The translations under genes and the position numbers were made by a program. A stretch of 64,000 nt of DNA, taken from contig NZ_CP085135.1 of the NCBI RefSeq assembly GCF_020616515.1, positions 3,658,001 to 3,722,000 of the forward strand, read 5' to 3'. This document shows positions 1-64,000 of the stretch, in pieces. How positions within the stretch are numbered: the first letter of the stretch is position 1; each line of letters opens with the position of its first letter. Under the pieces are notes generated by a model. The model worked only from the letters and a program-made list of their open reading frames with translations, made no database searches and was not told the DNA's origin. This DNA comes from Mesorhizobium sp. PAMC28654. Its GTDB lineage: Bacteria > Pseudomonadota > Alphaproteobacteria > Rhizobiales > Rhizobiaceae.

Positions 1-144
1 CGGCTTGGCCTCTCTCTCCGCAACTATGCCTTTGCGCAAAAGATCAATCGCCTTGCCCGACAAGCTCTGCCCCCCCTTGCGCGCCGCCTGTTCGATCTCT
101 CGCTTCAAAGGTTCGGGAATATCCCTGATCAGCATATCGCTCAT
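1..144 (-). CDS. Ribbon-helix-helix antitoxin, FitA-like (partial, runs off left edge)
   Basis: The 48 visible residues begin MSDMLIRDIPEPLKREIEQ, a short beta strand followed by an amphipathic helix. This is the usual N-terminus of Arc/FitA-type ribbon-helix-helix antitoxins, which bind DNA through the beta strand and neutralise a PIN-domain (VapC/FitB) toxin. The C-terminus, and the toxin expected downstream, lie outside the window. The ATG at 144 is the first start, and a perfect palindrome sits 12 bp upstream, which fits autoregulation. The family assignment is by pattern only. A solitary RHH regulator is the alternative. Confidence 0.7.
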   Translation of the reverse strand, partial: MSDMLIRDIPEPLKREIEQAARKGGQSLSGKAIDLLRKGIVAEREAKP

Positions 145-155
145 CGATGACTCCA

Positions 156-178
156 GATTGATATCATTGATATCAATC
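156..178. promoter_or_regulatory. Palindromic operator of the RHH antitoxin
   Basis: GATTGATATCA and TGATATCAATC form a perfect 11-bp inverted repeat around a single T. Each arm contains the self-complementary octamer TGATATCA (159-166 and 168-175), so the site is also a tandem pair of octamers spaced 9 bp apart. Paired half-sites just upstream of the start codon are typical of RHH antitoxin autorepression. The binding itself is inferred. Confidence 0.65.
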
Positions 179-270
179 CTCGGACTTGCATTCAACGAAA
201 TTCGACGATCTGGCCACGGACAAAGCAACCCGGTCGGGCATGAACGCGCGGAGGATGGTCGGAGCGGGCC

Positions 271-801
271 TTATCCCACCAGCTTGCCCGGCACCTTGTC
301 CTTGGCGAGTTTCTTGAACTTCTTCACCACCATGTCGCGCTTCAGCTTCGAAATGTAGTCGATGAAGAGCACGCCGTTGAGATGATCGATCTCGTGCTGC
401 AGGCAGGTCGCCATCAACCCCTCGGCCTCGATCTCCGCGAGCTTGCCGTCGCGGTCGAGATATTTCACCCGGACAGTGGCGGGGCGTTCGACCTCGGCAT
501 AATAGTCGGGGATCGACAGGCAGCCTTCCTCGTAGACCGAGCGCTGGTCGGCGCTTTCGAGGACTTCCGGATTGATGAAGATCTGCGGCGCCGGCGTCTC
601 GTCTTCCTTGGCAAGGTCGATCACCAGCATGCGCAGCGGCTCGCCGATCTGGATCGCCGCCAGCCCGATGCCGGGCGCGTCATACATGGTTTCCAGCATG
701 TCGTCGGCAAGCTTGCGCAAAGCGTCGTCGACGCGCTCCACCGGTTTGGAAAGCTGGCGCAGGATGGGATCGGGAAGGATGATGAGCGGCTTGATCGACA
801 T
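271..801 (-). CDS. def: Peptide deformylase
   Basis: This is a cytosolic metalloenzyme that removes the N-formyl group from nascent proteins. All three family motifs are visible: GIGLAAIQ (residues 44-51), EGCLS with the metal ligand Cys94, and HEIDH (His136, Glu137 and His140). The length of 176 aa is normal for the family. I chose the ATG at 801 because [12 protein letters not shown] matches the usual N-terminus; the 30 residues readable further upstream lack family similarity. It is divergent from rmuC, with about 100 bp between them. No defect is seen. Confidence 0.95.
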
Positions 802-904
802 GGCGTTCCACCTAAGACCTCCTGCGAAAAGCGTCAACCGGTGCGCCGGGCCAACGTTCACGTTTTGATCTGTTCGGACATGCCGAATCATCTATGCTGT
901 CCAC

Positions 905-2176
905 ATGAATGACCTGGCACCAATCCTTTCACAGCCCATAGCCCGGCTTGGTGCCACCACGGTCACGCTTGGCCTCGCCCTGGCTTTCGGCGCGATCCTG
1001 TTTCTTGGCCTGGTGGTGACGCTCGTCGTCGCGTTGTGGCGATCAGCCCGGGCGCGGACCATTGCGGCAACGGAAGCCGCCGACCTTGCCCGCGATGCCG
1101 AGGCCCGCATGGCCGGCATTTTGCAGAGCCAGGCCGAGATGCAGGGCCGCATGGGGGCCATCGCCGAAGTGTTCGGCGCGAGGCAGGCAGAGCTGACGCA
1201 ATCAATCGGGCAGCGGCTCGACGCCATGACCGGCCGCCTTGGCCAGACCATGACCGAGCAGACCAAATCGACACATGAGAGTCTGGCCAAGTTGCAGGAA
1301 CGGCTGGCGATCATCGATGTCGCGCAAGGCAACATCCAGTCGCTTGCCGGCCAGGTCGTGCAATTGCAGGCGATCCTCTCCAACAAGCAGACGCGCGGCG
1401 CTTTCGGCCAGTCGCGCATGGAGGCGATCGTCGCCGACGGACTGCCGCATGGCGCCTACGAATTCCAGGCGACCTTGTCGAATGGCAGCCGGCCCGATTG
1501 CCTGGTGAAGATGCCGAACGGCGCGCCCTCGCTTGCCATCGATGCCAAATTTCCGCTGGAAGCCTGGAATGCCATCCGCGCCGCTGACGGCGCCGACCTG
1601 CAGAAGGTCGCCGCGCAGGCCTTCCGCCGCGACATCGAGATCCATGTCCGCGATATCTCCGAAAAATACCTGATCCAGGGCGAGACGCAGGACACCGCCT
1701 TCATGTTCGTGCCATCGGAATCGGTGTTCGCCGAGATCCACGAGAATTTCGAGGCCATCGTCCACAAGGCGCACCGCGCCCGCATCGTCATCGTCTCGCC
1801 GTCGCTGCTGATGCTGTCTATCCAGGTGATCCAGGCGATCCTCAAGGATGCGCGCATGCGCGAACAGGCGCATCTGATCCAGGGGGAGGTCATCCGGTTG
1901 ATGGAGGATGTCGGGCGTCTCGACGAGCGCGTGCGCAAGCTGCAGGTCCATTTCGGCCAATCCGCCAAGGATGTCGACGACATCCTCGTTTCGACGTCCA
2001 AAGTGACCAAGCGCGGCCAGAAGATCGAGGCGCTGGAGTTCGGCGCGCAACACGACGGCGATACCGGCCCGGACGCCGCGTCACGGGCTCCCGCCGCAAA
2101 GGCCGATGCAGGCGCGCGCTCCGCCGATTCGAAAACGGGACAGCTCAGGCTGAGGGTCGTCGAAGGCGACGACTGA
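905..2176 (+). CDS. rmuC: DNA recombination protein RmuC
   Basis: This 423-aa protein has one N-terminal membrane segment (about residues 18-45), then an alanine- and glutamine-rich helical region likely to be coiled coil (about 50-160). The conserved RmuC nuclease-like domain follows, with the stretch LAIDAKFPLEAW and the downstream FVPSE and VSPSLLM segments. RmuC limits DNA inversions between short inverted repeats in E. coli, and its biochemical activity is still loosely defined. The roughly 50 C-terminal residues are low-complexity and variable. The def/rmuC neighbourhood is common in rhizobia. Confidence 0.92.
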   Translation: MNDLAPILSQPIARLGATTVTLGLALAFGAILFLGLVVTLVVALWRSARARTIAATEAADLARDAEARMAGILQSQAEMQGRMGAIAEVFGARQAELTQSIGQRLDAMTGRLGQTMTEQTKSTHESLAKLQERLAIIDVAQGNIQSLAGQVVQLQAILSNKQTRGAFGQSRMEAIVADGLPHGAYEFQATLSNGSRPDCLVKMPNGAPSLAIDAKFPLEAWNAIRAADGADLQKVAAQAFRRDIEIHVRDISEKYLIQGETQDTAFMFVPSESVFAEIHENFEAIVHKAHRARIVIVSPSLLMLSIQVIQAILKDARMREQAHLIQGEVIRLMEDVGRLDERVRKLQVHFGQSAKDVDDILVSTSKVTKRGQKIEALEFGAQHDGDTGPDAASRAPAAKADAGARSADSKTGQLRLRVVEGDD

Positions 2177-2191
2177 ACCGCCTGCGGTCCG

Positions 2192-2596
2192 CTACTGCTC
2201 CTCCACGATCGTCGTGCCCTGAAGTTCCGGCAACCAGTGCAGTGCCGAGCGGTGCCAGTATTGCGTTTTGGGAACCAGTTCATCGCGCTGCCGCGCCGTG
2301 CCGACCCGGATGCCGTAGACCTTTGGCCCATCGCCAACCGATGTCGCGTAGAGATGGGAGCCGCACTCGCCGCAAAAGCCCTGGGCACGCTTGGCGCCGC
2401 TGGAGCCGGTCTTGACGTAGACCTTTGGCGCGCCCTTGGTGATCCGGTAGTTCTCCTGGGGCACCCGCACCGATACACGAAAAGCCGTACCGGTCAGCTT
2501 CTGACAGTCCGTGCAGTGGCAGATCGAGGTCTTTTCAGGATCGACCTCCGCCTGGTAGGTGATGGCGCCGCAATGGCAGCCGCCGTCGATTTTCAT
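2192..2596 (-). CDS. GFA family zinc-binding protein (CENP-V/GFA domain)
   Basis: This 134-aa protein belongs to the family first linked to glutathione-dependent formaldehyde activation. Zinc-ligand motifs are visible: CHCGAITY near the N-terminus, CHCTDCQKLTG, and CGECGSHLY further on. I preferred the ATG at 2596 (MKIDGGCHCG) because the domain starts there. The 34 residues readable further upstream are not family-like. It is convergent with rmuC. Many GFA-domain proteins have no demonstrated formaldehyde role, so the substrate is open. Confidence 0.85.
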   Translation of the reverse strand: MKIDGGCHCGAITYQAEVDPEKTSICHCTDCQKLTGTAFRVSVRVPQENYRITKGAPKVYVKTGSSGAKRAQGFCGECGSHLYATSVGDGPKVYGIRVGTARQRDELVPKTQYWHRSALHWLPELQGTTIVEEQ

Positions 2597-2666
2597 GTCT
2601 GCTCTCCCTGATGGCGTTCTCTTGATGATAGCCGGCGCTGGCCGCGCCATGCAATTTCCGCCCTGT

Positions 2667-3632
2667 TCAAGCCAGCTCTTCTCCAGAGGCTGCTTCAATG
2701 ACCTTGCGCCGTTTCTCCCAGGTGCCAGTGGTCTGCGGCTTGACGAACAGCCTGATGATCTCCGGCATCTCTTTCTTCAGCCGTGCTTCGATGCGCTCGA
2801 CACAAGCCTCTATCTCGGGCGCCGACACATGATCCTCGAATTCGATGCTGAGGCCGGCGACGATCTCTTCGGGACCCATATGGAGCGTCAGTATGCCGTT
2901 GGCCTGCTGCACCGCCGGATCCTCCTGAGCGATGGCCAGCACCTTCCTCTGCACCTCGGGCGACGCCGGCTCGCCCATCAGCAGGCTCTTGCTCTCGCGT
3001 GTCAGGAAGATTGCCGTCGCCGCGAGGATCAGCGATATCCCTACCGAGGCGGCGCCATCGAGCGCCGGCATGTCCAGCAGTTCCGCCGCCAAGATCCCTG
3101 CAAAGGCGACGACCAGACCCAAAAGCGCCGCGCTGTCCTCGAACAGAACGGTATAGACGCTTGGATCCTTGCTCCGGTGTATCGCGGCGAACCAACCGAG
3201 CTTGCCCTTGCTCTTGCGGAACTCTTTCAGCGCCACTAGCCACGAGGCACCTTCAAACAGCGCCGATATCGCGATCACAATGTAGTTCACCTTGGCGTTG
3301 GCGATCGGCTCAGGTGCCATGATGTGGGTCACACCCTCGTAGAACGACACTCCAGCGCCGAGCGCGAAGACCAGCAACGCAACGATGAAACTCCAGAAAT
3401 AGAGCTCGCGGCCATGACCCAGCGGATGCGTCCGATCCGCCGGTCGCGCGGCACGATGCATGCCGTAGAGCAGCAGGCCGCCATTGCCGGTATCGACCAG
3501 CGAGTGCACGCCTTCCGACAGCATCGCCGAACTGCCGGTGAGGAAGGCGGCGCCAAATTTGGTCAGTGCGATCGCAAGATTGCCGGCGAGCGCCGCGTAG
3601 ATGACCTTTTTCGAGCCGCCATGCCCGGCCAT
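2667..3632 (-). CDS. Cation diffusion facilitator family transporter
   Basis: This inner-membrane divalent-cation/proton antiporter (321 aa) has about six predicted membrane segments and a cytosolic C-terminal domain. The CDF metal site is visible as EGVHSLVDTGN in the second segment and LDGAAS in the fifth. The C-terminal part (about residues 235-300, GLSIEFEDHVSAPEIEA) is the dimerisation domain. I chose the ATG at 3632 (MAGHGGSKKVIYAAL), just before the first membrane segment. Zn, Fe, Mn or Co export are all possible, and the sequence does not decide between them. Confidence 0.88.
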   Translation of the reverse strand: MAGHGGSKKVIYAALAGNLAIALTKFGAAFLTGSSAMLSEGVHSLVDTGNGGLLLYGMHRAARPADRTHPLGHGRELYFWSFIVALLVFALGAGVSFYEGVTHIMAPEPIANAKVNYIVIAISALFEGASWLVALKEFRKSKGKLGWFAAIHRSKDPSVYTVLFEDSAALLGLVVAFAGILAAELLDMPALDGAASVGISLILAATAIFLTRESKSLLMGEPASPEVQRKVLAIAQEDPAVQQANGILTLHMGPEEIVAGLSIEFEDHVSAPEIEACVERIEARLKKEMPEIIRLFVKPQTTGTWEKRRKVIEAASGEELA

Positions 3633-3809
3633 GCTTTGTCGTCCCCTTCGAGGCGCCCAGAGCAACTCCAGGAAAAGTGTGAAACGGTTTTCCGTCCGGA
3701 ATTGCGTCAAACAAAGTCTAGCGGCCCTGCCGCCGATGCTCCACAGGCATCACAACGCGCGAACCGTCAGGTCGTTCACGTCGGCGTCAAAGACTCGCGG
3801 GTACGCCGG

Positions 3810-4625
3810 CTACTCGACGATCTCGTCGGTCCACACTTTGAAGCCGGCAAGCGTGCCGGGTCCAAAAATATGGGTCAACGGCACATCGGCGGCATCGCGG
3901 CCGGAGGCAATGCGGATACGGCCGATGCGCGGCGAATTGTTGCGCGGGTCGAAGACGTGCCAGCGGCCGCCGAGATAGACCTCCATCCAGGCGGCGAAAT
4001 CCATGCTCGACCACGGCTTGGGAAGACCGATGTCACTGATGTAGCCGGTGCAGTAGCGCGTCGGGATGTTGAGCGCCCGGCAGAAGGTGACAGCGAGATG
4101 CGCGAAGTCGCGGCACACACCGCTTTGTTCCCGATAGGCCTCCGCCGCGGTGCGCGTCGGCCGCGCATTGCCGTAGCTGAAGACGATATGATTGTGGACG
4201 AAATCGCAGACCGCCTGCACGCGTGGAATGCCAAGCGGCGTGTTGCCGAACAGCCGCCACGCCTCGTTCGCCAGCAGATCGCTTTCGCAAAAGCGGCTCG
4301 GCAGCAGGAACAACAGCGTATCCGACGGCAGGTCGCGCACTTCGTGCTGCCAGGCCATAAGGTCGCCCATTTCGAAGGTGCCGGGATCGCGGATCACGGC
4401 GTCCGTGCCGAAGGAGAACCGGCCAGCCGGCGCGACAAAACGGCTGCACCAGTTGCCGAAACTGTCGCGATAGCTCTGGATCGGCACCGGTGGATTGGAG
4501 ATCAGGAAATCCGGCCGCTCAAGATCGGAGGCGCGGGAATAGTGGACGTTGAGCATCGCGATCAGCGGCGTTTCCTGCGGGAAGTCGAAGGCCATCTCGC
4601 AGCCGATATGGATACGCATTGTCAT
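3810..4625 (-). CDS. Transglutaminase-like cysteine protease family protein
   Basis: This 271-aa protein has an N-terminal beta-rich bacterial transglutaminase domain (about residues 1-110) and a papain-fold core. The nucleophile motif GVCRDFAH (Cys171) and the Asp motif HVFDPRNN (Asp226) are clear. The position where the family usually has the catalytic His reads DFAAW, so Ala stands at the expected spot. That may be a trait of this short rhizobial subfamily or a loss. The substrate is unknown; related proteins are proposed to be proteases or amidases. MTMRIHIG at 4625 is the likely start, and the ATG at 4619 is equally possible. Confidence 0.82.
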   Translation of the reverse strand: MTMRIHIGCEMAFDFPQETPLIAMLNVHYSRASDLERPDFLISNPPVPIQSYRDSFGNWCSRFVAPAGRFSFGTDAVIRDPGTFEMGDLMAWQHEVRDLPSDTLLFLLPSRFCESDLLANEAWRLFGNTPLGIPRVQAVCDFVHNHIVFSYGNARPTRTAAEAYREQSGVCRDFAHLAVTFCRALNIPTRYCTGYISDIGLPKPWSSMDFAAWMEVYLGGRWHVFDPRNNSPRIGRIRIASGRDAADVPLTHIFGPGTLAGFKVWTDEIVE

Positions 4626-4830
4626 CCTGACCGGACTGCCCTTTCATCGCCCGGCGAAGGCACGATCGATGCTGCAGTGCGAAGAAGAACATGACACGGA
4701 CGCGCGTCGTTTGCGAGGGGAATAGAAAAGTCGTTGACGGCTACCGAGGCAAGCCAATGAAAGGCAGCAACCTCTTGCGGCGGAGCCAATCTCTTGTTTC
4801 ACTTCGGCATCATCAACGGAGGAACGAATC

Positions 4831-4956
4831 ATGGCTAAAGGCGCGATGAAGGCAGGCAAGGAAGCCCGCAAGCCGAAGAAGGATGCGAAGAAGCCCGCCC
4901 CGGCCCCGGCCCTGAAGGCGCCGCCGGTCAAGGCGATGAAGCTCAAGGACAAGTAG
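4831..4956 (+). CDS. Lys/Pro/Ala-rich microprotein (41 aa)
   Basis: An ATG at 4831 follows a strong Shine-Dalgarno (GGAGG, 4819-4823) and opens a 41-codon frame. The product is extremely basic (about a dozen lysines), Ala- and Pro-rich and without a hydrophobic segment, so it is probably disordered. The composition resembles histone H1 tails and small nucleic-acid-binding proteins; that is a guess. A palindromic repeat follows 33 bp after the stop and could end the transcript. I do not recognise a named family. Confidence 0.6.
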   Translation: MAKGAMKAGKEARKPKKDAKKPAPAPALKAPPVKAMKLKDK

Positions 4957-4988
4957 GCCCGGCCATTTCTTTCGGCATGCTTTGATCC

Positions 4989-5049
4989 GAAGCGGCGCAT
5001 GGGCCCGAAAATCGGAATCTGATTTTCAGAAAGGTTCGTGCGCCGCTTC
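4989..5049. repeat. Palindromic REP-like element, copy 1
   Basis: GAAGCGGCGCA (4989-4999) and its exact complement (5039-5049) bracket an inner hairpin, GAAAATC (5007-5013) with GATTTTC (5021-5027). The layout, a terminal inverted repeat around a CCGAAAA..GG core, is shared with the elements at 10667-10710 and 63591-63656. It may also act as a terminator for the microprotein gene. Confidence 0.6.
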
Positions 5050-5111
5050 GACGTTGGGTGTTCCCCGCGGAAATTGTTGATTGAGCGCGCAAGAGCCCCT
5101 ATATCGACGCG

Positions 5112-5158
5112 GCGAGGACGGCCTCGCACTTTCCTCGAAAACCGGCCGGGACGACCCG
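5112..5158 (+). promoter_or_regulatory. Guanidine-II (mini-ykkC) riboswitch
   Basis: Two small hairpins each carry an ACGR tetraloop, the defining feature of this class. P1 is GCGAGG-ACGG-CCTCGC (5112-5127), a perfect 6-bp stem. P2 is CGGG-ACGA-CCCG (5147-5158), separated by a 19-nt linker. The Shine-Dalgarno of the SMR gene (5168-5172) lies 9 nt after P2, as expected for translational control. In this class guanidinium stabilises loop-loop pairing and frees the ribosome-binding site. Its position before a Gdx-type exporter is the canonical context. Confidence 0.88.
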
Positions 5159-5179
5159 CTAACCTGACGGAGCGTTCCG

Positions 5180-5494
5180 ATGTCCTGGATTTTTCTTTTT
5201 ATCGCCGGCCTGTTCGAAATCGGCTGGGCGATCGGCCTCAAATACACTGACGGATTTTCAAAACCGTTGCCAACCGTCCTGACGGTTGCCTCGATGATCG
5301 TCAGCCTTGCCTTGCTCGGCCTGGCGCTCAAGGCGCTGCCGGTGGGCACGGCCTATGCGGTGTGGACCGGCATCGGCACTGTCGGCACGGCGCTGCTCGG
5401 CATCTGGTTGCTGGGCGAGCCCGCGACCGCTGTCCGCCTGGGCTGCATCGCGCTGATCGTCTGCGGCATCATGGGATTGAAGCTCGCGGCGTAA
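5180..5494 (+). CDS. gdx: SMR family guanidinium exporter (Gdx/SugE)
   Basis: This 104-aa protein has four membrane helices and the conserved central Glu13 in [14 protein letters not shown], the signature that separates Gdx/SugE from EmrE-type multidrug SMRs. Gdx exchanges guanidinium for protons as an antiparallel dimer in the inner membrane. The riboswitch just upstream supports guanidinium rather than quaternary-ammonium transport. The start is fixed by the CGGAG ribosome-binding site. There is no carboxylase or hydrolase next to it. The ureohydrolase gene at 35.5 kb could be a distant partner, but that is speculation. Confidence 0.93.
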
Positions 5495-5642
5495 CCCCCA
5501 AAGGCATGCCCGTGCCCGGTCGGAAAGATCATGGTCAACCAGCTTGGCCATGACCCCTTTGGATGGGCGAGATCCAGTTTCGCAGCACAAGCATGTTCTG
5601 GGCCGCTGCGAGGCGACCCTGATCTTCAATTGCCTCGAACGG

Positions 5643-6077
5643 CTAGCGGGCGGAGAAGCCCGGGGGCGTCCTGCCGGTGCGCTGCTTGCGCGCCGCATAG
5701 CGTGCGTCGCGCTTGGCCTTGCGTTCGGCCTCATCGGCGAGAAAACGGGCAATGCGCTCGTTCTCTTCGGATTCCCGAAGGTTGGCTTCCGCCTGTGCTG
5801 CTTCTTCGGCGGCAATGCGCGCTGCTTCGGCCGCAGCTTCGCGCTCGGCTTTCTCGATCGCCTCGCGTGCCTGCTTCTCCTGCTTCAGCTTGACCTTCTC
5901 GGCCTCACGTATTGCACGAGCCTCTAGGATTGCCTTGCGTTCAGCCTGGCGTGCCAGCACAGCAGGATCGTCTGCTGCCGGCTTTGCCTTGAAGCGCTCC
6001 AGAAGCGCCTTCTTTGCCTCGTTCGCGGTATTGCGCCGCTCGAAAACGTCTTTTTCCCTGTAGATAGCCAAGTCCAC
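5643..6077 (-). CDS. DUF6481 family Ala/Glu/Lys-rich coiled-coil protein
   Basis: The product is about 142-144 aa and is dominated by a long charged helix (about residues 45-125) rich in Ala, Glu, Arg and Lys, predicted to be coiled coil. The N-terminal segment VFERRNTANEAKKALLERFKAKP matches the DUF6481 proteins found in many rhizobia. No enzymatic motif is visible. The first available start is the GTG at 6077. A TTG at 6071 has better spacing from the AGGGA just upstream and may be the true start. Function unknown. Confidence 0.72.
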   Translation of the reverse strand: MDLAIYREKDVFERRNTANEAKKALLERFKAKPAADDPAVLARQAERKAILEARAIREAEKVKLKQEKQAREAIEKAEREAAAEAARIAAEEAAQAEANLRESEENERIARFLADEAERKAKRDARYAARKQRTGRTPPGFSAR

Positions 6078-6360
6078 TTCCCTGAAGTCAATTCGCGACG
6101 CTTACATACGCGCGAAAACCGAGAGTTCAAGCGCCAAAACGGCATGACAGCCATGAAATTCTGGGCTGTTGCAGCCGGGAGACGCCTTTTTGACCGAAAC
6201 CGACATGCACTGTTCACCGCCGCCCCTCTGGCAGCGCCGTAGGCGGATCGTTACGTCTAGCCCAACAAACAAGACACTGGTGTGGCAAATCCAAAGTTCA
6301 TTCGTCACACCAGCTTCACACTGTGCGAATTATGGGATTCGCCCACCAGGATGATACGAC

Positions 6361-7422
6361 ATGGAACTCGGTCTCTACACTTTTGCTGACGTCAGCCCGG
6401 AACCGGGCCCCAATGCAATCGGCCCCTATGAGCGGCTGCGCAACCTGATCGAGGAGGTCGAGCTGGCCGACCAGGTCGGGCTCGATGTTTTTGGACTGGG
6501 CGAGCATCATCGCCCCGACTACGCCGCTTCGGCGCCGGTCGTGGCTCTGGCGGCGGCGGCCGAACGCACCAAGCGTATCAAGCTGACCAGCGCCGTCACC
6601 GTGCTGTCTTCCGACGATCCGGTTCGCGTCTTCCAGCAGTTCGCGACACTCGACCTTCTGTCAGGTGGACGGGCCGAGATCATGGCCGGGCGCGGCTCGT
6701 TCATCGAGTCCTTCCCGTTGTTCGGCTACAATCTCGAGGACTATGACGAGCTCTTTGCCGAAAAGCTCGACCTCCTGCTTGCCATCCGCGACAGCGTGAA
6801 GGTCACATGGTCCGGCAATCTGCGTTCACCGATCAACGATCGCGGCGTCTATCCGCGTCCCTTCCAGGACAGGTTGCCGGTGTGGATCGCGATTGGCGGC
6901 ACGCCGCAATCGGCCGCTCGGGCCGGCGCGCTCGGCCTGCCCTTGGCGCTTGCCATCATAGGCGGCGAGCCCGCTCGGTTCGCGCCGCTGTTCGATATCT
7001 ACCGGGAAGCCGCCAATCGGGCCGGCAGTGACCCGGCAGGACTCGCCACCAGCATCAACGTGCACGGCTTCATCGCCGAGACGACCGAGCAGGCGGCCGA
7101 TGATTTCTATGGCCCGCAGGCAGAGGTGATGAATCGCATCGGCCGCGAGCGTGGCTGGGGCCCGACGTCGCGGGCCCATTTCGACCAGTCGCGTGGTCCG
7201 AAGGGCGCGCTGTTCGTCGGCAACCCCGAACAGGTGGCCGAGAAGATCGTCGCCCAGAACAAGATCTTCGGCAACGACCGCTTTCTGTTGCAGATGGCGA
7301 TCGGCACCATGCCGCACGCCAAGATCATGAAGGCGATCGAGCTCTACGGCACCAGGGTGGCGCCGATCGTGCGCAAGGAAACGGCAAAGGCCATTCCCGC
7401 CCTGGTTGCGCCGGTCGCCTGA
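6361..7422 (+). CDS. LLM class flavin-dependent oxidoreductase (luciferase-like)
   Basis: This 353-aa monooxygenase-type TIM barrel shows the family segments [16 protein letters not shown] near residue 45, [20 protein letters not shown] near 100, and a C-terminal [10 protein letters not shown] stretch around 282. Members use FMNH2 supplied by a reductase to oxygenate varied small molecules; the substrate here cannot be told. An AGGA box 10 nt before the ATG supports the start. It is monocistronic: a terminator-like hairpin follows and the next gene is unrelated. Confidence 0.88.
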
Positions 7423-7464
7423 CTTCAACGAGCCGCACGCCGGATAGCGCCGAGCGCTCTCGGA

Positions 7465-7488
7465 GGGACGTGGGCAAGGCCACGTCCC
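7465..7488 (+). terminator. Hairpin after the LLM gene
   Basis: GGGACGTGG (7465-7473) and CCACGTCCC (7480-7488) form a perfect 9-bp stem with a 6-nt loop, 42 bp after the stop codon. No T-run follows, so any terminator activity would be of the non-canonical type common in high-GC bacteria. Confidence 0.45.
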
Positions 7489-7581
7489 AAAGCCGGCTCA
7501 TGGAACCTCGCAGCGGATTTCGCGTTTCGAAGCAAGCCTGCGACGCGTCGATGGTCGCGGGATGGGCTTGTGAGGGGCATG

Positions 7582-8748
7582 ATGAAAGTTGAACCCGCGG
7601 CCTCTGGGGCCGGCACGCAGATTTCCAACGACGCCCGGGTCGAGGTGCGCGCGGACATGCAGCTCATGCGTTCGCTGCTCATCGGCATATTCATCTTCAT
7701 GGCCATCTACGCGCTCTACTTCGCCAAGGCCTTCTTCATGCCGGTGATCCTGGCGTTCCTGCTAGCGCTGACGCTGACGCCGATCGTCCGCTTCCTGCGC
7801 AAACGCGGCATCCCCGAAGCGCTGTCGGCGACCCTTCTGGTGGTTCTGTCGCTCTTCATCGTCGTCAGCGCCGGCTATCTCCTGAGCGGCCCGGTCATCG
7901 ATCTCATCAACAACACCTCCGCGATCGGCCAGCAATTGACGGAGCGCCTGGCGCAGTTGCGCCGTCCGTTCGAGAAGATCATGGAGATTTCGCACCAGCT
8001 GGAAGGGTTGACCGAGACAACCCAGGAACCCGGCATCCAGAGGGTGGCGATGGCGCAGTCCGGCATCCTGTCCTCGGCAGCCAGCAATGTGCTGTCGGCT
8101 GGCACAAGCTTCACCATCATCTTCGTGCTGTCGCTGTTCCTGCTCGCCTCGGGCACGATGTTCTATGAAAAGATCATCCAGTCATTCACCAGCCTCAGTG
8201 AGAAGAAGCGGGCGCTGCGCGTCGTCTTCGACGTCGAGCGCGAAATCTCGCACTATCTGCTCACCGTGACGATCATCAATGCCGGTCTCGGCACCGTCAT
8301 CGGCCTTGGCCTGTGGGCGCTTGGAATGCCCAATCCGTTGGTATGGGGCGCCGCCGCGGCCCTTCTCAATTTCCTGCCCTATGTCGGGGCACTGATGACC
8401 CTCGTGCTTGTCGCGGTCATCGCCCTGATCAGCTTCGACTCGATCTCCTATGCGTTGCTGGCGCCGGCCTTCGTGCTTTTGTGCGACATCATCGAAGGCC
8501 AGTTCGTGACGCCCATGGTGGTCGGCCGGCGCCTCGAGATCAACGCGGTGGCGATCTTCATCGCCATCGCCTTCTGGTCATGGCTGTGGGGCTTCGTCGG
8601 CGCATTGATGGCGGTGCCGCTGCTGGTCGTCATCAAGGTGTTCTGCGACCATTTCGACGGCCTGACCCATGTCGGCAATTTCCTGGCGGCGCAGCAGACG
8701 ACCGTGGTCGACGAAGAGCCCGTCGAGGAGGCCCACAAAGCCGGATAG
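7582..8748 (+). CDS. AI-2E family transporter (PerM/YdiK/TqsA-like)
   Basis: This integral membrane protein of about 388 aa has paired N-terminal helices (about residues 25-75), a long amphipathic middle section and a C-terminal bundle with the stretch [20 protein letters not shown] typical of the family. Members are proposed to export AI-2 or other solutes, and some are Na+/H+ antiporters, so the substrate is open. I prefer the ATG at 7582 because GAGGG lies 5 nt ahead. ATG 7579 and GTG 7570 are in-frame alternatives. The tail is acidic and hydrophilic. Confidence 0.85.
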
Positions 8749-8819
8749 ATCGGCGCCCCATTGTTTGCGACGCCCGAACTGAATGCCTATATCGAGCCGG
8801 TAACTGTCCGGACCTTCCC

Positions 8820-9647
8820 ATGACCGATGCCGTCTTCGATATCGACGCCTATTTCGCCCGCATCGGCCACACCGTCGGGAGCGACGCGTCGCTGGAAACG
8901 CTGCAGGCGCTGCATCAGCGGCACCCGCAAGCGATCCCCTTCGAAAATGTCGATCCTTTCCTAGGCCAGCCGGTGCGGCTTGACCTCGCCTCGTTGCAGA
9001 AGAAGATCATCGCCGATCACCGTGGCGGCTATTGCTTCGAGCACAATCTCATTTTCATGCATGCGCTGAAGGCGCTCGGTTTCGAGGTCAGCGGTCTCGC
9101 CGCGCGCGTGCTATGGGGCCAGCCCGAGGATGCCGTCACCACGCGTAGCCACATGCTGCTGCGTGTGGAACTCGGTGGCCGAACCCACATCGCAGATGTC
9201 GGCTTTGGCGGGATGACCCTGACCGCGCCGTTGCTGCTCGCACCGGGCTTGGAACAGCAGACGCCCCATGAAACGTTTCGCGTCGTCGAGACGGACGATC
9301 ACTTTCGGCTGCAGGCCAATGTTGGCGGCGATTGGCGCACACTCTACCGCTTCGACATGCAGCCGCAGCATGAGATCGATTATTCGGTCGCCAACTATTT
9401 CCTGTCGACCCATCCAACCTCGCATTTCCTGTCCACCATCGTCGCGGCACGCGCGTTGCCCGACCGGCGTTACGCGCTTCGTGGCAACCGGCTGTCGATC
9501 CATCATCTTGGTGGCCGCACCGAGCAGAAGGAGATGGCGACAGCGGCCGAGCTGACGGAGACGCTGGAGCATCTGCTCGAAATCATCATCCCAGACCGTG
9601 CGGCCTTCCAGGCCAAGCTACGGCAGAAGAAAATCGTGGAGTCCTAG
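8820..9647 (+). CDS. Arylamine N-acetyltransferase
   Basis: This 275-aa cytosolic enzyme transfers acetyl from acetyl-CoA to arylamines, hydrazines or related amines. The Cys-His-Asp triad is intact: Cys72 in RGGYCFEHN, His111 in [11 protein letters not shown] and Asp126 in HIADVGFGG. The length is typical. The gene stops 3 bp before the following LLM oxidoreductase starts, so the two are almost certainly co-transcribed. The start at 8820 gives the standard N-terminus with F..YFARIG. Confidence 0.93.
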
Positions 9648-9650
9648 ACA

Positions 9651-10652
<1,002 letters not shown>

Positions 10653-10666
10653 CTATCTGTTTTCCT

Positions 10667-10710
10667 GCAATTCCGGGCGCGGAGCCGTTCCCACTTTTTG
10701 CCGGAATTGC
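10667..10710. repeat. Palindromic REP-like element, copy 2
   Basis: GCAATTCCGG (10667-10676) and its complement CCGGAATTGC (10701-10710) enclose a core containing CCGTTCCCACTTTTTG, close to the core of the element at 63591-63656. It sits 15 bp after the LLM stop codon and may end that transcript. Confidence 0.6.
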
Positions 10711-10781
10711 TTCAGGACACTTTTGCCGACGGCATCCTTTTGCTAAGGGCGGAACATCTCCCTCAAGATCGAGTCCCGCCT

Positions 10782-11576
10782 GTGAAAAATGACCATGACG
10801 CGCGAATGCAATTCGCCATCGAATTGGCGCGGCGCGCGGGCGAACTCGGGCTGAAATATTTCCGCGACCTCGACAGCTTGATCATCGAGAGCAAGGGCCA
10901 CCAGGATCTGGTCTCGGATGGTGACCGCGAGGTGGAGCTGTTCGTGCGCGCCGCCATCGCCGCCGAATACAAGCAGGATGGCATCGTCGGCGAGGAACAT
11001 GCCAGCGTTGCCGGATCGACGGGATATGTCTGGGTGATCGATCCCATCGACGGCACCGCGAATTTCGTGCGTGGGATTCCGGCCTGGGCCGTGGTGATTG
11101 CTTGCGCCAAGGATGGGCAAACCGTCGTCGGCGTGATCCATGAGCCGTCGACCGGCGAGACATTCCATTGCCGGCGTGGCGGTGGCGCATTCGTCAATGG
11201 CAGGCCGATCAAGGCCAGCACCGCCACCAGCCTTGAGGAAGGGTCGGTGGGAACCGGGTTTTCGAACCGGGCCGAGGCCGATAATATCGGCGTGCTGATC
11301 CGCCTCATCCTGGCGGAAGGCGGCGTATTCTTCCGCAATGCGTCCGGCGCGCTGATGCTGGCCTATGCGGCCGCCGGCAGGCTGCTTGGCTATGTCGAAG
11401 AGCACATGAACGCATGGGACTGCCTGGCCGGTCTGCTGCTGGTCGAGGAAGCCGGCGGTGCGATCGTGACACCGGACCCGAAGACGGTGCTGCAGGACGG
11501 AACACTGGTGATCGCCGGTGGAAAGGACATCTTTCCGAAACTGCAAGAGCTCTGCACGAACGCCTTCAAACTCTGA
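10782..11576 (+). CDS. Inositol monophosphatase family protein
   Basis: This Mg2+-dependent sugar/inositol phosphatase of about 264 aa carries the metal-binding GEEH segment, the core motif WVIDPIDGTANFVRGIP and the second-site motif NAWDCLAGLLLVEEAGG. Family members hydrolyse inositol-1-phosphate, histidinol phosphate, 3'-phosphoadenosine 5'-phosphate or fructose bisphosphate; the sequence does not settle which. No start has a good ribosome-binding site. I chose the GTG at 10782, with the ATG at 10806 as the alternative. It is convergent with the LacI-type regulator (15 bp between stops). Confidence 0.88.
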   Translation: MKNDHDARMQFAIELARRAGELGLKYFRDLDSLIIESKGHQDLVSDGDREVELFVRAAIAAEYKQDGIVGEEHASVAGSTGYVWVIDPIDGTANFVRGIPAWAVVIACAKDGQTVVGVIHEPSTGETFHCRRGGGAFVNGRPIKASTATSLEEGSVGTGFSNRAEADNIGVLIRLILAEGGVFFRNASGALMLAYAAAGRLLGYVEEHMNAWDCLAGLLLVEEAGGAIVTPDPKTVLQDGTLVIAGGKDIFPKLQELCTNAFKL

Positions 11577-11591
11577 CCTGCCCGGTCGAGA

Positions 11592-12653
11592 TCAGGCGCT
11601 CTGTGCAATCGCTCCCAGCGGACGGCATGAGTTGCGGATCATCAGGCGGCCCTTGAGGACCAGCTTGCGCGGCGGCGCGTCTCTGTTGCCGGCGAGACGA
11701 TCAAGCAGAAGATTGGCCGCCTGCTCGCCGATCGCCTGCACCGGCTGCGCCACGGTGGTCAGTTGCGGCTGAAAGACGTCCGACCACGGAAAATCGTCGA
11801 AGCAAGCAACCGAAATATCCTCCGGGCAGGACAGCCCGATGTCGCGGATCGCCTTCATCGTGCCGATGACCATCGGGTTGTTGGCCGAGAAGATCGCGCT
11901 TGGCCGATCATGCGAGGACAGCAGTTGCATGGTGGCGTTGTAGCCGTCGATCTCGTGGAAATTGCCGGAGCGAATCAACTCCTCCGCTATCGGCAGGCCG
12001 GCGGCGTGAAGCGCCTCGCGATATCCCGCCATGCGGTCATGCATGGGTGAAATATCGGATGTGCCGGTGATGTAGCCGATGCGTCGATGGCCAAGATTGA
12101 TCAGGTAGGTGATCGCGTCGAACACGGCGCGCTGGTTGTCGAGGACCACCGTATCGGTGTCGACGCCTTCGCAGATGCGGTCGAGCAGCACCACGGGCAC
12201 ATTGGCGTCATCGACGATCCCCTTGAGGATCGCACCGTCGCCGACGCGCGCCACGATCAGCCCGTCGACCATGCGGTCGAGCAGCAGCCTGATCTGGTCG
12301 TCCTGGGTGTTCAGATCTTCATCGGTGCAGCACAGCATGACCGCATAGCCTGCACGGTCGAAGGCCTGCTGGATCACCGAGACGACATCGGTGAAGAACG
12401 GGTTGGTGATGTGCGGGACGGTCAGGCCGATGGTGCGCGTCGTGCCCATCTTCAGGCTGCGGGCGATCGCGTTGCGTTTGTAACCGATATCGCGGATCGC
12501 CTGTTCGATGCGCTGGCTGAGCTCCGGACTGACGGTCGCCGTGCCGTTGATCAGCGCCGACACCGTGGCGACCGAGACACGCGCCGCATCGGCCACATGA
12601 AGCATGGTGGGGGCAGTGGATTTTCGCTGCCTTGTCCGCTTGGATTCTGCCAT
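11592..12653 (-). CDS. LacI family transcriptional regulator
   Basis: The protein is 353 aa. A helix-turn-helix with hinge (MLHVADAARVSVATVSALING, from residue 17) is followed by a periplasmic-binding-protein-like effector domain. The N-terminal extension is basic (KRTRQRK). It is divergent from a sugar ABC operon, and a perfect 12-bp LacI-type palindrome lies immediately upstream of its ATG, with a second copy over the putative ABC promoter. It is therefore probably a local, autoregulated repressor released by the transported sugar. The effector is unknown. The start overlaps no visible Shine-Dalgarno. Confidence 0.9.
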   Translation of the reverse strand: MAESKRTRQRKSTAPTMLHVADAARVSVATVSALINGTATVSPELSQRIEQAIRDIGYKRNAIARSLKMGTTRTIGLTVPHITNPFFTDVVSVIQQAFDRAGYAVMLCCTDEDLNTQDDQIRLLLDRMVDGLIVARVGDGAILKGIVDDANVPVVLLDRICEGVDTDTVVLDNQRAVFDAITYLINLGHRRIGYITGTSDISPMHDRMAGYREALHAAGLPIAEELIRSGNFHEIDGYNATMQLLSSHDRPSAIFSANNPMVIGTMKAIRDIGLSCPEDISVACFDDFPWSDVFQPQLTTVAQPVQAIGEQAANLLLDRLAGNRDAPPRKLVLKGRLMIRNSCRPLGAIAQSA

Positions 12654-12656
12654 TTT

Positions 12657-12668
12657 CGAAACGTTTCG
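12657..12668. promoter_or_regulatory. LacI-family operator 1
   Basis: CGAAACGTTTCG is a perfect palindrome with the central CG typical of LacI/GalR-type operators. It begins 3 bp upstream of the regulator's start codon, which suggests autorepression. Confidence 0.65.
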
Positions 12669-12754
12669 CCACCCTTTCGTTTGCCATACCTACGGAATGC
12701 AACGGTTTTTCGCAAGAATTGAAATGGGTCAATCCTGCGTTATCAGATATCGGC

Positions 12755-12783
12755 TTGACACGATCGAAACGTTTAGATTAGCG
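12755..12783 (+). promoter_or_regulatory. Promoter of the sugar ABC operon with LacI operator 2
   Basis: TTGACA (12755-12760) is a consensus -35 box. Seventeen bases later TTAGCG (12778-12783) is a weak -10 candidate. Between them CGAAACGTTTAG (12765-12776) matches operator 1 at 11 of 12 positions, so a bound repressor would cover the promoter spacer. Confidence 0.55.
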
Positions 12784-12826
12784 TTTGACGAGATTTGACG
12801 ACGACGGAAGGGAGGCCGCCATTGTC

Positions 12827-14412
12827 ATGGAACACGGCCATTCCCTTTCGTCGGAGCACAATGCGGTAGCGCCGGATCGCTCGGACACGGTCCTGAGCGC
12901 GGAGCATATTTCCAAGAGCTTCGGCGGCATCGCAGCGCTTACCGATGTCGGCTTCGACCTGCGTCGCGGCGAGGTCCACGCCTTGATGGGCGAAAACGGC
13001 GCCGGCAAATCGACGCTGATGAAGATCCTCTCCGGCGTCTATACCGGCTATGACGGCACGGTCCGCATCGACGGCAGCATGGTCAGCTTCACAGGCGTTC
13101 GTGACGCCGAGGATGCCGGCATCGCCATCATCCATCAGGAACTCAACCTGGTTCCTGAGCTCAGCGTCGCCGACAATATTTTTCTCGGGCGCGAGAAGCT
13201 GATCGCCGGGCTGATCGTCGACCGCAAGGCGAGCAGCCGCGCAGCCGCAGCATTGCTGCAGAGGCTCGGCATCGAACTCGATCCGGCGGCGCCTGTCGGT
13301 TCCCTGCGTGTCGGCGAGCAGCAATTGGTCGAGATCGCCAAGGCCTTGTCGATGTCGGCGCGCATCCTGATCATGGATGAACCGACCTCGGCGCTGTCGC
13401 CAGCCGAATGCCAAAGGCTGTTCCGGATCATCGGCCAGCTTGCCGAAAGCGGCGTCGCCATCGTCTACATCTCGCACCGCATCGATGAAGTCATGCATCT
13501 CGCTAATCGCGTCACCGTGTTTCGCGACGGACGCCATGTGTTGACCGAGTCGATGGACGAGTTGGACGAGAATGCCATCATTTCGGCGATGGTCGGGCGG
13601 GACCTGCTCGCATCCTCCCAAGATGAGCGGGATCCCGGCGGCAAGGTTGTGCTTTCGGTCAGCAACCTGTCCTTGGCGAAACCCGACCGTCAAGGCTGGC
13701 GGCTTGTGATCGATGGTATCAGCTTCGATCTTGCCGCCGGCGAAATCCTCGGCATAGGCGGGCTGCTGGGCTCGGGCCGTACCGAGATCCTGGAAGCGAT
13801 TTTCGGCTCCAGCGACGGTCGCACCGGCGGCGAAATCCGGATCGACGATGCGCCCGTGGATATCCGCTCACCCCGCGACGCAAGGCGGCTGGGCATCGCG
13901 CTGGTGACCGAGGACCGCAAGACGCAAGGCCTGCATCTGCAGGCGTCGATCACCGACAATGTCGCGCTGCCGCTGGTCGGTGCGCTGGCGCGGTTTGGCA
14001 TCCGCGCATTAGCCGGCGAACAGGGACTGGCGCGGCATGCGGTCAAAGCGCTCGGCATCCGCTGCGGGACCATCGACCAGCCAGCCGGCACGCTGTCCGG
14101 CGGCAACCAGCAGAAGGTCGTCATCGGCAAGTGGCTGGCGACGAGGCCAAGGGTACTGTTGCTGGACGAGCCGACGCGCGGCATCGACGTCGGTGCCAAG
14201 CGCGAGATCTACGACCTCATCTTCAAGCTGGCGCGGGACGGCCTCGCCATCGCCGTCATCAGTTCCGAACTGCCCGAGCTTCTGCATCTCTCCGACCGCA
14301 TCCTGGTGATGGCCGACGGCCGCCAGACAGGCATTCTTTCCCGCGATGCGGCCAGCGAAGAGGCGATCATGCGCCTCGCGGCACCCCGACGGACGATATC
14401 GAGACCAGCCGC

Positions 14413-14416
<4 letters not shown>
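12827..14416 (+). CDS. Sugar ABC transporter ATP-binding protein (two ATPase domains)
   Basis: The gene encodes a RbsA/MglA-type protein of 529 aa with two fused nucleotide-binding domains. Domain 1 has Walker A GENGAGKST and Walker B ILIMDEPTSAL. Domain 2 has a degenerate Walker A (GSGRTE), signature LSGGNQQKV and Walker B VLLLDEPTRGID. This asymmetry is standard for carbohydrate-type class II importers. The ATG at 12827 has GGGAGG 11 nt upstream and is preferred over a TTG at 12785 that falls just past the predicted -10. It overlaps the permease gene by ATGA. Confidence 0.93.
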
Positions 14417-15719
<1,303 letters not shown>

Positions 15720-15723
<4 letters not shown>

Positions 15724-16688
15724 CACGACGTGACATGCTGAAGCTTGCCGCCGTCACCGCGGCACTGCTGACCACGACGGCGCTGCTGACCACCGGCCAC
15801 GCCTATGCGCAGGACAAGAAGTGGAAGATCGGCTTTTCGCAGGTGACCACCATCGAACCGTGGCGCGCCCAGTTCAACAAGGACATCCTGGCCGAGGCCG
15901 CCAAGCATCCGAATGTCGAGCTGATCGTCACCGACGGCGAGGACAAAACCGAGAAGCAGGTCGCCGATGTCGAGAATCTGATCCGCCAGGAAGTCGACGC
16001 GCTGCTGATTTCGCCAAAGGAATCGGCAGGCCTGACCGGCGTCGTGCAGCAGGCTATCGACGCCAAGATCCCGGTCTTCGTGCTCGACCGCAATGTCGAC
16101 ACCAAGGACTTCACCCAGTTCGTCGGTGGCGACAACAAGCTGATCGGCCGCGCGGCCGGCGAATATGCCGTCGAGCTGCTGGGCGGCAAGGGCAAGGCCG
16201 CCGGCAATGTCGTCGAGATCTGGGGCGGCATGGGCACCGAGCCGGCGCATGACCGCCATGACGGTTTCCATGAATTCACCGACAAGGAGCCGGGCATCAA
16301 ATATCTGCTCGACCAGCAGTCCGGCGACTGGAAGCAGGACCAGGCCTACAACATCATGGCGACCGCGCTGCGCAACAACGAGAAGATCGATCTCGTCTAC
16401 GGCCACAACGACCCGATGGCCTATGGCGCCTATCTCGCCGCCAAGGATGTCGGCCGCGAGAAGGACATCAAGTTCATCGGCATCGACGGCCTGCCCAATG
16501 AAGGCGTGCAGCTGGTCAACAAGGGCGAACTGACGGCGACCTTCACCTATGTGACGCCGGGCGCCGAAGGGCTGCGGCAGGCGATCAAGTTCCTGAACGG
16601 CGAGAAGGTTGAAAAGACCATCACCTTGCCGACGCAGAAGATCACCAAGGAGAATGCCGCTCAGGTGCTGAAGGACAACGGCCTCTGA
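15720..16688 (+). CDS. Sugar ABC transporter periplasmic substrate-binding protein
   Basis: This 322-aa type I periplasmic binding protein has a signal sequence with RR and an alanine/threonine-rich core, cleaved probably after AYAQ near residue 31. The segments IGFSQVTTIEPWRAQFNKDI and GHNDPMAYGAYLAAKD resemble YtfQ/ribose-type binding proteins, so a pentose, hexofuranose or sugar alcohol is plausible. The ligand is not determined. It is translationally coupled to the permease (ATGA) and has an added strong Shine-Dalgarno (TTGGAGG), which fits the higher expression usual for binding proteins. It is the last gene of the operon. Confidence 0.93.
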
Positions 16689-16699
16689 GGCGAGACTTC

Positions 16700-16729
16700 C
16701 CTGCCGGGTGCCTCTGGGCGCCCGGCAGG
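16700..16729 (+). terminator. Terminator-like hairpin after the sugar ABC operon
   Basis: CCTGCCGGG (16700-16708) pairs with CCCGGCAGG (16721-16729). Counting one T-G pair, the stem extends to 13 bp with a TCTG loop. It begins 12 bp after the stop codon and lies between convergent genes, so it may serve both strands. No T-run follows. Confidence 0.65.
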
Positions 16730-16735
16730 ATCGAC

Positions 16736-17197
16736 CTACGCCAGCCTGGCCAGCAGCTTCATGAAGGTGGCGATCTCCTTGGGCGAGAGCGGTTCTAGCG
16801 TTTCCCGAGTGATCTCACGCGCGAGCGGGATCAGGCGCTCGATTGCGTCGCGGCCTTCCGCCGTCAGATTGACCAGCAGCCGCCTCTTGTCGACTTCATG
16901 CTTTGAGAGCTCGACCAGGCCGCGCGCCTTCAGCCTGTCGATCACGCCCTTCACCGTCGCAGCGTCCATGGCGATCAGCGTGCCCAGCTGGTTCTGCGAG
17001 GTCTCGCCGACATCGCGCAGCTTGGCGAGTGCCGCGAATTGCGGTGGCGTCAGGTCGGCGATATGCGCGGCGAAGATCGAGACATGGCGCTGGTGCGCCT
17101 TGCGCAGGATGAAACCGACCTGCTCCTGCAGGTGGTAATCGTGATCGTCGGCCTCTTCGGCCTCGACCAGCTTGAGCAGGTTGTCCTCGGCGCTCAC
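16736..17197 (-). CDS. MarR family transcriptional regulator, last gene of the hydroxylase operon
   Basis: This 153-aa winged-helix protein has the recognition region TSQNQLGTLIAMDAATVKGVIDRLKARGLV (about residues 66-95) and a basic wing (HEVDKRRLLVNLT). It starts at a GTG overlapping the stop of the DUF1185 gene (GTGA), so it is translated from the operon message. It probably senses the substrate or an intermediate of this pathway, as MarR proteins of aromatic and nicotinate catabolism do. The ligand is inferred only. Confidence 0.88.
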   Translation of the reverse strand: MSAEDNLLKLVEAEEADDHDYHLQEQVGFILRKAHQRHVSIFAAHIADLTPPQFAALAKLRDVGETSQNQLGTLIAMDAATVKGVIDRLKARGLVELSKHEVDKRRLLVNLTAEGRDAIERLIPLAREITRETLEPLSPKEIATFMKLLARLA

Positions 17198-17778
17198 CGC
17201 AGCCCGTCCCAGGCCTTGATACCGTCGGCCGCGAGGCCGCCCATGCGGTCATGCACGCGGGGGCCGCAGGTCATGGCGAGGCAGAACAGGATCTCCTCGG
17301 GGCGCGGACCATCGCTGATGCCGACTTCCATGGCGTCGAAATGGCTGCGCACATAGGCAGCGTTGATGTGACCGAGCGGCACATCAAGCCGAGAGCCGAA
17401 GGCGCCGACCTTCTTGGCCGACGGCACGATCGCCTTGGCGTCGCCGAGCCGCTCGCGCATGGCGTAGCCGCCCGGTACATGCCAAAGCGCACCGTGCTCC
17501 AGCTCGCCGGCGGTGCCGACGATGGCGCCCTTGCCATAGCCGTCGATCTGTTTCACGTCACCGCCGAGCGCCGCAATCAACCGGTCGGCGAGCAGCAGGC
17601 CGAGCGGCTTGAGGTCGTCCATGGCGCTCTGCAAGTCCTCGACATAGCGTCCAGCGAACGGATTCTTGACCAGCGCCATGGCGGCGGCGCGGCGGCGCGG
17701 CACTTTTGCGACCGGTCCGCCCTCGTGAAATATCTCTTCGGTCAGAACCGCGATCTTGCGGATCGGAAACTCAGGCAT
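17194..17778 (-). CDS. DUF1185 family protein ('amino acid synthesis' family)
   Basis: This 194-aa protein starts at MPEFPIRKIAVLTEEIFHEGG and contains RRRAAAMALVKNPFAGRYVEDL and KGAIVGTAGELEHGALWHVPGG, the hallmarks of DUF1185. The family has no established enzymatic role despite its database name. The gene overlaps UPF0280 upstream by 8 bp and the MarR gene downstream by 4 bp. Co-occurrence with 6-hydroxynicotinate reductase suggests a step after ring reduction, for example ring opening. That is a hypothesis from context. Confidence 0.8.
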   Translation of the reverse strand: MPEFPIRKIAVLTEEIFHEGGPVAKVPRRRAAAMALVKNPFAGRYVEDLQSAMDDLKPLGLLLADRLIAALGGDVKQIDGYGKGAIVGTAGELEHGALWHVPGGYAMRERLGDAKAIVPSAKKVGAFGSRLDVPLGHINAAYVRSHFDAMEVGISDGPRPEEILFCLAMTCGPRVHDRMGGLAADGIKAWDGLR

Positions 17779-18655
17779 GGGCAACTTCCTTCCCTGGACT
17801 TTTGTTGGGCGCGGCAAGCGCCATTGAACCACTGATGCGGGCCTCACCGCCAAGAAACAGCGCCGATGCGGCAATCAGGCCGCGCCGGCGAAAATCTTCG
17901 GCGACAGCAAGGCCATTGTCCAGCGCCCGCGCCACTTCGCCAAGTGCAAGCGTGCCGACGCCTTGTGTCACAAGCCGCGCGCCGAGATCTGTGTCGGGCG
18001 ACAGTTCGTGTGCGGGAGTGCGCTTGATATCGGGATTGCCGGGCAGGTCGACGGCGTTGGCAATGAGCGTCGCCGCCGCATCGGCCTCGGCGCCAGTCCG
18101 CGCCAGCACGGTGACGGCGTCGGCAATGCCGAGTGAGAAGGAGCGGCCGCGCCAGCCACTGGTGGCGACACCACGAGCGCTATCTTCCGAGCGGATCGTG
18201 ATCCGGTCCGCGATGTCGGGGCCGGTGCCGGCGACCGCCAAGCCCATTGACTGGCCCCTGCCGATATGGAGAGCGCAATCGCCGCCATTGTTGACATAGG
18301 CGCGATCGAGCTTGCGACCGGCAAGCAGTGCCGCGAGCATTTCGTCGGCTACCGATCCAGCGACGGCGGCCATCGGCGTGATGAAGCATTCCGCTAGGGG
18401 TATGATGGCTGCTTCCATGCGGCGCGCCGTTGGACCGGCGAAAGTGCGCGGCGCCAGGAAAAATGCCGGGAGCCGCAATTCGGGAAGCTCCTCGACCAGT
18501 TCGATCAGGATCGTCTGGAAGCGCTCGACGGCCTGGCCGTAGGCCAAGCGGCATTCCTGCGCCTCGCCAAAGGCCTCGACGATCAGGTCGATCGGTCCGT
18601 GGTTGAGATGCAGCCGCTTGCCGTCCTGCAACCAATGTACTTGCGGGCCTTCCAT
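17771..18655 (-). CDS. UPF0280 family protein (ApbE-like fold)
   Basis: This 294-aa protein has the UPF0280 core AGSVADEMLAALL, AYVNNGGDCALHI and a GWRGRSFSLGIADAVTVLA stretch. The family is related to the ApbE FAD:protein FMN transferases by fold, but its activity is unassigned. The start ATG shares one base with the stop of the reductase gene (TGATG), so the two are co-translated. In this setting it might flavinylate or otherwise mature the reductase or hydroxylase, or act on a ring intermediate. Neither is shown. Confidence 0.82.
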   Translation of the reverse strand: MEGPQVHWLQDGKRLHLNHGPIDLIVEAFGEAQECRLAYGQAVERFQTILIELVEELPELRLPAFFLAPRTFAGPTARRMEAAIIPLAECFITPMAAVAGSVADEMLAALLAGRKLDRAYVNNGGDCALHIGRGQSMGLAVAGTGPDIADRITIRSEDSARGVATSGWRGRSFSLGIADAVTVLARTGAEADAAATLIANAVDLPGNPDIKRTPAHELSPDTDLGARLVTQGVGTLALGEVARALDNGLAVAEDFRRRGLIAASALFLGGEARISGSMALAAPNKSPGKEVAHA

Positions 18656-20196
18656 CACTCGGCCCCGTTCGAAGTGGAACGGCGCAATTGCGCCAGCGGC
18701 GGCCACGGATTGCCGGCCGGAGAACTCGTGCCGCGACGCGGATTGAGATACTCGCCGCCCTTGGCCACGATGTCCTCGACGCTGCGGATTTCGGCTTCAT
18801 AGCCGCCGAGCCTGACATAGTCGTCGCGGCGCAAGGTGAACTCGATCGGCGCCACCAGCGCCGGGGTCGGCACATAGCCGAAGGCGCCCTCCGGCACCCT
18901 GGTAACATCAACCATCAGCGTGATGCCGCCACCCGGCCAGACATAGACCGGCGCCCCGCCGACAGTCACATAGGTGGTCAGCCCCTGCACCGAACGGGTG
19001 AGATTGACCGGGTTCTCGGTGACGCCGGCGCGCAGCGAACCGCCGGCGCCGCCGATGAACAGCACGGTGCACAGCGCCGGCTCGCAATTGTCCTCGATCA
19101 GTCCGACAGACTTCTGCAGCCGCTCGGGAAACGGCTTCTGTACAGGTTTCAGATCGTCATCGAGCTCGTAATAGGCGAACTGCTCGCCAGTGGTCGAAAC
19201 CATCAGCAGCGACAGGCCCGGGCGCGCGCCCTTCCTGGCGTTCCATTCACCGAGGATCGACAGCGGGTCGGATATGCTGGTGCCGCCCCAGCCGAGGCCG
19301 GGCTCCGACACCTTGAAATAGCGGCCCGGCGTTGAGCGGCGGCCGATGATTTTTATGCCGGTATCCTGCCAGCCCAGCACCTTGCCGGCCTGATGCTCGG
19401 AAACGACGCCGGTGATGTGGTCGTCGACCACCACCACTTCGTCGACCAGGCCGCGCCATTGCGTGGCGAACATGCCGATCGTCGCCGAGCCGCAGCCGAC
19501 GCGCATGCGGTGTTCCTGCTTGCCGTCGATGACAGGTGGTTTGCCGGCTTCGACGATGATGGTGGCGCCGCCGTCGATGGCAAGTTCCACCGGCTTGCGG
19601 TTGCACAGGTTGAGCAGGGCGTCGCAGGTGGCGCGACCCTCCGCCTTGGAGCCACCGGTCAAATGATGCACGCCGCCCAGCGACAGCATCTGCGATCCAT
19701 ATTCGCCGGTGGTGACATGGCCGATCGCCTCGCCTTGCGATCGCACGACAGCCGTTTCGGGTCCGATATGGCGGTCGGTGTCGATCTTCACCTTGACGCC
19801 GCAGTAGGAGAAGATGCCTTCGGTGACCACGGTGACGAGATCGACACCCTCGACCTCCTGGCTGACGATGAAGGGGGCCGGCTTGTAGTCGGGATAGGTG
19901 GTGCCCGCGCCTATTGCCGTGACGAAGCGGCGGCCGGTGTTGACCAGGTCGCCATCCCATGCCTCGCCCTCGGCGACGAAAGGCACCACGGCAGCGCCTG
20001 TCTCGGCAGCGTGATCGAGGATGGTCAGCGGGTCCATCCGCACGATGCGGCCGCCGACATTGCCGTAGCGGTCGCAGGCGCCGGTGCGGCCATCGGCGAT
20101 GTAGCACATGACCGGGCAGGCATCGCAGCGGATCTTCTCGGCCACCAGCTTCTCGCCGGGATCATGGGTTTCGAAGCGTTCGGCAAGCTCGCTCAT
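18655..20196 (-). CDS. 6-hydroxynicotinate reductase-like Fe-S flavoenzyme
   Basis: This 513-aa protein has an N-terminal cysteine cluster KIRCDACPVMCYIADGRTGACD (Cys24, 27, 31 and 41) expected to hold a 4Fe-4S centre. A long conserved body includes GSQMLSLGGVHHLTGG and CTVLFIGGAGGSLRAG. It matches the family named after the Eubacterium barkeri enzyme that reduces 6-hydroxynicotinate to 1,4,5,6-tetrahydro-6-oxonicotinate. Its start overlaps the hydroxylase stop (ATGA). A hydroxylating step directly upstream in the same operon supports an N-heterocycle pathway. The exact substrate is not provable here. Confidence 0.8.
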   Translation of the reverse strand: MSELAERFETHDPGEKLVAEKIRCDACPVMCYIADGRTGACDRYGNVGGRIVRMDPLTILDHAAETGAAVVPFVAEGEAWDGDLVNTGRRFVTAIGAGTTYPDYKPAPFIVSQEVEGVDLVTVVTEGIFSYCGVKVKIDTDRHIGPETAVVRSQGEAIGHVTTGEYGSQMLSLGGVHHLTGGSKAEGRATCDALLNLCNRKPVELAIDGGATIIVEAGKPPVIDGKQEHRMRVGCGSATIGMFATQWRGLVDEVVVVDDHITGVVSEHQAGKVLGWQDTGIKIIGRRSTPGRYFKVSEPGLGWGGTSISDPLSILGEWNARKGARPGLSLLMVSTTGEQFAYYELDDDLKPVQKPFPERLQKSVGLIEDNCEPALCTVLFIGGAGGSLRAGVTENPVNLTRSVQGLTTYVTVGGAPVYVWPGGGITLMVDVTRVPEGAFGYVPTPALVAPIEFTLRRDDYVRLGGYEAEIRSVEDIVAKGGEYLNPRRGTSSPAGNPWPPLAQLRRSTSNGAE

Positions 20197-23142
20197 GTGC
20201 GGGCATCCTTCTCGCGGATGGCGGCGCGGATACGGGTCGGCGTCGCCGGAACCTTGGTGATCAGAACCCCTGTGGCGTGGCGGATGGCATTGAGGATCGC
20301 CGGCGCGGTCGGAATCAGCACATGCTCGCCCAGGCCCTTGGCGCCGAACGGTCCTTCGGGATCGGGAACCTCGATCAGGATGATCTCGATCGGCGGCACA
20401 TCGCCGATCGTCGGGATGAGATAGTCGTGCAAATTTTCGGTGCGGCCTGGGATGTATTCCTCCATCAGCGCCATGCCGATGCCTTGCGCGATGCCGCCTT
20501 CGATCTGGCCCTCGACCAGCAGCGGGTTGATCGCCTTGCCGACATCGTGCGCCGCGGTGATCTTGATCAGCTTCACCGTGCCCAGCTTGAGATCAACCTC
20601 CAGTTCGGCGATCTGCGCGCCATAGCCGTAAACGGCGTAGGGCTTGCCCTGACCCTTGGCATCGAGCGGCAGCGTCGGCGGATCGTAGGTTTCTTGAGCA
20701 CGGAAGACGAAGCCCTCGGCATCCACGTCAAGGCCGGCGAGATCGATGCGGCGGGCTGCCTCGCCCTCGCGGATGACGATCGCGGAGCCGTCCAGCTGGA
20801 GTGATGCCTTTTCAGAAACATTGGCAAAGCGCAGGATCTTTTCACGCAAGGCACGGCCGGCCTTCTCGGCGGCCTTGCCAGTGACGAAGGTCTGGCGCGA
20901 CGCGGAGGTCTTGCCGGCGTCCGGAGTTATCCCTGTGTCGGCGCTCTTCAGCCGGAATCTTTCCAGCGGCAGGCCAAGCGCATCGGCGCAGATCTGGGAG
21001 ATGACGGTGTTCGAGCCCTGGCCGATATCGACGGCGCCCTGGTGCAGGACGATGTCGCCCGAAGCCGAGATGCCGACCCGGATGGTCGACGGATTGGGCA
21101 GCGAGGTGTTGCCGCAGCCATACCAGCAGGAAGCGACGCCAACGCCCCGCTTTTTGTTTACGTTGGCGCTGTTGAACGCATCCGTGTCTGCAAGCGCGCG
21201 GGACCAGTGCGGCCGTAGCGACTCCAGACATTCGGCGATGCCTACGCCAGACTCCAATCTCTGACCGGTCACCGTTTCAGAACCATCGCGAAGGCAGTTC
21301 TTCAAGCGAAAATCGAGGCGGTCCATGCCAAGCTTAACCGCCAACTCGTCATACAGCGTCTCTTGCATGATGGTTGCCTGCGGCACGCCGAAGCCACGAA
21401 ACGCGCCGGAGATCGGGCCGTGCGTGTGAATGGCGCGGCCCTCGGCGCGGTAGTTCGGCGTCGCGTAGGCCGGAGGCATGAACCGGAACGCGGTTGGCGA
21501 CGGTCGGACCCCAGCTTGCATAGGCGCCAGTGTTGAAATCGCCTTCGAAGACCATGCCCATCACGTGACCGTCGGCATCGGCGCCGATGGTCGCCTTCAT
21601 GTCAGCGGGATGGCGCTTGGTGGTCGACATCATCGATTCATTGCGGGTGTAGGCGAGCGCAGCCGGCCGTCCCGTCTTCAGCGCCACAAGGCCGATCAGC
21701 GGCTGCAGCGAAACGTCGAGCTTCGAGCCGAAGCCGCCTCCGGTCGCGGTCGGCACGATACGCACCTTGTCGACGGCAAGGCCAAGCACCTTTGCCGTCT
21801 CGTCGCGATCCATGTAGGGCGCCTGCGTGCAGGCGACGACGACCAGCGTGTCGCCATCCAGATAAGCATAGCCGGCTTCCGGTTCGATATAGGCATGCTC
21901 GACATAGGATGTGTCGATGGCGCCAGACACGGTGAACGCCGCGTCAGCAAGGGCAGCTTCAGGATCGCCGCGCTCGACGAAGCCGGAGGTCAGCAGGTTC
22001 GTCGGGCGGTCATCATGGATCAGCGCAGCACCATCGGCCTGCGCTTCGCAAGGCTGGAGAAAATGCGGCAATTCCGTCCAGCGGATAGGGAAATCCGACA
22101 GGTCGAGATCGAGAATCGCCTCGCGCTCGCCGGCTACCAGCGCCACCGCCTCGCCACGAAGCCGCGAAAACCCTTCGGCCAGCGCCGGCTGGTCGGCGAA
22201 CGGACTGATGACGCCAAAGCAATTCTTTCCGGGAATATCGGCAGCTGTGAAGACACCGGCGATGCCGGGATGGGCTTTTGCCCAGCCTTCCAGGTCGCCG
22301 AAGACAAAACTGGCGTGGTAGTGCGGCGAGCGGACAACCAGCACGGAAAGCGCATCGGCGGGGAAGGAATCGCCGCCAAACTTTTCGTCGCCAGTGACTT
22401 TTGGAATGCCGTCGAGCCGGACTGGGGATGAGCCTACGGCGTGGCCTGAAGTTGGCATTCTGTGGTCAAGGTTGCGATCCAACTGGTGATGTTGGCGCTG
22501 CCCCTCACCCTTACCCTCTCCCCGTGGAGCTAGACTCTTCTCCCCGTCACTATACGGGGACAAGGTGCCGGCAGGCGGATGAGGGGCAGCGCCGTCATTC
22601 GACGATTTATCTGAGAACCGCGCCGCATCCATCACCGCCGCGATGATCTTCCGGTAGCCGGTGCAGCGGCACAGAATGCCGCCCAGCACGTCCTGCACCT
22701 CGGTCTCGGTCGGACTGGGCGTCTTGTCCAGCAATGCGGTCGCCGCGACCAGCAGCGCCGGCGTGCAGATGCCGCATTGCGCCGCGCCATGGGCCAGGAA
22801 AGAAGCCTGCAGCGCCGACAGCCGGCCGTTGGCGAGACCTTCCACCGTCGTCACAGATGCCCCGGCGGCGGAGGCCGCCGGCATCAGGCAGGCGCAGACG
22901 GGATCGCCGTCAACCAGCACCGTGCAGGCGCCGCAGTCGCCGGCGTCGCAGCCGACCTTGGTGCCGGTCAGCCGCAATTCATCGCGCAACACCAAGGACA
23001 GCCGGCGCAGCGGTGGCACATTGACCGAGACGGCTGATCCATTGACCTCGAAGGCGATGTCAGCACGCTCAAGGCCGAGGCCCGGCTGAAGTCCTATCCG
23101 GTCAGGCAGAGCTTCACTCACTTCAGGCCGAACCTGGCTCAT
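20193..23142 (-). pseudogene. Fused 2Fe-2S/molybdopterin hydroxylase, xanthine dehydrogenase family, frameshifted
   Basis: Residues 1-175 are a 2Fe-2S subunit with Cys65/70/73/85 and Cys123/126/158/160 clusters. They are fused through a linker to a molybdopterin-binding domain ([27 protein letters not shown]). The frame breaks near 21466-21472: the first frame reads NRVPVHASG, and the sequence continues as [10 protein letters not shown] in another frame, as if two bases were lost or one gained. Restored, the protein would be about 983 aa. Either the gene is broken, so the pathway is dead, or there is a base-calling error. Linker residues 184-216 come from a palindromic repeat. The gene overlaps both neighbours, and hydroxylation of nicotinate or a similar ring is the proposed role. 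Confidence 0.8.
22494..22593. repeat. Palindromic element inserted in frame within a coding sequence
   Basis: GGCGCTGCCCCTCA (22494-22507) and its exact complement (22580-22593) bound a 100-bp element with an inner hairpin (CCCCGT.. near 22542 with ACGGGG near 22555). Read on the minus strand it encodes residues 184-216 of the Mo hydroxylase with no stop. The surrounding residues are a variable inter-domain linker. Confidence 0.75.
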
Positions 23143-24002
23143 GCCGCCACCATCCCAGGGTCGCTCATCTGTCCGGAGGCTTGCAGCACGGCGCGGGCAA
23201 CAATCTCGCGCACGGCATCGAGCCTATACTCCGCGCTGCCACGCACGTCGGCTATCGGTGACAACTCAGCTATCGGCGCCGACAGGACCGCATCGGCGAG
23301 TCCGCCGTCCGCTGCCAGCCCGCGCAACGCGGACTCGACACCGACAAGCCGCTTGGCCACCGCGGAACAGGAACCGACGGCGACGGCCGCTTCAATAACA
23401 GTTCCGTGCTCCACAACTAGGCGGGCCGCGACCATCGCGATCGAAATGACGAGATAGCGCCGCGCGCCAAGCTTGACGAAAGCAGACATACCGGTGGTCG
23501 CAGGCTTCGGCACGCGGATGGCGGCGACCATCTCGCCGCGCTGCAGGGCTGTGCGGCGGTTTCCGAGAATGAAATCCTGCAGCGGCAGATGACGTGTCGT
23601 CATCACCGACCGCAGTTCGACCTCAGCGTCGAGGACGAGCAGGCCAGGCACGCCGTCGGCGGCTGGCGATGCATTGCAGAGATTGCCGGCGATGGAAGCG
23701 ACATTCTGGATTTGCACTGAACCAACTTCCCGTGCCGCCTGTTTCAGCGCATCGAAAGCCGGCGGCAAGGGATGGCGGATGATGTCGGTCCAGGTCGTGC
23801 GAGCGCCGATGACAAAATGGTCATCCGTCTCGACGATGCCGCGCAATTCAGCGAGACCGTTGATGTCGAGGACATCATCGCGAAACGGCTTTGTGCCCTG
23901 AGCGGGATAGAAATCGGTGCCACCAGCAAGAATGCGCCACGCGCCATCGCCAAGCAAAGCGAGCGCTTCGTCGACCATGGTGGGTTTCGCGTAACGGATC
24001 AC
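23139..24002 (-). CDS. Mo hydroxylase FAD-binding subunit (xanthine dehydrogenase subunit M family)
   Basis: This 287-aa protein passes electrons from the Fe-S centres to an acceptor. FAD-site motifs are [14 protein letters not shown] near residue 30 and [21 protein letters not shown] near 98, as in CoxM/NicF-type subunits. The start is a GTG at 24002 ([14 protein letters not shown]) with GGAAGG 7 nt upstream, preferred over the ATG at 24047. Its stop overlaps the start of the fused Fe-S/Mo gene (ATGA). It is the first gene of the six-gene operon and is divergent from pncA. Confidence 0.9.
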
Positions 24003-24075
24003 GCTTTGCCTTCCAGAAAAGAGGCCTTCGCAAAACTTGCCGAGCAATCTTTCCGGTATTCGAGCCGGCCAGATT

Positions 24076-24091
24076 CATTCGTATGCAAATG
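24076..24091. promoter_or_regulatory. Candidate MarR-type operator between the hydroxylase operon and pncA
   Basis: CATTCGTATGCAAATG is a quasi-palindrome (12 of 16 positions symmetric, CATT-N8-AATG) in a locally AT-rich patch of the 274-bp divergent intergenic region. Its size and position suit a MarR-family site. No second copy was found to support it. Confidence 0.3.
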
Positions 24092-24276
24092 ATATCAAGC
24101 CGGCACGAATTGTCAAAGCCAGAGTTTTGCGCCGTGCTGCTGCCGGCGCCGCCGGCAAGCATTTGTTGGCCATCGGAGGTTGACGCAGCCGGCCATCTGG
24201 TCAAGTTTCTGCGTCCGGTCGCATCGGCGGCATCTTTCACTTGGAGCCTGACCCCAACAGAGAAGAAGGAGGCCCC

Positions 24277-24891
24277 ATGGCCGACGAAGCGCTTGTTGTC
24301 ATCGACCTGCAAAACGACTTCTGCCCGGGCGGCGCCCTGGCGGTCGCCGGTGGCGATGAGATCGTGCCGCTCGTCAACGATATGATCCGCCGTACCGAGC
24401 ATGTCGTGTTGACCCAGGACTGGCACCCCGCCGGCCATTCGAGCTTTGCCTCCAGCCATCCCGGTTCGCAGCCTTTCACGACGATCGACATGCCCTATGG
24501 CCAGCAGACGCTGTGGCCGGATCATTGCATCCAGGGCAGCCTGGGCTCGGATTTCCATTCCGGTCTCGCCTGGACAAAGGCCGAGCTCGTCATCCGCAAG
24601 GGATTTCGACCGGCCATCGACAGCTATTCGGCCTTCTTCGAGAACGACAGGGCAACGCCGACCGGCCTTGCCGGCTATCTGCGCGAGCGCGGCATCGACA
24701 CGCTGACCCTGGTCGGGCTGGCGACCGACTTTTGCGTTGCCTTTTCAGCGCTGGATGCCGTCAGCCAAGGGTTCAAGACCACCGTGCGGCTCGATGCCTG
24801 TCGCGCTATCGATCTCAATGGTTCGCTCGAGACGATGCTGCAGCGAATGCGCGATGCCGGCGTGACGCTTGAAGACCATTTGTCGGACTGA
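24277..24891 (+). CDS. pncA: Nicotinamidase/pyrazinamidase
   Basis: This 204-aa cytosolic amidohydrolase converts nicotinamide to nicotinate plus ammonia. The catalytic triad is Asp10 (VVIDLQNDF), Lys108 (VIRKGF) and Cys153 (ATDFCVAFSALDA). The metal site is Asp48-Trp-His50 with His54 (DWHPAGH). The start is fixed by AAGGAGG 7 nt upstream. It is divergent from the hydroxylase/6-hydroxynicotinate reductase operon, so it could feed nicotinate into that pathway as well as into NAD salvage through pncB at 33 kb. Confidence 0.95.
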   Translation: MADEALVVIDLQNDFCPGGALAVAGGDEIVPLVNDMIRRTEHVVLTQDWHPAGHSSFASSHPGSQPFTTIDMPYGQQTLWPDHCIQGSLGSDFHSGLAWTKAELVIRKGFRPAIDSYSAFFENDRATPTGLAGYLRERGIDTLTLVGLATDFCVAFSALDAVSQGFKTTVRLDACRAIDLNGSLETMLQRMRDAGVTLEDHLSD

Positions 24892-24898
24892 ACCGACC

Positions 24899-26350
24899 GT
24901 GGGGCATTCGAGGGGGGGTTCGCTGGTACCGGCAGGCGTGATGGCGGTCGCTGCGATCGCTGTCGCAACGCTGGTTCCGGAACAGGCTTTCGCGGCGGAA
25001 GAACACGGCCTTCCCGGTGCCTCGATGTCGCTTTGGTGGGCACTGCCTTTCGCCGGCCTGCTGCTGTCGATCGCCACTGGCCCGCTGCTGTTCCATCATG
25101 TCTGGGAGCACCACTACGGCAAGATATCGGCACTGTGGGCAGCGCTGGTGATCGTGCCGCTGGCATGGGCCTTTGGCATTCCCTCTGCAAGCGAGGCAGT
25201 GCTGCATGCGCTACTCACCGAATACATGTCGTTCATCATTCTGCTGTTCGCACTGTTCACCATTTCGGGCGGCATTCTGGTGGCCGGCAACATCCACGGC
25301 ACGCCGCTGATCAATGCCGGACTGCTGCTGGTTGGCGCGCTCTTGGCCTCGGTGATCGGCACGACGGGCGCTTCGATGATCCTGATCCGGCCGATCATCC
25401 GCGCCAACGATAACCGGCCGTTCAATGCCCATGTCGTCGTCTTCTTCATCTTCCTCGTCTCCAACATCGGCGGGTCGCTGACCCCGCTGGGTGACCCGCC
25501 GCTGTTCGTCGGGTTCCTGCGTGGCGTCGACTTCTTCTGGACGACAGCCAACCTCTACCGGGAGACGCTGTTCGTCGGCGGCGTCGTGCTGGCGGTATTC
25601 CTGATCATCGACATCATCCTGCACCGGCGCGAGGCGGGAGCGCCGAAGATCAAGGACCCGACGCCGGATTCGAAGATACGCCTCCGTGGCCTGCCCAACA
25701 TCCCGCTGCTTGCTGGCGTGATCGCCGCCATCCTGCTGTCGGCGACCTGGAAACCCGGTGTGAGCTTTTCCATCCAGGGCGTTACCGTCGAACTGCAGAA
25801 CCTGGTGCGCGATGCCATCATTCTGGCGCTCGCCTTCATCTCGCTGGCCATCTCGCGCAAGGAGTATCGCGAGGCGAACGGTTTCAACTGGGGGCCGATC
25901 GTCGAGGTGGCGAAACTGTTTGCCGGCATCTTCATCTGCATCGTGCCGGTCGTCGCCATTCTGAGGGCCGGCCATGAGGGGGCGCTGGCGCCGCTGGTCG
26001 CCCTCGTCACCTCCGCGCAGGGAACACCCAACGACCTCGCCTATTTCTGGCTGACCGGGGCGCTGTCGTCCTTCCTCGACAATGCGCCGACCTATCTGGT
26101 GTTCTTCGAACTGGCCGGCGGCGATGCGCGGCACCTGATGACGGAGCTTGCTTCGACATTGGCGGCGATCTCGGCGGGCGCCGTGTTCATGGGCGCCAAC
26201 ACCTATATCGGCAATGCGCCCAACTTCATGGTGTATGCCATCGCCCGGCAGCGCGGCGTCAACATGCCGAGCTTCTTCGCCTACATGCTGTGGTCCGGAC
26301 TGGTGCTGATCCCGACATTCGTCGTCGCGGGCTTTTTGTTCTTCCGCTGA
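24899..26350 (+). CDS. NhaD-type sodium:proton antiporter family protein
   Basis: This protein of about 483 aa has a cleavable-looking signal (hydrophobic AGVMAVAAIAVATLVPEQAFA, then AEEHG) and 10-12 membrane segments. Signature stretches are SNIGGSLTPLGDPPLFVGFLRG, SSFLDNAPTYLVFF and FMGANTYIGNAPNF, typical of the NhaD/UPF0391-like ion transporter superfamily. I use a GTG at 24899, 8 bp after the pncA stop. The ATG at 24941 would drop the basic n-region. The close spacing makes co-transcription with pncA likely. Na+/H+ exchange is assumed from the family; an organic acid is the alternative substrate. Confidence 0.8.
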   Translation: MGHSRGGSLVPAGVMAVAAIAVATLVPEQAFAAEEHGLPGASMSLWWALPFAGLLLSIATGPLLFHHVWEHHYGKISALWAALVIVPLAWAFGIPSASEAVLHALLTEYMSFIILLFALFTISGGILVAGNIHGTPLINAGLLLVGALLASVIGTTGASMILIRPIIRANDNRPFNAHVVVFFIFLVSNIGGSLTPLGDPPLFVGFLRGVDFFWTTANLYRETLFVGGVVLAVFLIIDIILHRREAGAPKIKDPTPDSKIRLRGLPNIPLLAGVIAAILLSATWKPGVSFSIQGVTVELQNLVRDAIILALAFISLAISRKEYREANGFNWGPIVEVAKLFAGIFICIVPVVAILRAGHEGALAPLVALVTSAQGTPNDLAYFWLTGALSSFLDNAPTYLVFFELAGGDARHLMTELASTLAAISAGAVFMGANTYIGNAPNFMVYAIARQRGVNMPSFFAYMLWSGLVLIPTFVVAGFLFFR

Positions 26351-27070
26351 TCAACCCACGCCGACATAGCGGCGAACCGCCGAAGGGTCGGCGCGCAGCT
26401 CCTCGACATCGACCGTCTCGCGGTTGCGGCCGTTCTCGATGAACGCGACGCGGTCGGCGACCGACAGCACGGCATCGACCCGCTGCTCGACCAAAATGGT
26501 CGAGACACCCATGTCGCGCAGCTTCGACACCGTCTCGCGTATCTTGGCGATCATCGACGGCATCAGCCCTTCGGTCGGCTCGTCGAGCAGCAGCACCTGC
26601 GGTTCGAGGCAGAGCGCACGCGCCATGGCCAGCATCTGCTGTTCGCCGCCGGACAAGGTGCCTGAGCGTTGCCTCAACTGCTGGCGCAGCAATGGAAAAA
26701 GGTCGAGGACGTTTTCCCGCACGGCCTTGCCCTTGCCGCGCGCCATCAGGCCGATCTCGATGTTTTCGGCCACCGTCATCTCGGCGAACAGCCGCCTGCC
26801 TTGCGGCACGTAGGCGACGCCGGCCTTCGGCACCTCATGCGCCGGCAGGCCGGTCAATTCCTGGTCAGAGAGCCTGATCGAGCCGGCGCTTGCCGGAACC
26901 AGTCCCATGATCGCTTTCAGCGTGGTCGTCTTGCCGGCGCCGTTGCGGCCGAACAGGCAGAGCACTTCGCCCTTGTTGAGCACAAGATCGAGGCCGTAGA
27001 GAACCTGGACCGCGCCATAAAAGCAATCGAGCCCGGAGATGGTCAACGCCTTTGATGGTACCTCGGTCAT
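26351..27070 (-). CDS. livF: Branched-chain-type ABC transporter ATPase LivF
   Basis: This 239-aa ATPase has Walker A GRNGAGKTTT, signature LSGGEQQMLA, Walker B VLLLDEPTEGL and switch region ILVEQRVD, the LivF pattern. It is the last gene of an operon whose reading frames overlap by ATGA at each ATPase and permease junction. It works with LivG as an ATPase heterodimer at the inner membrane. Confidence 0.92.
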   Translation of the reverse strand: MTEVPSKALTISGLDCFYGAVQVLYGLDLVLNKGEVLCLFGRNGAGKTTTLKAIMGLVPASAGSIRLSDQELTGLPAHEVPKAGVAYVPQGRRLFAEMTVAENIEIGLMARGKGKAVRENVLDLFPLLRQQLRQRSGTLSGGEQQMLAMARALCLEPQVLLLDEPTEGLMPSMIAKIRETVSKLRDMGVSTILVEQRVDAVLSVADRVAFIENGRNRETVDVEELRADPSAVRRYVGVG

Positions 27071-27792
27071 GGGGCTGTCCCCAGATAGGCGTCCTGAACC
27101 GCCGCGTTTTCGCGGATCGCCTCGGGCGTGCCTTCGGCCAGGATCCTGCCGGCGTTGAAGACGGTGATGCGGTCGGCAAGTTGCATGACAACGGGCATGT
27201 TGTGCTCGATCAGGAGCACGGTGGCACTCACCGCGATCTCGCGCACCAGGGTGATGAAACCGTCGATCTCGCTGTCGGCCAGGCCCTGCGTCGGCTCGTC
27301 GAGGATCAGCAGGCGCGGCTTCAGCGCCAGGCCCATCGCCACTTCCAGCAGTCGCTGGTGACCGTAGGACAACTGCCCGGCCGGCGTATGGGCACGGTCG
27401 GCAAGACCGGTGCGTTCCAGCGCCGCCATGACGCCGGCACGCACCGCATCCTTCGAGCGGCCATCACTCAGGGTCCGCTGCACCGGCAGCGCGACATTAT
27501 CGTAGGCGGTGAGGTTGGCGAACACGCTGGTGATCTGGAATGTGTAGGCGATGCCCTGGCGGACCCGGACATAGGCCGGCAGGCTGGTAATATCCGCGCC
27601 ATCAAAGACGATCATGCCTGACGACGGCTGGATGCGGCCGCTGACAAGGCTCACGAAGGTGGTCTTGCCAGCGCCGTTCGGGCCGATGACAGCGCGGATC
27701 TCGCCGGGCATCAGCGCGAAATCGACGCCGTCGACAGCGCGCAGGCCGCCGAAATTGCGCGACAGGCCCCTGGTGGTCAGCAGCGGCATCAT
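27067..27792 (-). CDS. livG: Branched-chain-type ABC transporter ATPase LivG
   Basis: This 241-aa ATPase has Walker A GPNGAGKTTF, signature LSYGHQRLLEVA and Walker B LLILDEPTQGLADSE. The LSYG variant of the signature is normal in LivG proteins. The start MMPLLTTRGLSRNFGG at 27792 overlaps the permease stop; the second ATG (27789) is the alternative. It pairs with LivF. Confidence 0.92.
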   Translation of the reverse strand: MMPLLTTRGLSRNFGGLRAVDGVDFALMPGEIRAVIGPNGAGKTTFVSLVSGRIQPSSGMIVFDGADITSLPAYVRVRQGIAYTFQITSVFANLTAYDNVALPVQRTLSDGRSKDAVRAGVMAALERTGLADRAHTPAGQLSYGHQRLLEVAMGLALKPRLLILDEPTQGLADSEIDGFITLVREIAVSATVLLIEHNMPVVMQLADRITVFNAGRILAEGTPEAIRENAAVQDAYLGTAP

Positions 27793-28751
27793 GGCAGCCA
27801 CCCCAGCCAGCGTTGCCGGACGGTGCCAAGAATACCCTTGGGGAAAAACAGCACCAGAAGGATCAGCGCTATGCCGACGATCAGCAGATAGGCGGAGGTG
27901 TAGCCGCTGGTGACGTCGATGACATAGTACATGAACAGCGTGCCGATCAGTGGTCCAAGCGTCGTGGCCGCGCCGCCCAGCAGCACCCAGAGCAGCGGCA
28001 GAATCGAATATTGGATCGAAGCGAAGTTCGAACCGACATAGCCGAACAGCAGCGCATAGGCGGCACCGGACGCCGCGCAGATGGTGCCGGACAGAACGAC
28101 GGCAGCGAGCTTGTTGGAGAAAGTGTCGTATCCCAGCATCTTCGTGCGCTCCTCGTTCTCGCGGATGGCGACCAGCACGCGGCCATATCGCGAACGAACG
28201 ATTGCGAGGGTGACGAGCAGCACGAGCGAGAACAGCGCCAGCGCACTCATGTAGCGCACCGTCGGATTGGTGAGGTCGAGCGAGGTCGCGCCGAAGGTGA
28301 GGACCCGCGCCGGCTGCGGCACGACCATGCCCTGGTCGCCGCCGGTCCACGACGAGAAATAGAGGATGATCAGATAAAAGACCTGCGCGAACATCATGGT
28401 GACGATCATGAAGGCGACACCTGATGTGCGCAGCGCCAGCAGGCCAATGACCAGTGAAAGAACAACACCACAGGCAAGGCCGGCGGCGAATGCCGCCGGC
28501 ACGTTCCAGCCGAGTTGGATGACGGCAAGGCCGGCGCCATAGAGCCCGGCGGCGAAGAACATGGCATGGCCGAGGCTGAGCAGGCCGACATAGCCGAACA
28601 GCATGTTGTAGCCCATGGCAAAGACCGCCAGAACCATGATGCGGGCGAGCAGGCCGTGATAGTACTCGGGCAGCAGGAAGCTCAACACGAAGAGCAGCGC
28701 AATAACGCCGAGATGTAAGGCGTAGGCCTTTGCCGGCGAAGCTTCGCTCAT
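27789..28751 (-). CDS. livM: Branched-chain-type ABC transporter permease LivM
   Basis: This 320-aa inner-membrane permease has about eight membrane segments. The LivM loop GLLALRTSGVAFMIVTMMFAQ and the ATPase-contacting segment AIRENEERTKMLGYDTF are both present. It is coupled by overlapping codons to LivH upstream and LivG downstream. Confidence 0.9.
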   Translation of the reverse strand: MSEASPAKAYALHLGVIALLFVLSFLLPEYYHGLLARIMVLAVFAMGYNMLFGYVGLLSLGHAMFFAAGLYGAGLAVIQLGWNVPAAFAAGLACGVVLSLVIGLLALRTSGVAFMIVTMMFAQVFYLIILYFSSWTGGDQGMVVPQPARVLTFGATSLDLTNPTVRYMSALALFSLVLLVTLAIVRSRYGRVLVAIRENEERTKMLGYDTFSNKLAAVVLSGTICAASGAAYALLFGYVGSNFASIQYSILPLLWVLLGGAATTLGPLIGTLFMYYVIDVTSGYTSAYLLIVGIALILLVLFFPKGILGTVRQRWLGWLP

Positions 28752-29629
28752 CGAGCCTGTGTCCCGAACAGGCCTTGCGGCCGGAACACCAGCACCATGG
28801 CCACGAGGAGCGTTGCGATGATCTTGGCCAATGTCGGTGAGAAGAACATCGAGATGATGCCGTCGGACATCCCGATCAGCACGGCGGCGACGACGGTGCC
28901 GCGCAGCGAACCAAGACCCCCGATAATGACGACGATGAACGACAGGAGCAGCGGGTCCTGCCCCATCAGGTAATGCGCCTGGCTGATCGGCACGATCAGC
29001 ACGCCAGCAATGGCCGCCAGCATGGCGCCGAGCGCGAAGACGCCGCCATAGACGCGACCCACGGGAATGCCGAAGGCCTGCGCCGTCTCGCTGTCATATT
29101 GGGTGGCGCGCATGATGAGGCCGATCTTCGTGCGGGTCAGCACCAGCCATGTCGCGATCAGCAGCAGCGCGGAGGCAGCGATGATCGACAGCTTGTAGCC
29201 GGAATAGCCGAACCAGGGCAGCAGGATGCGATAGGTGAAGGGCGGCTGCACGGGGCGCGCCTCCGGACCGTAGAAGGTCAGCGCCAGTTGCTGGATGATG
29301 TAGAGCATGCCGATGGTGGCGACGATGGTGGCTTCCGGATTGTAGTTGAGCCGGCGCAGCACCAGCCGTTCGGCGACCAGCGCAATGGCGCCGACGATCA
29401 GTGGCGCAATCACCAGCGCTGCCAGGAAGCCTAGCGCGGGGTGGCCACCGATGGCCGTGGTGATCGCCCAGGCGAGCACGGCGCCGAGCATGAAGAACTC
29501 GCCATGGGCGACATTGACCACGCGCATGACGCCGAACACCAGCGACAAGCCAAGCGCCGTCAGCGCCAGCACGGCCGATGTGACGAGGCCTTCGAGGGTG
29601 GCGAGGAGGAGATGGGGCCCGAAGTGCAT
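28748..29629 (-). CDS. livH: Branched-chain-type ABC transporter permease LivH
   Basis: This 293-aa permease contains LGLSLVFGVMRVVNVAHGEFFMLGA and GGLGSLRGTVVAA, both standard for LivH. I chose the ATG at 29629 (MHFGPHLLL), because the 33 codons readable upstream are translated repeat sequence. It is separated from the binding-protein gene by 297 bp occupied largely by a palindromic repeat. Transcription through that structure would be needed if the five genes form one operon. Confidence 0.9.
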   Translation of the reverse strand: MHFGPHLLLATLEGLVTSAVLALTALGLSLVFGVMRVVNVAHGEFFMLGAVLAWAITTAIGGHPALGFLAALVIAPLIVGAIALVAERLVLRRLNYNPEATIVATIGMLYIIQQLALTFYGPEARPVQPPFTYRILLPWFGYSGYKLSIIAASALLLIATWLVLTRTKIGLIMRATQYDSETAQAFGIPVGRVYGGVFALGAMLAAIAGVLIVPISQAHYLMGQDPLLLSFIVVIIGGLGSLRGTVVAAVLIGMSDGIISMFFSPTLAKIIATLLVAMVLVFRPQGLFGTQAR

Positions 29630-29655
29630 GGTTATACGCAGGCAGGCGCCAAGTG

Positions 29656-29894
29656 CACCCCCCTCTGTCCTGCCGGCCCCGGCCCTCCGCTGTCGCTCCG
29701 GGCGTTCGCCGTTCGGAAAGCCAAGCAATTGGCTTTCCGTCCGCTACGCGGACCACATCTCACCCCCCTCAAGGGGGGAGATTGGCGGTTCCTGCAGAGG
29801 CGGCTACCCACCAACCTTGGCGAATGCCGAAAGCGGTGAAGACAGCCTATCTCCCCCCTTGAGGGGAAGATGTCCGGCAGGACAGAGGGGGGTG
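29656..29894. repeat. Mosaic palindromic repeat inside the ABC transporter operon
   Basis: A perfect 21-bp inverted repeat (29656-29676 with 29874-29894, CACCCCCCTCTGTCC.. type) encloses further arms around CCCCTCAAGGGGGG. The left arm is interrupted by about 78 bp carrying its own hairpins: GGAAAGCCAA-GCAA-TTGGCTTTCC (29715-29738) and GTCCGC-TAC-GCGGAC (29739-29753). It is the same family as 53900-54057. No coding sequence is seen here. Confidence 0.75.
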
Positions 29895-29926
29895 GCTTGG
29901 CGCTCACGCTAGCTGGGTGGCTAAGC

Positions 29927-31231
29927 CTAAAGCGCCTGCGTCGTGTAATCCCCCTCGGCCTCGTAAAGTCCGTCCTCGATCTTGGTCTTGTGGACGACCT
30001 TCAGCTTGCCGCCTTCCACCTTGGAGATGTTCTGGATGCCAAAGCACTGGTGGATCTTGCCATTGAAGGTTTTTGCGCCCTGCGGATGCTCCGGACCTTC
30101 GGCGAAAGCGGTCAGCGCTTCGGTCGCCTCGACCAGCTTGGCGCGGTCTTCCGGGCCCTTGTAGCCGGCGTCTTCCATCGCCTTCTTGACGACATAGAGT
30201 GTCTCCCAGCAGCCGAACATGTGAGCGGCGGTGGAGACATCCTTGGGGTCGCCGACGGCCGCGCCATTGTCGTCGATGCCGACGGCGGCGCGATAGGCTT
30301 TCTGGGCGGCGGAATCATCGGGCTGGGTATAGCGCGGCGAGCCCTCCCAGAAATGGCTGCCGTCGAGGAACTCAAGGCCGGGGCTGTTGATGTCGGTGGC
30401 TTCGAGCGAATCGATGAAACCGAACAGCTGCGGCCGGTTGGAGCCGTAGAACTCGCCGAGTTCCTTGACGAAGGTGAGCACCGCCGGGCCGACCATGACG
30501 TGGTAGATCACCTCGGTCTCGGCGGGGATTTGCGGGAAGTATTTGGTGAAGGACGATTCCGTCGGCGGGATGGCGATCTGGGCGATGACATCAGCGCCCT
30601 GCGCCTTCAGCGCCGGCGGCAGGTAGTTGCGATGGTCGTAGCCGAACGCGAAATCCGGGTAGATCATGGTGACCTTCTTGCCGACATTGGCTGATATCCA
30701 CGGCGCCATCGACTGGATCTGGCTCTTCACGTCGGTGATGCCGGGCTGGAAGACGTAGCGATTGAGTTTGGTCGAGGCGACATGGTGACCTTCGCTAACG
30801 ACGAAGTAAGGGATCTTGGCCTCGCCGGCGGCTGGCGCGGAGCCGATCACGACATGCGAGAACAGCGTGCCGAAGACAATGTCGGTCTTGTGCTGGGTGG
30901 CGAATTTGGCGACCACTTCGGCGCCACGAGCCGGATCGGTTCCGTCATCCTCGATGATCACTTCGACGGGGCGCCCATTGATGCCGCCGGCGGCGTTGAT
31001 CGCCTTGATGGCGGCCGCCGTGGTCTTTTCATACCAACGGCCATAGGCGGCGCCGATACCGGTGCGGTGCGACTGGAAGCCGATCTTGACCGGCGCCGAG
31101 CTCTGCGCCTGGGAATAGCGGACGAAGCCCGGCGCGGTGATCAGGCCAGCGGTGGCGGCCAGTCCCTTCAGCGCCGTGCGGCGGGTGAGGCCGGTTTTCG
31201 AGAGATCGAAGAACCCATTCTTGTCAGTCAC
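29927..31231 (-). CDS. ABC transporter substrate-binding protein, branched-chain type (Tat signal)
   Basis: This 434-aa periplasmic binding protein has a twin-arginine signal (LTRRTALKGLAATAGLITAP, about residues 15-34) and cleavage near SQAQ. The mature part begins VKIGFQSHRTGIGAAYGRWYEK and has type I binding-protein features (AINAAGGINGRPVEVIIEDDG). The ligand may not be an amino acid; members also bind amides, urea and aromatic acids. The GTG at 31231 has AGGGGAA about 5 nt upstream and is chosen over an ATG at 31309. Proximity to the hydroxylase operon makes a pyridine carboxylate worth testing. Confidence 0.85.
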   Translation of the reverse strand: MTDKNGFFDLSKTGLTRRTALKGLAATAGLITAPGFVRYSQAQSSAPVKIGFQSHRTGIGAAYGRWYEKTTAAAIKAINAAGGINGRPVEVIIEDDGTDPARGAEVVAKFATQHKTDIVFGTLFSHVVIGSAPAAGEAKIPYFVVSEGHHVASTKLNRYVFQPGITDVKSQIQSMAPWISANVGKKVTMIYPDFAFGYDHRNYLPPALKAQGADVIAQIAIPPTESSFTKYFPQIPAETEVIYHVMVGPAVLTFVKELGEFYGSNRPQLFGFIDSLEATDINSPGLEFLDGSHFWEGSPRYTQPDDSAAQKAYRAAVGIDDNGAAVGDPKDVSTAAHMFGCWETLYVVKKAMEDAGYKGPEDRAKLVEATEALTAFAEGPEHPQGAKTFNGKIHQCFGIQNISKVEGGKLKVVHKTKIEDGLYEAEGDYTTQAL

Positions 31232-31384
31232 GGCAGTTCCCCTGTTTTTGAGTTTTGACCAATGGCTGGGACGAAACGGATCGCCCCCCAGATGAGGGTG
31301 AGATTGCATGTGTACAAACTAAATCACCAAAGCCGAAGCGTGGCAAGCGAGCTTCCCCAAAGGCAATGGAGGCCAGCGCTCGTC

Positions 31385-32830
31385 TCACCCGGCAGCCGGC
31401 GTGGCAAGCAACCAGAGACCGAACACCGTGTAGCCGATCATCAGCAGGGTGAGCGGAAACTGGCTGATCGCGGCGCCAGCGGGGCCCGGGTGCAACCGCC
31501 AGGCGAAGCCGTGGGCGAGGAGCACCGCGAGCATATGACCGAGGATGATGGCGCCGGCCTGAAAATTCCACAGCCACCAGGCGGAGGCTGCGCCCGCGAC
31601 GATACCGGCCTCGATTTGCATGTCGGCGGTTCCAAACAGGTTCCAGCCCAGCGCGAACGGGTCGGAAAGGGCGGCAATCGCATATTGGCCATCGACAAGC
31701 AGCGCCGTCAGATAGTGCGCGAAATGATAGGCGAGCGCGATCGGCACGATCGACCAGACCAGCAGACCGGCGGCCTGATCGAGGGCATCGGGGCTGCTGG
31801 CAAGCCGCTGGCCCACGAAAACGGCAAGCATGAACACAGTCGCCAGCAGAACGAACGTCACGACAAGTCCCAGGCTGCCGATGCCCATCACCGCCGTGCG
31901 TCCCGGAAACTCGAGCGGGTTGATGCCGAACAGCCCGAGCCAGAAGAACGTCTTCGACAGGCCGTCGAACGATACCGATGACAGCGCAAGCAGCAGGAAA
32001 GCGATGCCGCTCACCGGCAGCGGCTCGGCATCGAGCAGTTTCGCGCCCGGCCAGCACAGCCTGATCCGGCCATCCTCGGCGCGTTCGACGACGGCAAAGC
32101 GCGCCACCATCGAAAAGAAGACGCTCAGGAATTCACCTCGCCGGCTCCAGTCCTTGTGGCCGAACACCAGCATGCAAAGGAAGCCGACCAGCCAGTAGAG
32201 CCCGGCGACGACCGCCAGCCGCCACGGGTCGTCGGGAGCCGGGTCAATGAGTTCAAACCAGGCGAAAGCGAAGAAGAGCACGAAGGCCGGCCAGCAGCCG
32301 AGCCATTCAGGGAGCCGCCATACCGGTCCTTTGTCCCCGCCAGACAGGCGAGAGACGATACGGCACGGCCCATACCACGGGTTGAGCCACGACCAGAGGT
32401 CGCCAAGAAGGCCCTGCATCAACGCCAGCCCGACCCACAGCAGCGTCCATATGGTCAGCGGCAGCGGATTGGAAAGCGGATCGCGGCTGCCGAAGATACC
32501 GGCGGCGACAAGCACTGCAAAGCCGGCAAAGGATATGGTGCTGACGGCCGCCCGGGCGCCGTCGCCGAATGCGAAAAGCCACAGGCGGCGCCGTCCGAAG
32601 CGATCGAGGACATCGGGCGACAGCGCCGAGAGCATGAGGAAGCTGACGGCGACGGCAAAAGCGCCGGCGGCCACGTAGTAGCCGGTGGGCAGAAGCAAGA
32701 CATGGCCACGGTCGGAAGCGTGAGCGAAGGCCGCCGCGGGCCAGGCAAACAGCGCGACCAGAGCGAGGCGGTAAAAAAACTGAACTGACGTACGACTACC
32801 TTCTACGGCGCTTCCCTCTGTCCTGCCCAA
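31385..32830 (-). CDS. Multi-pass membrane protein of unknown function
   Basis: This protein of about 481 aa has a signal-like N-terminus (FFYRLALVALFAWPAAAFAHASDRGH) and 10-12 membrane helices with conserved-looking motifs WLNPWYGPCR and AYHFAHYLTALLVDGQYA, where several His lie in a helix. The only in-frame start near the signal is a TTG at 32830, lying in a short piece of the GGCAGGACAGAGGG repeat. A weak memory links it to integral-membrane organophosphate (fenitrothion) hydrolases, which I cannot support from sequence. It may be co-transcribed with pncB, which ends upstream of it on the same strand (13 bp apart). Confidence 0.7.
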   Translation of the reverse strand: MGRTEGSAVEGSRTSVQFFYRLALVALFAWPAAAFAHASDRGHVLLLPTGYYVAAGAFAVAVSFLMLSALSPDVLDRFGRRRLWLFAFGDGARAAVSTISFAGFAVLVAAGIFGSRDPLSNPLPLTIWTLLWVGLALMQGLLGDLWSWLNPWYGPCRIVSRLSGGDKGPVWRLPEWLGCWPAFVLFFAFAWFELIDPAPDDPWRLAVVAGLYWLVGFLCMLVFGHKDWSRRGEFLSVFFSMVARFAVVERAEDGRIRLCWPGAKLLDAEPLPVSGIAFLLLALSSVSFDGLSKTFFWLGLFGINPLEFPGRTAVMGIGSLGLVVTFVLLATVFMLAVFVGQRLASSPDALDQAAGLLVWSIVPIALAYHFAHYLTALLVDGQYAIAALSDPFALGWNLFGTADMQIEAGIVAGAASAWWLWNFQAGAIILGHMLAVLLAHGFAWRLHPGPAGAAISQFPLTLLMIGYTVFGLWLLATPAAG

Positions 32831-32843
32831 GCGTCCCCTCGCT

Positions 32844-34148
32844 TCACACCTTGACCAATTGCTTTACGCGATCCTTTTCCCCGAAGATTCGCAGGTAGCG
32901 TTCGATCTCTTTTTCGTCGCCGGTGGCCTTGGCCGGATTGTCGGAAAGCTTGACCGCCGGCCGGCCATTGGCCTCGGTGACCTTGCACACCAGCGATATG
33001 GCGTCCAGCCTGTTGGTTTCGGTCGGCGCGCAGCCCTCGAAATCATTGGTGAGATTGGTGCCCCAGCCGAAGGACATTCGCACCTTGCCCTTGAAGTGTC
33101 GATAGGTTTCCTCGATGGTTTCCACCTCGAGGCCGTCGGAGAAGATGAGCAGCTTCTGCAGCGGATCCCTGCCCTTCTCGCGCCACCAGGAAATGATCTT
33201 CTCGCCGCCCTCGATCGGCGGCGCGCTGTCGGGACGGAAGCCGGTCCAGTCGGCGACCCAGTCCGGCGCATCGCGCAGGAACGAAGCCGTGCCGAAGGCG
33301 TCGGGCAACACGATCAGCAGATTGCCGCCATAGTAGCGCTGCCAGTCCTGCAGCACCTTGTAGGGCGACTGCTTCAATTCCTTTTCAGAATTGGCGAGTG
33401 CGGCGAACACCATCGGCAATTCATGCGCGTTGGTGCCGAGCGCTTCGAGGTCGTTGTCCATGGCCAGCAGCACATTGGAGGTGCCGGTGAAGGCATCGCC
33501 GATGCCTTCCTTAAGTGCCTCGACGCACCAGCGCTGCCACAGGAAGGAGTGGCGGCGGCGCGTGCCGAAATCCGAAATGCGGATGCCGGGCAGCGCCTTG
33601 AGCCGCTCGGTCTTGGCCCACATCTTGGCCTTGGCGCGGGCATAGAGCACATCGAGCGCGAAGGGGCCCAAAGCCCGCATCGCGGCGCGTGAGCGCAACT
33701 CGTTGATGATGGCAAGCGCCGGGATTTCCCACAGCGTCGTGTACATCCACGGTCCGCCAAAGGTGAGTTCATACTGGCCGTCGCGCCTGGAAAGCTCGTA
33801 TTCGGGCAGCCTGAAATTTTCGAGCCAGGCAAGGAACTCCGGCTCGAAGATCTGCTTGCGGCCATAGAAATTGTTGCCGCCCAGCCATATCATCTCCTTC
33901 TTGCTGAACCGCAGCGTGCGGGCATGATCCAGCTGTTCCCGCAGCTCGCCTTCGTCGATCTCGTCGGCAAGTCGGACCGAAGTGGTGCGATTGATCAACG
34001 AGAATGTGGCGTCGACCTTGGGATACATGCCCCAGATCATCTGCAGCATCAGAAGCTTGTAGAAATCGGTGTCGAGCAGGCTGCGGACGATCGGGTCTAG
34101 CTTCCAGGTATGATTGTAGACGCGCCGCGCTATATCGGTCCTTGCCAT
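32844..34148 (-). CDS. pncB: Nicotinate phosphoribosyltransferase
   Basis: This 434-aa cytosolic enzyme of the Preiss-Handler pathway makes nicotinate mononucleotide from nicotinate and PRPP with ATP. Recognisable parts are [16 protein letters not shown] at the N-terminus, [15 protein letters not shown] carrying the His that is phosphorylated, and [17 protein letters not shown] with [12 protein letters not shown] in the PRPP site. The length matches the bacterial type. With pncA at 24 kb the window holds both steps of nicotinamide salvage, and the putative nicotinate catabolic operon would compete for the same substrate. Confidence 0.95.
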
Positions 34149-34312
34149 GTCTCAATGCTGCCTTCGCTGCCTGCCATCATAACCGCGACAGGCCTCATAG
34201 CATCGAATTGGGCAAAGCGCTTCCCGGTTTGCTGGCTGGCCCGACAAAAAGGAAACGCTGCCGTTGATCGCGAAGGGGCAAAGGCGGCAGCAGGCGACGC
34301 CGCAGGCCGCTG

Positions 34313-35287
34313 TCAGGAGCCGGTCCTGGCGCCGACGACCCTGAGCGCCGGCCGCTTCCGGCGGGCACCGATCCGGCCTGCCACCGGCGCGCCGACGCGG
34401 CCGTCATCAAGCGCTTTCTCCGCGAACAGCCAATCGATGAAGACCTGCACGATCGGCGTCGATTTCATCTCATTGCGACAGACGACATAGAAGTCGTCGA
34501 CAGCCGGCACCGACAGGCTGAAGGGGGCGATCAGCAATCCCCTGGCAAGCAGCGCGCTCGCCGTCACCGTATCGCCAAGCGCCACACCGTGGCCATGAAC
34601 GGCGGCTTCCGTCGCCATGCGCGCGTCGCCGAGATAATGGCGGCGGCCGCGTTCGAGGTCGAGCCCGTCGGCGGCGGCCAGCCAGGTGTGCCATTCGCGG
34701 CCATCGTCGCCATGCAGGAATACGTGGTCGGCAAGATCGCGCACGGCGCGTATCGGGCGGTTGTTGATCAGCGTCGGGCTGACCACGGGAAACAGCTCGA
34801 GACCCGACCATTTGCGCATCCAGCAGTCGGTCCAGCCGCCGTCGCCATAATGCAGGCAGAGGTCGATATGCGCGGCACGGATATCCCTGCCATCGTTGGA
34901 CGGAATGAGTGTCAGCCGGACATCCGGATATTGGGACGTGAAGCTGCCCAGTCGCGGGATCATCCACAGCGACAGCAGCGCCGGCACGCAGGACACCGAC
35001 AGGGCACCGGTGCTGGCCGGCCTTGTCATGCGCTGGGTGGCGGCGGCGATGCCGTCGAAGGCCGCGGATACCGCCGGCAGCAATTCAGCGCCGTGCGATG
35101 TGAGTTTCAGCCGCTGGCCGGCGCGCTCGAACAGCTTGACGCCGAGCGATTGTTCGAGCGCCTTGATCTGGTGGCTGATGGCGCCATGGGTCACGCTCAG
35201 CTCACTTGCCGCCTTGGTCAGCGAAGCATGGCGCGCCGTCGCCTCGAAGGCGCGCAACGGATTGAGGGGAGGCAGACGCTTGGCCAT
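34313..35287 (-). CDS. LysR family transcriptional regulator (GcvA-like)
   Basis: This 324-aa protein has an N-terminal winged helix of the GcvA subgroup (LPPLNPLRAFEATARHASLTKAASELSVTHGAISHQIKALE) and a periplasmic-binding-like sensor domain. It is divergent from the ureohydrolase/ABC genes, and a LysR box lies 16 bp upstream of its start. It is therefore the probable regulator of that cluster and of itself. The effector may be the guanidino compound or its amino-acid product. The C-terminal 40 residues are basic and variable. Confidence 0.9.
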   Translation of the reverse strand: MAKRLPPLNPLRAFEATARHASLTKAASELSVTHGAISHQIKALEQSLGVKLFERAGQRLKLTSHGAELLPAVSAAFDGIAAATQRMTRPASTGALSVSCVPALLSLWMIPRLGSFTSQYPDVRLTLIPSNDGRDIRAAHIDLCLHYGDGGWTDCWMRKWSGLELFPVVSPTLINNRPIRAVRDLADHVFLHGDDGREWHTWLAAADGLDLERGRRHYLGDARMATEAAVHGHGVALGDTVTASALLARGLLIAPFSLSVPAVDDFYVVCRNEMKSTPIVQVFIDWLFAEKALDDGRVGAPVAGRIGARRKRPALRVVGARTGS

Positions 35288-35302
35288 TGGCTTTCAGAAG
35301 TT

Positions 35303-35319
35303 TGTGAGTTTTTCTCACA
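35303..35319. promoter_or_regulatory. LysR box between the regulator and the ureohydrolase gene
   Basis: TGTGAG-TTTTT-CTCACA is a perfect 6-bp inverted repeat with a 5-bp spacer and satisfies the T-N11-A rule of LysR-type regulators. It lies 16 bp from the regulator start and about 170 bp from the ureohydrolase start. Confidence 0.65.
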
Positions 35320-35489
35320 CCAAACAGCCTAACAATATCAATTGATTTTTCAATGCGCCTACCCGACACTTTGCCCGGGAATAGTATGAAATCGGCAGCC
35401 AGCCAGCGGAAAAACGACTAGGCCGAACAACGGCCGACATCCCAAGCGTCGCCACGGGCTGCTGCATCAAGCCATGCAGGAGGACAGAC

Positions 35490-36551
35490 ATGGGTTATGA
35501 TCGCGGCAAGCTCGAAGCGTTGCGTCGCAAATATGGCGAAAGCCATGGCGGCGAAATGTTCGACCCGAAGTTCCAGCGCGTGGCGGACAAGATCTTTTCC
35601 AAGAGCGGCACACGTCTGGCGCCCTATTCGGGCATCCCGACCTTCCTCGCCGCGCCCTACCGGGAAATTGCGGCCGACAATCCGGATTTCGGTGACCTGC
35701 AGGTGGCGATCATCGGCGTGCCGATGGATCTCGGCGTCACCAACCGGCCTGGCTCGCGCTTCGGGCCCAGGGCCCTGCGCGCCATCGAGCGCATCGGCCC
35801 CTACAACCATGTTCTGGAATGCGCGCCGACGCATGAGCTGAGGGTCGCCGACATCGGCGACGTGCCGTTCCGCAGCCGCTACAGGCTGGAGACAAGCCAT
35901 GAGGACATAGAGCGGCGCGCCAACCAGATAGTCGACGCCGGCGTCATCCCACTGTCCGTCGGCGGCGACCATTCGATCAGCCATCCGATCCTCAAGGCCG
36001 TCGGCAAGAAGGCGCCGGTCGGGCTGATCCACATCGACGCCCACTGCGACACCAGCGGCCTGTTCGACATGACCAAGTTCCACCACGGCGGACCCTTCCG
36101 CAACGCGGTTCTGGACGGCGTGCTCGATCCGTCGCGCACGATCCAGATCGGCATCCGTGGTTCGGCCGAGTATCTGTGGGAGTTCACCTACGAATCCGGC
36201 ATGACCGTGGTTCACGCCGAAGAGGTGACGGGGCTCGGAATTCCCGCCATCATCGAGAAGGCACGCAAGATCGTTGGCGACGGCCCGACATATGTGTCCT
36301 TCGACATCGACAGCGTCGATCCGGCCTTCGCGCCGGGCACCGGCACGCCGGAAGTCGGCGGGTTGACGACGCGCGAAGTTCTCGAACTTCTGCGCGGTCT
36401 CAAGGGTCTCAACATCGTCGGCGGTGATGTTGTCGAGGTGGCGCCGCAATATGACTCGACCACCAACACCGCCCATGCCGCCGCCCAGGTGCTGTTCGAA
36501 ATACTGAGCCTGATGGTTTTCAGCCCGGCGATCACCGGCAAGGGAGCCTGA
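35490..36551 (+). CDS. speB: Ureohydrolase, agmatinase family
   Basis: This 353-aa Mn-type (arginase-fold) enzyme has metal ligands visible in GGDHS (His161), DAHCD (Asp183, His185, Asp187) and SFDIDSVDPAFAPGTGTPE. It would hydrolyse a guanidino group to urea. Agmatine is the default substrate, but guanidinobutyrate, guanidinopropionate, other guanidino acids or free guanidine are served by close relatives, and the specificity loops cannot be judged by eye. AGGAGG 11 nt upstream supports the start. The divergent LysR and following ABC importer suggest catabolism of an imported compound. Confidence 0.85.
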   Translation: MGYDRGKLEALRRKYGESHGGEMFDPKFQRVADKIFSKSGTRLAPYSGIPTFLAAPYREIAADNPDFGDLQVAIIGVPMDLGVTNRPGSRFGPRALRAIERIGPYNHVLECAPTHELRVADIGDVPFRSRYRLETSHEDIERRANQIVDAGVIPLSVGGDHSISHPILKAVGKKAPVGLIHIDAHCDTSGLFDMTKFHHGGPFRNAVLDGVLDPSRTIQIGIRGSAEYLWEFTYESGMTVVHAEEVTGLGIPAIIEKARKIVGDGPTYVSFDIDSVDPAFAPGTGTPEVGGLTTREVLELLRGLKGLNIVGGDVVEVAPQYDSTTNTAHAAAQVLFEILSLMVFSPAITGKGA

Positions 36552-36569
36552 CGTCCAAAACAGAAAAGG

Positions 36570-36596
36570 CGGCCGCCGCACTGGAGCCGGCGGCCG
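36570..36596 (+). terminator. GC-rich hairpin between the ureohydrolase and ABC genes
   Basis: CGGCCGCCG (36570-36578) and CGGCGGCCG (36588-36596) form a perfect 9-bp stem with a 9-nt loop, 18 bp after the ureohydrolase stop. It may terminate or attenuate transcription into the transporter genes, or stabilise the upstream message. Confidence 0.5.
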
Positions 36597-36632
36597 ACCC
36601 AAGCTAACAAAGCTTCCAGACAGGGGAATAAA

Positions 36633-37439
36633 ATGACAATCCGCACGACACTCAAATCATCCATCGCCGCCGTCCTGATGGGAGCCGCCGGTCTCGGCCT
36701 CGCCATCCAGGCCGCCAACGCCGACGCACTGGCTGACATCACCAAGGCCGGCACCATCAATGTCGGCGTCTTCGCCGATTTCCCGCCCTTCTCCTCGGCC
36801 AGCGCCGACATGAGCCTCAAGGGCTACGACATGGACGTCGCGCAATACATCGCCGACACGCTCAAGGTGAAGCTCAACCCGGTTGCCGTCACCGGCCAGA
36901 ACCGTATTCCCTACCTGAACGACCATCGCGTCGACATCCTGATGAGCGTCGGCTACTCGAAGGAGCGTGAGCAGGTCATCGACTTCGCCGCCGCTTACGC
37001 GCCCTACTACATCGCTGTGATCGGGCCCGCTGCAATGACGGTCAAAGGCAAGGAAGACCTTGCCGACAAGTCGATCGCCGTCAATCGCGGCACGCTGGAG
37101 GACACCTCGCTCACCGAGGCAGCACCCGCATCGGCCGACATCAAGCGCTTCGACAATTACAATGCGGTGATCCAGGCCTTCATCTCCGGCCAGACCCAGT
37201 TGATGGTCGTCGGCAACGATGTCGGCGCGCAGGTTCTGGCAAAGCAGGACGCGCTGAAGCCCGAGCAGAAGTTCCAGCTTCTGACGTCGCCTTCGCATAT
37301 CGGTCTCAACAAGAATGAGGACAGCCTCAAGAAGGCGGTCAACGACGCCATCGCCAAGATGCTGGCGGACGGCAAGCTGGACGAGAGCTCGAAAGCCTGG
37401 CTGAAGACGCCGCTCAATCCCGACAACCTCAAGGATTGA
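36633..37439 (+). CDS. Polar amino-acid-type ABC transporter substrate-binding protein
   Basis: This 268-aa type II periplasmic binding protein has a signal peptide ending near IQAANA-DALAD (about residue 30). The stretch GTINVGVFADFPPFSSASADMSLKGYDMDVAQYIAD is typical of HisJ/LAO-like proteins. AGGGGAATAAA precedes the ATG. It is followed 6 bp later by the first permease. Given the upstream ureohydrolase, a basic or guanidino ligand such as agmatine, arginine or guanidinobutyrate is likely but unproven. Confidence 0.88.
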   Translation: MTIRTTLKSSIAAVLMGAAGLGLAIQAANADALADITKAGTINVGVFADFPPFSSASADMSLKGYDMDVAQYIADTLKVKLNPVAVTGQNRIPYLNDHRVDILMSVGYSKEREQVIDFAAAYAPYYIAVIGPAAMTVKGKEDLADKSIAVNRGTLEDTSLTEAAPASADIKRFDNYNAVIQAFISGQTQLMVVGNDVGAQVLAKQDALKPEQKFQLLTSPSHIGLNKNEDSLKKAVNDAIAKMLADGKLDESSKAWLKTPLNPDNLKD

Positions 37440-37445
37440 GTTCCC

Positions 37446-38102
37446 GTGGCCTTTGCCTGGCTTCCGGGTGCCCTGGGCGACATCGCGCGCGGCGCGGCCA
37501 CGACGGTGCTGTTGATCGCCGTGACCACGCTCGCGGGAACGTTTCTCAGCATCCTTGGTGCTGCGGGACGGCGAAACGGCCCCGTGCTGCTCAAGCGGGC
37601 GATCGCTGTCTATGTCGAGGTCGTCCGCAACACGCCGTTCCTGGTGCAGCTGTTCTTCATCTTCTTCGGGCTGCCCAGCCTCGGCATACGGCTCGACCCG
37701 GTGCTGGCGGCCATGCTGGCCATGACGCTCAACATGGCGGCCTACACAATCGAGATCGTCGGCGCCGGGCTTGACGCGGTGCCTGGCGGGCAGACGGAAG
37801 CGGCCCTTGCGCTTGGGCTGCGGCCACGCCAGGTGTTCGTCAAGATCGTGCTGCCACAGGCGCTCAAGGTGATCTTTCCTGCGCTCACCAGCCAGATCGT
37901 GATCATGATGCTGGAGTCCGCCGTCGTGTCGCAGATCGCGGTGCGCGAACTGACCTATGAGGCGGACATGCTGCAGGCACGCACGTTCCGCTCCTTCGAG
38001 ACCTACTTTGTCGTGACGGTGGTCTATCTCGTCCTGTCGATGGCATTGCGCCGGCTGCTGGTCACAGGCGGACGCCGCGTACTCGGGGCTGGTGTGTCAT
38101 GA
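37446..38102 (+). CDS. Polar amino-acid ABC transporter permease 1
   Basis: This 218-aa HisM/GlnP-type inner-membrane protein starts at a GTG (MAFAWLPGALGDIARG). It carries VEVVRNTPFLVQLFFIFFGLPSLGI and the ATPase-contacting EAALALGLRPRQVFVKIVLPQALK. Its stop overlaps the next permease start (ATGA). The two permeases probably form a heterodimer. Confidence 0.9.
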   Translation: MAFAWLPGALGDIARGAATTVLLIAVTTLAGTFLSILGAAGRRNGPVLLKRAIAVYVEVVRNTPFLVQLFFIFFGLPSLGIRLDPVLAAMLAMTLNMAAYTIEIVGAGLDAVPGGQTEAALALGLRPRQVFVKIVLPQALKVIFPALTSQIVIMMLESAVVSQIAVRELTYEADMLQARTFRSFETYFVVTVVYLVLSMALRRLLVTGGRRVLGAGVS

Positions 38103-38746
38103 TCGAGTTCACCTTCTGGGATATCGTACGCAATCTTCTGCTCGCCGCCCGCTGGACGGTGCTTCTGTCACTGGCTGCCTTCATCGGCGGCGCGGTGGTC
38201 GGCATGGTCGTGCTGTTCTTCAGGATCGCCAAGAATAAATGGAGCCGGCGCATCGCCTCCGGCTACATCGCGCTCTTCCAGGGAACGCCGCTGCTCATGC
38301 AGCTTTTCCTGATGTTCTTCGGCCTGCCGATGCTGGGCTTGCGCATCGAGCCGTGGACCGCAGCGGTGCTCGGCCTCACCTTCTTCGCCAGCGCCTATCT
38401 GGCCGAGATCTGGCGCTCAGGCGTCGACGCGCTGCCGCTCGGCCAATGGGATGCCGGCGCCAGCCTCGGCCTGCACTATCTGCAGGAGCTCAGGCTGATC
38501 ATCCTGCCGCAGGCGTTCTCGATCACAAGGGCGCCGACCGTCGGCTTCCTGGTGCAGCTCATCAAGTCGACGGCGCTGACATCGATCATCGGCTTCGAGG
38601 AACTGGTGCGGACCTCCAACGCCATCAACAACGCCACCTTCGAGCCGTTCAAGGTCTACGGGCTGGTGGCGCTGATCTTCTTCGTCATGTGCTTTCCGCT
38701 GACGCAATACGCCCGCAAGCTCGAAAAGCGCGCGGCAGTCCGCTAG
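38099..38746 (+). CDS. Polar amino-acid ABC transporter permease 2
   Basis: This 215-aa permease has the motifs FQGTPLLMQLFLMFFGLPMLGL and DAGASLGLHYLQELRLIILPQAF. It is the last gene of the transporter cluster. No ATPase gene follows; its TAG stop lies in the 6-bp target site of an IS element. Because that target duplication is simple and complete, the IS itself did not delete an ATPase. The importer probably borrows an ATPase encoded elsewhere, or the gene was lost earlier. Confidence 0.9.
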   Translation: MIEFTFWDIVRNLLLAARWTVLLSLAAFIGGAVVGMVVLFFRIAKNKWSRRIASGYIALFQGTPLLMQLFLMFFGLPMLGLRIEPWTAAVLGLTFFASAYLAEIWRSGVDALPLGQWDAGASLGLHYLQELRLIILPQAFSITRAPTVGFLVQLIKSTALTSIIGFEELVRTSNAINNATFEPFKVYGLVALIFFVMCFPLTQYARKLEKRAAVR

Positions 38747-38747
38747 T

Positions 38748-39782
38748 TGTGAGCTTTCGGGAGGTTGTCCATTCGGACCGGACCGAGGAGACTGGAGTTA
38801 CCAAGCTTCAGCATCCAACGGAGGGTCCGAATGAACATCCACAAGAATGCCCGTCTCACGCCGCTGCGTCGAGAGGAGATGGCGCTGTCGGTGATAGAAG
38901 GCGCTCTTTCCCAAGCCCATGCGGCGCGCGTCTACGGCGTGTCGGCCAAGATCGTGGCGCGTTGGGTCGAGCGTTATAAGGTCGAAGGGCGGGCCGGCAT
39001 GGTCGACCGTTCGTCGCGGCCCTCTCATATGCCACAGGCCACCGCTGCGTCGATCGCCGAGCGCATCGTGGCCTTGCGGCGGCAACGTTGGACCGGCAAG
39101 CATATTGCCATGGAAACCGGCGTCTCGCCCGCCACCGTCAGCCGGGCTCTCAAGCGTGCCGGACTGTCGCGGTTGAGCGATATCGAGCCAGCCGAACCGG
39201 TCCGACGCTACGAGCGCGAGCATCCAGGCGAGATGATCCACATCGACATCAAGAAGCTCGGTCGTTTCGAGCGCGTTGGTCACCGCATCACCGGCAACCG
39301 AAAAGGACAATCCAACAGCCGCGGCATCGGCTGGGAGTTCGTCCATGTCTGCATCGATGACGCCTCGCGGGTGGCCTTCTCACAGATATTGCCTGACGAG
39401 AAGAAGGAGAGCGCCATCGCCTTCCTCAAGGCGGCTGTCGCCTTCTATGCCAGCCTCGGCATCACCGTCGAGCGCGTCATGACCGATAATGGCTCTTGCT
39501 ACAGGTCGAAGGCCTTCGCCAGAGCCTGCCGCAAGCTCGGGCTCAAGCACGTGCGCACAAAGCCATAAACGCCAAAAACCAACGGCAAGGCCGAACGCTT
39601 CATTCAGACCGCCCTGCGGGAGTGGGCTTATGCCGTCGCCTATCCGACCTCAGATAGCCGTGCAGCCGAGCTTCCAGTCTGGCTTCACAGATACAATTGG
39701 CATCGTCCGCACGGCAGCCTAAAGACACTAACACCAATCAGCCGCCTCGGCTGGACCGAGGACAACCTGTTGAGGCTCCACA
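38748..39782 (+). mobile_element. IS481-family insertion sequence (1035 bp)
   Basis: The ends TGTGAGC (38748) and GCTCCACA (to 39782) are imperfect inverted repeats. Similarity continues inwards: AGGTTGTCC lies about 14 bp inside both ends, followed by TCGG.CC and CCGAGG blocks. The element is flanked by 6-bp direct repeats GCTAGT (38742-38747 and 39783-39788), a target duplication of the size usual for IS481. It lands exactly on the stop codon of the upstream permease gene and leaves that gene intact. It carries one transposase gene. Confidence 0.88.
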
Positions 39783-39787
39783 GCTAG
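38831..39787 (+). pseudogene. IS481-family transposase, interrupted by an in-frame TAA
   Basis: The frame has 318 sense codons if read through and encodes an N-terminal HTH domain and a DDE integrase core: Asp in MIHIDIKKLG, Asp in VMTDNGSCY, and Glu in TNGKAERFIQ. A TAA at 39566-39568 (codon 246) replaces the Tyr expected in KPYTPKTNGKAERF. The truncated 245-aa product lacks the catalytic Glu and should be inactive. The full-length frame ends DNLLRLHS and uses the TAG of the right target duplication as its stop. Confidence 0.88.
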
Positions 39788-39898
39788 TCGACCTCCTCTC
39801 TGGCGCGGATCATTCGGCACGCAACTGTGATTAGTGGTCGGCGGGAGTGCGCCTCACTGTAAGCGTCACGGCTTTTCGCGGAAGAGGGTGGTTCGGCG

Positions 39899-40762
39899 AT
39901 GCAGGCGAAACATCTTGTCGCTCTCGCAGGCCTGTTCGCCCTTTGGATGGCGAAGCCGGTCATGGCCGCTGACCAGGCACCTGATCGCGTCAGCATTCCG
40001 GCCGACGGCAAGGACGAGCCGGCGACGCTGGATGCAATGATGTTCAAGCCGCAAGGGCAAGGGCCGTTCTCGGCAATCGTGGCCATGCATGGCTGCAGCG
40101 GCCTGTGGAGCAGCAAGAACGGGACGGAACTCAGTCCGCGCCATGCCGATTGGGGCCAACGCCTGTCCACTCTCGGTTATGTCGTGATCTTTCCTGACAG
40201 CTACGGTTCGCGCGACCTTGGACCGCAGTGCAAGAACGGCGACCGGGAGGTCGAGCCGTATCGTGAGCGGGTGGAGGATGCCAACGCCGCTCGCCGCTAT
40301 CTGCAGACCCTGCCCTATGTGAATTCAGCCGCCATTGCCTTGCTTGGCTGGTCGAACGGTGGCTCGACCGTCCTGTACACGGTCCGGCCGAGGGACACGC
40401 CGAAGCCGGATTCCCCGGACTTTCGCGCGGCAGTCGCTTTCTATCCGGGTTGCAGCGCCCTGACCGACAAGAGCGATTGGGCGACACGTGTGCCGCTTCT
40501 CATTGTGATGGGCGACGCCGACGACTGGACTCCGGCCAAGCCGTGCAAAACGCTGGCCGCCGCCAACCCCGATGGCGTGAGGCTCATCCTCTATCCCGGC
40601 GCCTATCATGATTTCGACAATGAGGCGCAGGCGCTTCACGAACTCCACGGGCTGGCCTTCACGGCCAATGGCCACGGTGTTGCGCATGCCGGCCTGAATC
40701 CGGCCGCCCGTGCGGCGGCACTCAAGGACGTGCCCGATTTCCTGGCCGTGCTGAAGCAGTAG
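39899..40762 (+). CDS. Dienelactone hydrolase family protein, exported
   Basis: This 287-aa alpha/beta hydrolase has a signal peptide (LVALAGLFALWMAKPVMA, cleavage near residue 23). The active-site pieces are the Ser nucleophile in GWSNGGST, Asp in GDADDWTPAKP and His in PGAYHDFDNE. True dienelactone hydrolase has Cys as nucleophile, so this is a serine-type member of the same fold, probably a periplasmic esterase. The substrate is unknown. It lies just after the IS and is unrelated to the transporter genes before it. Confidence 0.85.
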   Translation: MQAKHLVALAGLFALWMAKPVMAADQAPDRVSIPADGKDEPATLDAMMFKPQGQGPFSAIVAMHGCSGLWSSKNGTELSPRHADWGQRLSTLGYVVIFPDSYGSRDLGPQCKNGDREVEPYRERVEDANAARRYLQTLPYVNSAAIALLGWSNGGSTVLYTVRPRDTPKPDSPDFRAAVAFYPGCSALTDKSDWATRVPLLIVMGDADDWTPAKPCKTLAAANPDGVRLILYPGAYHDFDNEAQALHELHGLAFTANGHGVAHAGLNPAARAAALKDVPDFLAVLKQ

Positions 40763-40778
40763 GCGGCGACCGTCGGGT

Positions 40779-42182
40779 TCAGCGACCAAAGGCGAGCGGC
40801 GGCGCCAGGCGGTCACGCCGCAGCCAGCGCGCCAGGAGCAGCGCCGCCACCACGGCCAGCCCGAGCGACAGCCCCATCCAGATGCCGACGCCGTGCAGGC
40901 CGAAATGGAAGGCCAGCACCACGCCAAGCGGCAGGCCGACGCCCCAATAGCCGATGGCCGCGTAGATCATCGGCACCTTGGTGTCGTGCAGGCCCCTGAG
41001 CATGCCGGCGGCAACCGCCTGCGCGCCATCGAAGATCTGGAACAGCGCGGCAAAGACCAGGAACGATACGGCAAGCCCGATCACCCTTGCGTTGGCCGGA
41101 TCGCCAAGGTCGATGAAGGCACCAATCAGCAGATGCGGCCACAGGATCATCACCAGCCCCATCAGCGCCATGAACGAGACGCCAATGACGTACGAGGTCC
41201 AACCGGCGCGCGAAACACCAGCCGGATTGCCGGCGCCATGGGCAAGCCCGACGCGCACCGTCACCGCCTGGTTGAGGCCGAGCGGCACCATGAAGGTGAC
41301 CGAGGCGATCTGGATGGCGATGGCGTGCGCGGCAAGCGAGTCGGCGTCGATCAGCCCCATGAGCAGGGCGGCCGCGTTGAAGATCGTCACCTCGAAGGCG
41401 AGAAGGCCGGCGATCGGCAGGCCGAGCCGCAGCAATCCCTTGAAGCGCGGCCAGTCGGAGCGCCAGAAGCGGCCGAAGAGATGATACCGGCGGAATTTCG
41501 GTTCCAGCATCACCACGGCGACCATGCCGACGAACATCAGCGCGCTGGACAACGAGGTGGCGAGACCGGACCCGGCGATGCCCATGGCGGTGACGCCGAG
41601 ATTGCCGAACATGAACACCCAGTTGAAGAAGACGTTGCAGGCGACGGCGACGAAGACGATGACCAGCGCCCAGCCCGGCCGCTCCAGCGCCGAGATGAAG
41701 GAGCGCAGGATGATGTAGCCGTAGAAGGGCAGCACCGCCCATTGGAGCCAGCGCAGATAGATGCCGGCCTGATGCGCCAGTGCCGGCTCCTGGCCCATGG
41801 CCAGCAGAATTGCCTCGCCGTGCCAAAGCACGAGCCAGATCGGAATGCAGATGAGGATCGCCAGCCACAGGCCCTGGCGCACGGTGCGGCGCAGGTCGCG
41901 TACCGAGTGCCTCCTGCGGCCAAGCTCGGTGGCGATCATAGGCGAGGTCGCCAGCATCAGGCCGAGCCCGAAGATCAGCGGCATGAAATAGAGGTTGGCG
42001 CCGAGCGCGCCGCTGGCCAGCGTATCGGCCCCGAGACGCCCCATCATCATGACGTCGGTCGCGGTCATCGCTGTCTGGCCGAGGTTGGTCAGCACCATCG
42101 GCCAGGCGAGCGCCAGCGTCGCCTTGATTTCCTGACGCCAAAGGTTTTCCGGCGCGCGCGCGCCGGTTTCGATCGCAGACAT
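40779..42182 (-). CDS. MATE family efflux transporter
   Basis: This 467-aa protein has 12 membrane helices in two homologous halves and belongs to the NorM-like branch ([29 protein letters not shown] near the N-terminus, and a second-half [14 protein letters not shown] segment). It exports cationic drugs or metabolites using Na+ or H+. I chose the ATG at 42182 ([15 protein letters not shown]) over one at 42215. It is convergent with the hydrolase gene. The actual substrate is not predictable. Confidence 0.9.
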
Positions 42183-42485
42183 TTTCCGCTCTTTCCGAGT
42201 GCGGCGCGTCGGCATCGAGCCGGAAGCCGCATTTCAAACGGCAAAACCTTCGGTTTCGCGGCGTTTGCGTCAGCTTTTGGACGAAACGCGACATGAAGGC
42301 AAGAGAGGACGGACAATGAGCCGTTGAGCCAGACGACGAAGCCCGCAGGACAGATGTCAACTCCGCACGGCTCTGTTAGCCGCGGCGTGCAGGCTGGCCG
42401 CGGTGGCCGGCGTTGAGAAACGCCGCGCCGCACCATTCGCCTCGGCGCGACGCGACGCGACGCTGTCACCCAAGGTGGCTTCCGT
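42183..42485. other. Intergenic stretch without a recognised gene
   Basis: This 303-bp GC-rich region lies between the MATE start and the end of the polysaccharide-modifying gene. I see no convincing ribosome-binding site with an open frame, no RNA gene and no long inverted repeat, only short local palindromes. Confidence 0.5.
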
Positions 42486-45287
42486 CTAGACTTCTTCCGT
42501 CGGAAGAAGCGGTTTGCGACCGCCCAATATGTACGCAATGGATTCGAGGATGATGCCATTTGTGTTCACATCGGTCACCTGGATAAGCTTGCCGGTCCGC
42601 TCGGATACGCCTGATGAAAAACCCATTCCAGGCATCTTGGCCCGATCCCTCACAAAGGCGACAAGCTTCCGCGAATAGTCGCCTGGCCGCGTGGCGTGCC
42701 AGAGATAGGCCGCCTTCGTGCTGACCAGACGAAGCGAATCCGCCTGCTTTGCCGTCTCATCCGGGGCAGACGTCTTCAACGTGTCGACAGCGAAATCGCC
42801 GCCGTCGTCCGTCAGTTGGTATCCCTGATAGGTGAAGTAGGGAGGACCAGCCATCGCCGATTCCGAAACGCAGGTGAGAATGCCTGTTTCACGGTATCGC
42901 TTCATCTGGGCTGCGTAGAGGATGTCTGCCATGAGGCGGCCGTGCGGCGACCCTCCCAGTTCAATTTCCTCGGTTACGTGCGGTTCGGTGGCAATCCGGC
43001 CTCGCCGCTGAATTTCCGCCAGAGCGGCGGTCGCGTCATCCATGCTGCGATCGGGATCGCCGGTGTCAAAGACCGGCTTGATCCACTGGCCCCAAAGACT
43101 ATAGCCGCGACCTGCATAGCCGGCGTAACTGTTTGCATGCACGGACGAGATCTTGCCGTTCTCGCTCACAATATGCATTTCGCCGTCCTTGAGGACCGGC
43201 CCGAACGACCAGCTGGAAACGAGCTTGAAGACGGGGAAGGCGCCAGCCGTATGCTGATCGAGAATTTTGAGCGTGATCAAAAGACGTCCGGTATCGGCGC
43301 TGTCGAAACCTTCGCGCTCGCCACCCTTCGCGGTCAACGCACGCTCGGTATGGGGCAGGTTTCCTCCAGCATACTGGAAGCTTGTCTGGCCCAGGAATTC
43401 AAGGATGCGACTGATAGTCGTCTCGAACTCGCGTTGATCGATGATGCCCATTTGCTGGGCGGACAGAGTGGCAAGAACGTGTGTTCCCACGTCCCACATC
43501 GTCGTGAACGGGTAGCCCGCCTGCTTGCCGAATTCCATCCATGACGTCGCCGGCACGATGCCGTTGAAGTTCCTGGCCCCCCAGTCGAAATAGCTCCACG
43601 CGAGCTCGGCGTCGGCCTTGAGGATGCCATCGTCCAGCTGATCGGGCTTCTTCCAATCGCGCACCGCCACGTCGGCGCGCGCGCCCTGGATGCGTTCGAC
43701 GTCCGGCATGCTAGGCGTGACGGCGCGGTAGTACTCGTCGAAGTTCACCAGCCTGGTGCCGCGCTGGGCGGACAATTCGGCGAGCGTCTCGAGTATGACC
43801 GCCTTCTTCTTGGGCGAATTGGCGGTATCGGGATGGATGCAGAAAACAGCATCGTTGTCGGTTCCGAAATAGCTGAAGACCTCGTCCTTCGAGAAGTAGG
43901 GGATATCTCCGCTCCAGGCCTTCTCGAATTTCATCGTGTTCGAGACGTGGAGGATGCCCCGGCTGTCCAAACCATTGAACCAGCGCAGGTCGCCTTTCTC
44001 GGCGCTGAAGACAGGCGTTCCGGTGGCCGCCAAGGCATCGAGCGTATTGTCATCGAATGCGTCATTGGGCGGGATGTAGGACGTGGGAGCCCTGCCGGTC
44101 GAGCGATAGATCTCGCTGATGCCGCCCCGGATCAGGTCCAGATCCTTCCGGGTCGAATTGCCGAGAAGCTCCGAGGGCGTGTGGTTCCAGCCATGGGCTG
44201 CAATATCGAAGCGTTTATCGACTGACATGGCTTGCAGGTATGTCTTGGCTGGCTTGTCCGTCGAAAGCAGGAAAGACAGTGGCGCGGGGATGATGGCATC
44301 CGTAACGGGGTAGCCGGCCGCGATAAGATGGCGCACAAACGCCATGTGGCTTGGATCCGTGTCGGGATCCACCCTGAGATCATCGACGCGGACGACGATG
44401 AGCCGGCTTAAATCCCGGCTTTGCCTATAGAGCAGTTGTGGAAGAATGCCTCGGACCCCGCCACCAGTGGATGCGGCAAGCACGGTTTGGGCGACCTCGG
44501 CCGCGTAGCTGGCGGCATCGCTGTCGCTCAGGCCCGCCAGCGCCGCTACCGGAAGGTCGACAATGATGGGATCGCCGCCGGCGCTCAGTTTGGCGATGTT
44601 GGCGGCCAGCGCAGGCGCACTGATCGGTTGACTGCCTGAGGTCCGCCGACCCGTGGAACTGAGCGGGGACGCGAAAATGTTCACCAGGCCCGTATCGGTC
44701 GACCAATAGCCGCCGTCCGGTTGCAGGCCAACCGGATCCTCTATCCCGGCATGAAGTCGAATGACCGACCGAAATCCCGCCATCCGCATTGACGCGGCGT
44801 CTTGGGCCGCACGCAATGGCGAATTGGTGGTCAAGGTCAAAGCCGTGAGCACGGCTTTCGACTGATACCTCTGGTACTCGTTGATCAGGTAGGAAAACGC
44901 CGCCTGGATTTCACTTGCCTGGCGCGCTTGCAGATAGGGAACGTCCGACTGGATGAGGTCGGTATGGGCGCCGAATTCGATACCGTCCGGATTGAGCCGA
45001 ACCGCCTGGCGAAGCCAGAGAGCCAGACCGGAATTGTAATCTAGCATTTTCCCGGCGGCATCGATGGGCGAGACCGTTACGATGATCGGCACCTTGCGTG
45101 TCAGGAACGCGTCGGTGACGGCGGCAAGCCTGGCCGGCGTTGTGTGTGCGTCCACGCCACTGATCGTGACGACCAGCGGGTTGGGCAGTTTCTCATTGGC
45201 AGCTGCCCATGAGACGCCTTTGCCGGCCGATGCCAGCAGCGGTACGGTCAGGCCACCAAGAAGAACGGAGCGGCGGGTTATGTTCAT
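42486..45287 (-). CDS. Exported two-domain protein: deacetylase-like plus DUF3131 (glucoamylase-like)
   Basis: This 933-aa protein has a Tat-type leader (MNITRRSVLLGGLTVPLLAS). Residues about 35-260 look like a degenerate polysaccharide deacetylase barrel. Residues about 290-520 form a second one with RVDDLRVD and AHGWNH, where the Asp-Asp and HxxxH metal motifs are present. Residues about 560-915 match DUF3131 (DAELAWSYFDWGARNFNG..PATSWMEFGKQAGYPFTTMWDVGT), an alpha/alpha-barrel related to glycoside hydrolases. It probably deacetylates and cleaves the polymer made by the coupled GT2. Its start overlaps the GT2 stop (ATGA). The pairing of domains is unusual. Confidence 0.75.
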   Translation of the reverse strand: MNITRRSVLLGGLTVPLLASAGKGVSWAAANEKLPNPLVVTISGVDAHTTPARLAAVTDAFLTRKVPIIVTVSPIDAAGKMLDYNSGLALWLRQAVRLNPDGIEFGAHTDLIQSDVPYLQARQASEIQAAFSYLINEYQRYQSKAVLTALTLTTNSPLRAAQDAASMRMAGFRSVIRLHAGIEDPVGLQPDGGYWSTDTGLVNIFASPLSSTGRRTSGSQPISAPALAANIAKLSAGGDPIIVDLPVAALAGLSDSDAASYAAEVAQTVLAASTGGGVRGILPQLLYRQSRDLSRLIVVRVDDLRVDPDTDPSHMAFVRHLIAAGYPVTDAIIPAPLSFLLSTDKPAKTYLQAMSVDKRFDIAAHGWNHTPSELLGNSTRKDLDLIRGGISEIYRSTGRAPTSYIPPNDAFDDNTLDALAATGTPVFSAEKGDLRWFNGLDSRGILHVSNTMKFEKAWSGDIPYFSKDEVFSYFGTDNDAVFCIHPDTANSPKKKAVILETLAELSAQRGTRLVNFDEYYRAVTPSMPDVERIQGARADVAVRDWKKPDQLDDGILKADAELAWSYFDWGARNFNGIVPATSWMEFGKQAGYPFTTMWDVGTHVLATLSAQQMGIIDQREFETTISRILEFLGQTSFQYAGGNLPHTERALTAKGGEREGFDSADTGRLLITLKILDQHTAGAFPVFKLVSSWSFGPVLKDGEMHIVSENGKISSVHANSYAGYAGRGYSLWGQWIKPVFDTGDPDRSMDDATAALAEIQRRGRIATEPHVTEEIELGGSPHGRLMADILYAAQMKRYRETGILTCVSESAMAGPPYFTYQGYQLTDDGGDFAVDTLKTSAPDETAKQADSLRLVSTKAAYLWHATRPGDYSRKLVAFVRDRAKMPGMGFSSGVSERTGKLIQVTDVNTNGIILESIAYILGGRKPLLPTEEV

Positions 45288-46564
45288 GCTTGCCTCCCAT
45301 TGGGAACGGAAACGGCGTAGCGTTGCGGACTGATCCAGCGGCCGTCTGATTTCGCTGAAAACGATTTGACCAAGGCGCGCAGGAAAAGCGCGGCATCGAG
45401 AAGCCGGATTGCCGGGAACGCGAGGCCATAGACGAGCAGGATAGGCCTGCGTTCTATCACCACGACAATGACGGTGAGCGCGTAGTCCACGGCGAGGAAC
45501 AGAGCCAAGAGCTCAAGCGGCGAGACCGGCCTTACCGCCAGGTCCCCAAGCGACATCGCCGGGACCTCGATACCGGTGGCAAGGTAGGCGACCGCGGCAA
45601 TGGGAAGGCTCAGGGCGAAGATGGATATTATCAGAAGTTCGGCCAGCAGCCCGGCAAGGGAAAACCAGAAGCGGCTGGGCCAGAAGCCGTGGCGCCGCAC
45701 GGTCTGCCAGAAACCGAGATACCAGCGTTGAACCTGCTTGCGGTAGTCGCCGAGCGTGAAAGGATCTTCCGACGAGCACCGCGCCCTGGGCGAATAGGCA
45801 ACACGACCCAGCTGCTTGTGCTGGACTTCGAATGTCATGTTGAAATCCTCGATGACGAGCCCTGGCGCGGTGATGTCGATCTGGCGTAGCGCGCTTGTGC
45901 GGTAGATGCTGGCGAAGCCGGGGGCGATGTAGCTCACGCTTGTCCATTTCCAGGATTGGCCGTACTGGAAGGCCGTCTGCAGGATCCGGTAGAGACGCGT
46001 CCTGTAAGCAGCGAAGAGCATGTCGAGAGTGGGCCAGCGCTGGTCGCGCCAGCGCGACAACACATGGCCTGCCACGGCCACCACCTTGGGGTCGTTGAAG
46101 AGCGGCAGTGCGTGCTCGAAATAACCTGGGTCGATCTCTGAATCCGCATCCTGTATCAGCACTGCCTTGTAGCGGTCGCACAGGCGATACTTGCGGATCA
46201 CGGTGTCGATCGCCCGCGCTTTTCCCCGGTTGGGCTGGATGTCCAGCGCCCTGCATCCGGCGGCGCGCGCGATGGCAACGGTGGCGTCGCGCGATCCATC
46301 ACTGGCGACATAGATCTGTCGTGCCGGAATGATGACCTTCAACGCGCCGATGCATTTCGGCAATGCGATTGCTTCATTGTGGGCGGGAATGACCACGGCA
46401 ACATCGGATATTCGAACCACGTCCGGACCATGACCGGCTTTGACATTCGAGCCGATCTCGCTGACGAACCGGATGACGCCGACGACGCACCAGAACGCGA
46501 TGTTGATGCCCAGCGATGCGCTGAGAACCATCATCGTGATGTTGGTGGCGGCGATCCCGGTCAT
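45284..46564 (-). CDS. Processive family 2 glycosyltransferase (polysaccharide synthase)
   Basis: This 426-aa inner-membrane GT2 has one N-terminal and about four C-terminal membrane segments around a cytosolic catalytic domain with VVIPAHNEA, the DxD motif in LIQDADSEID, the acceptor Glu-Asp (VIEDFN) and QVQRWYLGFW (Q-x-x-R-W). The last motif marks processive synthases such as cellulose, chitin, hyaluronan and poly-GlcNAc synthases. It overlaps the SDR gene upstream and the deacetylase/DUF3131 gene downstream by ATGA, so synthesis and processing are encoded together. The sugar is not determinable. Confidence 0.85.
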   Translation of the reverse strand: MTGIAATNITMMVLSASLGINIAFWCVVGVIRFVSEIGSNVKAGHGPDVVRISDVAVVIPAHNEAIALPKCIGALKVIIPARQIYVASDGSRDATVAIARAAGCRALDIQPNRGKARAIDTVIRKYRLCDRYKAVLIQDADSEIDPGYFEHALPLFNDPKVVAVAGHVLSRWRDQRWPTLDMLFAAYRTRLYRILQTAFQYGQSWKWTSVSYIAPGFASIYRTSALRQIDITAPGLVIEDFNMTFEVQHKQLGRVAYSPRARCSSEDPFTLGDYRKQVQRWYLGFWQTVRRHGFWPSRFWFSLAGLLAELLIISIFALSLPIAAVAYLATGIEVPAMSLGDLAVRPVSPLELLALFLAVDYALTVIVVVIERRPILLVYGLAFPAIRLLDAALFLRALVKSFSAKSDGRWISPQRYAVSVPNGRQA

Positions 46565-47631
46565 GGAAGCATCGTTTCCACCTGACCCAGACCGCCGGGC
46601 CGTTCCTGACAACCGACGAACCTGCGTTCGGACGATGCGGTCCTTGCCTTGGCGCGCTTTGCCTCCTGGATCGAAGCCAGCAGGTCCTGGTAGCTCTGGC
46701 GGATGCCCGTCGTGAGCGAAACCTTCTGGCGCCAGCCCAACGCCTCGATCTTGCTGGTGTCCGGCCAACGGCCACGATGATCGGCGATGAAATGTTTCTT
46801 GAAGACGACGCTGCCGGGAAGACCGGTTGCGTCCTTGATCAGGTCGAACAATTCGCGGATTGAGAGCTGGGTGCCACCCCCGATATTATAGACCTCGGCG
46901 CACTCGCCTTTCTCCATCACCGTCAGCAGGCCGTCGACGAGGTCGTCGACATGCAGGAATGTACGGGTCTGCGAGCCGTCGCCGAAGAGTGGAACAGGTT
47001 GCCCGGCGATGAGATGCGAGAGTATCTGCGGAATGACACGCTGGTCGGCGGGCGACATTCCTGGGCCGTAAGTGTTGAAAATGCGCACGATGCGGACATC
47101 GACCTTGTGCTTGCGGCCCCAGAAGCGGGTCAGCGCTTCGCCGAACCGCTTGCCCTCCTCGTAGGGACTGCGCCGGCCCACCGGGTCGACCCTTCCGACA
47201 TAGGTCTCCGGCTGCGGAAAGACTTCCGGGTCGCCATAGGCCTCCGCGGTGCTGGCAAACAGGTATTTTGCCTTTGACCGACGCGCGACCTTGAGAAGAT
47301 TGAGTGCGCCCACGGACGAGGCCATGAGCATTTCCTCACCCAGCAAGGCGATGTTGGGAACGCCGGTCGGGCAAGCCAGATTGTAGACGTGGCTGTAACG
47401 TCGCCGCTGCAATCGCGTGCAGAGGGCCGCGTCCGTGATGTCCATCTTGATGAACCTGAAATTTGGATAACGCGACAACTCATCGATATTGGCCTTCCGC
47501 CCGGTCGAAAGATTGTCGACGACATCCACGAAGGCGCCCTGATCGAGCAGGCGGAGCGTCAGATTGGTTCCCAGACACCCCGCCCCACCAGCGACAAGGC
47601 TTCTGATTTCTTCGATCTTGCACGTATCCAT
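46561..47631 (-). CDS. NDP-sugar SDR, UDP-glucuronate decarboxylase-like epimerase family
   Basis: This 356-aa extended SDR has a Rossmann motif near the start (VAGGAGCLG), a catalytic STAEAYG segment and the YxxxK pair in RSPYEEGKR. RIFNTYGPGMSPADQRVIPQ, GDGSQTRTFLHVDDLVDGL and the ACPTGVP stretch resemble UDP-xylose synthases more than GalE. It supplies an activated sugar for the coupled GT2. The ATG at 47631 follows CAGGATTG and is preferred over 47649. Classic 4-epimerase activity remains possible. Confidence 0.82.
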   Translation of the reverse strand: MDTCKIEEIRSLVAGGAGCLGTNLTLRLLDQGAFVDVVDNLSTGRKANIDELSRYPNFRFIKMDITDAALCTRLQRRRYSHVYNLACPTGVPNIALLGEEMLMASSVGALNLLKVARRSKAKYLFASTAEAYGDPEVFPQPETYVGRVDPVGRRSPYEEGKRFGEALTRFWGRKHKVDVRIVRIFNTYGPGMSPADQRVIPQILSHLIAGQPVPLFGDGSQTRTFLHVDDLVDGLLTVMEKGECAEVYNIGGGTQLSIRELFDLIKDATGLPGSVVFKKHFIADHRGRWPDTSKIEALGWRQKVSLTTGIRQSYQDLLASIQEAKRAKARTASSERRFVGCQERPGGLGQVETMLP

Positions 47632-48082
47632 ATGGCGACAATCCTGCATTGAATAGGAAGGAAAGCCGCACCCCTCAATGTGCGCTTTTGTGCATGGAAA
47701 GGGCATTTCCACAGGCAACGCAACTGATAGTTAACAACATGCTAAACAACAGTGGTTAATTACCGCGTTGTAATTGTTGAGCTTTTTCTCCCATCATTCC
47801 TTATATGAGCTATCTTGCAACAATAGTGTTCAAAAACGGGACAGGCAGCAGGCTTGACACTGCCTGTCTTCCGACGCAGCCGAAAATGCCGCAACCCTAC
47901 CTCCTGAGCCTTTTCTTGAACCGGCGCCCCGTGCGCGGAACAACTGGCACAAAGGTTGCGCTGGTCATCTCGAAAACCGTGAAACCGTGGCGCCGGGAAG
48001 GCTCGTCAAATCCCGCTGCAGCGACTCGCGGGCATCGCGTGACAGCAGCCGCAAGCGGCCGGCTGCATCAGTGGAGGCGCAA
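47632..48082. promoter_or_regulatory. Divergent AT-rich control region of the polysaccharide genes
   Basis: These 451 bp separate the two divergent polysaccharide transcripts. From 47730 to 47810 the sequence is unusually AT-rich for this genome, with repeated TTAACAACATG / TAAACAACAGTG (about 47731-47753) and GGTTAATTACC. A perfect hairpin GACAGGCAG (47840-47848) / CTGCCTGTC (47860-47868) has TTGACA in its loop. I see no convincing gene. AT-rich repeats of this kind suit MucR/Ros-type repressors, but that is a guess. Confidence 0.45.
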
Positions 48083-49431
48083 TTGAACATTCTGGCGGAT
48101 CAGGCCCGAGGGGCGATACTTCTTTCGAAGCTGGACATGCGTACGGCCACGGTCGGGGTCGTTGGACTTGGTTATGTCGGGCTGCCGCTTGCGGCCGCAG
48201 CGGCGCGGGCCGGCTTCAAGGTGATCGGCTTCGACGTCGACAACAGCAAGGTTGAAAAATTGCGGAGCGGCCGATCCTACATGGGCGCCGTCAGCGACGA
48301 AGCTTTGCAGTCGGTCATGGCCGACGGATCGTTGCGGGCAACGTCCGATTTTTCGGTCTTTGCAGAATGCGATGTCATCTCGATCTGTGTGCCGACGCCA
48401 CTGACCAAGCAACGCGAGCCAGATCTCTCCTTCGTCGAGAATACGACACGCGCCATTGCCACGTATCTGAGGAAGGACCAGCTGATCATTCTGGAGTCCA
48501 CCACCTATCCGGCACGACCGACGAAGTGATGAGGCCCATTCTCGAAGCGCGTGGATACAGATCCGGGCGGGACTTTTTCCTCGGCTATTCGCCCGAGCGG
48601 GAGGACCCTGGAAGCGCGGGCTTCGAAACCGCCACCATTCCGAAGGTCGTTGCCGGTGACGGCCCGGTCGCCGCCAGGCTGGTCGCGCTCTTCTACGGGG
48701 CGATCGTCGAGACGGTCGTGCCCGTATCCAGTATCAAGGTGGCCGAAGTCGTGAAGCTGACCGAGAACATATTCCGCGCTGTGAACATCGCGCTGGTGAA
48801 CGAACTCAAGGTCATCTACGGCGCCATGGGAATCGATATCTGGGAGGTGATCGAGGCTGCCAAGACCAAGCCTTTCGGCTATATGCCGTTTTATCCAGGG
48901 CCCGGACTTGGCGGCCACTGCATACCGATCGATCCATTCTACCTGACGTGGAAGTCGCGCGAGTTCGAGGTTTCAACGAAATTCATCGAGCTTGCCGGCG
49001 AGATCAATGTTTCCATGCCGCACTATGTGATGTCGAAGCTGTCGGAAGCGCTGGACACGCGCCTTGGCATCCCTCTCAGCCAAGCGTCCATCCTGATCGT
49101 GGGTGTCGCTTACAAGAAGAATGTCTCCGATGTGCGCGAAAGCCCGGCGCTGAAGTTGATCGAGTTGCTGGAATCTCGCGCGGCCGACATCGCCTACCAT
49201 GATCCCCATGTCGCGCGCATACCGAAGACGCGCAAGCATCCGACGCTTGCCGGCAAGGACTGCATCCGCCTCAGCCGGGATTCGATCGGGGCCTATGACG
49301 CGGTCGTCATCGTCACCGACCACGACGGGATCGATTATGGACTGCTGGCCAATCATTCGCGATTGATCATCGATACGCGCAACGCCATGCAACGCAACGG
49401 CATTGTCTGTGATCGCGTCGTGAAGGCGTAA
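48083..49431 (+). pseudogene. Nucleotide-sugar dehydrogenase (UDP-GlcNAc/UDP-glucose 6-dehydrogenase type), frameshifted
   Basis: The N-terminal half has the NAD motif GVVGLGYVGLPLAAA and reads to LIILESTTYP. It then shifts at 48511-48512, where GG stands for an expected GGG, so the continuation GTTDEVMRPILEARGY is in another frame. The rest carries GPGLGGHCIPIDPFYLTWKSRE with the catalytic Cys, typical of WbpA/TviB-like enzymes. Restored length is about 449 aa. The start is a TTG at 48083 with GGAGG 5 nt upstream. If broken, the precursor uronate would have to come from another enzyme. A missing base in the read is equally possible. Confidence 0.82.
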
Positions 49432-49464
49432 GTCCGCCGCATCAAGCTAGCCGCGACGGGCCTC

Positions 49465-49833
49465 TCAGTTTCGCCCGTTGAATGCATTCTCGACATGCAC
49501 CGGCCAGCGCCAGGGCAGCACGGCGACCATGTCGAAGCGCATCGACAACTTGCCATAGTCGGACTGGCGCGACAGCCAGAGGTCGGGGCGCCCTCGATGC
49601 GACGCTCGGCCTGATGGCCGATCGCTTCCATGGCTTCCAGCAGCGTGCGACGCGCCTTGACCTCGACGAAGACAACCAGATCGCCGCGCCGCGCGATAAG
49701 ATCGATCTCGCCGAGCTTCGTGCGATGGCGGCGAGCCAGGATCCGGTAGCCCTTGAGCATCAACGCCGCCGCTGCCAGCCACTCGCCGCGATGGCCGCGC
49801 CGGTAGGCTTTCTGGCGGCTGGCGCTTGGGCGT

Positions 49834-49844
<11 letters not shown>
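49465..49844 (-). pseudogene. yraN: YraN family protein (UPF0102), frameshifted
   Basis: The N-terminal part ([49 protein letters not shown]) is a restriction-endonuclease-like fold typical of YraN. The frame breaks near 49584-49590, and the true C-terminus continues as [39 protein letters not shown] in another frame. The GTG start at 49844 overlaps the end of rsmI by 11 bp, the usual rsmI-yraN coupling. Restored length is about 126 aa. YraN has no firmly assigned function. This gene is widely kept, so an assembly error is a serious alternative. Confidence 0.82.
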
Positions 49845-50742
<898 letters not shown>

Positions 50743-50891
50743 CAGGCATTCTCCGTTCGGCCCTGTTTGGCATGGCTTGTCGCCGCTTGCAAAAGCCCAT
50801 GTCGATGTAACGCGCCCGCCATTCCTTTGCCACAGTAGGGAACGAAACCGGGATTGGCAGATTTAGCCCCTGATTCCCAAGGGAGGACAGG

Positions 50892-51077
50892 ATGGACAGC
50901 CTGAGAATACAGGACGCTTTCGAGCCCTACTATGTCGGCCGCCGGCGCTTTGCCTCACCCGTGGACAAGGCCCGGCCTGCCAAAGTCGATGAAAGCCAAG
51001 CCAGCAAACCGCCGACGAGCCGTTTGCCGTCTGACATCAGGCTTTCGAGCGAAACCGACAGCACGACGGAGCACTGA
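50892..51077 (+). CDS. Small conserved-looking protein (61 aa)
   Basis: GGGAGGACAGG immediately before the ATG is a strong ribosome-binding site. The product starts MDSLRIQDAFEPYYVGRRRFASP and is then Lys/Ser/Pro-rich and probably disordered. No known domain is recognised. It is followed 7 bp later by a second small frame of similar composition, so the two are likely co-expressed. Confidence 0.55.
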   Translation: MDSLRIQDAFEPYYVGRRRFASPVDKARPAKVDESQASKPPTSRLPSDIRLSSETDSTTEH

Positions 51078-51084
51078 CCGGACG

Positions 51085-51273
51085 ATGCCCAATAGATTCG
51101 ATATTTTCATCACCCGTCTTGAAACGCAGACCGCCCGCAATGGCGCTCCGCCGCATCCGATAGGCGATCAACAACGGGCCCGCCGCGACAAGAACGACCC
51201 CAAGCAGGCCCGTTCCGGCGAAACCCCTTCAGAGAAAGACCGCGCCAAACATCGCCACAAGCACGACGCCTGA
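51085..51273 (+). CDS. Small charged protein (62 aa)
   Basis: It starts MPNRFDIFITRLETQTARNG. The C-terminal half is very hydrophilic (RRDKNDPKQARSGE..RAKHRHKHDA), with His/Lys-rich ends that could bind metal or nucleic acid. The ribosome-binding site is weak (GGACG). Seven bases separate it from the preceding small gene. Function unknown, and real expression is plausible but unproven. Confidence 0.45.
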   Translation: MPNRFDIFITRLETQTARNGAPPHPIGDQQRARRDKNDPKQARSGETPSEKDRAKHRHKHDA

Positions 51274-51347
51274 CTTTTCCAGCGGGTGTTCTGGGCTGCA
51301 GGATCGCTACGCCTCGGGTGCGGAGGCCGGGTCACGGAAGGCTCGGC

Positions 51348-51671
51348 TTAGGCCAGATAGCTTGACGCGCGCACTTCCAGCAGGCGAACAAGAGCCGGAT
51401 CCATGAATTCATAATCATCGGGAATATCGAGGCAGATGATCCTGGCCTTCTTCAGGCTCGCCTTGAATTTCTTCTGCAGCTTGGCGCGATGCGCCTTTTC
51501 CATGACGAAGATGATATCGGCCCACGCGACCAGTTCGTTCGTCAGCGGCGTATCGGCATCGTGGTTTGTCCCCGCCGACGCGACCTCGATATTCCCAAAT
51601 TTGGAAAACACCTGCTCGGCGGTCGGGCTGCGCAAGCGGTTCTGACTGCAGACGAAGAGGACTTTCTTCAA
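51348..51671 (-). CDS. Low-molecular-weight protein-tyrosine-phosphatase-like protein
   Basis: This 107-aa protein has a phosphate-binding loop CSQNRLRS (C-x5-R-S, Cys8 and Arg14) at the N-terminus and a C-terminal DIPDDYEFMDP segment that could hold the general-acid Asp. It is shorter than the usual 150 aa and belongs to a compact branch seen in many bacteria. The substrate is unknown. It lies 6 bp after hemW and is probably co-transcribed with it. Confidence 0.8.
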   Translation of the reverse strand: MKKVLFVCSQNRLRSPTAEQVFSKFGNIEVASAGTNHDADTPLTNELVAWADIIFVMEKAHRAKLQKKFKASLKKARIICLDIPDDYEFMDPALVRLLEVRASSYLA

Positions 51672-51677
51672 TGGTGT

Positions 51678-52841
51678 CTATCGCGCCAGATCAGCCACCA
51701 CGGCATCGAGCACGATCATGCCGGCCGGGGTGGCGCGCAGACGGGTATTGCCGATCGACGCCACCAGCCCCTCGCCCTGCAGCATCGACAGACGCGCGCT
51801 CGACAGACCGCGCCCGGAAAACGCTTCGTAGCGGGAGAGGTCGATGCCCTCGGCAAGCCGCAGGCCCATCAGCAGGAATTCGTCGGCTTCTTCCGAGCGC
51901 GTCAAGACCTCGCCGCCGGTGATGCCGTGGCCCTTGGCCTCGACCAGATTGGCCCAGGTTTCCGGCATCCTCTCGGCGATCGTCACCACGCGACGCCCGC
52001 TTTCGACGAAGCGGCCATGCGCGCCGGGGCCGACGCCGACATATTCGCCATAGCGCCAATAGGTCAGATTGTGCCGGCTCTCGGCGCCCGGCCTGGCGTG
52101 GTTGGAAATCTCATAGGCCGGCAGCCCATGCGCCGTCGTGATCTCCTGCGTCAACGCATAGAGATCGGCGGCATGGTCATTGTCGGGAATGATGAATTTC
52201 TTCGCCGCGTGCAGGGCGTGGAAGGGCGTACCTTCCTCGATGGTCAACTGATAAAGCGACAGATGATCGGCGGCGTGGCCGATCGCCTGTTCGAGCTCGG
52301 CCTGCCAGTCTTCCGGGGTCTGGCCCGGCCGGGCATAGATGAGATCGAAAGACAGCCGCGGAAAGATTTCGCGCGCCAGGCCGATCGCATGGAGTGCCTC
52401 CGACACATTGTGTAGCCGACCAAGGAAACGCAAATCCTTGTCGTTCAGCGCCTGCACGCCGAGCGAAACGCGGTTGACGCCGGCTGCCCGGTAGCCGCGA
52501 AACCGCTCGGCCTCGACCGATGACGGGTTGGCTTCCAGCGTCACCTCGATGCCATCAGGCACCGTCCAGTTCTTCGCGACGGCGTCCAAAACCCTGGACA
52601 CCGTTTCCGGCTTCATCAGCGACGGCGTGCCGCCGCCGAGAAAAACGCTGGTGACCTCGCGCGGACCGGTGCGCTGGCGCATCGTCGCCAGTTCCGCCTC
52701 GAAGGCGCTGGCAAAACGGTCCTGGTCGACCGGCTGGTGGCGGACATGGCTGTTGAAATCGCAATAGGGGCATTTGGCCGCGCAGAACGGCCAATGGATG
52801 TAGACGCCGAAGCCGGGGCTACGGTCGAGCAGCATGCTCAT
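51678..52841 (-). CDS. hemW: Radical SAM heme chaperone HemW
   Basis: This 387-aa protein has the radical-SAM cluster motif [16 protein letters not shown] (Cys20, Cys24, Cys27), LGGGTPSLM, and the HemW C-terminal domain. It is long misannotated as a coproporphyrinogen III oxidase, but the family lacks the fourth CxxxCxxCxC cysteine of HemN; here Phe follows, consistent with HemW. It inserts heme into target proteins. Its start overlaps the rdgB stop (ATGA), as in many alphaproteobacteria. Confidence 0.92.
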
Positions 52842-53485
52842 GCCGAACCCAATCTGGCGCGAGCGAATTTCTGGTACGCACGGGCGCGGTGCGACAGGGC
52901 CGTCGACTGGCCGGGCTTCCAGCCGTGTTTTTCCTCGGCGCTCATCTCGCCGAAGGTTTTTTCGAAACCGTTGGGCAGGAACACCGGGTCATAGCCGAAG
53001 CCGATGTCGCCACGTGGCGGCCAGACCAGCGTGCCTTCGGCCTCGCCGCGATAATATTCGGCCTCGCCGTCAGGAAAGGCGAGGCAAATGACGGCGACAA
53101 AGCGCCCTTTGCGCTGCGCCGGCTCGGCGGCGCCGACTTCCTGGAGCGCCACTTCGGTGCGCTGCATGGCCATGCCGAAATCGCGCGAACCGTCAGCTGT
53201 TTCGGCCCAATTGGCGGTGTAGACGCCTGGCGCGCCGTCGAGAGCATCGACGCACAGGCCGGAATCGTCAGACAGCGCCGGCAGGCCGGTTGCCCGGGCG
53301 GCGGCAAGCGCCTTGATGTAGGCGTTTTCCTCAAAAGTCGTGCCGGTCTCGTCAGGTTCTGGCAAGCCGTAGTCCCTGGCCGATTTCGCCTCGAAGCCGA
53401 ACGGCCCCATCAGGTCGGCGAATTCGCGCAGCTTGCCGGCATTGTGGCTGGCGACGACGATCTTTTTTCCGTCAAGCGTATGCAT
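52838..53485 (-). CDS. rdgB: Non-canonical purine NTP pyrophosphatase (XTP/dITP)
   Basis: This 215-aa house-cleaning enzyme hydrolyses ITP, dITP and XTP to monophosphates. Motifs are [45 protein letters not shown] and SHRARAY. I chose the ATG at 53485 ([13 protein letters not shown]), which shares a base with the stop of the VOC gene upstream (TGATG). It is coupled to hemW downstream. This is the expected rph-rdgB-hemW neighbourhood. Confidence 0.94.
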
Positions 53486-53895
53486 CAAAGGCCCCAGATT
53501 CTTGGCTCGGCGAATTCGATCGAATTGCCCGAGGGGTCGCGTATATAGATCGAACGGCCGCCTTGTGGCCATTCGAATTCGCTCTCGATGACAATCTTCT
53601 TCGCCTCAAGATGCGCCTTCCAGCCGGCGATTTCCATGGCGCTGGCGGCAAAGCAGAGATGACCTCCGCCGACAGTGCCATGCGCAGGCACTTTCAGTCT
53701 CGCGTCGGGTGCGGGCGGCACTTTCGTCGCCTCGGCGTTGAAGATGAGTAGCACGCCGGCGCCACAGCGAAAGAAAAGGTGCCGGCCTTCGACCTTGCCG
53801 AGGAGGTGGAGGCCGAGGATATCGGTGTAGAATTCTTCCGCGGCCGCCAGATCGGTGACGTAGAGGGCTGATTCCAGAATTGCTGAGGGAGTCAC
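53485..53895 (-). CDS. VOC (glyoxalase/bleomycin-resistance) family protein
   Basis: This 136-aa protein has two beta-alpha-beta-beta-beta units. The segments [20 protein letters not shown] and [20 protein letters not shown] carry typical metal-ligand positions (His in VGGGHLCF and Glu in IEFAEP). It may be a lyase, dioxygenase or binding protein. The start is a GTG at 53895, next to a palindromic repeat. Its stop overlaps the rdgB start, so it is inserted into the usual rph-rdgB-hemW gene order and co-translated with it. Confidence 0.85.
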
Positions 53896-53899
53896 GAAG

Positions 53900-54057
53900 C
53901 GCCCCCCTCTGCCCTGCCGGGCATCTCCCGCTCAAGTGGGGAGATTGGCTGTATCAAATGCCTCCGCCAAACCTCACAGCCGTAGAAAGTGCGCCGACTT
54001 TGAAGCCTCCAATCTCCGCCCTTGAGCGGGAGATGCCCGGCAGGGCAGAGGGGGGCG
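53900..54057. repeat. Long palindromic repeat with perfect 37-bp arms
   Basis: Positions 53900-53936 and 54021-54057 are exact reverse complements over 37 bp (CGCCCCCCTCTGCCCTGCC.. arm). Inside, GGGGAGATTGG (about 53938-53948) pairs imperfectly with CCAATCTCCGCC (about 54009-54020). The loop is about 60-70 nt. It lies between rph and the VOC gene and is the same family as 29656-29894. It could block transcription between these genes. Confidence 0.85.
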
Positions 54058-54077
54058 TTCAAGCTCGGCATTTAAAA

Positions 54078-54794
54078 CTAAGCCACCGCCATCTGCTGCA
54101 GGCTGACCAGGCGCTGGATGCCCTTCTTGGCCAGGCCCATCAGGGACGCGAACTGCTCTTCGGAGAAGGGTTCGCCCTCGGCCGTGCCCTGGATCTCGAC
54201 GATGCCGCCCTTGCCGGTCATGACGAAATTGGCGTCGGTTCCGGCGGAGGAGTCCTCCACATAGTCGAGATCGATGACCGGCTGGCCGTCATGGATGCCG
54301 CAGGAGATGGCCGCCACGTGATCCTTCAGCACCTTGGCGACGCTGGCCATCTGCCGCGCTTCCATCCAGCGCAGGCAGTCATACAGCGCCACCCAGCCGC
54401 CGGTGATCGAGGCCGTGCGGGTACCGCCATCGGCCTGGATCACGTCGCAGTCGACGGTGATCTGCTGTTCGCCCAGCGCCTGCAGGTCGACAACCGCGCG
54501 CAGCGAGCGGCCGATCAGCCGCTGGATTTCCAGCGTGCGGCCGCCCTGCTTGCCGGCGGAAGCCTCGCGGCGCATGCGCTCGCCGGTCGAGCGCGGCAGC
54601 ATGCCGTATTCCGCCGTCACCCAGCCCTTGCCCGAATTGCGCATCCAGCCCGGCACCTTCTCCTCGAGGCTCGCCGTGCACAGGACATGCGTGTCGCCGA
54701 ACTTCACCAGGCATGAGCCTTCGGCGTGCTTGGAGACGCCGCGCTCGAAGGAGATGGCGCGCATTTCGTCGAATTGGCGTTTGGAGGGGCGCAT
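54078..54794 (-). CDS. rph: Ribonuclease PH
   Basis: This 238-aa phosphorolytic 3' exoribonuclease trims tRNA 3' ends as a hexameric ring. It shows [59 protein letters not shown] and [19 protein letters not shown], all standard. The length is full. It is divergent from hrcA, the usual order in rhizobia. Confidence 0.96.
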
Positions 54795-54875
54795 TCGGGC
54801 TTCTTTCTTGTCATTTTTCGGAATCGTGGCCGGCTTGTAACCGCACCAAGCCCATGGCGCAAAGGAAAATGGCCG

Positions 54876-54915
54876 GGCGATCCGACACAGACGCCGGCGA
54901 TCTGATACAGACGCC
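54876..54915. repeat. Two-copy 20-bp tandem repeat between rph and hrcA
   Basis: GGCGATCCGACACAGACGCC is followed directly by a second unit differing at two positions (T for C at 54902... and at 54905). It lies in the divergent promoter region, 57 bp upstream of the hrcA start. It could be a slippage product or a pair of binding sites. Confidence 0.6.
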
Positions 54916-54971
54916 GGGTTGCGCGGATGCAGCCGAAGTCTATATCCTTGTGATGGAGGTTTTTGGCACGC

Positions 54972-56057
54972 ATGACCAAAGCAGTCGCCGATCCCATTAT
55001 GCAATCGCCCGCTCTTCAATCGCTGGACATGCGTTCGCGCGACATCTTCCGGCGCATCGTCGATTCCTACCTGAAGGATGGCGAACCCGTGGGCTCGCGC
55101 AGCCTGTCGCGCATCCTGCCCTCCTCGCTGTCGCCTGCCACCATCCGCAACGTGATGAGCGACCTGGAACATCTGGGCCTCATCTACGCTCCGCACATCT
55201 CGGCCGGCCGGCTGCCGACCCAGGCCGGTCTGCGCTTCTTCGTCGACGCCTTCATGGAACTCGGCGACCTCTCGGACGAGGAACGCCGCGCCATCGAGGC
55301 GCAGGTGCGCGCTTCCGGTTCGGGCGCCACGCTGGAACACATGCTGACCGAAGCCAGCCAGATGCTGTCGGGCATGTCGCGCGGTGCCGGCCTTGTGCTC
55401 GCCACCAAGAACGAGGTGGCGCTGAAGCATATCGAGTTCATCCAGCTCGAGCCGACCAAGGCATTGGCGGTGCTGGTGTCGCAGAATGGCGATGTCGAAA
55501 ACCGGGTTGTCGACCTGCCGGCGGGCATCACCCTATCGCAGCTGCACGAGGCCTCGAATTTCCTCAACGCCCACATTCGCGGCCGCACGCTGGCCGAGGC
55601 GCGGGTCGAGATCGCCCGCATCAAGGAAGAGACCAGGGCGGCGCTGGACACGCTGTCGCAGGATCTGGTCGAGAAGGGGCTGGCGGTGTGGGCAGGTGCT
55701 GATAGCGGCCTGCCGGCACGCCTCATCGTGCGCGGCCGCGCCAATCTGCTCGAGAATGTCACGGCACAGGCCGACATCGAACTCTTGCGGCATCTGTTCG
55801 AGGACATGGAGACGCAGGACGGGTTGATTCAGCTGCTCGATCTGGCCGAGGAAGGATCGGGCGTGCGCATCTTCATCGGCTCGGAAAACAAGCTGTTTTC
55901 GCTGTCGGGTTCGTCGCTGGTCGTTGCCCCCTATCGTGACAAGGACGCTCGCGTCATCGGCGCGCTCGGCGTCATCGGCCCGACGCGGCTGAACTATGCG
56001 CGCATCGTGCCGATGGTCGATTATACGGCGCAACTGATTTCCCGCATGCTGCGTTAG
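54972..56057 (+). CDS. hrcA: Heat-inducible transcription repressor HrcA
   Basis: This 361-aa protein has an N-terminal winged helix ([48 protein letters not shown]) and the HrcA dimerisation/core domain. HrcA represses groESL and sometimes dnaK by binding CIRCE and depends on GroEL for activity. I saw no CIRCE sequence in its own upstream region. The ATG at 54972 is preferred over the TTG at 54963; GGAGG lies 12 nt ahead. grpE, the frequent next gene, is not the immediate neighbour here. Confidence 0.95.
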
Positions 56058-56196
56058 GGTATATTGGTATTCAGGTGATGCCGGCCTGCAAACGGCTGAT
56101 ACCCGCGCTTCCGGTGCTCACGTACGAAAGTACACTCCGCTCCGGTTCTCGCAAGCCACCATTTTCGGTGCGGCCTGACCTGAATATCAATACACC
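56058..56196. repeat. Palindromic element between hrcA and a small gene
   Basis: GGTATATTGGTATTCAGGT (56058-56076) pairs with 56178-56196 at 17 of 19 positions. The 101-bp interior contains an imperfect GTAC-centred hairpin (CACGTACGAAAGTACACTC, around 56119-56137). It occupies almost all of the intergenic space and starts directly at the hrcA stop. Confidence 0.65.
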
Positions 56197-56231
56197 TTAT
56201 CCCCAGCAGATCGCTGACAAGGAGAAAAACA

Positions 56232-56429
56232 ATGGCGCTCGAAGAGATCAAGGCCCAGATCAGCCTGTTGCTCGAGGAGATGGTCAACCAGCCCGAGGAC
56301 CAGCACGAAGTGCAGGAGCAACTGCGCGAAAAGCTCAGGGCAATGCGCGCCATGGGCCTGCCGTTGCCGGCCGATCTGGTGGAACTGGAAAAGCGCCTCG
56401 ACGACGATTTCTACGCAGCCGGAAGCTGA
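56232..56429 (+). CDS. Small conserved helical protein (65 aa)
   Basis: AAGGAG (56218-56223) 8 nt before the ATG is a clear ribosome-binding site. The product MALEEIKAQISLLLEEMVNQ.. is acidic and predicted almost entirely alpha-helical with a heptad-like pattern, so it probably oligomerises or binds a partner. A segment RAMGLPLPADLVELEKRLDDDF follows. No named family is recognised. Its position after hrcA and a palindrome suggests a separate transcript. Confidence 0.7.
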   Translation: MALEEIKAQISLLLEEMVNQPEDQHEVQEQLREKLRAMRAMGLPLPADLVELEKRLDDDFYAAGS

Positions 56430-56517
56430 ACCGCACATCCATTCAACTCCTCGTGTAAGCGGAACGACCGCCGTCGCCACCCGTTTCCTGTTTCGCGACC
56501 GATCCGCGGAGGACAGG

Positions 56518-57867
56518 ATGATCCGATTTGCCGGCCCGGCAGCGATTTCCGCCGCTTTCTTTCTCACCACGACGGCATTCGCCCAACAGGCGGATTCTCA
56601 AGTGCTGAAGGGCCCGGCGGCCTTTGGCGACTGGCGTGCCGACAGGCCCGGCGTGCGGCGCCTTATCAAGCCGGAAGATTTGCCGAAAGCCTATGCCACG
56701 AAATCCGCATCGAACGGTGCTGGCCTCGTGGACAGGCCGAAAGGCGCCATGCCGCAACTGCCGCCTGGCTTCTCGGCCCAGCTGATCGCGTCGGGCATCG
56801 ACAATCCACGCGTCGTCCGCATCGCGCCGAACGGTGACCTGTTCGTCGCCGACAGCGAGGCAAACCAGATACGCGTCTATCGTCTGGCCGAGGGCAGCGC
56901 GAAGCCTGCCGACACAATCTTCGCCGATGGCCTGACCCAACCCTATGGGATTGCCTTTTATCCGGCGGACAACCCGCAATGGGTCTATGTCGCCAACAGC
57001 GACAGCATCGTTCGCTTCCCCTATCAAACCGGTGACATGAAGGCCTCTGGCGCGCCGGAAGTCCTCGTCGACAATATCCCTTCGAACCATCACTGGACGC
57101 GCGATATTGCCTTCTCGCCCGACGGCAAGACGCTCTATCTGTCGGTCGGCTCGGGATCGAACGTCGCCGAGGGCATGGCGAAGAGGCCGCAGGGCGGGCT
57201 CGACGCATGGATCAAGTCGAAGCCTCTCGGCGCCACCTGGGGTTCGGAAGGCGGCCGCGCGGATGTGCTGGCCTTTGATCCGGACGGCAAGAACCGACGG
57301 ATCGTTGCCACCGGCCTGCGCAATTGTTCGGGCATGACCGTCCAGCCAGCCACGGGCGCGCTCTGGTGCGTCGTCAACGAGCGCGACGCGCTGGGCGACA
57401 ATGTGCCTTTCGAATATGCGACGGCCGTCAAGGAAGGCGCCTTCTATGGCTGGCCCTGGTATTATATCGGCAAGAACGAGGACCCGCGCCACAAGGGCGA
57501 GCGCCCCGACCTTGCCGGCAAGGCTGATATCCCCGACGTGCTGATGCAGGCGCATTCCGCGCCGCTCAACATCACTTTCTACACCGGCAAGAGTTTTCCG
57601 GCGGAGTACCGGGGCGATGCATTCGTCACCTTGCACGGCTCCTGGAACCGGGCCAACAGGACCGGCTACAAGGTCGTCAGGCTGCTGTTCAAGGACGGCA
57701 AGCCGACCGGCGAATATGAGGATTTCATGACCGGCCTCGTCACCTCCAGTGGCGACGTGTGGGGGCGGCCTGTCGGCGTCGCCGTGGCCAAGGACGGGGC
57801 GCTTATCGTCACGGAGGATGGCAACGGCACCATCTGGCGCATCACACACGGTAGTGGTCCGTCCTGA
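56518..57867 (+). CDS. PQQ-dependent sugar dehydrogenase, sorbosone dehydrogenase type
   Basis: This 449-aa beta-propeller protein has a signal peptide ([17 protein letters not shown], cleaved near residue 23). Repeats such as [32 protein letters not shown] and [13 protein letters not shown], and the C-terminal [17 protein letters not shown], match the L-sorbosone/soluble glucose dehydrogenase family. It would oxidise an aldose or related aldehyde in the periplasm. PQQ use is assumed from the family. AGGACAGG precedes the ATG. It is a single gene. Confidence 0.85.
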
Positions 57868-57971
57868 CCCGTGGTCAAGCGTGTGCTGGTGCAAACGAAT
57901 CCAGCCCTCAGGGAATTCACGTCCCGCCTGGTATCTGGCAAAAGTCAGCGGTAGTCCTGAAAGCGACCCTC

Positions 57972-58587
57972 ATGACCCTCACCGGATTCCTTGCCTATAG
58001 CGCAGCGCTCGGCGTTGCCGCCGCCATTCCCGGTCCAGGCCTGACCGCACTGATTGCGCGCGCGCTCGGCTCCGGCTTCCGCTCGTCACTGGCCATGTCC
58101 TTCGGGCTGATGCTTGGCGATCTCACCTATCTCACCGCCGTGGTGCTTGGTTGCCTTTGTCGCCCACACGTTCGGCATGGTCTTCCTGGCGATCAAATGG
58201 CTGGGCGTCGCCTATCTCGCCTTCCTCGGCTGGCGCTTCTGGACCAGCGGGATCACCCCGGAAACAGTGGAAGCGAAGAAGGGCAAGGGCGGGCTGATGT
58301 CGAGTTTTGTCGCCGGCCTCACGGTCACCCTCGGCAATCCCAAGACGATGATCTTCTATCTCGCCATCACACCCACCATCGTCGATCTGAAGACAATCAC
58401 GCTGGCCGACTACGGCATTCTCGTCGCGATCACCATTGTTGTTCTGCTGGTCGTTCTGGTTCCCTATCTGGCGCTGGCGGCCAAGGCGCGCTGGTTCCTG
58501 AAATCGCCGCGCGCCTTGCGGGCGCTCAACCGCACCGCCGCCGTTTTCATGGTTGGCGCGGCGGCGGCGATCGCTGCTCGCCAATAA
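57972..58587 (+). pseudogene. LysE/RhtB family exporter, frameshifted
   Basis: The N-terminal frame is [36 protein letters not shown], the classic LysE start with the PGP motif. After LTAVVLG, near 58145-58152, the sequence moves to another frame and continues [30 protein letters not shown] and [15 protein letters not shown]. Restored length is about 205 aa with five to six membrane helices. As read, the first product ends in unrelated sequence and cannot form a transporter. A base-calling error is the alternative. It would export amino acids or homoserine lactone-like compounds. Confidence 0.85.
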
Positions 58588-58766
58588 GAACATTTGCGCC
58601 AAATCATTCCAGATGGAGCCTGCTTCAGGAAATGCTTTTCCGAGGCGGGCGCGTTTTGAGCACATGCCCCACTCGGATATTTTCGACCGACAGCTTATCT
58701 TGCGCGGCTGAAAGCCGTATCTTGCGAGGCTTGAATCCACTGCCTGAAATCCTGGGAGCGAAACCG

Positions 58767-59747
<981 letters not shown>

Positions 59748-59780
59748 TGTCCGGGCGGCGTGGGTAACCCCCAGGCCGCC

Positions 59781-60554
59781 TCACAATCCGCCGGCGAAGT
59801 CACCTACGAGGCTGATCACCTCGTCCAGCTGCTCCATATGCGGGAAATGGCCGGCCTCTGCGATCCGTTCAAAGCGAGCGCCGGCAATGCTGTCGGCGTA
59901 GCGCCGGCCATAGTCGACATCCACGATCCCATCGCTTTCGCCCCATGCGACGAGGGCTGGGACAGGCATCCGCGCCAGCCGCGACCTCAGCGTCGGCTCG
60001 TACATGAAGTGTTCTCCGGACTAGAGCCGCAAGGTCTTCTGATTTTCCGCCATCGCGGCGGCGGCGTCCGGACCCGATGGGGCAATCGCATAGCGTTGCG
60101 GGTCGTGGAAGGCGAGGACGGAGCGTTCCGCCGGCGGGAGCTTGGTCGGATCAATGATCGGCCGCGCCGCCGGGTCTGGATCGATCCCGACCGCGTTGAG
60201 GAGGATCAATCCGGCGATACGGGGCGAATTGCGAAGCGCCATTTCGGCCGCGACCCAGCCGCCGGCCGAATTGCCGACAACAACTACATCCGTCAGGTCC
60301 AGCCGCTCGATCAGGGCAAGGTAGGCGAGCGCCAGATCGGCGATGCCGGCAAATTCTTGCGGGCGCGGTTCGCCATCAAAACCTGGATGTGTCGGCAGGA
60401 TCGTGCGCCCATTTTTCGCAAGCGCCTGCGCAAGGCCCGACATCGAGCCTGCTCCCGCGCCACCATGCAGGACCAGGAACGCCCGGCCTCGCCCCTGATC
60501 TGAAAAGGCAACCGGAACGGTTCCGGCAAACAGGCTCACTTGCTGCTTGGGCAT
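59781..60554 (-). pseudogene. Alpha/beta hydrolase, interrupted by an in-frame TAG
   Basis: A start at 60554 (MPKQQVSLFAGTVPVAF) opens a 257-codon hydrolase. The nucleophile elbow is GNSAGGW, the acid is Asp in GESDGIVD and the base is His in EAGHFPHME. A TAG at 60021-60023 (codon 178) stands where Tyr is expected in LRLYSGEHF, with the same frame continuing to 59781. The truncated protein keeps Ser but loses Asp and His, so it should be inactive. It is divergent from a MarR regulator with a shared operator. The substrate is unknown. Confidence 0.82.
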
Positions 60555-60576
60555 CGCACGATCTCCCGCGGATTGA

Positions 60577-60619
60577 TTGACATGATCAATATGTTTATAT
60601 AAACTTGTTGATATGTCAA
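60577..60619. promoter_or_regulatory. Extended palindromic operator, MarR/hydrolase intergenic region
   Basis: TTGACATGATCAA at the left and TTGATATGTCAA at the right are near-complementary around the perfect dodecamer GTTTATATAAAC (60593-60604). Together they form a palindrome of about 43 bp filling the 58-bp gap between the divergent genes. A regulator bound here would cover both promoters. Confidence 0.7.
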
Positions 60620-61065
60620 GCTCGCCTGAAATGCTCACCCTTTCGATAAAGAAGCTCCAGCACCGCCACCATCGGGCGCTCGATACGGCGCTGTCGGAAT
60701 TGGGCGTCAGCCTCGTGCAGTGGAATGCGCTGCGTGAGATCGGCCGGAACCCCGGCGCGACGATGCACAATCTGGCGGCGCTGACCTTCAATTCGGATCA
60801 GGCCTTCGGCACGCTCACGACGCGGCTGATCCGCCAGGGCTGGATCGAGCGCCAAATCGGCCCGGGTCGCGCCAACGCGCATCGCCTCACGGCTGAAGGA
60901 GAGGCGATGTTGCAGCGCGGGCATGAACGCGTTGTCAACATTTTCGCCAGGGCGGTCGCCCCGCTTGATGAAACGGAGCGGGATATGCTGATGCGGCTGC
61001 TCAACAAATTGCTGGAGCATGGCCTGGACGATTCTTCCAACGATTCGCTGGAACGCGGAAACTGA
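60613..61065 (+). CDS. MarR family transcriptional regulator
   Basis: This 150-aa winged-helix protein has VQWNALREIGRNPGATMHNLAALTFNSDQAFGTLTTRLIRQGWIER spanning the recognition helix. It is divergent from the hydrolase gene, with a long palindrome between them, so it is probably an autoregulated repressor of the hydrolase. The ATG lies within the right arm of the palindrome, with no strong ribosome-binding site ahead, so the message may be nearly leaderless. Ligand unknown. Confidence 0.88.
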   Translation: MSSSPEMLTLSIKKLQHRHHRALDTALSELGVSLVQWNALREIGRNPGATMHNLAALTFNSDQAFGTLTTRLIRQGWIERQIGPGRANAHRLTAEGEAMLQRGHERVVNIFARAVAPLDETERDMLMRLLNKLLEHGLDDSSNDSLERGN

Positions 61066-61153
61066 CCGTGGCGGCAGCCGCCAGCTTGAGCAAGACGCTG
61101 CTTCCGGTTCATATCGCCACCGGCCCGCGTTGCGCGGGCCGGCGGAGGATTTC

Positions 61154-61780
61154 ATGTACAAGCTCTACACACGTCCCGGCAGCGGCGGCTTCGTCGTCGA
61201 GGCGGCACTCGCCTTGGCGGGAGCATCATTCGACCAGATCGATGTTCCCAAGACCGACCAGCCCGACCAGGCCTTCCTGGCCATCAGCCCGCTGAACCAG
61301 GTGCCCGTCCTGACCTTGCCGGACGGCCGCTCCATGACCGAATCGGCGGCGATCTGCATCCTGCTCGCCGAGCGCCATCCGCAGGCCAATCTGGCGCCCG
61401 CCATCGACGCCCCTGCCCGCGTCGACTTCCTGCGCTGGATGACGTTCATGTCATCGGTTCTCTACCCCGCCGTCCTGCGTTTCTACTATGCACCACGCTA
61501 TACGGCCGACGCCGACGGCACGAAAGCGGTCAAGCAGGCCGCCGTCGCCGAGATGGATCGCGGTTTCGCCGTTGTCGATGCTGCGTTGCAGGGCCGTGAC
61601 TGGCTGGTCGGTGACCAGCTGTCGCTGGCCGACATCTATCTGGTGATGCTGGTCGCCTGGCATCCAGAGGTCGACAGGGCACGATCGGCCTGGCCGAACA
61701 TCGAGCGCTTATGGGCCGGGCTGCGCGAGCATCCGCTGCTGAAGAAGCTCAATACATCGCACGAGATGTGGCCGGCCTGA
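61154..61780 (+). CDS. Glutathione S-transferase family protein
   Basis: This 208-aa protein has a thioredoxin-like N-terminal domain ([52 protein letters not shown], the latter being the glutathione-binding cis-Pro and ES motif) and a helical C-terminal domain (LVGDQLSLADIYLVMLVAW). GGAGG before the ATG fixes the start. It may form one transcript with the MarR gene 88 bp upstream. Detoxification is the general role, and the substrate is not known. Confidence 0.9.
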   Translation: MYKLYTRPGSGGFVVEAALALAGASFDQIDVPKTDQPDQAFLAISPLNQVPVLTLPDGRSMTESAAICILLAERHPQANLAPAIDAPARVDFLRWMTFMSSVLYPAVLRFYYAPRYTADADGTKAVKQAAVAEMDRGFAVVDAALQGRDWLVGDQLSLADIYLVMLVAWHPEVDRARSAWPNIERLWAGLREHPLLKKLNTSHEMWPA

Positions 61781-61816
61781 ACGAGGCGCGGACGGCAGAG
61801 CACGTCCGCCGACACC

Positions 61817-63064
61817 TCAATTTCTGAGGGCTGCCCGTTTTCCTTGCAGGAACCGACGCACCGCCGGGTCGCGTTCAAGGCCGATCGCCCGATCATAGGC
61901 TTCGGTCGCCTCGGGGACATTGCCAAGCCTGGCCAAAAGCCCGGCTCGCGCCGCCCAGTAGGGCTGATATTCATCAAGCCGCTTGTCGTCGCCCAGCACG
62001 TAGAGCGCCGCCAGTCCCGCCACCGCGCCCTCGGTCTCCGCGATCGCCACCGCGCGGTTGATCGCCACCACCGGCGACCCCACGATCGAAAGCAGCGCGT
62101 CGTAGAGCTCGCGGATCGCCACCCAGTCGGTGCGGCCGGTCAGCCGTCGTGCCGCATGGGCCGACTGAACCGCCGCCTCGAGTTGATAACGGCCGATAAG
62201 CTCCATCGTTGCCGCGTGCCTGAGCAGGGATTCCGCCTCGTCGATCAAGGCGCCGTCCCACAGTGCAAGATCCTGGTCGGCCAGCGGCACGTAATCACCT
62301 GCCGCATTGCGCCGTGCCGGCCGCCGCGCCTCGGCAAACAGCATCAGGGCCAGCAGGCCGAGCGCCTCCGGCTCATCGGGCATCAACGAGGCAACGAGAC
62401 GGCCGAGCCAGATGCCTTCGGTGGCCAGGTTGCGGCGCTGCGTTTCGGTGACTGCCGGATCGGACCAGCCTTCGGCGAAGGCCGCGTAGATCGCCTCCAG
62501 CACCGTGTCCAGCCGCTCGCCGAGTTCGGCTTGCTCGGGTATCCTGAATGGAATGCCGATCTCGTGGATGCGGGCCTTGGCGCGCACCAGGCGCTGGCTC
62601 ATCGCCGCCGGTGAAACCAGAAAGGCGGAGGCGATCGTCGCCGCATCGAAGCCCAGGATGGTCTGCAGGATCAGTGGCGCGCGAATGCTCGCCTCGATCG
62701 CCGGATGGGCGCAGGCAAACATCAGCCTGAGACGTTCGTCCGGAAGATCTTCGTCGACCATGCGCGCCTCCATCTCCTCGGCGATCAGCCTCAGATGATC
62801 GCGGCTTGCCTCCCTGGTCAGCCGCCGCCTGACGGCATCGACGCTGCGCCGCCGCGCCACCGCCAGCAGCCAGGCCTCCGGCCTGTCGGGCACGCCGGTG
62901 CGCGGCCAGTGTTCGAGCGCCGCGGCAAAGGCATCGGCCAGCGCGTCCTCGGCGCCGGCCACGTCGCGGGACCTTGCGGCGAGATAGGCGATCAGCTTGC
63001 CGTAGCTTTGCCGGGCGGCTGCCTCCGCCGCCGCCCGCGCCAAATCTGGGCTGATGGCTGTCAC
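61817..63064 (-). CDS. ECF RNA polymerase sigma factor, ECF42-like, with long C-terminal extension
   Basis: This 415-aa protein has sigma regions 2 and 4 (ARSRDVAGAEDALADAFAAALEHWP, then AFLVSPAAMSQRLVRAKARI) and a C-terminal extension of about 220 residues (DUF6596, then TPR-like helices including GNVPEATEAYDRAIGL). ECF42 factors share this layout, lack an anti-sigma factor and sit beside DGPF/YCII genes, as here. The GTG start overlaps the YCII stop (GTGA). The extension is probably the sensing or control part. Confidence 0.88.
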   Translation of the reverse strand: MTAISPDLARAAAEAAARQSYGKLIAYLAARSRDVAGAEDALADAFAAALEHWPRTGVPDRPEAWLLAVARRRSVDAVRRRLTREASRDHLRLIAEEMEARMVDEDLPDERLRLMFACAHPAIEASIRAPLILQTILGFDAATIASAFLVSPAAMSQRLVRAKARIHEIGIPFRIPEQAELGERLDTVLEAIYAAFAEGWSDPAVTETQRRNLATEGIWLGRLVASLMPDEPEALGLLALMLFAEARRPARRNAAGDYVPLADQDLALWDGALIDEAESLLRHAATMELIGRYQLEAAVQSAHAARRLTGRTDWVAIRELYDALLSIVGSPVVAINRAVAIAETEGAVAGLAALYVLGDDKRLDEYQPYWAARAGLLARLGNVPEATEAYDRAIGLERDPAVRRFLQGKRAALRN

Positions 63065-63435
63065 GCAGCGTATTCTGTCATGTATTCCGCCATCGGCCAT
63101 ACCGGCCGCACCTCCATGGTGCCGGTGCCGGCGCCGGGGCAGCGCGCCGCCCAGGAAATGGCCGCGTCCATGTCGGGCACTTCGATCATGTAGTAGCCAC
63201 CGAGCTGCTCCTTGGTGTCGGCATAGGGGCCGTCGATCACGTTGGTCTTGCCGCCGGCCACCCGCACCGAGGTTGCCGTCGACGTGAACCTCAATCGCTC
63301 GCCAGCAACAAACACGCCGGCCTTCTTCATCGCCTCGGTGTAGGCGCCATAGGCGGCGCTCATCTGGATGGCCGCCTCCTTGGGCGCGGCTGCCATCCCG
63401 GCCTCGTTGTTGTAGATAAGAAGCAGATACTGCAT
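63061..63435 (-). CDS. YCII/DGPF domain protein
   Basis: This 124-aa ferredoxin-like-fold protein has the motif VIDGPYADTKEQLGGYYMIE, the DGPF hallmark. It is fused by overlapping codons to the ECF42-like sigma gene, the typical arrangement. GGGAG lies 6 nt before the ATG at 63435; an ATG at 63441 is too close to it. The function of DGPF proteins is not established. They are regular targets of the linked sigma factor. Confidence 0.88.
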   Translation of the reverse strand: MQYLLLIYNNEAGMAAAPKEAAIQMSAAYGAYTEAMKKAGVFVAGERLRFTSTATSVRVAGGKTNVIDGPYADTKEQLGGYYMIEVPDMDAAISWAARCPGAGTGTMEVRPVWPMAEYMTEYAA

Positions 63436-63483
63436 GGTCATCTCCCGTGGTTACAGGGCCGCATCGTTGCGGGCCGAACGTAT

Positions 63484-63510
63484 GTCGCGCGACCGTGGAC
63501 GATTTCGACA
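63484..63510 (-). promoter_or_regulatory. Candidate ECF42-type promoter of the YCII-sigma operon
   Basis: Read on the minus strand, TGTCGA (63510-63505) and CGAC (63487-63484) are separated by 17 bp and lie 49 bp upstream of the YCII start. TGTCGA and CGA-type elements are the reported ECF42 -35 and -10 signals, so the operon probably activates itself. Confidence 0.6.
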
Positions 63511-63590
63511 GGGTTCGGAAAAATCTTCGCCCTCTGCCACGCGTTGCGCAAGACGCACCGTGCCGGCGCCAGCCTCTATCTATTGATTGA

Positions 63591-63656
63591 GCATGATCTC
63601 TGGACAAACGGGACCGTTTGTCCGAGGAAACCGGTTCCCATTTTTCGGGATCATGC
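63591..63656. repeat. Palindromic REP-like element, copy 3
   Basis: GCATGATC (63591-63598) and GATCATGC (63649-63656) form the ends. Inside are a perfect GGACAAACGG-GA-CCGTTTGTCC hairpin (63602-63623) and the core ACCGGTTCCCATTTTTCGG. It ends one base before the DCC-family stop codon, so it may double as a terminator. Confidence 0.7.
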
Positions 63657-63657
63657 C

Positions 63658-64000
63658 CTAACCAATCAAACGCGCCCTCAGCTCGGCGGACGGGATCTCG
63701 CAGCTGTCCTTACGGCCGAACAGGGCGTAGCGATTCCCAGCGACACGTTCATAGAGCCAGTTGCGAAGCGGGCGCGGCAGGAGGAGCAACAGCCTTGCCG
63801 CCCGCCACGGCCAGCCGAGTTCGGACATCACCGCGACGAGACTTTCCAGGCGCATGAAGGCGGCACCGTCGATGATGACGAGATTGGTCTCGTAGCTATC
63901 CGTCCGCAGCCCATGCTGACGAAACAGTGCCTCGCCGAATGGCGATTGCGCGGTGGCGAAACGGAAGCGGTCTTGCCGATCGAGCCTGACCACCATGCGC
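63658..64000 (-). CDS. DCC-family (DUF393) thiol-disulfide oxidoreductase-like protein (partial, runs off right edge)
   Basis: The visible 113 C-terminal residues include RFRFATAQSPFGEALFRQHGL, TNLVIIDGAAFMRLESLVAVMSELGWPWR and RPLRNWLYERVAGNRYALFGRKDSCEIPS, matching DCC-family proteins. The N-terminal DxxCxxC motif lies beyond the window. An internal ATG at 63996 is unlikely to be the true start. Function is poorly known; a redox role is presumed from the family. Confidence 0.75.
   Translation of the reverse strand, partial: RMVVRLDRQDRFRFATAQSPFGEALFRQHGLRTDSYETNLVIIDGAAFMRLESLVAVMSELGWPWRAARLLLLLPRPLRNWLYERVAGNRYALFGRKDSCEIPSAELRARLIG

Follow-up and report, generated by a model that had tools for sequence, protein, structure and literature searches.

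The fermentation of nicotinate by Eubacterium barkeri was reportedly described by Alhapel in 2006. The preliminary description of the locus presented here had treated a comparable route as surprising in an aerobe, a view overtaken by the literature: according to a 2012 paper, the little-studied route through tetrahydro-oxonicotinate (THON) had already been reported for aerobic Azorhizobium, together with a conserved proteobacterial cluster that includes two unknown proteins (PMC3511419). In strain SG-6C, which has the closest studied cluster, metabolites after 6-hydroxynicotinate were not seen according to the same paper, which counts against the THON-type explanation that we favour below; the SG-6C reductase is 42% identical to that of E. 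barkeri (PMC3511419).

The window analysed here is the whole 64,000-nucleotide stretch of DNA from the soil bacterium Mesorhizobium sp. PAMC28654. Open reading frames and profile searches place a six-gene operon on its minus strand (16736–24047), with pncA divergent from it. The operon begins with the FAD subunit of a hydroxylase (longest open reading frame 23139–24047; PF00941, 141 bits; PF03450, 54 bits), within which homology starts at about 24002. The molybdenum hydroxylase follows in two parts: an N-terminal part (21349–23142) with two 2Fe-2S domains and part of MoCoBD_1 (PF00111, PF01799 and PF02738), and a C-terminal part in another frame (20193–21521) with the end of PF02738 and PF20256 (247 bits). 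The remaining genes encode a homologue of 6-hydroxynicotinate reductase (18655–20196; the name is carried by 95%-identical Mesorhizobium proteins), a UPF0280 protein distantly related to ApbE (17771–18655; NF003322, 384 bits, cut-off 290), a DUF1185 protein (17194–17778; PF06684 'AA_synth', 234 bits; PDB 3byq, 197 bits) and, last, a MarR-family regulator (16736–17197; PF01047, 46 bits). The PncA nicotinamidase is encoded on the plus strand (24241–24891; NF008623, 214 bits, cut-off 174). Family matches or named relatives agree with the preliminary naming of the FAD subunit, reductase-like protein, UPF0280, DUF1185, MarR and divergent pncA. The overlapping codons said to join the six genes were found at all five junctions, each read by eye: ATGA at 23142–23139 (FAD subunit/hydroxylase) and at 20196–20193 (hydroxylase/reductase), TGATG at 18657–18653 (reductase/UPF0280), eight bases at 17778–17771 (UPF0280/DUF1185) and GTGA at 17197–17194, where the MarR GTG start overlies the DUF1185 stop. 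The absence of a NicC-type monooxygenase from the window also held, with 28 matches genome-wide and 0 in the window to PF01494, which we take to be the Pfam family of this enzyme.

A Liv-type ABC transporter (26351–31309) and PncB, which the preliminary description had left out, lie on the operon's strand in the same window. The transporter block, conserved beside the reductase in relatives, comprises a LivF-like ATPase (26351–27070), a LivG-like ATPase (27067–27900, approximate start) and the permeases LivM (27789–28751) and LivH (28748–29650, approximate start), followed by a periplasmic binding protein (29927–31309; PF13458, 172 bits). The adjacent multi-pass membrane protein (31385–32830, minus strand) had no match in Pfam or NCBIfam; a homologue recurs beside the transporter genes in 28 of 131 well-flanked loci (158 minus 27 with less than 7 kb on either side). 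The nicotinate phosphoribosyltransferase PncB (32844–34148) exceeds the cut-offs of both NF003704 (517 bits, cut-off 379) and TIGR01514 (293 bits, cut-off 270).

Upstream of the FAD subunit, a candidate promoter, TTGACA-N16-TATCAT, was read by eye on the minus strand (24089–24116). On the same strand an imperfect inverted repeat, ATTTGCATACGAAT (24077–24090), overlaps the -10-like hexamer and is a candidate MarR operator. This pattern occurs in 40 of 48 intergenic stretches between pncA and the FAD gene, the window's included, and among the 8-mers in these 48 stretches CTTTGACA is found in 43 and ATGATATC in 41. MarR would repress from this candidate site over the promoter.

We consider it likely that the cluster carries out THON-type nicotinamide and nicotinate catabolism, with ring opening by HyuAB or enamidase. 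The substrate would be imported by the Liv-type transporter, and nicotinamide would be converted by PncA to nicotinate. The FAD and fused 2Fe-2S/Mo enzyme, judged by family and context, would yield 6-hydroxynicotinate, which the reductase, judged by homology, would convert to THON, probably with electrons from the linked ferredoxin-NADP reductase (FNR). The sequence of intermediates from nicotinate to THON had been read in this order in the preliminary description, and genomic context supports it well: PncA and PncB occur in varied arrangements, and an enamidase or lactamase partner is present. Of 158 stretches, 54 carry PncA with the cluster: in the Mesorhizobium kin it is mostly divergent, and other placements are seen in loci L073/L074, L126 (whose PncA is above the family cut-off), L115/L128/L129 and L204; PncB is found in the window and in loci L058–L060.

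It is quite unlikely, in our estimate, that the cluster degrades another N-heterocycle, a different pyridine carboxylate or related ring, and that its nicotinate names are inherited annotation. The hydroxylase family is broad, and the window's enzyme falls below the cut-offs of the xanthine-dehydrogenase and aldehyde-oxidoreductase models, none of which is nicotinate-specific. Hydroxylase type also varies between lineages, most having FAD plus a fused FeS-Mo protein and others a NicA/NicB-like enzyme, and PncA was not found near the reductase in most loci outside the Mesorhizobium kin. However, PncA or PncB co-localizes with the cluster in several separate arrangements, and in other families this reductase has enamidase and NicAB-like genes as neighbours, most of the reductases from such clusters being 69–73% identical to the window's.

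The preliminary description was right about the domains of the 2Fe-2S/Mo hydroxylase (PF00111, PF01799, PF02738 and PF20256) but not about a single open gene. Alignment with relatives places a change of frame at about 21468, where the window has two bases fewer than all 46 of 46 aligned relatives, and the homologous reading of the N-terminal part stops at about 21469. HyuB, encoded elsewhere in the genome, lacks five bases compared with all aligned relatives. Among 39 neighbouring genes compared with relatives' proteins, 37 are unbroken, and both broken ones are pathway genes. The dN/dS values on the window's side (0.07–0.12 for the hydroxylase, 0.03–0.10 for the HyuB halves) are the same as between relatives. 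Relaxed selection as proof of a long-standing loss is thereby ruled out, dN/dS not being raised, and the two breaks are recent, or else assembly errors. The latter, with the pathway intact in the living strain, is a serious possibility that we nevertheless hold to be somewhat the weaker one: the unraised dN/dS fits it, whereas the confinement of both breaks to pathway genes among otherwise unbroken neighbours does not, and a loss of five bases is no simple homopolymer slip. Barring such errors, the gene sequences indicate that the nicotinate route in this strain is probably off or recently lost. Growth of PAMC28654 on nicotinate may fail because two pathway genes appear broken, which makes it a poor strain for a nicotinate growth assay. 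In frame within the hydroxylase linker that joins the 2Fe-2S to the MoCo domains lies a stretch with a dispersed palindromic repeat (22490–22625, minus strand), other copies of which are in loci L156 (548–599) and L157 (7749–7803); the linker is long in 12 of 41 hydroxylase genes measured.

The reductase matches no Pfam or NCBIfam family at E ≤ 0.001, and a search by sequence for solved relatives gave none that was convincing. Its Cys24, Cys27, Cys31 and Cys41 are invariant over 29 sequences and probably form a 4Fe-4S site. A stretch resembling PF08669 was detected in 23 of 29 members (best E-value 6.6e-4), the window's own scoring 16.4 bits against a cut-off of 25.9. A covalent flavin site at GSAT (residues 236–239) was considered and rejected, the threonine not being invariant.

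UPF0280 lies immediately behind the reductase in all 147 loci with enough flank (158 minus 11 with less than 2.5 kb downstream). The two proteins occur in exactly the same alphaproteobacterial genomes, 60 of the 367 sampled; since only the best 3–6 first-look candidates per genome were scored in this sample, an ortholog may have been missed. This pattern makes UPF0280 look like an obligate partner or maturation factor that would assist the reductase. Occurrence with the reductase, which the preliminary description had proposed as a check for UPF0280 and DUF1185 together, was thus complete for the former and partial for the latter: DUF1185 follows immediately in 123 of the 147 loci and is absent beside the reductase in 24. 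Nor do the two families stand in for the later enzymes, as had been suggested, since both go with the reductase under either type of ring opening; DUF1185 may act on ring-opened 2-(aminomethylene)glutarate or 2-formylglutarate. Like the ApbE flavin transferases (PF02424), UPF0280 has alignable GGD, ATSG and D-x3-T motifs (D192, T196), whereas the HxxDPxTG loop, a feature of ApbE, is not seen in it. The UPF0280 protein scores 16.4 bits against PF02424, under the Pfam gathering cut-off of 25.6; at E ≤ 1 this family is matched by 19 of 43 UPF0280 members, with 1.7e-4 as the best value, and hhalign gives probabilities of 1.6% and 21.5% against two ApbE proteins of the same genome. We raise tentatively, and with more doubt than conviction, the idea that the proteobacterial 6-hydroxynicotinate reductase is a two-protein system in which an ApbE-fold UPF0280 installs or holds a flavin, the Mg-site D-x3-T apparently kept and other ApbE motifs lost, and that the THON lactamase has been swapped many times for an ATP-free enamidase. 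If true, this would be the first function for UPF0280, on which we found no paper under that name in the open-licence PMC literature. A family without known function would be tied to one reductase by a very tight genomic link, and its role is therefore directly testable by co-expression.

The ring-opening step can be followed through two genome samples. The 60 reductase genomes among the 367 comprise 32 with HyuA, 26 with enamidase, none with both and two with neither, these last attributable to incomplete assemblies. A second sample of 32 (33 of 398 genomes, minus G022 with its single 35-residue match at E 4.9e-4) gave HyuA in 17, enamidase in 17, both in two and neither in none. In the union of 87, HyuA is present in 46, enamidase in 41, both in two and neither in two (Fisher p 7e-20, the genomes not being independent), so that 85 of the 87 reductase genomes have at least one of the two, enamidase or the ATP-dependent lactamase. 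On the reductase tree, which holds 71 of the 87 rows (G016, with its reductase in two frames, and 15 other reductase genomes are omitted), the state changes at least seven times over 69 single-state rows, the two genomes with both enzymes having no state in this count. Among 307 reductase-free genomes, a HyuA-like gene (59–61% identity) occurs in three and enamidase in one; this stricter HyuA count leaves out five genomes with HyuA at 50–54% identity, none of which has the reductase. These distributions suggest that two unrelated enzymes serve as alternatives at this step and very rarely occur together.

The enamidase query matches the solved enamidase 2VUN (368 bits); in the strain's own genome its best match covers 94 residues at 35% identity (E 1.4e-4). 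The same genome encodes FNR, HyuA and HyuB in a row at 3749595–3754435 (G000:C1), about 68 kb away, and the later enzyme in PAMC28654 is, on this genomic evidence, most likely HyuAB, outside the window. HyuA has domains PF05378, PF01968 and PF19278, with ATP-site motifs DVGGT and DMGGT, and its matches among solved structures include N-methylhydantoinase and 5-oxoprolinase; in intact relatives HyuB retains the metal spacing H-x2-D-x21-H (H105-D108-H130 in the L091 HyuB). The lactamases CapAB and OplAB share with HyuAB the Hydantoinase_A domains, both DxGGT ATP-site motifs, this spacing and lactam chemistry, the CapB metal ligands being those given in PMC8453981; OplAB is reported, in PMC11033972, to act on delta-valerolactam, a six-membered lactam. 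HyuAB differs from these in its proposed substrate, THON, and caprolactamase, although the best-fitting model for HyuA, reaches 507 bits against an equivalog cut-off of 1000. HyuAB might instead act on another lactam or carboxylate a later intermediate, its exclusion of enamidase reflecting lineage alone; the family includes carboxylases (acetophenone and acetone carboxylase were matched), close HyuA relatives occur in the three reductase-free genomes, and two genomes have both enzymes. We regard this as unlikely, given that two of 87 reductase genomes have neither enzyme and two have both, and that the seven or more changes on the tree speak against a single lineage split.

Under the favoured THON-type pathway, the lactam would be opened by HyuAB with ATP here and by enamidase in other lineages, releasing 2-formylglutarate and ammonium, and 2-formylglutarate would proceed to glutarate as in the Azorhizobium scheme (PMC3511419). 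If correct, this would identify the enzyme that opens the ring in about half of the sampled carriers of the vitamin-B3 route, and ATP-free and ATP-dependent enzymes would repeatedly swap at one pathway step; a search of the open-licence PMC literature for 'hydroxynicotin' together with 'hydantoinase' returned no paper. The fermentation in E. barkeri uses a 6-hydroxynicotinate reductase of the same family and has THON as an intermediate, as proposed here, but the organism here is an aerobe with no enamidase in its genome. That the whole E. barkeri route operates, later enzymes included, is very improbable: the reductase is common to both and enamidase homologues exist in other lineages, but the later E. 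barkeri enzymes were neither noticed in the window nor recurrent in the clusters, and the published aerobic scheme ends in glutarate.

The nearest described counterpart is the cluster of Azorhizobium caulinodans, Bradyrhizobium and Bradyrhizobiaceae strain SG-6C, which, according to PMC3511419, likewise has the reductase, an ABC transporter and a pair of conserved proteins of unknown role, taken by us to be UPF0280 and DUF1185; it also has a nicotinate hydroxylase step, for which the frameshifted Mo hydroxylase of the window is a candidate counterpart. Loci L058–L068, from another family of the order, hold NicAB-like genes, the reductase, UPF0280, DUF1185, an ABC transporter and MarR, with enamidase too where it falls within the stretch. 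In the published cluster the hydroxylase is NicAB-like, whereas here it is an FAD subunit with a fused 2Fe-2S/Mo protein; here, too, enamidase is absent, HyuAB is at a second locus and the transporter layout differs. Beyond the published route, the analysis adds the co-occurrence of UPF0280 with the reductase, the replacement pattern between enamidase and HyuAB, and the two apparently broken genes in this strain.

The window spans bases 3658001–3722000 of a 6.70 Mb single-contig genome, and a six-gene operon occupies 24047 to 16736 of the window's minus strand. The operon encodes, in this order, an FAD subunit, a 2Fe-2S/Mo hydroxylase, the 6-hydroxynicotinate reductase homologue (18655–20196, minus; hereafter the reductase), UPF0280, DUF1185 and MarR. 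Codons overlap at each of the five junctions and PncA (24241–24891) is divergent from the operon, as the preliminary description had set out. A Liv-type transporter (26351–31309), a multi-pass membrane protein without a Pfam or NCBIfam match (31385–32830) and PncB (32844–34148) are also encoded on the minus strand; the membrane protein recurs beside transporter genes in 28 of the 131 loci with ample flanks. The reductase is 95–97% identical to Mesorhizobium reductases.

The reductase is common across genomes: at least 591 stretches were confirmed in a named genome collection, and it was matched in 33 of 398 Pseudomonadota genomes (one match being marginal) and found in 60 of 367 Alphaproteobacteria genomes. 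Context was read from 158 stretches (the window, 6 plasmid records, 31 and 40 genome stretches, and 80 named loci, which are the best-scoring and biased towards Mesorhizobium and Rhodobacterales kin). UPF0280 follows the reductase directly, in the same orientation, in every one of the 147 stretches with at least 2.5 kb downstream, and DUF1185 lies directly downstream in 123 of them. Among the 131 stretches with 7 kb on each side, the FAD subunit occurs in 107, the FeS-Mo hydroxylase in 106, LivH in 94, PncA in 48, and ferredoxin-NADP reductase (FNR) in 32 (21 with the lactamase subunit HyuA, 8 with enamidase, 3 with neither). PncA is divergent in Mesorhizobium kin and in loci L115, L128 and L129 and co-oriented in L073, L074, L126 and L204, and PncB adjoins NicAB-like genes in L058–L060. 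These varied placements support nicotinamide/nicotinate as the cluster substrate.

The set of genomes with UPF0280 (E ≤ 1e-8) is identical to that with the reductase (E ≤ 1e-60), 60 of 367 Alphaproteobacteria. Similarity of UPF0280 to ApbE (PF02424) is weak: 19 of 43 members match at E ≤ 1 (best 1.7e-4), and the window protein scores 16.4 bits, below the cut-off of 25.6. Profile comparison of UPF0280 with each of two own-genome ApbE proteins gave E values of 0.031 and 0.001 (probabilities 1.6% and 21.5%); in the second comparison GGD, ATSG and the D-x3-T end align, and D192 and T196 of the last motif are invariant in the UPF0280 alignment. The one solved relative, 2O34 (E 3e-12), carries no label other than ‘hypothetical protein’. 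Together, the remote ApbE similarity and the exact genomic link suggest that UPF0280 may have a flavin-related maturation role. In SAR116 loci L147 and L155, UPF0280 is 33–34% identical to that of the window and the cluster bears an additional FAD/FeS hydroxylase-like gene set. Relatives of DUF1185 include HcdD of the coumarin pathway, for which an attempted demonstration of an effect was unsuccessful, and TgnF of the trigonelline pathway, according to PMC7913881; two relatives have been solved, with ABC-transporter genes neighbouring one of them (PMC2954203).

The intergenic region separating pncA from the FAD gene contains TTGACA-N16-TATCAT, whose -10-like part is overlapped by ATTTGCATACGAAT, a candidate MarR operator; its pattern occurs in 40 of 48 pncA–FAD intergenic stretches, the window counted.

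The window hydroxylase is split over two frames (21349–23142 and 20193–21521, minus), and 46 of 46 aligned relatives have two extra bases at about 21468. Only 2 of 47 hydroxylase genes compared change frame, the other being that of Mesorhizobium loti UFLA 01-765 (L087, 3454–6113), whose change is independent of the window's break. The own HyuB gene lacks five bases present in 19 of 19 relatives; of 26 HyuB genes compared, no other is broken. Proteins of four relatives cover 39 gene loci, 33 of them within the window and 6 in the own-genome stretch L156; among these, only hydroxylase and HyuB are broken. No rise in dN/dS was found for these two genes, so the breaks are either recent or assembly errors. 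Elsewhere, the reductase of genome G016 (C1:2969823–2971252, in L075) reads in two overlapping frames, and L123 and L125 have a stop codon inside the reductase stretch. A dispersed palindromic repeat with core TCCCCGTATAGTGACGGGGAGA occurs at window 22490–22625, L156:548–599 and L157:7749–7803, the window copy being in frame within the hydroxylase linker. Of 48 hydroxylases examined, 41 linkers were measured (relatives and window): 12 have 78–114 residues and 29 have 41–50.

No enamidase ortholog was found in the own genome (best match 35% over 94 residues), which instead encodes FNR-HyuA-HyuB about 68 kb from the operon (L156:6595–11435, genome 3749595–3754435); these share 90–96% identity with genes that, in other Mesorhizobium, immediately follow the operon. 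HyuA is present in 46 and enamidase in 24 of the 131 well-flanked stretches. Counting the lactamase by HyuA alone, 32 reductase genomes of the Pseudomonadota sample comprise 17 with HyuA and 17 with enamidase, 2 having both and none neither (HyuA at least 61% identity, next best at most 45%; enamidase at least 64%). The 60 reductase Alphaproteobacteria comprise 32 with HyuA, 26 with enamidase, none with both and 2 with neither (G598, 70% complete; G678, 86% complete), and 307 reductase-free genomes have HyuA in 3 (at least 56%; 8 at E ≤ 1e-220) and enamidase in 1. On a 71-row reductase tree the HyuA/enamidase state changes at least 7 times (69 single-state rows), well-supported branches force 5 changes of the enamidase label, and hydroxylase type changes 3 times. 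Genomes G496, G589 and G672, of one family, have a HyuA 59–61% identical to the own one without the reductase, a possible clue to another lactamase substrate. A second own HyuA-like gene (G000:C1:655314–658569) appears to lie in two halves about 1.2 kb apart.

From the gene content, linkage and replacement observed here, the most likely route is one in which, after substrate uptake, PncA would convert nicotinamide to nicotinate and the Mo hydroxylase would yield 6-hydroxynicotinate, which the reductase with UPF0280 would turn into tetrahydro-oxonicotinate (THON), with electrons coming from NADPH by way of FNR. HyuAB with ATP would open the THON lactam to 2-(aminomethylene)glutarate, which would give 2-formylglutarate and ammonium; decarboxylation and then glutarate would follow, in line with the Azorhizobium scheme, of which PMC3511419 gives a summary.

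The preliminary description took a THON-type route in an aerobe as its main surprise. This is not new: by 2012 such a route had been published, as had a cluster conserved in proteobacteria that includes two unknown proteins (PMC3511419); for SG-6C, that paper states that no THON was detected. The aerobic cluster described there contains a third-step gene, which by the Eubacterium barkeri route as cited would be enamidase (PMC3511419). As far as searches of the open-licence literature show, the HyuAB/enamidase exchange and the exact UPF0280–reductase link are new. Against solved structures, the enamidase query scores 368 bits with enamidase 2VUN; HyuA scores 433 bits with N-methylhydantoinase and 377 bits with 5-oxoprolinase structures, and fits a caprolactamase model best, yet under that model's cut-off. 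OplAB is reported, in PMC11033972, to be active on delta-valerolactam, which, like THON, is a six-membered lactam.
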